Assembly (NCBI GenBank): GCA_947628955.1
Contig: CANRBX010000031.1
Span: forward strand, 1-34,626
Reading direction: 5' to 3'
Source: an uncultured Lachnospiraceae bacterium
Lineage (GTDB): Bacteria; Bacillota; Clostridia; Lachnospirales; Lachnospiraceae
DNA: 34,626 nt
In this document: one piece after another, positions 1 to 34,626 of the stretch
Numbering within the stretch: the stretch's first letter is position 1
Layout: every line of letters starts with the position of its first letter
Position numbers and translations under genes: made by a program
Notes under the pieces: model-generated
The model's input: the letters and a program-made list of their open reading frames with translations, nothing else
The model's database searches: none
What the model was told of the DNA's origin: nothing

Positions 1-1
1 T

Positions 2-2641
2 GTGAAGAAATACGGAGTAAATGAACTGCGGAAGATGTATCTTGATTTTTTCAGGAGCAAGGATCATCTGGTGATGAACAGCTTCTCGCTGGTGCCGCAC
101 AATGACAAGAGCCTGCTTTTGATCAACGCGGGCATGGCGCCGCTGAAGCCATATTTTACGGGGGCGGAGATCCCGCCGAAGCGCAGGGTCGCGACCTGCC
201 AGAAGTGCATCCGCACCGGCGATATCGAGAATGTGGGCAAGACCGCGCGTCACGGCACCTTTTTTGAGATGCTCGGCAACTTCTCGTTTGGCGATTATTT
301 TAAGAAAGAGGCGATCGGCTGGTCGTGGGAGTTCCTGACCGAGGTGGTCGGGCTCGACCCGGAGCGCCTGTATCCGTCTGTGTACCTGGAGGACGACGAG
401 GCCTGGGATATCTGGCACGATCAGATCGGCATCCCGGCGGAGAAGATCTTCCGCTTCGGCAAGGAGGACAATTTCTGGGAGCACGGCGCAGGGCCCTGCG
501 GACCGTGTTCGGAGATCTACTATGACCGCGGGGAAAAGTACGGCTGCGGCAAGCCGACCTGCACGGTCGGCTGCGACTGCGACCGTTACATTGAGGTCTG
601 GAATAACGTCTTCACCCAGTTTGAAAATGACGGGCACGGCAACTATGAGCTGCTCGCGCAGAAGAACATCGACACGGGCATGGGCCTCGAGCGCCTGGCG
701 GTTGTGGTCCAGGAGGTGGATTCCATCTTTGATGTGGACACGATCCAGGCGCTGCGCGACAAGGTCTGTGAGTTTGCGCACACAGAGTACAAGAGTGACG
801 AGCAGAAGGATATCTCAATCCGTCTGATCGTAGACCATATCCGCTCCGCGACCTTCATGATCTCTGACGGCATCATGCCGACGAACGAGGGGCGCGGGTA
901 TGTGCTGCGCCGCCTGATCCGCCGCGCGGCGCGCCACGGCAGGATGCTCGGGATTGACGGCAAGTTCCTGTCAAAGCTGAGCGAGACGGTGATCGAGGGC
1001 TCCAGGGACGGATACCCGGAGCTGGAGGAAAAGCGCGATTTCATCTTCAAGGTGCTCTCCCAGGAGGAGGACAAGTTTAACCGCACGATCGATCAGGGCC
1101 TGAGCATCCTGGCCGATATGGAGGAGGAGCTGGAGAAGAAGGGCGCAAAGACGCTCGAGGGCAGGGACGCATTCGTGCTCTACGACACGTACGGGTTCCC
1201 GCTCGATCTGACAAAGGAGATCCTGGAAGAGAAGGGATACCTGATCGACGAGGAAGGCTTTAGGGCCTGCATGGAAGAGCAGCGCCAGAAGGCGCGCAGG
1301 GCGCGCGGCACGACGAATTACATGGGCGCTGACGCGACGGTGTACGACCAGATCCCCGCGGAGGTGACGACGGAGTTTGTCGGCTACGATTCTCTGACGT
1401 GTGACTCAAAGATCACGGTGCTGACGACGGATACGGAGCTCACGGAGGCGCTCACGGAGGGCGTGCGCGGCACCGTGATCACGGAGAAGACGCCGTTTTA
1501 CGCGACAATGGGCGGCCAGGAGGGCGATAAGGGAACGATCTCCTGCGCGGCGGGCAGGTATATCGTGGAGGACACGATCCATCTGCTCGGCGGAAAGTAC
1601 GGACATGTCGGCTATATGGCCGAGGGCATGATCAAGACGGGCGATACCGTGACGCTCACGGTGGAGGCTGAAGGCCGCAGGGACACCTGCAAAAACCACA
1701 GCGCGACGCATCTGCTGCAGAAGGCGCTGAAGACTGTGCTCGGCTCGCATGTAGAGCAGAAGGGCTCGCTGGTGACGCCGGACAGGCTCCGCTTCGACTT
1801 TGCCCATTTCCAGGCGATGACTCCTGAGGAGCTGGAGAGGGCGGAGGCGATCGTCAATGAAGAGATCGCGGCCGGACTGCCGGTGGAGACCAGGATCATG
1901 GGCATCGAGGACGCCAAGAAGACCGGCGCGATGGCGCTGTTTGGGGAAAAGTACGGCGACGAAGTGCGTGTCGTCTCGATGGGAGATTTTTCAAAGGAGC
2001 TCTGCGGCGGTACGCATGTGGGCAATACCTCGGAGATTGCGACCTTCAAGATCGTGTCGGAGTCCGGGATCGCGGCAGGCGTGCGGCGTATCGAGGCTCT
2101 GACCGGAAAAGGCGTGTTTGCATATTATAAGAATACCGAGAAGGAGCTGCACGAGGCGGCGAAGCTGCTGAAGACGACCCCGGCCTCTGTGCTGGAGAAG
2201 ATCGCCTCTCTGCAGGCGGAGCTCAGGAACGTCATGAGCGAGAACGAGTCGCTCAAAAGCAGGCTTGCAAAGGATGCGCTCGGCGACGTGATGGATCAGG
2301 TCTGCGAGGTGTCCGGCGTGAAGCTGCTTGCGTCGAAGCTTGAGGGCGTGGACATGAACGGGCTGCGGGAGCTCGGCGACCAGCTCAAGGAGAAGCTTGG
2401 TGAGGGCGTGGTGCTGCTCGCATCGGTGAGCGACGGCAAGGTCAGCCTCATGGCGACTGCCACGGACGGCGCGATGAAGCAGGGTGCCCATGCGGGCAAC
2501 CTGATCAGGGGCATTGCGGCTCTGGTCGGCGGCGGCGGCGGAGGCCGCCCGAACATGGCGCAGGCCGGCGGAAAGAACCCGGCGGGCGTTGACGCGGCGC
2601 TCGAGAAGGCGAAAGAGGTGCTGGCGGGCCAGCTGTCCTGA
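2..2641 (+). CDS. alaS: Alanine--tRNA ligase
   Basis: Charges tRNA-Ala with alanine and hydrolyses mischarged Ser/Gly-tRNA-Ala in the cytoplasm. The 879-residue product has the full family architecture. An N-terminal class II catalytic domain fills about residues 1-240. The editing domain carries the zinc-site motifs HSATH (H566, H570) and CGGTH (668-672). The C-terminal DHHA1-type domain ends in a glycine-rich GGGGGGRPNMAQ segment. Length is normal for bacterial AlaRS. The start is a GTG at base 2 giving MKKYGVNELRKMYL, which matches the usual N-terminus of clostridial AlaRS. Upstream sequence is outside the window, so the start and any T-box leader cannot be judged. rpsU follows after about 140 bases with its own promoter. 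Confidence 0.97.
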   Translation: MKKYGVNELRKMYLDFFRSKDHLVMNSFSLVPHNDKSLLLINAGMAPLKPYFTGAEIPPKRRVATCQKCIRTGDIENVGKTARHGTFFEMLGNFSFGDYFKKEAIGWSWEFLTEVVGLDPERLYPSVYLEDDEAWDIWHDQIGIPAEKIFRFGKEDNFWEHGAGPCGPCSEIYYDRGEKYGCGKPTCTVGCDCDRYIEVWNNVFTQFENDGHGNYELLAQKNIDTGMGLERLAVVVQEVDSIFDVDTIQALRDKVCEFAHTEYKSDEQKDISIRLIVDHIRSATFMISDGIMPTNEGRGYVLRRLIRRAARHGRMLGIDGKFLSKLSETVIEGSRDGYPELEEKRDFIFKVLSQEEDKFNRTIDQGLSILADMEEELEKKGAKTLEGRDAFVLYDTYGFPLDLTKEILEEKGYLIDEEGFRACMEEQRQKARRARGTTNYMGADATVYDQIPAEVTTEFVGYDSLTCDSKITVLTTDTELTEALTEGVRGTVITEKTPFYATMGGQEGDKGTISCAAGRYIVEDTIHLLGGKYGHVGYMAEGMIKTGDTVTLTVEAEGRRDTCKNHSATHLLQKALKTVLGSHVEQKGSLVTPDRLRFDFAHFQAMTPEELERAEAIVNEEIAAGLPVETRIMGIEDAKKTGAMALFGEKYGDEVRVVSMGDFSKELCGGTHVGNTSEIATFKIVSESGIAAGVRRIEALTGKGVFAYYKNTEKELHEAAKLLKTTPASVLEKIASLQAELRNVMSENESLKSRLAKDALGDVMDQVCEVSGVKLLASKLEGVDMNGLRELGDQLKEKLGEGVVLLASVSDGKVSLMATATDGAMKQGAHAGNLIRGIAALVGGGGGGRPNMAQAGGKNPAGVDAALEKAKEVLAGQLS

Positions 2642-2679
2642 GGGTGTGCATATTTTTCTTCTGATTTTTGCAAAAACAG

Positions 2680-2707
2680 TTGACGAAATCAGAAAATATG
2701 GTATACT
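2680..2707 (+). promoter_or_regulatory. Sigma-A-type promoter of rpsU
   Basis: TTGACG (2680-2685), a 16-base spacer and TATACT (2702-2707). The -10 hexamer is preceded by TATGG, an extended -10 of the TRTG kind. It lies about 80 bases upstream of the rpsU start in an A+T-rich island within G+C-rich surroundings. Confidence 0.8.
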
Positions 2708-2784
2708 TTTTGTAGTGCAATAAATATACCCAGACAGTTGTATTATGCACAATCTACAACTGGAGGGAGGTTAGGTGTGAGAGA

Positions 2785-2961
2785 ATGTCGAACGTAATCG
2801 TTAAAGAAAACGAGACTCTGGACAGTGCTCTGCGCCGTTTCAAAAGAAACTGCGCGAAGGCAGGGATCCAGCAGGAGATTCGTAAGAGAGAACATTACGA
2901 GAAACCAAGCGTAAGACGCAAGAAAAAGTCTGAGGCTGCTCGTAAGCGTAAATTCAATTAA
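2785..2961 (+). CDS. rpsU: 30S ribosomal protein S21
   Basis: A small basic protein of the 30S subunit platform. The 58-codon frame begins [19 protein letters not shown] and ends in the lysine/arginine-rich tail [11 protein letters not shown], both typical of S21. A GGAGGGAGG ribosome site lies at 2762-2770, with rather long spacing of about 14 bases to the ATG. The gene has its own promoter upstream and a strong rho-independent terminator directly downstream, so it looks monocistronic. Confidence 0.96.
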
Positions 2962-2969
2962 TGTGCAGT

Positions 2970-3002
2970 AAAATCCCTGGTCCGCGCGGTCAGGGATTTT
3001 TT
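2970..3002 (+). terminator. Rho-independent terminator of rpsU
   Basis: A 10-bp perfect stem: AAAATCCCTG (2970-2979) pairs with CAGGGATTTT (2991-3000), with an 11-base loop and a T run of six at 2997-3002. It starts 8 bases after the rpsU stop. Confidence 0.9.
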
Positions 3003-3082
3003 CAGCAGTGAATTCCAGATGCTGTACATGGAGGCGGAGGGGCACCGCCGCTTCCGGACGCTGCACAGAGAGGAAAGAGAGA

Positions 3083-4618
3083 ATGAAAAAGACATCAAAG
3101 CGTCTGCTGGGCCGTGTGATCACGGTCATACTGGCGGTTCTGATACAGGTGATATGGCTGATCTTTGCGGTCGTGGTGCTCAGGAACCGCTTTCCGTTTA
3201 TCGCCACGGTCATCAATGTTGTCAGTGTGGCGGCGATTCTCTGGCTCACCAGCAAAGACATCAATCCTTCCTATAAGCTGGCGTGGACGACGCTGATCCT
3301 GGCCGTGCCGATCGTCGGCGCGGTGATATACCTGGTGTTCGGAAAGACCTGGCTCGGGCGGGACATGAAATGGAAGCTGAACCGGGCGCTTCAGGAGGCC
3401 CGGAACCATCTCGAGGATGATGAGCGGATCCGGGAAAACCTGGAGCGCGTGGACGGGTCGGCGGGAAGGCAGGCCTGCTATATCAGCGATACGGCCGGTT
3501 TCCCGGTTTACCAGGGGACGAAGACGAGATACTTCCGGGTCGGCGAGGAGCTGTATGCGACGCTGCTTCAGGAGCTGGAGCGGGCGGAGCATTTCATTTT
3601 CATGGAATATTTTATCATCGACGACGGCGAGATGTGGCAGAGCATCCTGAACATCCTCGAAAACAAGGCGCGCATGGGGCTTGACGTAAGGCTGATCTAC
3701 GACGACTGGGGCTGCGTGAGCACGATGCCTCAGGAGTTCCAGCTGCAGCTGCAGCGCAGGGGCATCCGCTGCGAGGTGTTCAACCCTCTGGTCCCGATCC
3801 CGTCCGTTCTGCTGAACAACCGCGACCACAGGAAGATCACGGTGATCGACGGCTTTATCGCCTTCACGGGCGGGATCAACCTCGCCGACGAATACATCAA
3901 CCGGAGAGAGCGCTTTGGCTACTGGAAGGATACCGGGGTCATGCTGCAGGGAGAGGCGGTCTGGAATTTTACCGTGATGTTCCTGCAGATGTGGAGCGTT
4001 CTCTCGGGCGAGAGACCGGACTACGACCGGTTCCGGCCGCACGTATGGCACGAGCAGGAGTTTGAGGACGATGGCTTTGTGCAGCCGTACGGCGACACGC
4101 CGCTTGACCACGAGACGGTCGGAGAGTCGATCTATCTGAATATCATCAACAGGGCCAGGCGCTACGTCTACATTTTCACCCCGTACCTGATCACGGATAA
4201 TGAGATGATGACGGCGCTGAAGCTGGCGTCCAAGAGCGGGATCGACGTGCGGATCGTCACGCCGGGGATCCCGGACAAGAAGCTGGTGTTTCTCCTGACG
4301 CAGTCCTATTACGGATCGCTGCTCGAGGCCGGCGTGAGGATTTTTGAGTACAAGCCCGGGTTCCTGCACGCGAAGTCTTTTGTGAGCGACGACCAGATCG
4401 CGGTGGTCGGCACCGTGAATCTGGATTACCGCAGCCTCTACCTCCACTTTGAGTGCGGGGTCTGGATGTACGGCTCGGAGGCCGTAATGCAGATTAAGGA
4501 GGACGCGCTGGAGCTCTTCCAGGAGTGTGAAGAGATCACTCTGGAGATGTACCGCAGCAAAGGCGTCTGGACGCGGATCTGGCAGAGTGTCCTGCGCCTG
4601 TTTGCGCCGCTGCTGTAA
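3083..4618 (+). CDS. cls: Cardiolipin synthase (phospholipase D family)
   Basis: Membrane enzyme that condenses phosphatidylglycerol to cardiolipin. Residues about 9-60 form two hydrophobic transmembrane segments, followed by two phospholipase D domains. The HKD motifs are visible as DHRKITVIDG (H249) and LHAKSFVSDD (H429), each followed by the expected GG or N residues (FTGGINL, GTVNLDYRS). The frame is open from 3008, but the ATG at 3083 is preferred. It has an AGAGGAAAG ribosome site just upstream and gives the usual 511-residue length and N-terminal membrane anchor. The preceding rpsU terminator makes this a separate unit; I see no clear promoter in the short gap. Confidence 0.95.
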   Translation: MKKTSKRLLGRVITVILAVLIQVIWLIFAVVVLRNRFPFIATVINVVSVAAILWLTSKDINPSYKLAWTTLILAVPIVGAVIYLVFGKTWLGRDMKWKLNRALQEARNHLEDDERIRENLERVDGSAGRQACYISDTAGFPVYQGTKTRYFRVGEELYATLLQELERAEHFIFMEYFIIDDGEMWQSILNILENKARMGLDVRLIYDDWGCVSTMPQEFQLQLQRRGIRCEVFNPLVPIPSVLLNNRDHRKITVIDGFIAFTGGINLADEYINRRERFGYWKDTGVMLQGEAVWNFTVMFLQMWSVLSGERPDYDRFRPHVWHEQEFEDDGFVQPYGDTPLDHETVGESIYLNIINRARRYVYIFTPYLITDNEMMTALKLASKSGIDVRIVTPGIPDKKLVFLLTQSYYGSLLEAGVRIFEYKPGFLHAKSFVSDDQIAVVGTVNLDYRSLYLHFECGVWMYGSEAVMQIKEDALELFQECEEITLEMYRSKGVWTRIWQSVLRLFAPLL

Positions 4619-4656
4619 AGAGCGCGCGGTCGCCCTTTATGTTTATGGCAGGAGAC

Positions 4657-4673
4657 GGGCGGTTTTGCCGCCC
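4657..4673 (+). other. Short perfect hairpin after cls
   Basis: GGGCGG (4657-4662) and CCGCCC (4668-4673) flank a TTTTG loop in the cls/dac gap. It lacks a following T run, so it may only be a weak terminator or mRNA-end structure. Confidence 0.35.
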
Positions 4674-4754
4674 CGGCTGAAAAACGGCGCCTGCAGGCAT
4701 GATTTTGTCCCTCTTTTAATATAGTTTATTGAGAGATTTCAGGGACGGTTTTGT

Positions 4755-5918
4755 ATGAAAAGGTTTATTTCAGGTCTGACGGCGCTCCTGACTGCGGTGT
4801 CTCTGCTGCTGAATACACAGGCGGCTTCGGCGGAAGAGCTTGAACTGCAGACGCCGCGCGCGGTCGTCATGGAGGTGTCCACAGGGACGGTGCTCTATGA
4901 GAAAAATGCGGATGAGAGGGCGCACCCGGCGAGCGTCACAAAGGTCATGACGGTGCTTCTGATCTTTGAGGCGCTGGAGGAAGGCCGGCTAAAGCTCGAC
5001 GAACCGGTGGTGACGAGCGCGCACGCAAAGTCGATGGGCGGATCGCAGGTCTTTCTCGAGGAGGGGGAGACCCAGACGGCCGAGACGCTGCTGAAATGCA
5101 TCCTGATCGCCTCCGGGAACGACGCGGCGGTGGCGATGGCAGAACATATCGCCGGATCCGAGGAGGCATTTGTGGCCCGGATGAATGAAAAGGCGGCAGA
5201 GCTTGGCATGGAGAACACGCATTTCGTGGACTGCTGCGGGCTGACCGACTCTGCCGGCCACTACACGACGGCGCGGGACATAGCGCTGATGTCGCGGGAG
5301 CTGCTCGCGCGCTTCCCGCAGGTGACGGAATATTCCAGCATATGGATGGAGGATATCACGCATGTGACGGCGCGCGGGAGCAGTACGTTCACGCTGGCGA
5401 ACACGAATAAGCTGCTGCGGGCCTACGACGGCTGCGACGGGCTGAAGACCGGGAGCACCAGTTACGCGAAGTACTGCCTGAGCGCGACGGCAGAGCGCGG
5501 CGGGATCCGGCTGGTCAGCGCGGTGATGACCTCCCCGGACTCCAAAACACGCTTCGCGGAGGCGGGGAAGCTGATGAGCTACGGATTTTCACGCTGCACG
5601 CTCTACCATGACGACGCGATGGAAGAGCTTCCTCCGATTTCCGTGCGCGGCGCGGCAGAGCCCTCGGTCCAGGTGCAGTATGCGGGCGAATTTTCCTACC
5701 TGAGCACAGAAAACGAGGATTTCTCCGCGATCAAGCGGACGATCGAATGGCAGGAGGAGCTTCGCGCGCCAATGGAGCAGGGAACGCAGGTGGGCGCGTG
5801 CGTGTACACATTAAATGGAAAGGAACTGGGGCGCGTGCCGGTCGTCACGGCGCAGGCGGTGGAAAAGGCAGGCTATCTGGACTGCCTGAATGAGATCCTG
5901 GAGACCTGGACTTTGTAG
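4755..5918 (+). CDS. Serine-type D-Ala-D-Ala carboxypeptidase (DacF/PBP5 type)
   Basis: Trims the terminal D-alanine from peptidoglycan pentapeptides outside the membrane. An N-terminal signal peptide (basic MKR, hydrophobic core, cleavage after about A26) precedes a peptidase S11 domain. The three penicillin-binding motifs are intact: SVTK (S60, K63), SGN (120-122) and KTG (231-233). About residues 270-370 match the beta-rich PBP5 C-terminal domain. The protein has 387 residues, a normal length. I do not see a convincing amphipathic membrane anchor. AGGGACGG (4741-4748) is the ribosome site. A second, clearly different paralogue lies at 8635-9813. Whether this one is vegetative or sporulation-specific cannot be told from sequence. 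Confidence 0.93.
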   Translation: MKRFISGLTALLTAVSLLLNTQAASAEELELQTPRAVVMEVSTGTVLYEKNADERAHPASVTKVMTVLLIFEALEEGRLKLDEPVVTSAHAKSMGGSQVFLEEGETQTAETLLKCILIASGNDAAVAMAEHIAGSEEAFVARMNEKAAELGMENTHFVDCCGLTDSAGHYTTARDIALMSRELLARFPQVTEYSSIWMEDITHVTARGSSTFTLANTNKLLRAYDGCDGLKTGSTSYAKYCLSATAERGGIRLVSAVMTSPDSKTRFAEAGKLMSYGFSRCTLYHDDAMEELPPISVRGAAEPSVQVQYAGEFSYLSTENEDFSAIKRTIEWQEELRAPMEQGTQVGACVYTLNGKELGRVPVVTAQAVEKAGYLDCLNEILETWTL

Positions 5919-5919
5919 G

Positions 5920-5947
5920 TTGACAAGGGGCGCAGGTATGGTAAAAT
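5920..5947 (+). promoter_or_regulatory. Promoter of the phosphoesterase-scpAB unit
   Basis: TTGACA (5920-5925), a 16-base spacer and TAAAAT (5942-5947). The -10 is preceded by TATGG, the same extended -10 as at rpsU. The -35 overlaps the bases just after the carboxypeptidase stop. Confidence 0.78.
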
Positions 5948-5966
5948 ATCGCCAGAGATTATACCG

Positions 5967-6056
5967 GCGCCGGTTCGGCGTCGAGCAAAGCGAGACGGGG
6001 CACAAAGCCGAACCGTGTGCATCCCCGGAGGACACCTGACGCTGTATTTCCGGGAT
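5967..6056 (+). other. Structured 5' leader RNA (unassigned)
   Basis: Two consecutive stems fall between the promoter at 5920-5947 and the phosphoesterase start. In stem 1, CGGTTCGGC (5971-5979) pairs perfectly with GCCGAACCG (6007-6015) and is extended by GCGC/GTGC with one bulge. In stem 2, ATCCC-CGGA (6021-6029) pairs with TTCCGGGAT (about 6048-6056) with one bulged C. Neither is followed by a T run, so this is not a plain terminator. The 27-base interior of stem 1 is itself purine-rich. I do not recognise a known riboswitch consensus. It could be a cis-regulatory leader or a small RNA. Confidence 0.5.
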
Positions 6057-6108
6057 CTCAGGCACGCGCATGCCGGGAGGCCGGCGTCACGAAAGGCGGA
6101 AAGATACT

Positions 6109-6906
6109 ATGCCAGAGTTTAAGCTGACACGATATCGGATACGGACAGAGGGGGCGGGGCGCAGTCCTGCGCAGCCCTTTTCTGCTGTGCTGCTCAGCGA
6201 CATGCACAACGATTCCTATGGAAACGCCAACAGCAGGCTGCTGCAGGCGATCCGCAGTGAAAAGCCGGAGGCGGTCTTTGTGACGGGAGACATGCTGACC
6301 GCGACGCTGGAACCGCAGAGGGATTCGGCGCTTGCGCTCATGGATCAGCTGACGAAGGAATACCCGGTCTACTATGTAAACGGCAACCACGAGTCCAAAG
6401 AAAAAAAGCGGACGGCAGACAGCGCGGACGCGCGGGAGAGTTATTCCGAGGCGATCCGCGGATACGGCGTGCACCTTCTGGAAAATTCCTGCGTCCGCAC
6501 CGAGATCCGGAGAATGCCTGTCACGATATGGGGACTGGAGCTGCCGCTGGACTATTATCAGCGTTTCAGAAGGATGCCCCTGGGAGCAGAGCAGGTTGCG
6601 GAATTTCTGGGCGTGCCGGACGAGGGGCGCTATAACATCCTGCTGGCGCATCAGCCGCTCTACTTTGACGCGTACGCCCGGTGGGGCGCCGACCTGACGC
6701 TTTCCGGCCATCTGCACGGAGGCCTTGTGCGCCTCCCGTACCTCGGGGGCGTGGTCAGCCCTCAGTTTTCCCTGTTTCCGCGCTATGACCGCGGGCTGTA
6801 TACGAAATACGGCCGGAAGCTGGTGGTGAGCGCAGGGCTGGGCGGGCATTCCGTCCTGATCCGGGTGAACAATCCGCCCGAGCTGGTGGTCCTGGATTTC
6901 ACCTGA
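6109..6906 (+). CDS. Calcineurin-like metallophosphoesterase
   Basis: Predicted two-metal phosphoesterase; substrate unknown. The family motifs are all present in a 265-residue protein: DMH (D31, H33), GD (60-61), GNHE (92-95), AHQP (H181) and GHLHGG (200-205, H201 and H203). It resembles YkuE-type phosphohydrolases but has no N-terminal transmembrane segment, suggesting a cytoplasmic protein. The frame is open from 6070. The ATG at 6109 is preferred because AAGGCGGAA lies at 6094-6101 and homologues start close to the first beta strand. It sits behind a structured leader and 47 bases before scpA, so it is probably co-transcribed with scpAB. Confidence 0.88.
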   Translation: MPEFKLTRYRIRTEGAGRSPAQPFSAVLLSDMHNDSYGNANSRLLQAIRSEKPEAVFVTGDMLTATLEPQRDSALALMDQLTKEYPVYYVNGNHESKEKKRTADSADARESYSEAIRGYGVHLLENSCVRTEIRRMPVTIWGLELPLDYYQRFRRMPLGAEQVAEFLGVPDEGRYNILLAHQPLYFDAYARWGADLTLSGHLHGGLVRLPYLGGVVSPQFSLFPRYDRGLYTKYGRKLVVSAGLGGHSVLIRVNNPPELVVLDFT

Positions 6907-6953
6907 TGATGCCGGGGCCTGCCGGAGCATGCCGATGAAGAGGGGAAGCATAT

Positions 6954-7736
6954 ATGGGAATACCGGTGAAGCTGCAGGTGTTTGAGGGGCCGCTGGATCT
7001 GCTGCTGCATTTGATTGAAAAGAACAAAGTAAATATCTATGATATCCCGATCGTGGAGATCACCGATCAGTACATGGAATATATATCCGGCCTTCCGGGA
7101 GAGAGCCTTGATGTGATGAGCGAATTTCTTGTCATGGCAGCCACCCTGCTCGACATCAAATCGCGGATGCTTCTTCCGCCGGAGGTGACGGAAGAGGGCG
7201 AAGAGATCGACCCGAGAGAAGAGCTGGTTCAGAAGCTCCTCGAGTACAAGATGTACAAATACATGTCCTATGAGCTGCGGGAGCGCCAGGAGGGCGCGGC
7301 CCTTCACCTCTACCGGGAGGCGAGTATGCCGGAAGAAGTTCTGGCGTACCGTGAGCCGGTGGACGTTGAGAAGCTGCTGGACGGGCTGACGCTGGGAAAG
7401 CTGCACGCGCTGTTTCGCGAGATCCTGCGCAGACAGGAGGATCGGGTGGATCCGGTCCGCAGCAGGTTCGGCAGCGTCCGGAAAGAAGAGGTCGATCTGA
7501 CAGAGACCATGCGTCTTGTGGAGCAGTACATCACACAGAAAAAACGCTGTACCTTCCGCGAGATCGTCCGGCTGCACAGGGGGAAGATGTATACGATCGT
7601 CACCTTTCTCACCCTGCTGGAGCTGATGAAGGAGGGAAAGGTCGAGGCGGAGCAGACGGATACGTTCTCGGATATCCGGATCTCCTTTACGGGGAAGGAA
7701 GACGCGGAAGAACTGTCCATGCTGGACTATGATTGA
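6954..7736 (+). CDS. scpA: Segregation and condensation protein A
   Basis: Kleisin subunit of the SMC-ScpAB condensin, which bridges SMC heads and drives chromosome segregation. The N-terminus contains the diagnostic FEGPLDLLLHLIEK. The middle is acidic and charged, and the C-terminal part carries the winged-helix segment that binds the other SMC head. At 260 residues the length is typical. The gene overlaps scpB by 8 bases. An AGGGG ribosome site lies upstream of the ATG. No smc gene is in this window. Confidence 0.95.
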   Translation: MGIPVKLQVFEGPLDLLLHLIEKNKVNIYDIPIVEITDQYMEYISGLPGESLDVMSEFLVMAATLLDIKSRMLLPPEVTEEGEEIDPREELVQKLLEYKMYKYMSYELRERQEGAALHLYREASMPEEVLAYREPVDVEKLLDGLTLGKLHALFREILRRQEDRVDPVRSRFGSVRKEEVDLTETMRLVEQYITQKKRCTFREIVRLHRGKMYTIVTFLTLLELMKEGKVEAEQTDTFSDIRISFTGKEDAEELSMLDYD

Positions 7737-8412
7737 CCGGAATCCGGCGAAAAGGGGACAGGCGCGGACGGACAGAGCGTGGGGCAGGGCGGCGCAGGCC
7801 GCCCGGGACATGTCTGACAGAGAACAGAAACGGAGAAGACAGGTGGAGAGAAGAGAGGCAGAGGCCGCGATCGAGGCAATCCTGTTTGCGGTCGGCGATT
7901 CCGTCGAGACGGACAGGATCGCAAAGGCGATCGGCCAGGACCAGGAGACGACCAGAAAGATCATCTATCACATGATGGAGCGCTATAAAGAGGAAGACAG
8001 GGGGATCCAGATCACAGAATTTGAGGATTCCTTTCAGCTGTGCACGAAGCGTGAGATGTACGAGTACCTGATCCGCGTGGCGAAGCAGCCGCGCAGGATC
8101 AATCTTACAGACGTGCTCATGGAGACGCTTTCCATCATCGCGTACAAGCAGCCGATCACGAAGCTCGAGATCGAGAAGATCCGCGGGGTAAAATGCGACC
8201 ACGCAGTAAATAAGCTGATCGAATATGATCTTGTCCGGGAGCTTGGAAGGCTGGACGCGCCGGGCAGGCCGCTGCTGTTCGGGACCACAGAGGAATTTCT
8301 GAGGCATTTCGGCGTGCACTCGCTCGAGGAGCTGCCGGAGATGAATCCGGTGCAGATCGAGGATTTCAAGGCGGAGGCGGAGGAAGAGATCCAGATGAAG
8401 CTGGATGTATGA
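7729..8412 (+). CDS. scpB: Segregation and condensation protein B
   Basis: Dimeric winged-helix partner of ScpA in the SMC condensin. The recognisable core runs from AAIEAILFAVGDSV through the conserved TLSIIAYKQPITKLEIEKIRG and ends in an acidic tail. The start is uncertain. The ATG at 7729 overlaps the scpA stop and suggests translational coupling, giving 227 residues with a basic 40-residue extension. An ATG at 7810 gives 200 residues. A GTG at 7843 has the best ribosome site (GGAG seven bases upstream) and begins right at the family core. The longest frame is reported; the true start may be internal. A strong terminator follows at 8467-8527. Confidence 0.93.
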   Translation: MIDRNPAKRGQARTDRAWGRAAQAARDMSDREQKRRRQVERREAEAAIEAILFAVGDSVETDRIAKAIGQDQETTRKIIYHMMERYKEEDRGIQITEFEDSFQLCTKREMYEYLIRVAKQPRRINLTDVLMETLSIIAYKQPITKLEIEKIRGVKCDHAVNKLIEYDLVRELGRLDAPGRPLLFGTTEEFLRHFGVHSLEELPEMNPVQIEDFKAEAEEEIQMKLDV

Positions 8413-8466
8413 GGAACTCCGCTTCAGTCCAATGACCTTAAGTTTAGCGATTCCGAACGCCGCACA

Positions 8467-8527
8467 GGCAGGAAAATCTCCGGGCGGACGCCTCTGAAGG
8501 TCCTTCCCGGAGACGCCCTGCCTTTTT
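8467..8527 (+). terminator. Rho-independent terminator after scpB
   Basis: Nested stems: GGCAGG (8467-8472) with CCTGCC (8517-8522), and TCTCCGGG (8477-8484) with CCCGGAGA (8506-8513). TTTTT follows at 8523-8527. Confidence 0.88.
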
Positions 8528-8634
8528 GTAGCTGATAACTTGATGCCATTGCTGGTTCAGTTTGTACATAATAATCCGGACAATCACATAGACATAGATA
8601 AGGAATCTGAGACGGGACTGCCGGAGGACTGACT

Positions 8635-9813
8635 ATGAGGAATGTGGTTCGGAGATATGTGTTGTGCCTGCTGTTTGGCGTGTGGATCTCTGTGGGAGCG
8701 CTGCACGCAGGCGCGCAGGAGGATGAGCTGGGACTTTACGCCCGCAGCGCCGTCCTGATGGACGGTGACAGCGGGCGTATTCTTTATGCAAAGGAGGCGC
8801 AGACAGAGCTCCCGATGGCGAGCACGACGAAGATCATGACGTGCATTCTGGCGCTCGAAGAGGGAACCCCGGACACGGTCTGCACCGTATCCGCATATGC
8901 GGCCTCCCAGCCGGAGGTGAGGCTGGGAATGGCGGAAGGGGATACCTTTTATCTGAAGGATCTGCTGTGCTCCCTGATGCTGGAGTCGCACAATGACACG
9001 GCGGTCTGCATCGCGGAGACGATCGGCGGGAGTACGGAGGGTTTCGCCGCGAAGATGAACGCGAAGGCCCGGGAGATCGGCTGCGCGCAGACCTGGTACG
9101 TCACGCCGAACGGACTTGACGCGCAGGACGCCGGAGGGGAGCACCGCACGACGGCGTGTGATCTGGCGCTCGTCATGCGCTACTGCCTGACGCAGTCGCC
9201 GCAGGCGGAGGCATTTCTGGAGGTGACGCGCACCCCGTCGTGCGTCTTTACAGACATAAACGGCAGCCGAAGCTACGGGTGCACGAACCACAATGCGTTC
9301 CTGCAGATCATGGACGGCGCGCTCTCCGGTAAGACCGGGTTCACGTCGAAGGCCGGCTACTGCTACGTCGGCGCCCTCAGGCGCGGCGACAGGCTTCTGA
9401 TCGTCGCACTGCTCGCCTGCGGCTGGCCGCACCACAAGGGCTACAAGTGGATTGACACGAAGAAGCTGATGAATTACGGGCTGGAGCATTTTGAAAAGAG
9501 AGAGATCACGGGTGGGACCGTGCAGACCGGCAGCATCCCCGTGCAAAACGGGCAGCAGGAGTCTGTGGAGACGCAGGCGGTGCAGGACGGAGGGATACAG
9601 GTGCTGATGCGCCCGGAGGAGCAGGTGCGCACGGTGGTGGAGCTCCTTCCGGAGCTGGAGGCCCCGGTGGAGGCAGGACAGGAGGCCGGCAGGGTGCGGT
9701 ACCTGATCGGGGACGTGCAGTACGGCTCCTGCCCGGTGGTGACAGCGCACGGCGTCGCGGCCCGCGATTATCCGTACTGCCTGCGCGGGCTCTGGGAGAT
9801 GGCGCTGCTGTGA
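8635..9813 (+). CDS. Second D-Ala-D-Ala carboxypeptidase (peptidase S11)
   Basis: Secreted or membrane-associated penicillin-binding protein acting on peptidoglycan stem peptides. A signal peptide ends near residue 27 (LHAGAQ). The S11 motifs are STTK (S63, K66), SHN (118-120, a common variant of SxN) and KTG (233-235). The C-terminal 130 residues resemble the PBP5 C-terminal beta domain. At 392 residues it is close in size to the paralogue at 4755 but clearly divergent, so this is not a recent duplication. It sits between the scpB terminator and the biotin-dependent operon and is probably transcribed alone. Confidence 0.92.
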   Translation: MRNVVRRYVLCLLFGVWISVGALHAGAQEDELGLYARSAVLMDGDSGRILYAKEAQTELPMASTTKIMTCILALEEGTPDTVCTVSAYAASQPEVRLGMAEGDTFYLKDLLCSLMLESHNDTAVCIAETIGGSTEGFAAKMNAKAREIGCAQTWYVTPNGLDAQDAGGEHRTTACDLALVMRYCLTQSPQAEAFLEVTRTPSCVFTDINGSRSYGCTNHNAFLQIMDGALSGKTGFTSKAGYCYVGALRRGDRLLIVALLACGWPHHKGYKWIDTKKLMNYGLEHFEKREITGGTVQTGSIPVQNGQQESVETQAVQDGGIQVLMRPEEQVRTVVELLPELEAPVEAGQEAGRVRYLIGDVQYGSCPVVTAHGVAARDYPYCLRGLWEMALL

Positions 9814-9952
9814 ATTGTGCGGCAGAAGGGCACGGCAAAGGCAGACCTCGGCAAAGACAGACTGCGGCCCCGGCAGCAGACGCTTCGGCCCGGCCTGAAC
9901 GGCAGCAAAATCTGCAGAGAAATCTGCTCCTTTCGGATTGTGACGAAAAAGC

Positions 9953-9981
9953 TTGCAATTTCAGGAGAAAGAGGATAATAT
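9953..9981 (+). promoter_or_regulatory. Promoter of the biotin-dependent decarboxylase operon
   Basis: TTGCAA (9953-9958), a 17-base spacer and TAATAT (9976-9981), about 54 bases before the first gene of the cluster in a locally A+T-rich stretch. A TATACT at 9981-9986 is an alternative -10 but its spacing would be too long. Confidence 0.6.
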
Positions 9982-10034
9982 ATACTCGGCAGAAATTGGT
10001 TTACATTATTAATATAGCGATGGAGGGCTGAAAA

Positions 10035-11471
10035 ATGAGTAATACAGCACAAAGCTTAGCAGGCAAAAGAATCGCTTCTTTGCTTGACGAGAACAGTTTT
10101 GTTGAAATCGGCGGATACGTGACTGCCAGAAATACTGATTTCAACATGCAGCAGACGGAGACGCCGGGGGACGGCGTGATCACAGGCTATGGCGTGATCG
10201 ACGGACATCTGGTTTACGTTTACAGTCAGGACGCGTCCGTGCTCGGAGGAACCATCGGCGAGATGCATGCGAAGAAGATCACAGGGATCTACGACATGGC
10301 TCTGAAGATGGGAGCTCCGGTGATCGGGCTGCTTGACTGTGCGGGCCTGAGGCTTCAGGAGGCGACGGACGCCCTGAACGCGTTCGGCGAGATCTACAGC
10401 AAACAGGTGCTCGCATCCGGCATTATCCCGCAGATCACGGCGGTGTTCGGCAGATGCGGCGGCGGTCTGGCACTGGTGCCGGCGCTGACGGACTTCACAT
10501 TTATGGAAGGCTCCAAAGCAGAGCTGTTCGTGAACGCACCGAACGCGCTGGACGGCAACGTAAAGGAGAAATGCAACACTGCCTCCGCCCAGTTCCAGAG
10601 CGAGGAAGCCGGACTGGTGGATTTTGTCGGGACTGAGGATGAGATCATGGCTCAGATCCGCGAGCTGGTATGCATGCTTCCGGCGAACAATGAGGATGAT
10701 TCCTCTTATGAGGAGTGCACAGACGACCTGAACCGCACGTGCGAGGATCTTGCGAACGCGGCAGGCGATACGACGATTCTGCTCTCCAATATCGCAGATG
10801 ACAACAATTTCCTGGAGCTGAAGGCTGCTTACGCTCCGGATATGGTGACGGGCTTTATCCGCCTGAACGGCACGACGGTCGGTGTGGTCGCGAACCGCAC
10901 GGAGGCATATGATGAGGAGGGCACGCTTAAGGAGTCCTATGACTGTGCGCTCAGCGCGCGCGGCGCACTGAAGGCCGCGGAGTTCGTGGAGTTCTGCGAC
11001 GCGTTTGAGATCCCGGTGCTCACCCTGACGAATGTTGCGGGCTTCAAGGCGACAAAGTGCTCCGAGAAGCGGATCGCGAAGGCGGCGGCGAAGCTGACTG
11101 CTGCGTTTGCAGGCGCGACGGTTCCGAAGGTGAATGTGATCATCGGCAAGGCATACGGCAGCGCCTACGTGGCCATGAACAGCAAGGCGGTCGGAGCGGA
11201 CGTGACGTTCGCGTGGAGCCAGGCGCAGATCGGCATGATGGACGCGCAGCTTGCGGCGAAGATCATGTACGCGGATGCGGACGCAAAGGTGATCAACGAG
11301 AAGGCCGCGGAGTATGCGACGCTCCAGTCCAGCGCGGCGGCCGCTGCGAAGAGAGGCTATGTGGACAATATCATCGAGGCTGAGGATACCAGAAAATATG
11401 TGATCGGCGCGTTCGAGATGTTATTCACGAAGAGAGATGACCGCCCGGCCAAAAAGCACGGAACAGTTTAA
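10035..11471 (+). CDS. Acyl-CoA-type carboxyltransferase subunit (PccB/MmdA/12S-like)
   Basis: Predicted carboxyltransferase moving a carboxyl group between an acyl-CoA and biotin. The N-terminal half has the family signature GDGVITGYGVIDG followed by LGGTIGEMHAKKI and VLASGIIPQI. The C-terminal half keeps GKAYGSAY and the terminal KKHG motif of PccB/MmdA proteins. It is shorter (478 residues) than usual (about 510) and several normally invariant stretches differ: DCAGLRLQEA replaces DSGGARIQEG, and NVAGFKAT replaces DVPGFLPG. The acyl-CoA substrate is therefore uncertain (methylmalonyl-, malonyl- or glutaconyl-CoA are candidates). GGAGGG at 10022-10027 is the ribosome site. It is first in a five-gene operon with biotin carrier, OadB and OadA. 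Confidence 0.85.
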   Translation: MSNTAQSLAGKRIASLLDENSFVEIGGYVTARNTDFNMQQTETPGDGVITGYGVIDGHLVYVYSQDASVLGGTIGEMHAKKITGIYDMALKMGAPVIGLLDCAGLRLQEATDALNAFGEIYSKQVLASGIIPQITAVFGRCGGGLALVPALTDFTFMEGSKAELFVNAPNALDGNVKEKCNTASAQFQSEEAGLVDFVGTEDEIMAQIRELVCMLPANNEDDSSYEECTDDLNRTCEDLANAAGDTTILLSNIADDNNFLELKAAYAPDMVTGFIRLNGTTVGVVANRTEAYDEEGTLKESYDCALSARGALKAAEFVEFCDAFEIPVLTLTNVAGFKATKCSEKRIAKAAAKLTAAFAGATVPKVNVIIGKAYGSAYVAMNSKAVGADVTFAWSQAQIGMMDAQLAAKIMYADADAKVINEKAAEYATLQSSAAAAAKRGYVDNIIEAEDTRKYVIGAFEMLFTKRDDRPAKKHGTV

Positions 11472-11485
11472 GCGAGGTGAATCAC

Positions 11486-12334
11486 ATGAGGCGTAGATTA
11501 AGTGCGGTTTTGCTTGCCGCAGGACTCGGCCTGTCAGTTTTCTCGATGAATGCATTCGCGGGGGAGACGGAGAGCGAGGCCCTGGAGCAGGCGGTAGATG
11601 AGATGACCCAGGAGGAGACGACTCTCGCGGAGGAAGCGGGCGCTGCGGACGAGCCGCAGACAGAGACCGAGGCCCTCTCGGAGGAGGATCAGCTGAAGGC
11701 CCAGCTCAGCTCCATGCTGTCCCAGATCGGCGCATGGTCCGACGAGCAGATCGAGGCGTATATCAGCGGAAACGACGCTTCCAGCGCAGCGATCGCGTCG
11801 AACTGGAAGGCAGTCAGAGACGAGCTCGGCGCTTTTGTGGAAGTGACCAGCGCCGAGATGGAGGTGTCTGACGAGGAATTTGCGATCGTCGGGCACGCGA
11901 AGTATGACAAGCTGAACGATAATACGGATGTAACCGTCACGTACAAGGCGGATATGACGACGCAGGCGGTCACCCTGAACTGGGAAGTGGATTACCCGCT
12001 CGGGATCCTGATGCAGCGCGCGGCGCTGAATACGGTGATGGGTCTCGGGATCGTGTTTGTGACGCTGCTCTTCCTGAGCTGGCTGATCGGGAAGCTCCAC
12101 TATATCCCGGAGATGATCGAGAAGGCGGGAAAGAAGGACGAGCCTGCGGCTGTTCCGGTGCCCGCTGCTGCCCCGGTTGCTGTGGCTGCCCCGGCTGAGG
12201 AGGATCTCACGGACGACCTGGAGCTGGTGGCTGTCATCACGGCGGCGATCGCGGCATCCGGTACGACGTCCGGAGACGGATTTGTAGTGCGTTCCATCAA
12301 AAAGGCAAATAAAAAGAACTGGCAGAAAGCCTGA
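11486..12334 (+). CDS. OadG-like Na+ pump decarboxylase subunit with large extracytoplasmic domain
   Basis: Probable gamma/delta-type membrane subunit of the Na+-translocating decarboxylase encoded by this operon. A signal peptide (MRRRLSAVLLAAGLGLSVFS, cleavage near A25) precedes an acidic domain of about 155 residues predicted to be outside the membrane. One transmembrane helix follows (about 184-205), then a Pro/Ala-rich linker and a cytoplasmic end containing LVAVITAAIAAS, a segment typical of OadG/MmdD-type subunits. At 282 residues it is far longer than classical OadG (about 80). The ATG at 11486 is chosen because GCGAGG sits 8-9 bases upstream; an in-frame GTG at 11477 overlaps that site. 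It lies 14 bases after the carboxyltransferase gene. Confidence 0.75.
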   Translation: MRRRLSAVLLAAGLGLSVFSMNAFAGETESEALEQAVDEMTQEETTLAEEAGAADEPQTETEALSEEDQLKAQLSSMLSQIGAWSDEQIEAYISGNDASSAAIASNWKAVRDELGAFVEVTSAEMEVSDEEFAIVGHAKYDKLNDNTDVTVTYKADMTTQAVTLNWEVDYPLGILMQRAALNTVMGLGIVFVTLLFLSWLIGKLHYIPEMIEKAGKKDEPAAVPVPAAAPVAVAAPAEEDLTDDLELVAVITAAIAASGTTSGDGFVVRSIKKANKKNWQKA

Positions 12335-12358
12335 CAAATATTTTAGGAGGAAATATTC

Positions 12359-12730
12359 ATGAAAACTTATACGATTACAGTAAACGGCAATGTATACGAT
12401 GTGACAGTAGAAGAGGGAACAGGCTCCGCGGCTCCGGCTCCTGCCAGAAAGGCAGCTCCGAAGGCGGCACCGAAGGCAGCTGCGGCCCCGGCGGCACCTG
12501 CGGCAGGCGGCGCGGGCGCAGTGAAGGTGACGGCTTCCGTACCGGGCAAGGTATTCAAGGTGGAGGCGAGCGCAGGCCAGGCAGTGAAGGCCGGCGACAA
12601 TATCGTGATCCTTGAGGCAATGAAGATGGAGATCCCGGTTGTCGCTCCGCAGGACGGCACGGTGGCAAGCATCGACGTAACCGTAGGTCAGGCAATCGAG
12701 TCCGGGGATGTCCTCGCGACCATGAACTAG
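12359..12730 (+). CDS. Biotin carboxyl carrier protein of the decarboxylase (GcdC/MmdC/1.3S-like)
   Basis: Carries the carboxyl group on biotin between the carboxyltransferases and OadB. It has 123 residues: an N-terminal beta segment, an Ala/Pro/Lys-rich flexible linker (about 22-54) and a C-terminal biotinyl domain with EAMKM (86-90), K89 being the biotinylated lysine. AGGAGG (12345-12350) lies 8 bases upstream of the ATG. Size and linker match the free carrier subunits of glutaconyl- and methylmalonyl-CoA decarboxylases and the 1.3S transcarboxylase subunit. Confidence 0.95.
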   Translation: MKTYTITVNGNVYDVTVEEGTGSAAPAPARKAAPKAAPKAAAAPAAPAAGGAGAVKVTASVPGKVFKVEASAGQAVKAGDNIVILEAMKMEIPVVAPQDGTVASIDVTVGQAIESGDVLATMN

Positions 12731-12768
12731 GAGGCGGCATCCCTCCGGCATCACGGGAGTGCGGTACG

Positions 12769-12792
12769 CAGTTCCCGGCGATGACGGAACTG
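12769..12792 (+). other. Intercistronic hairpin before oadB
   Basis: CAGTTCC (12769-12775) and GGAACTG (12786-12792) form a perfect 7-bp stem in the 108-base gap between the biotin carrier and oadB. There is no T run, so it is more likely an mRNA processing or stability element than a terminator. Confidence 0.45.
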
Positions 12793-12838
12793 TCTGCTGA
12801 CAGACATTGTCTGAGAATACGAACTGGGAGGTAAAAAA

Positions 12839-13996
12839 ATGTCTTACATTACAAATACATTGTCCAATTTACTGGATCAGACGGCATTCCTGAATCTGAC
12901 GGTGGGCAACTACGTCATGATCGCGGTGGCCTGTGTGTTCCTGTATCTGGCAATCAAGCATGGATTTGAGCCTCTGCTTCTCGTACCGATCGCGTTCGGC
13001 ATGCTGCTTGTAAATATCTACCCGGATATCATGGCGCAGCCGTATACGGATGTGAACGGCATCGAGCATGCGGGCGGCCTGCTTCATTATTTCTACCTGA
13101 TGGACGAGTGGAGTATCCTTCCGTCTCTGATCTTCATGGGCGTCGGCGCGATGACGGACTTCGGTCCGCTGATCGCGAACCCGAAGAGCTTCCTGCTCGG
13201 CGCGGCGGCGCAGCTCGGTATCTATATGGCGTACTTCCTGGCGATCTTCATGGGATTCAACGGCAAGGCGGCCGCGGCCATCTCCATCATCGGCGGCGCG
13301 GACGGCCCGACCTCGATCTTCCTGGCAGGTAAGCTGAGCCAGACGGATCTGATGGGCCCGATCGCTGTGGCGGCATACTCTTACATGTCGCTGGTTCCGA
13401 TCATCCAGCCTCCGATCATGAAGCTTCTGACGACAGAGGAAGAGCGCAAGATCAAGATGGAGCAGCTCCGCCCGGTATCCAAGCTGGAGAAGATCCTGTT
13501 CCCGATCATCATCACGATCGTTGTCTGCATGCTTCTTCCGTCCACGGCTCCGCTTGTCGGCATGCTGATGCTCGGCAACCTGTTCCGCGAGAGCGGCGTG
13601 GTGAGACAGCTGACAGAGACGGCCAGCAACGCGATGATGTATATCGTCGTTATCCTGCTCGGCACATCTGTAGGCGCTACGACGAGCGCGGAAGCATTCC
13701 TGAACCTGGATACGATCAAGATCGTGATCCTCGGCCTGGTGGCGTTTGCGTTTGGTACGGCAGGCGGCGTCCTGTTCGGCAAGCTGATGTGCAAGGCGTC
13801 CGGCGGCAAGATCAATCCGCTGATCGGCTCTGCAGGCGTATCCGCGGTGCCGATGGCTGCCCGCGTATCGCAGAAGGTCGGCGCCGAGGCGGATCCCACG
13901 AACTTCCTGCTGATGCACGCGATGGGTCCGAACGTGGCAGGCGTTATCGGTACGGCAGTTGCAGCCGGCACGTTTATGGCCATATTCGGGGTATAG
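12839..13996 (+). CDS. oadB: Na+-translocating decarboxylase beta subunit
   Basis: Integral membrane pump that decarboxylates carboxybiotin and exports Na+. The 385-residue product is a string of hydrophobic helices. The family hallmark GGADGPTSIF has D155 as the predicted Na+/proton-coupling aspartate, and the C-terminal NPLIGSAGVSAVPMAARV segment is conserved. A GGGAGG ribosome site lies at about 12826-12831. The same subunit type serves oxaloacetate, methylmalonyl-CoA and glutaconyl-CoA decarboxylases, so it does not fix the substrate. The downstream gap of 101 bases holds a small CAGGC-gat-GCCTG hairpin (14024-14036). Confidence 0.95.
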   Translation: MSYITNTLSNLLDQTAFLNLTVGNYVMIAVACVFLYLAIKHGFEPLLLVPIAFGMLLVNIYPDIMAQPYTDVNGIEHAGGLLHYFYLMDEWSILPSLIFMGVGAMTDFGPLIANPKSFLLGAAAQLGIYMAYFLAIFMGFNGKAAAAISIIGGADGPTSIFLAGKLSQTDLMGPIAVAAYSYMSLVPIIQPPIMKLLTTEEERKIKMEQLRPVSKLEKILFPIIITIVVCMLLPSTAPLVGMLMLGNLFRESGVVRQLTETASNAMMYIVVILLGTSVGATTSAEAFLNLDTIKIVILGLVAFAFGTAGGVLFGKLMCKASGGKINPLIGSAGVSAVPMAARVSQKVGAEADPTNFLLMHAMGPNVAGVIGTAVAAGTFMAIFGV

Positions 13997-14097
13997 GCCG
14001 AAAGCACTTCGCGAAAGCGGCCGCAGGCGATGCCTGAGCATTGTCAGGGGCGGCAGCGCGAAATATTTGCATATATAGAATTGATAGGAGGAGCAAA

Positions 14098-15510
14098 ATG
14101 GCTGAACAAGCAAAAAAACCGATTAAAATTACTGAGACGATCCTTCGTGACGCGCATCAGTCACTGATCGCTACCAGAATGTCAACCGAGCAGATGCTGC
14201 CGATCATTGATAAACTGGATAAAGTTGGCTATCATTCCGTAGAGTGCTGGGGCGGCGCTACGTTCGACGCATCTCTGCGCTTCCTGAAGGAAGACCCGTG
14301 GGACAGACTGCGCAAGATCCGCGACGGCTTCAAGCACACGAAGCTGCAGATGCTGTTCCGCGGCCAGAATATTCTCGGCTACCGTCCGTATGCAGACGAC
14401 GTGGTCGAGTATTTCGTACAGAAGTCTGTGGCGAACGGCATCGACATCATCCGTATCTTCGACTGCCTGAATGATATCCGCAACCTGCAGACCGCGGTTA
14501 CGGCAGCAAATAAGGAGAAGGCGCATGCGCAGGTGGCAATGTCCTACACGCTGGGCGACGCGTACACGATGGAGTACTGGGTAGACCTGGCAAAGAGGAT
14601 CGAGGACATGGGCGCAAACTCCATCTGCATCAAGGATATGGCCGGCCTGCTCGTTCCGTACAAGGCGACCGAGCTCGTGACCGCGCTGAAGGAAGCGGTC
14701 TCGCTCCCGATCCAGCTGCACACGCACTATACGTCCGGCGTCGCCTCCATGACGTACCTGAAGGCGGTCGAGGCAGGCGTGGACGTGATCGACACGGCAA
14801 TGTCTCCGTTTGCGCTCGGCACATCGCAGCCGGCGACCGAGGTTATGGTGGAGACCTTCCGCGGCACACCGTACGACACCGGGTTCGATTCCAAGCTGCT
14901 CGACGAGATCGCGGACTATTTCCGCCCGATGCGCGACGACGCGCTCGCAAGCGGACTGCTCAACCCGAAGAATATGGGCGTCAACATCAAGACGCTGCTG
15001 TACCAGGTGCCGGGCGGAATGCTGTCCAACCTGACCTCACAGCTGAAGGATATGCACGCGGAAGACAAGTACTACGATGTGCTTGAGGAAGTTCCGAGGG
15101 TGAGAAAAGACCTCGGCGAGCCGCCTCTCGTGACGCCGTCGTCCCAGATCGTCGGAACACAGGCGGTTATGAACGTGATCCAGGGCGAGCGCTACAAGAT
15201 GGTGACGAAGGAGACGAAGGATATCCTGAGCGGCAAGTACGGCGCTACGGTAAATCCGTTCAACCCGGAGGTCCAGAAGAAGTGCATCGGCGACGCGGAA
15301 GTGATCACCTGCCGTCCGGCAGACCTGATCCCGGATGAGCTCGACACGCTGCGCGGCGAGATGGCCCAGTGGTCCGAGCAGGAGGAGGACGTTCTGTCCT
15401 ATGCCCTGTTCCCGCAGGTTGCGACCGAGTTCTTCAAATACCGTCAGGCACAGGAGAAGAAGGTGGATCCGACCGTTGCAGACAATGCGAACAAGGCGTA
15501 TCCGGTATAG
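14098..15510 (+). CDS. oadA: Oxaloacetate decarboxylase alpha / transcarboxylase 5S-like carboxyltransferase
   Basis: Transfers the carboxyl group between oxaloacetate (or pyruvate) and biotin, using a TIM-barrel metal site. The N-terminal ETILRDAHQSL supplies the metal aspartate (D18). CIKDMAGLL supplies the lysine (K179) that is carbamylated in the family, and LHTHYTSG supplies the metal histidines (H208, H210). At 470 residues it ends without a biotinyl domain, unlike full-length OadA (about 590), so it must use the separate carrier encoded upstream. The frame is open from 14041; the ATG at 14098 has GGAGGAG immediately upstream. It is the last gene before a hairpin terminator. Confidence 0.93.
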   Translation: MAEQAKKPIKITETILRDAHQSLIATRMSTEQMLPIIDKLDKVGYHSVECWGGATFDASLRFLKEDPWDRLRKIRDGFKHTKLQMLFRGQNILGYRPYADDVVEYFVQKSVANGIDIIRIFDCLNDIRNLQTAVTAANKEKAHAQVAMSYTLGDAYTMEYWVDLAKRIEDMGANSICIKDMAGLLVPYKATELVTALKEAVSLPIQLHTHYTSGVASMTYLKAVEAGVDVIDTAMSPFALGTSQPATEVMVETFRGTPYDTGFDSKLLDEIADYFRPMRDDALASGLLNPKNMGVNIKTLLYQVPGGMLSNLTSQLKDMHAEDKYYDVLEEVPRVRKDLGEPPLVTPSSQIVGTQAVMNVIQGERYKMVTKETKDILSGKYGATVNPFNPEVQKKCIGDAEVITCRPADLIPDELDTLRGEMAQWSEQEEDVLSYALFPQVATEFFKYRQAQEKKVDPTVADNANKAYPV

Positions 15511-15550
15511 GGTCTGCGAGGGTTCACTAAAATAATATCAGCATTTGGCG

Positions 15551-15580
15551 AGCGCCCCGGCAGCATGCGGGGCGCTTGTT
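15551..15580 (+). terminator. Terminator of the decarboxylase operon
   Basis: AGCGCCCC (15551-15558) pairs with GGGGCGCT (15569-15576) over a 10-base loop. The following tract TTGTTT is short. It lies about 40 bases after the oadA stop. Confidence 0.72.
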
Positions 15581-15640
15581 TCGCATCCTCCGGGCGGCGG
15601 ATGCCGGGGGCAGGGGAGAAAATCAGCGCTTCAGATGCAG

Positions 15641-15669
15641 TTGAAAGTATCGCCTGCTTTTGATATACT
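15641..15669 (+). promoter_or_regulatory. Promoter of thiamine pyrophosphokinase gene
   Basis: TTGAAA (15641-15646), a 17-base spacer and TATACT (15664-15669), with an extended -10 TGA immediately upstream. It lies about 64 bases before the start codon. Confidence 0.78.
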
Positions 15670-15732
15670 CAAAAAAGCAAACCGGCGGCGTCGACCGGAC
15701 AGAAGCGGCGGGCAGGCCCCAGGGAGGTAAGG

Positions 15733-16386
15733 ATGGACAAAAAGACATGCGTTATCGTCGGAGCGGGCAGCTTTGACGGGCTGATGAATACGCCGGGCGG
15801 GGGCGACCTGGTGATCGCGGCGGACGGAGGCTACACGTATCTGAGAGAGATGGGGATCGAGCCGGATGTGCTGCTCGGCGATTTTGACTCTCTCGAGATC
15901 GCCCCGGAGCACCGCCATATCATCCGGCATTCGCCGATCAAGGATGACACGGACATGGCGCTGGCGGCGGCCTATGCGCAGGAGCAGGGCTGCACGCGGA
16001 TATTCCTCTACGGCGGTCTCGGCGGAAGGCTGGACCACACGGTCGCCAACCTCCAGCTGCTGATGGGGCTGTCCAGGGCCGGAGTGGAGGCGTATCTGAT
16101 CGGAGGGCAGAATATCATCACGGCGATCACACGGGAGCGGGTCACATTTGGCGCCGCGGCGCGCGGCATCCTCTCTGTATTCTGCCTGAGCGAGCCGGCG
16201 TCCGGCGTATGGGAGCGCGGCCTGAAATATTCGCTGAGCGGCGCGACGCTCACCTGCGATATCACGCGCGGCGTCAGCAACGAATTTACCGGCCGGGAGA
16301 GCCGGGTAGAGGTGCGCTCCGGCACGCTGGTGCTGTTCTGGGGGCAGGAAAACGGACTGCCGGAAGCGCGCGTTTCGCTTGGCTGA
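15733..16386 (+). CDS. thiN: Thiamine pyrophosphokinase
   Basis: Transfers pyrophosphate from ATP to thiamine to give thiamine pyrophosphate. The 217-residue protein contains the TPK motifs in order: AADGG (29-33), GDFDS (49-53), KDDTD (70-74) and GGRLDH (97-102), with SNEF in the C-terminal thiamine-binding domain. Length is normal. GGGAGG lies about 5 bases before the ATG. In many Firmicutes this gene follows rsgA-rpe; here it stands alone after the decarboxylase operon with its own promoter. I see no TPP riboswitch upstream, in keeping with a salvage-type enzyme. Confidence 0.94.
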   Translation: MDKKTCVIVGAGSFDGLMNTPGGGDLVIAADGGYTYLREMGIEPDVLLGDFDSLEIAPEHRHIIRHSPIKDDTDMALAAAYAQEQGCTRIFLYGGLGGRLDHTVANLQLLMGLSRAGVEAYLIGGQNIITAITRERVTFGAAARGILSVFCLSEPASGVWERGLKYSLSGATLTCDITRGVSNEFTGRESRVEVRSGTLVLFWGQENGLPEARVSLG

Positions 16387-16407
16387 GCGCGGAAAACAGG
16401 AAAAGAT

Positions 16408-16430
16408 GGGGCATTGACTTTTGCCCCTGT
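16408..16430 (+). terminator. Possible weak terminator after thiN
   Basis: GGGGCA (16408-16413) pairs with TGCCCC (16422-16427), followed by TGTTTGT. The stem is short and the T tract interrupted, so this is uncertain. Confidence 0.4.
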
Positions 16431-16492
16431 TTGTAAGAAAATGGAATCCGGATGCGGGCAGAAGGCCGGCCGGGGATGCGCCCCTGCGGATA

Positions 16493-16611
16493 CCGGAGAG
16501 CGGACGGCCGCGGGCGGAAAAACGGAACCGGCGCGTGCAGAGGCCGTGCGGACCGGAGAGCGGACGGCCGCGGGCAAAAAACAGGACCGGCGCATGCAGA
16601 GGCCGTGCGGA
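16493..16611 (+). repeat. 60-bp tandem direct repeat, two copies
   Basis: Two adjacent copies with a period of 60 bases (16493-16552 and 16553-16611). Both begin CCGGAGAGCGGACGGCCG and end near GCAGAGGCCGTGCGGA, with only a few differences. A degenerate third copy may precede them (about 16436-16480). They occupy most of the thiN/editing-protein gap. Open frames cross them but show no coding character. Confidence 0.85.
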
Positions 16612-16632
16612 CAGAAGGGCGGACATAGATAA

Positions 16633-17823
16633 ATGGAAGAAAAACAGATGACGCAGCAGGCGGACATGACGGAGAAGCTGTTCTATGAGGACGGCTATCT
16701 GAGGGAATTTACGGCAAGGGTTCTCTCCTGCGAGAAAGAGAAAAACGGAAAAGGATATCTGGTGGTGCTGGACTGCACCGCCTTTTTCCCGGAGGGCGGA
16801 GGCCAGTTCGGGGATATCGGATGGCTTGGCGGGGCCGTGGTCAGCGACACGCAGGAAAAGCGCGGGGTGATCTTTCACCTGACGGACCGGCCGCTTTCCG
16901 CGGGGGAGCAGGTCAGAGGAAAGCTCGATTTTGAAGAGCGCTTTGTGCGCATGCAGCAGCATACCGGCGAACACATCCTGTCCGGTGTGGTGCACCGGCT
17001 GTATGGATATGACAATGTAGGCTTTCATCTGGGCGCGGATGTGACGACGCTGGACTTTAATGGAGAGCTGACGCCGGAGCAGGTGCGCGAGGTGGAGACG
17101 ATCTCCAACCAGGCGGTTTTTGACAATATTCCGGTTGAGATTCTGTACCCCTCGAAGGAGGAGCTTGCGGCGCTTGACTACCGCAGCAAGATAGAGATCG
17201 AGGGGCAGGTGCGCATAGTCTCGATCCCCGGCGTCGATATGTGCGCGTGCTGCGCGCCGCACATGCGCACGACCGGCGAGATCGGGCTGATCAAGATCCT
17301 CGCGTGCGACCGGCACCGGGGAGGCTGCCGGATGACGATGGTGAGCGGGATGCGCGCGCTGGAGGACTACCGGCAGAAGCAGCACAGCGTGACGGAGGTG
17401 TCTGTGGAGCTCTCAGCGAAGCCGGAGCTCATCGGCGAGACGGTCCGGCACCAGAAGGAGCAGATGCAGAGGCTGAGAGAGCAGCTGAATCAGCTGCAGG
17501 CGTCGTATCTGGACGGAAAGCTGTCTGAGATCACTCCTGAGACACAGAATGTCTGTATTTTTGTGGATGAGTTTGATATGATCGCGGTGCGCAATTTTGT
17601 AAATTCCGCGATGGAGCGCTGCAGCGGAATCTGCGGGGCGTTTGTCGGCAGCGAGGAGGCCGGATATCACTATATCCTCGGAAGCAGAACCGCGGACATG
17701 CGGGAGTTTTCAAAGAAACTGAACGCGGCTTTTGCGGGAAAGGGAGGCGGCCGCCCGGAGATGGTGCAGGGGTCGCTCACCGGGCCGCAGGAGGAGATCC
17801 GCCGCATGATCTGCGGGGAGTGA
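16633..17823 (+). CDS. Free-standing alanyl-tRNA editing protein (AlaX-like)
   Basis: Predicted trans-editing deacylase that removes serine or glycine from mischarged tRNA-Ala. The 396-residue protein corresponds to the editing and C-terminal parts of AlaRS without the synthetase domain. An N-terminal FFPEGGGQFGD leads into HTGEH (H110, H114) and CCAPH (206-210), the zinc-binding editing site. A coiled linker (about 265-300) and a DHHA1 domain ending in GGGRPEMVQGS follow. M6 or M12 could also be the start; the ATG at 16633 has AGGGCGGA about 10 bases upstream. It is distinct from the full alaS at the start of the window and is followed 49 bases later by a CobU-like gene. Confidence 0.92.
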   Translation: MEEKQMTQQADMTEKLFYEDGYLREFTARVLSCEKEKNGKGYLVVLDCTAFFPEGGGQFGDIGWLGGAVVSDTQEKRGVIFHLTDRPLSAGEQVRGKLDFEERFVRMQQHTGEHILSGVVHRLYGYDNVGFHLGADVTTLDFNGELTPEQVREVETISNQAVFDNIPVEILYPSKEELAALDYRSKIEIEGQVRIVSIPGVDMCACCAPHMRTTGEIGLIKILACDRHRGGCRMTMVSGMRALEDYRQKQHSVTEVSVELSAKPELIGETVRHQKEQMQRLREQLNQLQASYLDGKLSEITPETQNVCIFVDEFDMIAVRNFVNSAMERCSGICGAFVGSEEAGYHYILGSRTADMREFSKKLNAAFAGKGGGRPEMVQGSLTGPQEEIRRMICGE

Positions 17824-17872
17824 GAACGCTCCGGATGGCTTTGGAAACAATAACTAAGAGAGGAAGAAAGCG

Positions 17873-18406
17873 ATGCCCGATCACAGAATGATACTCCTGA
17901 CAGGCGGCTCCGCCTGCGGAAAGAGCTCCTATGCGGAGAAACTGTGCGTACAGCTTCCGTCCCCGCGATACTACATCGCGGCGATGAAGCCCTTTGGAGA
18001 CGGAAGCCTGGAAAAGATCGAACGCCACAGGCGGCTTCGGATGGGAAAGGGATTTGAGACGATCGAGCGCTATACCGATCTGCAGGGGCTGGTGCTCCCG
18101 GAGAGGGGGACGGTGCTGCTGGAGTGCATCTGCAATCTCACGGCGAATGAGATGTTCGACGAGTCGGGGGCATACGCGGATCCCTTTGACACAGTGGTCG
18201 CGGGCGTGGAGGCGCTGCGCAGGCAGAGCCGCACCCTCGTGGTGATCACCAATGAGGTGGGCAGCGACGGGGGCGGTTACGATCCGGGGACGCTGGCCTA
18301 CATAGATGCGATCGGCCGCATCAACAGGAGGCTGGCGCAGATGTCTGATACGGTCTTCGAGCTGGTCTGCGGGATCCCGCTTTTGCTGAAAGGAGAGGCA
18401 TTATGA
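17873..18406 (+). CDS. cobU: CobU-like adenosylcobinamide kinase/guanylyltransferase
   Basis: Predicted to phosphorylate adenosylcobinamide and add GMP in cobamide nucleotide-loop assembly. The 177-residue protein has a P-loop GGSACGKS (11-18). HRRLR (52-56) contains H52, at the place of the guanylylated histidine in CobU, followed by the FETIE stretch. NEVG (127-130) precedes a GxxN/LA segment and CGIPLLLKG. Two canonical patches are altered: ACGKS instead of RSGKS, and GSDGGGYDP instead of the usual GxGIVP. The gene overlaps the next CobU-like gene by four bases (ATGA). No other cobalamin gene is in the window, so function is inferred from the family only. Confidence 0.8.
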   Translation: MPDHRMILLTGGSACGKSSYAEKLCVQLPSPRYYIAAMKPFGDGSLEKIERHRRLRMGKGFETIERYTDLQGLVLPERGTVLLECICNLTANEMFDESGAYADPFDTVVAGVEALRRQSRTLVVITNEVGSDGGGYDPGTLAYIDAIGRINRRLAQMSDTVFELVCGIPLLLKGEAL

Positions 18407-18747
18407 TTCTGGTCATCGGGGGAGAAGGCTCTGGAAAGCGTGCCTACGCGGAGAGCCTCGGATATGAAGAGAAGGATATGGCAGACGCTGTCATGGACGA
18501 GCGCCCGGTCCTGCTCCACCTGGAGCGGATGGTCTTTGCGCAGCCGGAGAGGGCGGACGAGCTGTTCGGAGAGCTTCTCCGGAAGGAGGTCGTCATCTGC
18601 AGTGAAGTGGGGAGCGGGATCATTCCGGTCATGAGAGAGGAACGGCTCGGCCGTGAGGAGACCGGGCGGCTGTGTGCGCGGCTGGCGGAGAAGGCGGAGA
18701 AGGTTGTGAGGCTCGTGTGCGGGATTCCCGTGGTGATAAAGCCGTAA
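18403..18747 (+). CDS. Short CobU-like protein
   Basis: A 114-residue relative of CobU, about two thirds of the normal size. It has the P-loop GGEGSGKR (6-13) and the second signature SEVGSGIIPV (67-76), and ends with VCGIPVVIK, closely parallel to the end of the preceding gene. The stretch that would carry the HRxxR motif and catalytic histidine is missing, so guanylyltransferase activity is unlikely. AGGAGAGG (18391-18397) precedes the ATG, which overlaps the upstream stop. Translational coupling suggests the two act together, for example as a heteromer. It could also be a decaying duplicate. Confidence 0.72.
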   Translation: MILVIGGEGSGKRAYAESLGYEEKDMADAVMDERPVLLHLERMVFAQPERADELFGELLRKEVVICSEVGSGIIPVMREERLGREETGRLCARLAEKAEKVVRLVCGIPVVIKP

Positions 18748-18757
18748 ATTCCCGCAC

Positions 18758-18786
18758 TTGACACCGCTCCCCGGATTTGGTACGAT
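18758..18786 (+). promoter_or_regulatory. Promoter of the FN3/L,D-transpeptidase gene
   Basis: TTGACA (18758-18763), a 17-base spacer and TACGAT (18781-18786) preceded by TTTGG (extended -10). It leaves a leader of about 155 bases. Confidence 0.72.
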
Positions 18787-18867
18787 AAACAGGAATGTTC
18801 GCCTGACGGGGCAGCGCCGCGCGGACACGGGGAGATTTTCTGGAAGCTGTCCGGGCGGATCTGCGTG

Positions 18868-18888
18868 CGGCAGGGCTTCGGCCTGCCG
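18868..18888 (+). other. UUCG-loop hairpin in the transpeptidase leader
   Basis: CGGCAGG (18868-18874) pairs with CCTGCCG (18882-18888) around GCTTCGG, a stable UUCG-type tip. No T run follows. It may stabilise the mRNA or form part of a regulatory leader. Confidence 0.45.
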
Positions 18889-18949
18889 GCGGTGCGGTTC
18901 CGCGCGACTCCGTGCCGGAGGCCGGGCGGCACATGTTTGGAGGAAGATT

Positions 18950-20257
18950 ATGGAGAAAAGACCGATTTCGAGAAAGCTGCTGTTGTGGGTGATGCTGGCT
19001 GCATTTGTGATGCTTCCGGTCTGCTCTGCGTCTGCAGACGACGGAGTGGAGAGGCCCGGGACGATCAGGAACCTGCTGGTGAAATATGTCAATGAGACGA
19101 CGGCAAGACTGTACTGGAGTGATGTAAAGGATGCGGACGGCTACGCCGTGTACCAGGTCAACCGTGCGCTTACCAGCAGGAAAACACTGGTCAAGATCAC
19201 GGCTCCTACGCGGAAGTACACGCTGACCGGGCTTAAGCCGGGGAAGACCACGTACTATCAGGTCTATCCGTACAAGCTGAAGAACGGGACATATTACAAG
19301 AGCCTGAAGGGCTCTCCGGTCTGCGAGGTGGAGACGACCGTAGACAAGCCGGGAAAGGTCAGCAATTTCCGCCGCATCTGCTATGGAAATAAGTCCGTGT
19401 TCCTCGCGTGGGACGCGGTGAAAAACGCCGACCGCTATGTCCTGTATATTTATGACAGCGACGAAAAAGAGTATGTGAGGGCCGCCACCACGGCCGACAC
19501 GACGTACCAGCTGAAGGGGCTTAAAGTAGACGAGACGATCAAGATCATTGTGCGCAGCTACCGCAGCGTCAACGGCGTGGGCGCGTGGTCGGAGCCGTCG
19601 GATATCGTGAAGGCGAAGGGACGTGAGGTTGACGTCGCGGACGTGCACGGGCGCTACTGGTCGGCATATCTGAAAACGCAGATCACGACCACCAATCTGA
19701 CGACCGGCAAAAAGATCACGCTGCCGGCGGGGACGGCATTCTGGACGACCGCCAGCTCAGGGAATGACCTTACGGCGATCAGGACGGACGGCATCAAGAT
19801 CAAGATCAACGGTACGAGCCTGAGGTTTACGAACCTGAGAGTCACGCCCGACATAAATTATTACTCCAAAGAGCAGAGAGAGGCGTTTGTAAACGGAAGG
19901 GGCTATGAGAGCCAGACGGATTACCTGATCTGGATCAACCAGTATTCTTCGTGCCTTTCTGTCTACAAGGGGGGAAAGGGCCGCTGGAAGCAGGTACTGG
20001 CTACGGACTGTGTGATCGGAGCGGTGGGACATACGTCGCCCGGTGTCTTCAAGCTGCTGAAATACGGCACGAAGAACGGGAAGCCGGAGATTTATTTTAC
20101 ATGGAACGGCCTGAAGCAGTGGGGATGCGCGATCCACTGCAGGCTTGACAGAAATGTGAGAGGCCCGCATTCCATGGGATGCGTCCGCCTGGGAGACAAG
20201 GAACTGTACTTCGTGTACAATAACTGCAAACTGGGAACTACAGTGGTTTCTTATTGA
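18950..20257 (+). CDS. Secreted FN3-domain L,D-transpeptidase
   Basis: Predicted cell-wall enzyme forming 3-3 peptide cross-links or anchoring proteins. The 435-residue product begins with a signal peptide (cleavage near SASA, about residue 28). Two fibronectin type III modules follow (about 34-130 and 133-220), each with the W/Y and GLK signatures. A linker leads to a YkuD domain (about 323-435) whose catalytic motif is H396 ... SMGCVRL with nucleophile C411; the usual SHGC histidine is methionine. The frame is open from 18758, but the ATG at 18950 has GGAGGA upstream and starts the signal peptide. It has its own promoter and terminator. Confidence 0.88.
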   Translation: MEKRPISRKLLLWVMLAAFVMLPVCSASADDGVERPGTIRNLLVKYVNETTARLYWSDVKDADGYAVYQVNRALTSRKTLVKITAPTRKYTLTGLKPGKTTYYQVYPYKLKNGTYYKSLKGSPVCEVETTVDKPGKVSNFRRICYGNKSVFLAWDAVKNADRYVLYIYDSDEKEYVRAATTADTTYQLKGLKVDETIKIIVRSYRSVNGVGAWSEPSDIVKAKGREVDVADVHGRYWSAYLKTQITTTNLTTGKKITLPAGTAFWTTASSGNDLTAIRTDGIKIKINGTSLRFTNLRVTPDINYYSKEQREAFVNGRGYESQTDYLIWINQYSSCLSVYKGGKGRWKQVLATDCVIGAVGHTSPGVFKLLKYGTKNGKPEIYFTWNGLKQWGCAIHCRLDRNVRGPHSMGCVRLGDKELYFVYNNCKLGTTVVSY

Positions 20258-20275
20258 CGGGCCGGCAGTGCCGGG

Positions 20276-20343
20276 AGAGCCGCCGCAGGATGATCTGATA
20301 CTCGCAGGAGTGCGGAACCGTCCGCGATGCGCGGCTCTTTTTT
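20276..20343 (+). terminator. Rho-independent terminator after the transpeptidase
   Basis: AGAGCCGC (20276-20283) pairs with GCGGCTCT (20331-20338), ending in six T (20338-20343). The enclosed arm holds a second hairpin, TGCGGA/TCCGCG (20311-20325). Confidence 0.75.
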
Positions 20344-20420
20344 CTATGAGAAGCGCTCTGCGCACGGACGCAGGAAAAACAGTGCTTCCGGCATTTGTCA
20401 GGAAAGCGTACAGTGCACGG

Positions 20421-20453
20421 AGAAAGCGCACGGACGAGCGAAGCGCGCTTTCT
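20421..20453 (+). other. Hairpin in the argH leader
   Basis: AGAAAGCGC (20421-20429) pairs perfectly with GCGCTTTCT (20445-20453), about 80 bases before argH. There is no T run. I see no clear promoter or ARG box in the gap. Confidence 0.45.
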
Positions 20454-20534
20454 GCCTGCGGGCGCTCCCGCCGTGCGGCAGACTTGCTGTCCGGCATGAA
20501 GAATCACGATCAGAAAAGAAAAGAGGATGGGACG

Positions 20535-21929
20535 ATGGCACAGCTTTGGGGAGGACGCTTTACGAAGCAGACCGATCAGATGGTCTATGATTTCAACGCG
20601 TCTGTTCTGTTTGACCGGCGACTGTACCGCCAGGATATCGAGGGAAGCATGGCGCATGTGAAGATGCTGGCGAAGCAGGGGATCCTGACGCAGGAGGAAT
20701 GCGGCAGGATCCTGGAGGGGCTTTCCGGGATTCTGGAGGATGTGGAGAGCGGGGCGCTCCCGATTACTTCTGAGTATGAGGACATACACAGCTTTGTGGA
20801 GGCGAACCTGATCAGCCGCATAGGAGAGGCCGGCAAAAAACTGCACACGGGGCGCAGCCGCAATGACCAGGTGGCGCTCGATATGCGCATGTACGTCAGA
20901 GAGCAGGTGAAAGAGACGGACAGCCTGCTGTTTGGGCTGCTGCAGGTGCTGCAGCGGATCATGGAGGAGAATCTGGACACGTTCATGCCGGGATTCACGC
21001 ATCTGCAGAAGGCGCAGCCGGTGACGCTCGCCCACCATGTCGGCGCCTATTTCGAGATGTTCCGCAGGGACCGCTCGAGGATGCGCGATATTTACCACAG
21101 GATGAATTACTGCCCGCTCGGGGCAGGCGCTCTGGCGGGGACGACTTACCCGCTCGACCGGGACTACACGGCGCAGCTTCTCGGCTTTGAGGGCCCGACA
21201 CGGAACAGCATGGATTCCGTCTCGGACCGGGACTACGTGATCGAGTATCTGTCGGCCCTGGCGACGGTCATGATGCATCTGAGCCGTTTTTCGGAGGAGA
21301 TCATCATCTGGAACTCCAACGAGTACGGATTCGTCGAGCTGGACGACGCGTTCAGCACGGGGAGCAGCATCATGCCGCAGAAAAAGAATCCGGATATCGC
21401 GGAGCTTGTGCGCGGGAAGACCGGGCGCGTCTACGGCGCGCTGATGGCGATGCTGACGACGATGAAGGGCCTTCCTCTCGCATATAATAAGGATATGCAG
21501 GAGGACAAAGAGGGAACGTTTGATGCGATCGATACGGTGAATGCCTGCCTTCGGCTGTTTGCGGGCATGGCGGATACCATGAAGGTCAACCGCGCCGCGA
21601 TGGAGGCATCCGCCCGCAATGGCTTCACCAATGCGACGGATGTGGCTGACTATCTGGTGAACCACGGCGTTCCGTTCCGCGATGCGCACGGGATCTCCGG
21701 GAGGCTTGTGCTCAGGTGCCTGGCAGAGGGAAAGGCGCTGGACGACCTGAGCCTGGAGGAGTTTCAGGAGGAGAGCGCGGCGTTCGGGCCGGATATCTAC
21801 GAGGCGATCAGCATGAAGACCTGCGTGGAGAAGCGGCTGACCCTGGGCGCGCCGGGGCAGAAGATGATGCGCAGGGCGCTGGAAGAGAACCGGGAATACC
21901 TCGCGCAGACCCCAGGAGGCCGTATGTAG
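20535..21929 (+). CDS. argH: Argininosuccinate lyase
   Basis: Splits argininosuccinate to arginine and fumarate, the last step of arginine synthesis. The 464-residue protein begins MAQLWGGRFTKQTDQMVYDF, the standard ArgH N-terminus. It carries TGRSRNDQVALDMR and the superfamily signature GSSIMPQKKNPD, with the loop serines at S277-S278. The frame is open upstream to 20268, but that 89-residue extension has no family support. The ATG at 20535 has AAGAGGA about 8 bases upstream. argG is not adjacent, so argH is separated from its usual partner here. Confidence 0.96.
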   Translation: MAQLWGGRFTKQTDQMVYDFNASVLFDRRLYRQDIEGSMAHVKMLAKQGILTQEECGRILEGLSGILEDVESGALPITSEYEDIHSFVEANLISRIGEAGKKLHTGRSRNDQVALDMRMYVREQVKETDSLLFGLLQVLQRIMEENLDTFMPGFTHLQKAQPVTLAHHVGAYFEMFRRDRSRMRDIYHRMNYCPLGAGALAGTTYPLDRDYTAQLLGFEGPTRNSMDSVSDRDYVIEYLSALATVMMHLSRFSEEIIIWNSNEYGFVELDDAFSTGSSIMPQKKNPDIAELVRGKTGRVYGALMAMLTTMKGLPLAYNKDMQEDKEGTFDAIDTVNACLRLFAGMADTMKVNRAAMEASARNGFTNATDVADYLVNHGVPFRDAHGISGRLVLRCLAEGKALDDLSLEEFQEESAAFGPDIYEAISMKTCVEKRLTLGAPGQKMMRRALEENREYLAQTPGGRM

Positions 21930-21940
21930 CGGCTGACCGT

Positions 21941-22040
21941 GCTGCCGCCAGATGCAATGTCAGTGCCGGCCACCGGCCGCAGTGCCGCCAGATGCGCTGC
22001 CAATGCCAGCGTCAGCCACCGGCCGCGGTGCTGCCTCCAG
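21941..22040 (+). repeat. 40-46-bp imperfect tandem repeat downstream of argH
   Basis: GCCGCCAGATGC occurs at 21944-21955 and 21984-21995, and GCCACCGGCCGC at 21969-21980 and 22015-22026. The gap between argH and asd (454 bases, 21930-22383) has no convincing gene. It holds these repeats, a G+C-rich stretch without evident structure (22041-22145), a promoter (22153-22181) and the 16-bp repeats of the asd leader. Confidence 0.75.
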
Positions 22041-22152
22041 TGAAGAGGCCGGGGGAAAGGCGAGGCCGGCCGCTGAGCGGACAGCCGCAAAAATCCCGAC
22101 ATGCACGGGCCCGCGCCGGTGTGTGATGCGGATGCGGCGCGGTGATTTCTGC

Positions 22153-22181
22153 TTGACATGTATGGCGAATGAGTGTATTGT
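22153..22181 (+). promoter_or_regulatory. Promoter of asd
   Basis: TTGACA (22153-22158), a 17-base spacer and TATTGT (22176-22181). A TATAAA at 22181-22186 is close by but too far from the -35. This predicts a leader of nearly 200 bases. Confidence 0.65.
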
Positions 22182-22208
22182 ATAAAGACATATGTACGCC
22201 TTGCGAGA

Positions 22209-22288
22209 ACACGAGGGAAAGCCCGAGACAGGGAAAATCCGGGACAGAGAAAGTCCGAGACAGGGAAAACCCGGGATAGGGCTGCTCG
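22209..22288 (+). repeat. 16-bp tandem repeat in the asd leader
   Basis: Three clear copies of a 16-base unit approximating GRGACAGRGAAARYCC lie at 22225-22240, 22241-22256 and 22257-22272. Degenerate copies flank them (22209-22224 and 22273-22288). The first and third copies differ at only two positions. The array lies between the promoter and the asd start, so it would be transcribed. Confidence 0.8.
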
Positions 22289-22383
22289 TCCGGATCCGGA
22301 TATGCGCCGCCGGACTTTGCGGGATTTTCAGAGGGCCTTCGGGCGGTTCCGGGGCGGACAGAAAGATGAGGAGAATGAAAAAA

Positions 22384-23472
22384 ATGGAACAGAAACTGAG
22401 AGTGGGAATTCTGGGAGCAACTGGCATGGTCGGACAGAGATTTATCTCTCTGCTTGAGAACCATCCGTGGTTTGAGGTCGTGGCGGTGGCCGCGAGCGCG
22501 CGCAGCGCGGGCAGGACGTATGAGGAGGCGGTTGGCGGACGCTGGAAGATGACGACGCCGATGCCGGAAGGTGTTAAGAAGCTTGTCGTAATGAATGTCA
22601 ATGAGGTGGAGAAGGTGGCCGCGGAGGTGGACTTCGTTTTCTCGGCGGTCGATATGTCGAAGGATGAGATCCGCGCGATCGAGGAAGCGTATGCGAAGAC
22701 GGAGACTCCGGTAGTGTCGAACAACAGCGCACACCGCTGGACGCCGGACGTGCCGATGGTGGTGCCGGAGATCAATCCGGAGCATTTTGAGGTGATCGAA
22801 GCGCAGAAGAAGCGTCTCGGCACGACCCACGGGTTTATTGCGGTGAAGCCGAACTGCTCGATCCAGAGCTATGCTCCTGCGCTGACCGCCTGGATGGAAT
22901 TTGAGCCGTACGAGGTCGTGGCGACGACGTATCAGGCGATCTCGGGCGCCGGAAAGACCTTTAAGGACTGGCCGGAGATGGTGGAGAACGTCATCCCGTA
23001 CATCGGGGGCGAGGAAGAGAAGAGCGAAAAGGAGCCGCTGCGCATCTGGGGAAAGGTGGAGAACGGTGAGATCGTTCCGGCCGCCGGGCCGAAGATCACC
23101 TGCCAGTGCATCCGCGTTCCGGTGCTGAACGGACACACGGCGGCGGTGTTTGTCAAGTTCCGCAAAAAGCCGACAAAGGAGCAGCTGATCGAAAAGCTGG
23201 AGAGCTTCCGCGGGCTTCCGCAGGAGCTGGGGCTTCCGAGCGCGCCGAAGCAGTTCATTCAGTACATGCGGGAGGACAACCGTCCGCAGGTGAAGCTGGA
23301 CGTGGACTATGAGAACGGCATGGGCATATCGGTCGGGCGCATCCGCGAGGATTCCGTCTACGATTTCAAATTTGTCGGATTGTCCCACAATACGGTGCGC
23401 GGCGCGGCAGGCGGAGCGGTGCTGTGTGCGGAGACGCTGAAGGCGAAGGGCTATATCAGTGCAAAAAATTAG
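22384..23472 (+). CDS. asd: Aspartate-semialdehyde dehydrogenase
   Basis: Reduces aspartyl phosphate to aspartate semialdehyde for lysine/diaminopimelate, threonine and methionine synthesis. The product begins MEQKLRVGILGATGMVGQRF with the NADP-binding GATGMVG loop. The catalytic cysteine is C158 in KPNCSIQ and the catalytic histidine H251 in NGHTAAVFV. At 362 residues it fits the archaeal/fungal-like Asd branch common in Clostridia. In-frame ATGs at 22366 and 22375 and an open frame to 22192 exist. The ATG at 22384 is chosen because GAGGAG (22368-22373) lies 10 bases upstream. No lysine riboswitch is recognisable in the leader. Confidence 0.96.
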   Translation: MEQKLRVGILGATGMVGQRFISLLENHPWFEVVAVAASARSAGRTYEEAVGGRWKMTTPMPEGVKKLVVMNVNEVEKVAAEVDFVFSAVDMSKDEIRAIEEAYAKTETPVVSNNSAHRWTPDVPMVVPEINPEHFEVIEAQKKRLGTTHGFIAVKPNCSIQSYAPALTAWMEFEPYEVVATTYQAISGAGKTFKDWPEMVENVIPYIGGEEEKSEKEPLRIWGKVENGEIVPAAGPKITCQCIRVPVLNGHTAAVFVKFRKKPTKEQLIEKLESFRGLPQELGLPSAPKQFIQYMREDNRPQVKLDVDYENGMGISVGRIREDSVYDFKFVGLSHNTVRGAAGGAVLCAETLKAKGYISAKN

Positions 23473-23502
23473 TTGCAAAAACTGCAAAATGTAACGTATA
23501 AT
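23473..23502 (+). promoter_or_regulatory. Probable promoter of topB
   Basis: TTGCAA (23473-23478), an 18-base spacer and a perfect TATAAT (23497-23502). The -35 begins right after the asd stop. Confidence 0.6.
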
Positions 23503-23542
23503 AGGACTGTTGTGGAGTTTGCTCGTGACAGTCCTTTTCTTT
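23503..23542 (+). terminator. Terminator of asd
   Basis: AGGACTGT (23503-23510) pairs perfectly with ACAGTCCT (23528-23535), followed by TTTTCTTT. It abuts the TATAAT of the putative topB promoter. Confidence 0.7.
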
Positions 23543-23623
23543 GCGCAGCGCGGCTTCGGCCGGTCTTCCGGGCGGGAAAGACGCGTGCAGAGGACAGAAA
23601 CCCTGATGATCCGGAGGAATTGA

Positions 23624-25975
23624 ATGAAGCAGCTGTTTATTGCGGAGAAGCCGAGCGTGGCACAGGAATTCGCAAAGGCATTGAAAGAGAATATGAAGCG
23701 CGCAGACGGATATCTGGAGTCGGATTCCTATGTGGTCACGTGGTGCGTCGGCCATCTTGTGACGATGAGCTATCCGGAGGCCTATGATGAGAAATACAAA
23801 AGATGGAGCCTGAGCACACTGCCGTTTCTGCCGGAGCAGTTTCTGTACGAAGTGATCCCGGCGGTGAAGAAGCAGTTCGCGATCGTCAGCCGGCTGCTGA
23901 ACCGGGAGGATGTGGACACCATCTATGTCTGCACGGACTCTGGGCGCGAGGGAGAATACATCTACCGGCTGGTGGAGCAGATGGCCGGAGTGAAGGGAAA
24001 GCGGCGCAGGCGCGTCTGGATCGACTCGCAGACGGAGGAGGAGATCCACCGGGGGATTGAGCAGGCGAAGGATCTGTCCTGCTACGACAATCTCTCGGCG
24101 GCCGCGTATCTGCGGGCAAAGGAAGACTATCTGATGGGAATCAATTTTTCCCGGCTGCTGACCCTCAAGTACGGCAACGCGATCTCCAGCTATCTCGGAA
24201 CAAACTATGCGGTCGTCTCCGTGGGCCGTGTGATGACGTGCGTGCTCGGCATGGTGGTCCGGCGGGAGAGGGAGATCCGCCAGTTTGTGAAGACCCCCTT
24301 TTACCGGGTGCTGCAGAGCGTAGAGATCCAGGGAAAAATACTGGAGGGAGAGTTCCGCGCGGCGGAGGGCTCGGATTATTACCTGTCCCCGAAGCTTTAT
24401 AAAGAAAACGGCTTCCGGGAGAAAAAGGATGCGCAGGAGCTGATCGCGCGGCTTGTCCGAGAGATGGGCGCAGGGCCTTCCGGGCTGCCTGAAAACGGTA
24501 CGGGCGCGCCGCCGGAGAAAGCACGACCGGAAAACACACAGCCGGAGAACGCACGACCGGAGAACGCACGACCGGAGAACGCACAGCCGGAGAACGCACA
24601 GCCGGAAAACACACAGCCGGAAAACATACGGCCGGAAAACACACAGCCCGGGGAGCTGCCGGACGGATGGAGCTGCCAGGGAGACCCGGGGGCCGCCCTG
24701 ACGACGGTCGCATCCATAGAGAAAAAGAAAGAAAAAAAGAACCCGCCGCTGCTGTACAATCTTGCGGAGCTGCAGAATGAGTGCTCGAGAATGTTCAAGA
24801 TCAGCCCGGACGAGACGCTGCGGATCGTGCAGGAGCTGTATGAGAAAAAGCTGGTGACATACCCGAGAACGGATGCCAGAGTGCTCTCGGGCGCGGTGGC
24901 GAAGGAAATATACAAAAATATCGCGGGGCTTCAGAGATTTGAGCCGGCGCAGGAGGCTGCGAAGGAGATCCTGGAGCTCGGAACCTGGAAGGGGATCGCG
25001 CGGACGCGCTACGTCGACGACCGGCAGATCACGGACCACTATGCGATCATCCCGACCGGGCAGGGCATGGGCGCGCTCGGGACGCTGAAGGGTCACGCGT
25101 TCGGCGTCTATGCGGCGGTTGTGCGGCGCTTTCTGAGCATTTTTTACCCGGCGGCCGAGTTCCAGAAGATCAGCATGGCGACGCAGATCGGGAAAGAAAA
25201 ATTCTTTTTCAGCTTCAGGGTGCTGCTGGAGCCGGGCTACTTTAAGGTGGCCGGAAACCCTTACGAGAAGCGCGACCGCTCCGCCTCGGGGGATGCGGAG
25301 GAGCCGCAGCTTGGCGGCGAACTTCTGGAGGTGCTGAAGCACATAAGAAAGGGCACGAAGCTTCCGGTAAAGGCGCTGAACATAAAAGAAGGGGAGACAT
25401 CTCCCCCGAAGCGCTACAATTCCGGCTCGATGATCCTGGCGATGGAAAATGCGGGCCAGCTGATCGAGGATGAAGAGCTGCGGGCCCAGATCAGGAGCTG
25501 CGGCATCGGGACGAGCGCCACCCGTGCGGAGATCCTGAAAAAGCTTGTGGCGAACAAATACATAGCCCTGAACAAGAAAACGCAGATCCTGTCCCCGACC
25601 CTGCTGGGAGAGATGATCCACGACGTCGTGTTTTACTCGATCCGTTCCCTGCTGAACCCGGAGCTGACTGCGAGCTGGGAGAAGGGGCTGAACTATGTGG
25701 CCGAGGGGACGATCACGGGCGATGAGTACATGGGAAAGCTGGAGCAGTTTATCCGCTCGCGCACGCAGGGAGTTCTGACACTCAACAATCAGCTTGCGAT
25801 GCGCCCCCTGTTTGACGAGGCGGCAAAATATTACAGCCCGGCCGACCGGGGCGCGAAGGGCCTTCGGCAGGGCCGGACGTCTGCATCCGGCAGGGAAGCA
25901 GGGCAGAAGAAGAGGTTCGCAGGGCCGGCCGCGGGCAGGAGGCGCCCGCAGGAAAGAAGACAGAATGATTTGTGA
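23624..25975 (+). CDS. topB: DNA topoisomerase III (type IA)
   Basis: Single-strand-passage topoisomerase that decatenates DNA. The 783-residue protein starts MKQLFIAEKPSVAQEF, with toprim residues E8/K9 and TDSGREGE (104-111). The catalytic tyrosine is Y413 in VTYPRTDAR. The D-x-G form of the toprim motif also occurs in other Firmicutes TopB proteins. An unusual 45-residue insert of nine PENxx pentapeptides (297-341) lies in the poorly conserved part before the active-site domain. The last 40 residues are basic and disordered-looking; no C-terminal zinc fingers are seen. GGAGG lies about 7 bases before the ATG. The next gene starts 17 bases after the stop, so the two are likely co-transcribed. 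Confidence 0.95.
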   Translation: MKQLFIAEKPSVAQEFAKALKENMKRADGYLESDSYVVTWCVGHLVTMSYPEAYDEKYKRWSLSTLPFLPEQFLYEVIPAVKKQFAIVSRLLNREDVDTIYVCTDSGREGEYIYRLVEQMAGVKGKRRRRVWIDSQTEEEIHRGIEQAKDLSCYDNLSAAAYLRAKEDYLMGINFSRLLTLKYGNAISSYLGTNYAVVSVGRVMTCVLGMVVRREREIRQFVKTPFYRVLQSVEIQGKILEGEFRAAEGSDYYLSPKLYKENGFREKKDAQELIARLVREMGAGPSGLPENGTGAPPEKARPENTQPENARPENARPENAQPENAQPENTQPENIRPENTQPGELPDGWSCQGDPGAALTTVASIEKKKEKKNPPLLYNLAELQNECSRMFKISPDETLRIVQELYEKKLVTYPRTDARVLSGAVAKEIYKNIAGLQRFEPAQEAAKEILELGTWKGIARTRYVDDRQITDHYAIIPTGQGMGALGTLKGHAFGVYAAVVRRFLSIFYPAAEFQKISMATQIGKEKFFFSFRVLLEPGYFKVAGNPYEKRDRSASGDAEEPQLGGELLEVLKHIRKGTKLPVKALNIKEGETSPPKRYNSGSMILAMENAGQLIEDEELRAQIRSCGIGTSATRAEILKKLVANKYIALNKKTQILSPTLLGEMIHDVVFYSIRSLLNPELTASWEKGLNYVAEGTITGDEYMGKLEQFIRSRTQGVLTLNNQLAMRPLFDEAAKYYSPADRGAKGLRQGRTSASGREAGQKKRFAGPAAGRRRPQERRQNDL
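24512..24646 (+). repeat. In-frame 15-bp minisatellite in topB, nine copies
   Basis: Nine consecutive 15-base units encode PEKAR, PENTQ, PENAR (twice), PENAQ (twice), PENTQ, PENIR and PENTQ. Several neighbouring units are nearly identical at DNA level (CCGGAGAACGCACGA/CAG), showing slippage-type growth rather than protein-level selection alone. Confidence 0.95.
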
Positions 25976-25992
25976 GATCTGGGAGGTATCTT

Positions 25993-26664
25993 ATGGAGAT
26001 TTGTGAGATTCGGAATCTGTTTAATCTGAAGGAGACGATCGCTGCCGCGCTGTTTGAGGGCGCGGTTTACCCGTGGGAGGTTCTGCCGAAGATCGGGGCG
26101 TTTATTCTGGAGCTGGGGCCGTCGCTTCCGGCGGAGGAATACGATCAGGCGGGGGAGAACATCTGGATCGCGAAGTCGGCAAAGGTCGCGCCGACCGCTT
26201 CGATCACCGGGCCGGCCATCATCGGAAAAAATGCGGAGATCCGCCACTGTGCGTTCATCCGCGGAAATGCGGTCGTCGGTGAGGGCGCGGTGGTCGGCAA
26301 TTCGACAGAGCTGAAGAACGTGGTGCTGTTCAACAAGGTGCAGGTTCCGCACTACAATTACGTCGGCGACTCGATCCTCGGCTATAAGGCGCACATGGGC
26401 GCGGGCTCCATCACTTCCAACGTGAAGTCGGACAAAAAGCTTGTCGTGGTAAAATGCGGGGAAGAGCGCATCGAGACGGGGCTTAAGAAGTTCGGGGCAA
26501 TGCTCGGGGACGAGGCAGAGGTCGGATGCGGGTCGGTGCTGAATCCGGGAACCGTCGTCGGGCCGCGCGCCAGCATCTATCCGCTGTCGTCGGTGCGGGA
26601 GGCTGTCCCGGCGGATTCAATCTATAAAAAGCGCGGTGAAGTGGCGCAGAGATATGAGATATAA
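25993..26664 (+). CDS. Left-handed beta-helix (hexapeptide repeat) protein, GlmU-like
   Basis: Probably an acyl- or nucleotidyltransferase-related protein. From about residue 52 the sequence shows the I/V-G-x-x hexapeptide rhythm of a left-handed beta-helix (ITGPAIIGKNAEIRH, FIRGNAVVGEGAVVGN, then GSVLNPGTVVGPRA). HYNYVGDSILG and MGAGSITSN resemble the acetyltransferase half of GlmU and related sugar-phosphate enzymes. No nucleotidyltransferase domain is present, so the substrate is unknown. The ATG at 25993 (223 residues) follows GGGAGG at 25981-25986; an in-frame GTG at 25972 overlaps topB and is less likely. It lies between topB and parE, probably in one operon. Confidence 0.82.
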   Translation: MEICEIRNLFNLKETIAAALFEGAVYPWEVLPKIGAFILELGPSLPAEEYDQAGENIWIAKSAKVAPTASITGPAIIGKNAEIRHCAFIRGNAVVGEGAVVGNSTELKNVVLFNKVQVPHYNYVGDSILGYKAHMGAGSITSNVKSDKKLVVVKCGEERIETGLKKFGAMLGDEAEVGCGSVLNPGTVVGPRASIYPLSSVREAVPADSIYKKRGEVAQRYEI

Positions 26665-26752
26665 CGCAGCATGACACATTATGACGCTGCGGCTGCAGGG
26701 CCTTCTGACGGGTCTGCGGCGGCCAGCGGCGGTCTGGGAAGGAAACGATATT

Positions 26753-28675
26753 ATGGCAAAGAGCAACACATATGACGCGAGCAGCATTTCCGTGCTCGAG
26801 GGCCTGGAGGCGGTCAGAAAGCGCCCGGGCATGTACATCGGAAGTGTGTCCCGCAAGGGCCTGAACCACCTGATCTACGAGATCGTGGACAACGCTGTGG
26901 ACGAACACCTGGCGGGCTTCTGCGACCGGATCGAGGTGTATCTGGAGAAGGACGGCTCCGCCGCGGTGGAGGACAACGGGCGCGGCATCCCGGTCGGCAT
27001 GCACGAAAAAGGCGTGCCCGCCGAGCGGCTGGTTTTTACGACGCTGCATGCCGGAGGAAAATTCGACGGCACGTCCTACAAGACGAGCGGGGGTCTGCAC
27101 GGCGTGGGATCTTCGGTGGTGAACGCGCTGTCCACCTGGCTGGACGTGCAGGTGATGCTGGGCGGCAAGATCCATCATGACCGCTATGAGCGCGGCGTCC
27201 CGGTGCAGGAGCTGGTGAACGGCCTGCTCCCGGTGATCGGAAAGACGCAGAAGACCGGAACCCGCGTGTGCTTTCTGCCGGATCCGGAGATTTTCGAGAA
27301 GACCAGATTCTCCGCGACGGAGCTGAAGAGCCGCCTGCACGAGACGGCCTACCTGAATCCGGAGCTTACGATCTTCTTTGAGGACAGGCGGGGCGACGCG
27401 CCGGAGCAGATCACCTTCCATGAACCGGAGGGGATCGTCGGCTTTGTGCGTGAGCTGAACCAGACCTCGGAGCCGGTCTGCGAGCCGGTCTACTTCCGGG
27501 GGGAGGCCGAGGGAATCCAGGTCGAGGCGGCCTTCCAGTATGTCAATGAATTTCACGAAAATGTGCTGGGCTTCTGCAACAATATCTACAATGCGGAAGG
27601 CGGAATGCATCTGACCGGCTTCAAGACGACGTTTACGACGGTGCTCAATACGTATGCGCGCCAGCTCGGCATCCTCAAGGAGAAGGACGTCAATTTTACC
27701 GGCGCGGATATCCGAAACGGCATGACGGCGGTCGTGTCGGTCAAGCATCCGGATCCGCGGTTTGAGGGGCAGACGAAGACGAAGCTCGACAACCAGGACG
27801 CCGCGCGCGCGGTCGGAAAGGTGACGGGCGAGGAGATCGTCCTGTATTTTGACAAGCACCTGGACGCGCTGAAGAGCATTCTCTCCTGCGCGGAGAGGGC
27901 GGCGAAGATCCGCAAAACCGAGGAGCGCGCGAAGACGAACCTGCTGTCGAAGCAGAAGTACTCCTTTGACAGCAACGGCAAGCTTGCGAACTGCGAGAGC
28001 CGCGACAGCAGCATCTGCGAGATCTTCATCGTGGAGGGCGATTCCGCGGGGGGCTCCGCCAAGACCGCGCGCGACCGCAATTATCAGGCGATCCTGCCGA
28101 TCCGCGGCAAGATCCTCAACGTGGAGAAGGCGAGCATCGACAAGGTGCTGGAAAACGCGGAGATCAAGACCATGATCAACGCGTTCGGATGCGGCTTCTC
28201 CGAGGGGTACGGGAATGACTTTGACATCACAAAGCTGCGCTACGACAAGATCATCATCATGGCGGATGCCGACGTCGACGGCGCGCACATCAGCACGCTG
28301 CTGCTGACGCTGTTCTACCGCTTCATGCCGGAGCTGATCTACGAGGGGCATGTGTACATCGCGATGCCGCCGCTGTACAAGGTGATCCCGGCCAAGGGGA
28401 AGGAGCAGTACCTTTACGACGACAAGGCGCTGGAGAAATACCGCAGGACGCACAAGGGCTCCTTCACGCTGCAGCGCTACAAGGGCCTCGGCGAGATGGA
28501 CGCGGAGCAGCTCTGGGAGACGACGCTGAACCCGGAGACGCGCATCATGCAGCGCGTGGAGATCGAGGACGCGCGCATCGCGTCGAACATCACGCAGATG
28601 CTGATGGGGACCGAGGTGCCCCCGCGCAAGGCGTTTATCTATGAGCACGCGCAGGACGCGCTGCTGGATGTTTAG
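26753..28675 (+). CDS. parE: Type IIA topoisomerase subunit B (ParE-type)
   Basis: ATPase subunit of a topoisomerase IV/gyrase-like enzyme. The 640-residue protein has the GHKL ATPase motifs EIVDNAVDE (E43 at the place of the catalytic base), EDNGRGIP (D74) and the lid GGLHGVGSS. The toprim domain shows EGDSAGG, DADVDGAHI and QRYKGLGEM. The frame is open from 26681; the ATG at 26753 with GGAAGGAAA upstream gives the usual MAKSNTYDASSISVLEGLEAV start. parC begins 39 bases downstream. Assignment to ParE rather than GyrB rests on the partner subunit lacking a gyrase box. A separate gyrBA pair near dnaA would be expected elsewhere. Confidence 0.9.
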   Translation: MAKSNTYDASSISVLEGLEAVRKRPGMYIGSVSRKGLNHLIYEIVDNAVDEHLAGFCDRIEVYLEKDGSAAVEDNGRGIPVGMHEKGVPAERLVFTTLHAGGKFDGTSYKTSGGLHGVGSSVVNALSTWLDVQVMLGGKIHHDRYERGVPVQELVNGLLPVIGKTQKTGTRVCFLPDPEIFEKTRFSATELKSRLHETAYLNPELTIFFEDRRGDAPEQITFHEPEGIVGFVRELNQTSEPVCEPVYFRGEAEGIQVEAAFQYVNEFHENVLGFCNNIYNAEGGMHLTGFKTTFTTVLNTYARQLGILKEKDVNFTGADIRNGMTAVVSVKHPDPRFEGQTKTKLDNQDAARAVGKVTGEEIVLYFDKHLDALKSILSCAERAAKIRKTEERAKTNLLSKQKYSFDSNGKLANCESRDSSICEIFIVEGDSAGGSAKTARDRNYQAILPIRGKILNVEKASIDKVLENAEIKTMINAFGCGFSEGYGNDFDITKLRYDKIIIMADADVDGAHISTLLLTLFYRFMPELIYEGHVYIAMPPLYKVIPAKGKEQYLYDDKALEKYRRTHKGSFTLQRYKGLGEMDAEQLWETTLNPETRIMQRVEIEDARIASNITQMLMGTEVPPRKAFIYEHAQDALLDV

Positions 28676-28714
28676 GACTGGTTCATCAAGTTATAAAGAA
28701 TGGAGACGTGAAAA

Positions 28715-30949
28715 GTGGACGGACAGATTATCAGAGCGGAGTATTCAGATATCATGCAGAAATCCTACATCGACTATGCGATGAGCGTCATCATATCGCG
28801 CGCCCTTCCTGACGTCAGGGACGGGCTGAAGCCGGTGCAGAGGCGGACGCTTTACGATATGTATGAGCTTGGGATCCGCTATGACCGGCCGTACCGGAAA
28901 TGTGCGCGTATCGTCGGCGACACGATGGGTAAGTATCACCCGCACGGCGACAGCTCGATCTATGAGGCGCTCGTCGTGATGGCGCAGGAATTTAAAAAGG
29001 GCATGCCGCTCGTGGACGGCCATGGAAATTTCGGCTCGATCGAGGGCGACGGGGCGGCTGCCATGCGATATACGGAGGCACGGCTCCAGAAGGTCACGCA
29101 GGAGGCGTTTCTCGCCGACCTGGACAAGGATGTGGTTGACTTCGGGCCGAATTTTGACGAGACGGAGCGCGAGCCGCAGGTGCTCCCGGCGCGCATCCCG
29201 AACCTTCTTGTGAACGGCGCGGACGGGATCGCGGTCGGCATGGTGACCTCCATTCCGCCGCACAACCTTGCGGAGGTGGTGGATGCGGTCAAGGCCATGA
29301 TCCGCAACAACAGGATCACGACAGAGGGCCTGATGAAATACATAAAGGGGCCGGATTTCCCGACCGGCGGGATCATCGTCAATCAGGATGAGCTGCGCAC
29401 GATCTATGAGACCGGCCAGGGCAGGCTCAGAATCCGCGGGAAGGTCGAGATTGAGAAGGCCAAGGGCGGGAAGGAGCGCCTCGTCATCACAGAGATCCCG
29501 TATACGATGATCGGCGCCAATATCGGGAAATTCCTGAATGAAGTGGCCTCGCTCGTCGAGACGAAGAAGACGACGGACATCGTCGATATCTCCAATCAGT
29601 CCTCCAAGGAGGGCATGCGGATCGTGCTGGAGTTGCGCAGGGGAGCGGATGCCGAGCGTCTGAAGAATCTTCTGTATAAGAAGACAAAGCTCGAGGACAC
29701 GTTCGGAGTCAATATGCTGGCGGTGGCGGACGGCAGGCCGGAGACGCTGGGGCTGCGGCAGATCATCGAGCATCACATCGATTTCCAGTTTGAACTGACG
29801 ACGAGAAAATACCAGAACCTGCTCGAGAAGGAAGAAAAGAAGAAGGAGATCCAGGAGGGGCTGATCCGCGCCTGCGATGTGATCGACCTGATCATCGAGA
29901 TCCTGCGGGGCAGCAAAAGCCGGGACCAGGTGAAGGCCTGCCTGGTGGACGGGATCACGGAGGGGATCCGCTTTAAGAGCGAAAAGTCGAGAAAGCTGGC
30001 GTCGAAGCTCGCGTTTACGGAGGCGCAGGCCAACGCGATCCTCGACATGCGCCTGTACCGCCTGATCGGTCTGGAGATCGAGGTGCTCATGAAGGAGCAC
30101 GAGGCGACGCTGAAGAACATCGCGCTTTATCAGGACATCCTGAATAACTATGATTCCATGGCCTCCGTGATCATGAAGGAGCTGGATTCGTTCAAGCGTG
30201 AGTTCGCGCGCCCGAGGCGCACCGCGCTGGAAAATGCGGAGGAGATCGTTCTCGAGGAGCGTAAGATCGAGGAGATGCCGGTCGTGCTCCTGATGGACCG
30301 CTTCGGCTATGTGAGGACGATCGACGAGACCGTCTATGAGCGCAACCGCGAGGCGGCGGATGCGGAGAACCGGTTTGTGCTCCGCTGCCTGAACACGGAC
30401 CGCGTCTGCGTGTTTACGGACGCCGGGCGTTCCCATCTGCTGAAGGTGCTCGATGTGCCGTACGGAAAATTCCGCGACAAGGGCACGCCGGTGGACAATC
30501 TGTGCAACTACAACAGCAGCGAGGAAAATTTTATCTCGATCATGGCTCTGAATGATATCAGGGACACGGTGCTCACGTTTGTCACGAAGCAGGCGATGGT
30601 AAAACAGGTGGAAGGCCGCGAATTTGACGTATCCAAGCGCACGACTGCGGCGACAAAGCTCTCGGAGGGAGATCTGCTTGTGGATGTCCACGCGGCGCCC
30701 GAGCAGGCCCACCTTGTGCTGGCGACGAAGGGCGGATTTTTCCTGCGCTTCCCGGTATCAGAGATCCCGCTGAAAAAGAAGACGGCGGTCGGCGTGCGCG
30801 GCATGAAGCTGAACGAGGGGGATGAGATCGCGGCCGCATACTGGATCGAGGGCGGCGACTGCCCGGAGGTATCCTTCAACGACAAGCCGGTGCATATCAA
30901 CCGGCTGCGCATCGGGTCGAGAGACACGAAAGGGACGAAGGCGAGGTAA
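28715..30949 (+). CDS. parC: Type IIA topoisomerase subunit A (ParC-type)
   Basis: DNA-cleaving subunit partnered with the upstream ParE. The active-site tyrosine is Y119 in AAMRYTEARL. The quinolone region reads HPHGDSSIYEA, with S80 and E84 at the classical resistance positions, both in the sensitive form. The C-terminal beta-pinwheel is present, but I find no gyrase-specific QRRGGKG box. With the 744-residue length (GyrA is usually above 800) this favours topoisomerase IV. The start is a GTG at 28715 with GGAG nine bases upstream. The gene ends the topoisomerase block. Confidence 0.9.
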   Translation: MDGQIIRAEYSDIMQKSYIDYAMSVIISRALPDVRDGLKPVQRRTLYDMYELGIRYDRPYRKCARIVGDTMGKYHPHGDSSIYEALVVMAQEFKKGMPLVDGHGNFGSIEGDGAAAMRYTEARLQKVTQEAFLADLDKDVVDFGPNFDETEREPQVLPARIPNLLVNGADGIAVGMVTSIPPHNLAEVVDAVKAMIRNNRITTEGLMKYIKGPDFPTGGIIVNQDELRTIYETGQGRLRIRGKVEIEKAKGGKERLVITEIPYTMIGANIGKFLNEVASLVETKKTTDIVDISNQSSKEGMRIVLELRRGADAERLKNLLYKKTKLEDTFGVNMLAVADGRPETLGLRQIIEHHIDFQFELTTRKYQNLLEKEEKKKEIQEGLIRACDVIDLIIEILRGSKSRDQVKACLVDGITEGIRFKSEKSRKLASKLAFTEAQANAILDMRLYRLIGLEIEVLMKEHEATLKNIALYQDILNNYDSMASVIMKELDSFKREFARPRRTALENAEEIVLEERKIEEMPVVLLMDRFGYVRTIDETVYERNREAADAENRFVLRCLNTDRVCVFTDAGRSHLLKVLDVPYGKFRDKGTPVDNLCNYNSSEENFISIMALNDIRDTVLTFVTKQAMVKQVEGREFDVSKRTTAATKLSEGDLLVDVHAAPEQAHLVLATKGGFFLRFPVSEIPLKKKTAVGVRGMKLNEGDEIAAAYWIEGGDCPEVSFNDKPVHINRLRIGSRDTKGTKAR

Positions 30950-30958
30950 CTGGAAAAG

Positions 30959-30989
30959 GCCGCTGCTGCCTGATGCGGGCGGCAGCGGC
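30959..30989 (+). other. Hairpin after parC
   Basis: GCCGCTGC (30959-30966) pairs with GCAGCGGC (30982-30989), ten bases after the parC stop. No T run is present. The gap 30950-31423 (474 bases) holds this hairpin, the tRNA-Gly gene and its promoter, the rimP promoter and a leader hairpin. Confidence 0.5.
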
Positions 30990-31064
30990 GGGATCTGCCG
31001 GGGCCAGCTGAAGCTGTCCGGCTGCCCGGGGCGGAATCCGGCGAAATCTGCTGTGAAAAAAAGC

Positions 31065-31093
31065 TTGCGTAATCAGTTTAACTGTTGTATAAT
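31065..31093 (+). promoter_or_regulatory. Promoter of the tRNA-Gly gene
   Basis: TTGCGT (31065-31070), a 17-base spacer and a perfect TATAAT (31088-31093), nine bases before the tRNA. Confidence 0.8.
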
Positions 31094-31101
31094 ACTTCCA
31101 T

Positions 31102-31172
31102 GCGGATATAGTTCATTGGTAGAACACCAGCTTCCCAAGCTGGATAGGCGGGTTCGATTCCCGTTATCCGCT
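31102..31172 (+). tRNA. tRNA-Gly (anticodon CCC)
   Basis: A complete cloverleaf of 71 bases. Acceptor GCGGATA pairs with TATCCGC, with discriminator T. The D arm is GTTC/GAAC. The anticodon stem CCAGC/GCTGG encloses loop TTCCCAA (anticodon CCC, reads GGG). The T arm is GCGGG TTCGATT CCCGT. CCA is not encoded. Confidence 0.95.
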
Positions 31173-31208
31173 GTCGTTATGAGGCGTAGTTATTTTAAAA
31201 AAATGTGC

Positions 31209-31237
31209 TTGCATTTGTCGGAAATAGGTGCTATGAT
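31209..31237 (+). promoter_or_regulatory. Promoter of the rimP-nusA-infB operon
   Basis: TTGCAT (31209-31214), a 17-base spacer and TATGAT (31232-31237) with extended -10 TGC. Transcription would begin near 31244, leaving a leader of about 180 bases. Confidence 0.72.
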
Positions 31238-31267
31238 GAACAAGAATTAAATATTGTAATTAGACTG

Positions 31268-31298
31268 GAAAGTGGGCCGTGCGGTCCACTTTCTTTCG
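31268..31298 (+). terminator. Leader hairpin / candidate attenuator before rimP
   Basis: GAAAGTGG (31268-31275) pairs with CCACTTTC (31286-31293); the loop also pairs as CCG/CGG. The following TTTCG is a weak T tract. It lies about 25 bases into the predicted rimP transcript, so it could be an attenuator rather than the end of the tRNA transcript. Confidence 0.6.
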
Positions 31299-31423
31299 TG
31301 CAATAGGAAGGACCCAGCCGGACAGGTGTGCGCGGGATGCGGTGTGAGCGTCTGTCCTGCAAAGCGCGGGCCGGGCGGCGGGCATGAGACCATGCGGAAA
31401 GACGGAAAAGCGGAGGAATGTGG

Positions 31424-31891
31424 ATGAGCAAAAGGGAACTGTACGAAAAGCGAACGGAGGAGCTGCTTCTTCCGCTCATTGCGCAGCACCAGTTTGAGCT
31501 GGTGGATGTGGAGTATGTGAAGGAGGGCGGAAGCTGGTACCTGCGCGCTTACATTGACAAGCCGGGCGGGATCACAGTGGATGACTGTGAGGTCATCAGC
31601 CGTGCGCTCAGCGATCTGCTGGATGAACATGATTTTATCGAGGAAGCATATATTCTGGAGGTGAGCTCTCCGGGGCTCGGCAGGCCGCTGCGCAAGGATA
31701 AGGATTTTGCACGGAGCCTGGGGGAAGAGGTTGAGGTAAAGACTTTCCGCGCGATCGGCCGCCAGAAGGATTTTACCGGTATTCTGAAAGGGTATGACAA
31801 AGAGAAGGTCGTCATCGAGACGGAGGATCAGGGGACGATGGAATTTGCACGTGCGGATATCGCGCTGATAAGACTTGCATTTGATTTCTAA
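31424..31891 (+). CDS. rimP: Ribosome maturation factor RimP
   Basis: Assists 30S subunit maturation. The 155-residue protein has the two-domain RimP layout. The N-terminal alpha/beta domain contains ELVDVEYVKEGG and LRAYIDKPGGI, then the signature LEVSSPGLGRPL, and an SH3-like C-terminal domain follows (FTGILKGYDKEKVVIE). An ATG at 31418 is also in frame. The ATG at 31424 is preferred because GGAGGA (31412-31417) gives a 6-base spacing to it and none to the other. nusA follows 16 bases later, the conserved order in Firmicutes. Confidence 0.95.
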   Translation: MSKRELYEKRTEELLLPLIAQHQFELVDVEYVKEGGSWYLRAYIDKPGGITVDDCEVISRALSDLLDEHDFIEEAYILEVSSPGLGRPLRKDKDFARSLGEEVEVKTFRAIGRQKDFTGILKGYDKEKVVIETEDQGTMEFARADIALIRLAFDF

Positions 31892-31907
31892 CAGGGAGGA
31901 AATTATC

Positions 31908-33458
31908 ATGAATAACGAATTGTTTGAGGCACTGACGATCCTTGAAAAGGAAAAGAACATCAGCAAGGATACGCTGCTGGAGGCGATCAGACAGTCTCTG
32001 CTGCAGGCATGCAGACATCACTACGGAAAGCCGGATGCAAATAATGTGGTAGTCAATATCGACCCGGAAACCTGTGAGTTCGAGGTTTATGCGGAGAAGA
32101 CCGTTGTGGAGCAGGTGGAGGATGAGCTCGCGCAGATCAGCCTGGCGAACGCGAAGCTGAAGGATTCCCGGTACGAGCTCGGCGACATCGTGCGTGTCAC
32201 GATCCAGTCCAAGGACTTCGGGCGCATCGCGACGCAGAATGCAAAGAATGTGATCCTGCAGAAAATCCGTGAGGAAGAGCGCAAGGTGCTCTTTAACGAA
32301 TATTATGAGAAGGAAAGGGATATTGTAACGGGCGTGGTCCAGCGGTTTGTCGGCCGCAATATCAGTGTCAACCTTGGCAAGGTCGACGCGATGCTGAATG
32401 CGGAGGAGATGATCAAGGGCGAGGTGTACCGCCCGACGGAGCGCATCAAGGTGTATGTGCTGGAGGTCCGCGACACGCCGAAGGGGCCGAAGATCCTTGT
32501 CTCCCGCACACATCCGGAGCTGGTGAAGCGGCTGTTTGAGGCTGAGGTCACGGAGGTGAAGGACGGCACCGTAGAGATCAAGAGCATCGCGAGGGAGGCC
32601 GGCAGCAGGACAAAGATGGCGGTCTGGTCCAACAATCCGGATGTGGATCCGGTCGGCGCCTGCGTCGGGCTGAACGGCGCCCGCGTCAATGCGGTGGTCG
32701 ACGAGCTCCACGGTGAGAAGATAGATATTATCAACTGGGATGAGAACGCGGCTCTGCTGATCGAAAACGCGCTGAGCCCCGCAAAGGTTATCTCGGTCAT
32801 CGCGGACGGAGATGAGAAGACCGCAAAGGTGGTCGTGCCGGATTACCAGCTTTCCCTGGCGATCGGCAAGGAGGGGCAGAACGCCCGCCTGGCAGCGCGG
32901 CTGACCGGGTTCAAGATCGATATCAAGAGCGAGACGCAGGCCCGCGAGTCCGGGGATCTCCTTGAATATGAGGAAGATTACTACGAGGATGAGTACTACG
33001 AGGAAGACGGCGGGTACTATGAGGACGGCTATTACGACGGGCAGTCCGGGGACGGCTATTATGAGGATCAGCAGTCCGGAGACGGCTATTATGACGGACA
33101 GTCCGGAGACGGCTACTACGAAGACCAGCCATCCGGGGACGGTTACTACGAAGACCAGCAGTCCGGGGACGGCTACTACGGAGACCAGCCATCCGGGGAC
33201 GGCTACTACGGGGATCAGCAGTCCGGGGACGGTTACTACGGAGACCAGCAGTCCGGGGATGGTTACTACGGGGATCAGCAGTCCGGGGACGGCTACTATG
33301 AAGGCCGGCAGGACGGCGGGTACTATGAGGACGGCCAGGACGGATACTATGAGGATCAGCAGTCCGGAGAGTATTATGACGGCCAGGACGGCAGTAATGA
33401 CGGGGACGAACAGGAGAATTCAGATTCAGAACCTCCGAAGGAGGACGGTCAGGAGTAA
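31908..33458 (+). CDS. nusA: Transcription termination/antitermination factor NusA with repeat tail
   Basis: Binds RNA polymerase and nascent RNA to control pausing and termination. Residues 1 to about 345 are a standard Firmicutes NusA. An N-terminal polymerase-binding domain begins [20 protein letters not shown]; the S1 domain contains [20 protein letters not shown]. The KH domains contain [14 protein letters not shown] and [20 protein letters not shown]. Beyond that, homologues normally stop soon. Here a roughly 165-residue acidic, tyrosine-rich tail follows, dominated by nine GYYxDQxSGD repeats (374-461). The frame is open from 31875; the ATG at 31908 has GGGAGGA upstream. ylxR starts 3 bases after the stop. 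Confidence 0.96.
33027..33290 (+). repeat. In-frame 27/30-bp minisatellite in nusA, nine units
   Basis: Nine contiguous units of 9 or 10 codons: [28 protein letters not shown], then six decapeptides of the form GYY(E/G)DQ(Q/P)SGD. The later units are almost identical at DNA level. Degenerate copies continue to about 33390. Confidence 0.95.
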
Positions 33459-33461
33459 CGT

Positions 33462-33743
33462 ATGGCGGCACAGGTAAAGAAAATTCCGCTGCGCAGGTGC
33501 ACAGGATGCCAGGAGATGAAAAACAAAAAGGAAATGCTGCGGATTCTGCGCACTTCGGAGGGAGAGATCGTCCTGGATACGACGGGACGCAAAAACGGAC
33601 GCGGAGCGTACGTATGCTGTTCCATGGAATGCTTCGAGAAGGCAGTCCGGAGCAGGGGGCTTGAGCGGTCACTGAAGGAAAAGGTGCCGGCTGAGACATA
33701 TGAGAATCTGAAAAAGGAGATAGAAGCGATTGAAAAGAGATAG
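33462..33743 (+). CDS. ylxR: YlxR/RnpM family RNA-binding protein
   Basis: Small basic protein of the nusA-infB operon; in Firmicutes the family has been linked to RNase P modulation. The 93-residue product shows the family pattern LRRCTGCQEMKNKKEM near the N-terminus and GRKNGRGAYVCC in the middle. It starts 3 bases after nusA and its end overlaps the ylxQ start by 14 bases, so translation is probably coupled. Confidence 0.92.
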   Translation: MAAQVKKIPLRRCTGCQEMKNKKEMLRILRTSEGEIVLDTTGRKNGRGAYVCCSMECFEKAVRSRGLERSLKEKVPAETYENLKKEIEAIEKR

Positions 33744-34074
33744 CGTATTGTCGCTGATCAGTATTGCCAAAAAAGCGGGAAAAATTGCGGCCGGCGAATT
33801 TCAGACAGAACATGCTGTCAGAACTGGAAAGGCCAGTCTTGTGATCCTGTCAGAGGAAGCTTCTGCGAATACAGAAAAGAAATTCCGGAATATGTGTACC
33901 TTTTACGATGTGCCTTTACTGGTATACGGCGAAAAGGAACAGCTCGGCGCAGCAGTCGGATGCGAGTTCAGGGCGTCGCTTGCTGTGACGGATGAGGGGC
34001 TTTCACGGTCGATAGAGAAGAAACTTGGGTGTGAGGGACGGAGGTATGAGTATGGCGAAGATCAGAGTTCATGA
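33730..34074 (+). CDS. ylxQ: L7Ae-family ribosomal/RNA-binding protein YlxQ
   Basis: Predicted kink-turn RNA-binding protein. The 114-residue sequence has the L7Ae fold pattern: VLSLISIAKKAGKIAAGEF, then ASLVILSEEASANTEKKF and VPLLVYGEKEQLG. The start is a TTG at 33730, supported by AAGGAG (33714-33719) ten bases upstream; no ATG is near the conserved beginning. It overlaps ylxR by 14 bases and infB by 23 bases, in keeping with the conserved operon order. Confidence 0.9.
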   Translation: MKRDSVLSLISIAKKAGKIAAGEFQTEHAVRTGKASLVILSEEASANTEKKFRNMCTFYDVPLLVYGEKEQLGAAVGCEFRASLAVTDEGLSRSIEKKLGCEGRRYEYGEDQSS

Positions 34075-34626
34075 GCTGGCGAAAGAGTTGGAAAAGGAAA
34101 ATAAAGATATAATTGCTGCATTGCAGAAGATCGGCGTGGAAGTGAAAAGCCACATGAGCAATGTGGAAGATGAGGATGCTGGAAAAATCAGGGGAATGTT
34201 TACGAAGAAAACGGTCCGGCCAAAGGAGGATGAGCAAATGCAGCATGATCCGGAAAAGGATTTAGAAAAGGAAGCGGTAAAGAAGACAGACGCGGAAGGC
34301 GCTGCCGGGGCGCCCCCGAAGAAAAAAAATATCATTCAGGTTTTCCGGCCCCAGAACAGTAAGACCGGGATGGTGAAGCCCGGGAGCAGGCCGAGGCCGC
34401 AGGGCCAGGCGGGTGCAAGACCGCAGGGTCAGCCGGGTATGAGACCACAGGGCCAGCCGGGTATGAGACCACAGGGCCAGCCGGGAATGAGGCCGCAGGG
34501 CCAGCCTGGTATGAGGCCGCAGGGCCAGCCTGGTATGAGGCCGCAGGGTCAGCCTGGTATGAGGCCGCAGGGTCAGCCTGGTATGAGGCCGCAGGGTCAG
34601 CCTGGTATGAGGCCGCAGGGTCAGCC
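34052..34626 (+). CDS. infB: Translation initiation factor IF-2, N-terminal part (runs off window)
   Basis: GTPase that places initiator tRNA on the ribosome; only the N-terminal 191 codons are inside the window, and the GTPase domains lie beyond it. The start MAKIRVHELAKELEKENKDI is the standard IF2-N helical domain of Firmicutes IF-2. The ATG at 34052 is chosen over 34046 because GGAGG (34040-34044) gives a 7-base spacing. After a charged linker (about 55-90) comes a long repeat of the octapeptide RPQGQPGM from residue 115 to the window edge. The frame has no stop. It overlaps the end of ylxQ by 23 bases. Confidence 0.95.
   Translation, partial: MAKIRVHELAKELEKENKDIIAALQKIGVEVKSHMSNVEDEDAGKIRGMFTKKTVRPKEDEQMQHDPEKDLEKEAVKKTDAEGAAGAPPKKKNIIQVFRPQNSKTGMVKPGSRPRPQGQAGARPQGQPGMRPQGQPGMRPQGQPGMRPQGQPGMRPQGQPGMRPQGQPGMRPQGQPGMRPQGQPGMRPQGQ
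34394..34626 (+). repeat. In-frame 24-bp minisatellite in infB, at least nine copies
   Basis: Nine full 24-base units and 17 bases of a tenth, starting at 34394 with period 24, each encoding RPQGQPGM (first unit RPQGQAGA). Units 7-9 (34538-34609) are identical and the array continues past the window edge. Confidence 0.95.

Follow-up and report, generated by a model that had tools for sequence, protein, structure and literature searches.

A Lachnospiraceae operon with a putative Na+-translocating oxaloacetate decarboxylase core and a divergent 12S-like carboxyltransferase-fold protein

Results

A five-gene operon in a Lachnospiraceae contig

The window (the whole stretch of DNA that was analysed, 34,626 nucleotides) lies on a contig assigned to the Lachnospiraceae. 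Five plus-strand genes were found at positions 10035-15510, in the order 12S-OadG-carrier-OadB-5S, and the identities given to all five in the first-pass annotation were correct. The features of the locus are listed below (CT, carboxyltransferase).

10035..11471, plus strand: 12S/MmdA/PccB-like carboxyltransferase-fold protein, 478 aa, divergent Lachnospiraceae lineage (PF01039, PDB relatives, AF2 model, motif divergence)
10335..10364, plus strand: its N-domain motif DCAGLRLQEA (mostly DSGGARIQEG in other CTs)
10449..10469, plus strand: its N-domain glycine motif GRCGGGL (GPCAGGA in other CTs), with the GG pair retained
11145..11171, plus strand: its C-domain motif GKAYGSAYV (RKAYGGAY[LIV] in other CTs)
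11486..12334, plus strand: OadG gamma subunit (PF04277, TIGR01195); GTG at 11477 is an alternative start
12359..12730, plus strand: biotin carboxyl carrier protein, 123 aa, MmdC/1.3S-like (Pfam, NCBIfam; 1dcz among the matches)
12614..12628, plus strand: biotinylation motif EAMKM (motif search)
12839..13996, plus strand: OadB, Na+-translocating carboxybiotin decarboxylase beta subunit, 385 aa (PF03977, TIGR01109, structure 6iva)
13292-13312, plus strand: GGADGPT motif of OadB (motif search)
14098..15510, plus strand: 5S/OadA carboxyltransferase alpha subunit without a biotin domain, 470 aa (NF008985, 1rqb, 2nx9, motifs)
15547..15580, plus strand: 13-bp hairpin 3' of the operon, a possible terminator, absent from the consensus scan's list

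Ribosome-binding-site-like stretches and homologues indicated ATG 11486 as the best start of OadG and favoured ATG 14098 over TTG 14041 for 5S. The consensus scan revealed no promoter-like site on the plus strand in the 220 bases upstream of the first gene. When four close pairs were compared, dN/dS was well below 1 for all five genes (0.02-0.08, and 0.14-0.24 for OadG). Moreover, when family loci were retrieved with the 12S protein, all five genes were present in each of the 48 with enough flank, and the operon is accordingly not peculiar to the window genome. Given the low dN/dS and the conserved gene order, chance is excluded as an explanation for the operon. A literature search, thin on subscription journals, found no paper on the five-gene operon by title or abstract opening, and no biochemistry on any of its members.

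The pump core carries intact motifs

Pfam analyses of the operon proteins identified OAD_gamma (E = 3.2e-18), Biotin_lipoyl (1.3e-16) and OAD_beta (1e-155), together with HMGL-like (2.7e-19) and PYC_OADA (1.7e-54) domains in 5S. Both OadB (480.4 bits, cut-off 190.6, TIGR01109) and OadG (41.1 bits, cut-off 36.05, TIGR01195) exceeded their model cut-offs, and OadB aligned to the OadB structure 6iva. The 5S protein passed the OadA equivalog NF008985 (755.1 versus 718 bits) and fell under the cut-off of the longer TIGR01108 (667.5 versus 756.5 bits), whose biotin domain is missing from it; its earlier description as a biotin-less OadA was apt. It aligned to transcarboxylase 5S (1rqb) and to OadA (2nx9), and RDAHQS, IKDMAG and HTHYTSG, which we take to be metal-site motifs, were all intact. 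The carrier holds the biotinylation lysine within EAMKM. Thus OadA-type carboxyltransferase motifs, OadB, the carrier lysine and OadG were all found, as were the 5S- and 1.3S-type subunits of a transcarboxylase. The first-pass annotation was likewise right that a single operon holds two proteins of carboxyltransferase type along with one carrier and one pump.

By eye, OadG begins like a protein with a signal peptide; it also has a putative DUF3887/NTF2-like domain, a long helix of membrane-spanning appearance and a tail. The fold match of its ectodomain had a middling Z and shows no function. OadG frames of at least 200 aa were found in 63 of 69 12S-bearing operons versus 2 of 70 others; because OadG is short in 6 of the 69, the DUF3887 domain is not required. 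A fusion of DUF3887 with OAD gamma was described earlier, and Na+ flux was proposed to be under the control of a ligand that is sensed (PMC3924330); the available passages of that paper contain no link to a 12S-like subunit.

The 12S-like gene is widespread in the family

By our own count, a 12S-like gene was present in at least 248 of 299 sampled Lachnospiraceae; among 83 sampled family genomes having it, OadB was present in 82 and a PYC_OADA match in 80. Outside the family, OadB operons at 62 places held 12S alone (32), 5S alone (15), both (2) or neither (13), where canonical carboxyltransferases scoring below 150 bits against the family profile (for example, the glutaconyl-CoA type) were scored as no 12S. 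The first-pass annotation had stated that known Na+ decarboxylases use one carboxyltransferase; at most one type was indeed found in most of these operons, the exceptions being the two (L158 and L171) that hold both.

Clusters of 12S, carrier and 5S genes are already in print. Cthe_0699-0701 is such a cluster, printed as 'oxaloacetate decarboxylase' (PMC3561251), and in strain BL-4 clustered 12S-, 1.3S- and 5S-like genes (CLOSBL4_v1_1895-1897) were put forward as a possible transcarboxylase (PMC7764203). OadB is unmentioned in the available passages of these papers, and the clusters are likened to the window operon by description. The 56-kDa Cthe_0699 of C. thermocellum, a relative by description, was reported to run at ~220 kDa, with no other ACC subunits detected, and also at >880 kDa (PMC3039559); this counts against physical association of the 12S-like subunit with the pump.

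Judged by eye from the beginnings of their sequences, the common neighbours look like housekeeping genes and were set aside as a functional clue, bar a PEPCK-like gene directly upstream in two Diplocloster loci.

The 12S-like protein is divergent and under purifying selection

Pfam assigned the 12S-like protein to Carboxyl_trans (PF01039) with an E-value of 1e-105, and its PDB relatives include 3n6r_B, 1vrg and 1on3. Its AF2 model (mean pLDDT 80.8) gave ten best Foldseek matches with TM (query) of 0.82-0.87, all to PCC/ACC-beta or 12S proteins; against the 1on3 chains, the TM (query) of the predicted model was 0.85-0.86. MmdA was the best named NCBIfam model, with a score far under its cut-off (421.1 versus 998.8 bits).

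Conserved motifs of related carboxyltransferases (12S/MmdA/PccB type) were found to be changed. Compared with 43 yardstick carboxyltransferases, themselves uncharacterised, the lineage kept (at ≥90%) 82 of the 183 columns conserved in the latter, and acyl-CoA carboxyl transfer is therefore not to be assumed. The family scores in this comparison come from a profile built from 80 family sequences. Substitutions at canonical columns include R371G, G376S, H350A and P339A/G340T. A literature search on carboxyltransferase active-site residues yielded nothing of use, so that single residues are given no role. In the first-pass annotation, 12S, 1.3S and 5S had been equated with the transcarboxylase subunit set; the subunit types and the predicted 12S fold agree with this, and the 12S motifs do not.

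Sixty-two columns are fixed both in the family and in the other carboxyltransferases, including G143, G144 and G375, and 20 lineage-specific residues are newly fixed. The gene is under purifying selection (dN/dS 0.049-0.061 in four pairs), at about twice the dN/dS of 5S and OadB. This selection, the 62 shared columns and the 20 new residues are what a function changed rather than lost would lead one to expect. A pseudogene was ruled out for the window gene by its open frame and its dN/dS of ~0.05; one genome of the genus (G012) has an internal stop in its 12S-like gene.

In a phylum sample of 299 genomes, the three matching family members reached 785-921 bits, against 498 for the highest-scoring outsider, and no match outside the family came near them. 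A quick tree placed 14 family 12S rows apart from all 43 canonical carboxyltransferases (support 100); because long branches meet there, it does not fix the nearest relative of the lineage. We propose that the protein retains the carboxyltransferase fold and probably binds the shared carrier, with an acceptor or mode differing from that of methylmalonyl-CoA decarboxylase. We put the odds of its being an active second carboxyltransferase at slightly under even.

The 12S-like subunit appears to have joined an existing pump

In a quick tree of OadB plus 5S (SH-aLRT support only), the 12S-less loci L273 and L279-L281, whose OadG frames are short (117-150 aa), form a clade (support 99) that is sister to the one taking in every 12S-bearing row (96); 12S is missing from the next outer clade as well. 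The branch of 12S-bearing rows alone has a support of just 33, since L272, whose locus ends at a contig edge before any 12S, falls beside them. Six 12S-less family operons with full flank have the order OadG-carrier-OadB-5S. This topology hints at a four-gene Na+ oxaloacetate decarboxylase as the older form, to which the 12S-like subunit was added once; loss of 12S in the sister clade is a possible alternative. The order would thus be the reverse of a transcarboxylase to which a Na+ pump was added, as first proposed. The 12S/MmdA-type carboxyltransferase would, most simply, have been recruited to the pump once and early in the family, roughly when OadG took on its DUF3887 form.

Such an order also fits a catalytically dead 12S-like protein that serves as a scaffold or acyl-CoA sensor, regulating the oxaloacetate decarboxylase or helping to assemble it, with the DUF3887 domain of OadG as a possible partner. 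Under half of the canonical conserved positions are kept at 90%, dN/dS is about double that of 5S and OadB, and 12S goes with the long OadG, whose DUF was proposed as a ligand sensor (PMC3924330). However, the columns fixed in both groups argue against a dead protein, the new fixed residues and low dN/dS equally fit a new activity, and OadG is short in some 12S-bearing operons. We therefore hold this reading to be possible and somewhat doubtful.

Metabolic context in family genomes

A methylmalonyl-CoA mutase match was found in none of 60 family genomes, the window genome (94% complete) included, compared with 8 of 14 control genomes. Although MmdA is the top-scoring named model for the 12S-like protein, this result and the shortfall against the MmdA cut-off make a methylmalonyl-CoA decarboxylase, or a propionyl-CoA transcarboxylase of the succinate-propionate pathway, highly improbable, and that pathway was set aside on the mutase result.

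The accA gene of acetyl-CoA carboxylase scored over cut-off in 38 of the 60, including the window genome; malonyl-CoA here need therefore not derive from the operon. Replacement of acetyl-CoA carboxylase was set aside for the same reason, and may still apply where accA is missing.

A PEPCK_ATP match, which supports the pump reading because PEPCK is a source of oxaloacetate, was present in 56 of 60 family genomes (by our own count about 40 clear, and 15 with only a distant PEPCK-like protein). Just 6 of 100 family genomes showed a full-profile PYC_OADA match in a frame of pyruvate carboxylase size, in one of them split into two pieces. Three of the six fall among the 12 genomes without OadB over cut-off (Fisher p 0.02, from small numbers in an unplanned test), and the sole PYC_OADA match of the window genome is the operon 5S. 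These data would fit a machine running in reverse, in which the inward flow of Na+ powers carboxylation, first of biotin and then of pyruvate (and of a 12S substrate), replacing pyruvate carboxylase. However, oxaloacetate can be obtained via PEPCK, and a review describes oxaloacetate decarboxylation as irreversible, at about -34 kJ/mol (PMC8100219); we consider reversal unlikely.

Discussion

The operon likely represents a Lachnospiraceae Na+-translocating oxaloacetate decarboxylase core with a later-recruited 12S-like subunit. Judging from intact motifs and known relatives, 5S/OadA would move the carboxyl group from oxaloacetate onto the free carrier's biotin, from which OadB would release it as CO2 while exporting Na+; OadG, with its putative outside DUF3887-like domain, would keep the subunits assembled, possibly sensing a ligand as well. 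Among the closest known systems is the Na+-translocating oxaloacetate decarboxylase, including the split OadA/OadD form of Enterococcus. The two have 5S/OadA, the biotin carrier, OadB and OadG in common, with motifs intact, whereas the window operon adds the 12S-like gene and the putative DUF3887-like domain on OadG. Methylmalonyl-CoA decarboxylase (MmdABCD) shares the set of carboxyltransferase, OadG-like protein, carrier and OadB; unlike it, the window operon also has 5S, and the MmdA, MmdC and MmdD models fall under their cut-offs. Propionibacterium transcarboxylase agrees with it in all three types of soluble subunit (1on3, 1rqb and 1dcz are among the matches), whereas the window has OadB, OadG and a motif-diverged 12S-like protein, in a family without a mutase match in 60 genomes.

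As to the role of 12S, a Na+-coupled transcarboxylase would be compatible with the pump core: both carboxyltransferases would be active, the carboxyl group would move between oxaloacetate and an acyl-CoA via one carrier, and the pump would make or use the Na+ gradient. The soluble subunit set, the constant company of 5S in flanked 12S-bearing loci and of PYC_OADA matches in nearly all 12S-bearing genomes, purifying selection, and the similar cluster proposed as a transcarboxylase (PMC7764203) are consistent with this. The divergence of 12S from the 43 related carboxyltransferases, the lack of a mutase match in the 60 genomes and the presence of accA weigh against it, and we can entertain it only tentatively. 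We give a comparably guarded place to a two-substrate Na+ machine, in which a neofunctionalised 12S-like carboxyltransferase has its own acceptor, so that in most family members a single carrier and pump might link oxaloacetate and this acceptor with the Na+ gradient.

Most of the family keeps this strongly selected carboxyltransferase-like protein with its changed conserved motifs. Lachnospiraceae are prominent gut and rumen fermenters, and the operon would put Na+ energetics at their PEP-pyruvate-oxaloacetate node.

Operon organization

The products of the five genes were identified through Pfam and NCBIfam as a Carboxyl_trans protein, OadG, a biotin carrier, OadB, and a biotin-less OadA/5S; these identities and the coordinates confirmed the first-pass annotation of a single five-gene operon.

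10035-15510, + strand: five-gene operon, gene order 12S-OadG-carrier-OadB-5S
3' of the last operon gene: 13-bp hairpin

The ATG of every gene was preceded by a ribosome-binding-site-like stretch, and the carrier contained the motif EAMKM. The 5S protein aligned to solved OadA and transcarboxylase 5S structures across most of its length, and OadB aligned to structure 6iva. The closest named records to the 12S-like protein were from Lachnospiraceae (rabbit-gut MAGs, 93-94% identity; Parablautia sp., 90%); the window spans an entire contig, and its genome is 3.5 Mb (completeness 94%, contamination 6%). The subunit content of the pump is that of a Na+ oxaloacetate decarboxylase. Substrates of Na+-pumping decarboxylases listed in a review are oxaloacetate, methylmalonyl-CoA, glutaconyl-CoA, and malonate (PMC8100219).

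Distribution of the operon

Within the genus, 44 of 47 genomes gave a match to the 12S-like protein (E <= 0.001); identity was at least 82% in 43, one of which has an internal stop. Across the family it was matched in 275 of 299 genomes: 248 at E <= 1e-130, 10 from 1e-130 to 1e-70 (including G047 and G144, where family-type 12S genes are truncated by contig ends), and 17 more weakly. When co-occurrence was examined in 100 family genomes (the window's own, G000, and G047-G145), with presence called at E < 1e-70, the 12S-like gene was found in 83; OadB over the cut-off accompanied it in 82 and a PYC_OADA match in 80. The exceptions were G075, without OadB and 5S, and G088 and G110, without 5S (in G110, OadB runs into a contig edge). 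OadB was present in 6 of the 17 genomes without the 12S-like gene.

Eighty named loci were collected by 12S protein search. To the extent of their contigs, these showed the order 12S-OadG-carrier-OadB-5S, with no tblastn hit for OadG in one (L085). All 48 loci having at least 5 kb on each side of OadB contained 12S, carrier, and 5S; as the loci were chosen by 12S, this count indicates that 5S accompanies 12S, not how frequent the operon is. One operon (L106) lay on a contig titled Bacteroidales, yet was placed among Lachnospiraceae in the tree; the MAG is perhaps mixed or wrongly labelled.

When 398 phylum genomes were searched for OadB, 234 gave a match. From among the strongest matches listed, 80 neighbourhoods were fetched, in most cases one or two for each family. 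At the 62 fully flanked places outside the family, where distant glutaconyl-CoA-type relatives were scored as no 12S, 32 had canonical 12S without 5S, 15 had 5S without 12S, 13 had neither, and two (L158 and L171) had both. Two carboxyltransferases in an OadB operon are thus rare elsewhere, though known; the earlier generalization of one carboxyltransferase per Na+ decarboxylase holds for most of these places but fails at L158 and L171. Published work describes 12S-carrier-5S clusters, one paper naming such a cluster oxaloacetate decarboxylase (PMC3561251), another proposing a possible transcarboxylase (PMC7764203).

Divergence of the 12S-like protein

As a yardstick, 43 canonical carboxyltransferases were used (41 from OadB neighbourhoods, two paralogues from the window's genome). 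The 105 family sequences kept 82 of the 183 columns at least 90% conserved in this set; at 20 positions the family was fixed (>= 95%) for a residue seen rarely (<= 10%) among canonical proteins, and 62 positions were fixed in both groups. The window has DCAGLRLQEA in place of DSGGARIQEG, GRCGGGL in place of GPCAGGA (the N-domain GG being retained), and GKAYGSAY in place of RKAYGGAY; the stretch TPGYLPGVAQEHGGIIRHGAK of L158 corresponds to VAGFKATKCSE-KRIAKAAAK. A family-built profile scored the best canonical protein at 516 bits versus 734 for the lowest family member; among 299 phylum genomes the top non-family match was 498 bits, and three of four family members matched, at 785-921 bits. In four close pairs, dN/dS was 0.049-0.061 for the 12S-like gene versus 0.019-0.030 for OadB and 5S. 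The predicted model kept the carboxyltransferase fold (pLDDT 80.8; TM 0.82-0.87 for the ten best matches), with weak stretches at both ends and at 28-44, 219-225, and 384-386. We read this sequence and model evidence as pointing to a changed function, compatible alike with a new catalyst and with a binding-only protein. The C. thermocellum relative Cthe_0699 is reported at ∼220 kDa and > 880 kDa on native gels, with other ACC subunits undetected (PMC3039559).

The window's genome holds two more PccB/MmdA-like carboxyltransferases (L150, G000:C4:55325-56758; L151, G000:C3:49249-50652), each lying among genes that by eye resemble fatty-acid or polyketide-type synthesis genes; the family profile found no biotin carrier within the 15 kb taken around them.

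Origin of the 12S-like gene

OadB was sought in 40 family genomes whose 12S match was weak or absent; 21 matched, 18 over the cut-off, and 20 regions were read. Two (L268 and L271) were 12S-bearing operons truncated by contig ends, some resembled glutaconyl-CoA-decarboxylase clusters or lone OadB-like genes, and six fully flanked operons had 5S without 12S. In a quick OadB+5S tree (62 of 93 rows used; SH-aLRT support only), the 12S-less family operons L273 and L279-L281 were sister (support 99) to the clade holding all 12S-bearing rows. That clade (support 96) comprised all 32 such rows and L272, whose contig stops before any 12S; a branch restricted to 12S-bearing rows had support 33. The next clade outward (L209, L263, and L270) likewise had no 12S, and the 12S-less family operons L262 and L264 clustered with other families. 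The simplest reading of the tree is that the 12S-like gene joined a pre-existing pump, the reverse of the earlier suggestion of a transcarboxylase to which a pump was added.

Another locus (L266, genome G267) had a family-type OadG (272-aa frame), carrier, and OadB, with neither carboxyltransferase within the 19 kb taken. The lone OadB-like genes L267, L274, L276, L277, and L278 scored 348-368 bits to the family profile, and no carrier or carboxyltransferase was found near them.

Metabolic setting

PEPCK_ATP was matched in 56 of 60 family genomes, about 40 clearly and 15 through a distant PEPCK-like protein only. Methylmalonyl-CoA mutase had no match in any of the 60, and accA was over the cut-off in 38. 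Pyruvate-carboxylase-size PYC_OADA matches occurred in 6 of 100 family genomes (G067, G070, G071, G096, G127, and G137); three of these six belong to the 12 genomes in which OadB did not exceed the cut-off. In two Diplocloster loci, the gene immediately upstream of the 12S-like one encodes a distant PEPCK-like protein (591-aa frame; L065:7102-8874 and L066:7022-8794), identified via a PF01293 match in G061. Oxaloacetate decarboxylase is predicted for each of 62 butyrivibrio draft genomes in a paper whose consulted passages do not mention the 12S-like gene (PMC4478896).

Given the prevalence of PEPCK, the absence of mutase matches, and the few pyruvate-carboxylase-size matches, oxaloacetate decarboxylation with Na+ export is likely the main use of the pump: PEPCK would convert PEP to oxaloacetate, which the pump would convert to pyruvate while exporting Na+. 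The novel part is the diverged carboxyltransferase-like subunit, retained in most of the family, which was probably recruited once and is probably associated with a DUF3887-type OadG.
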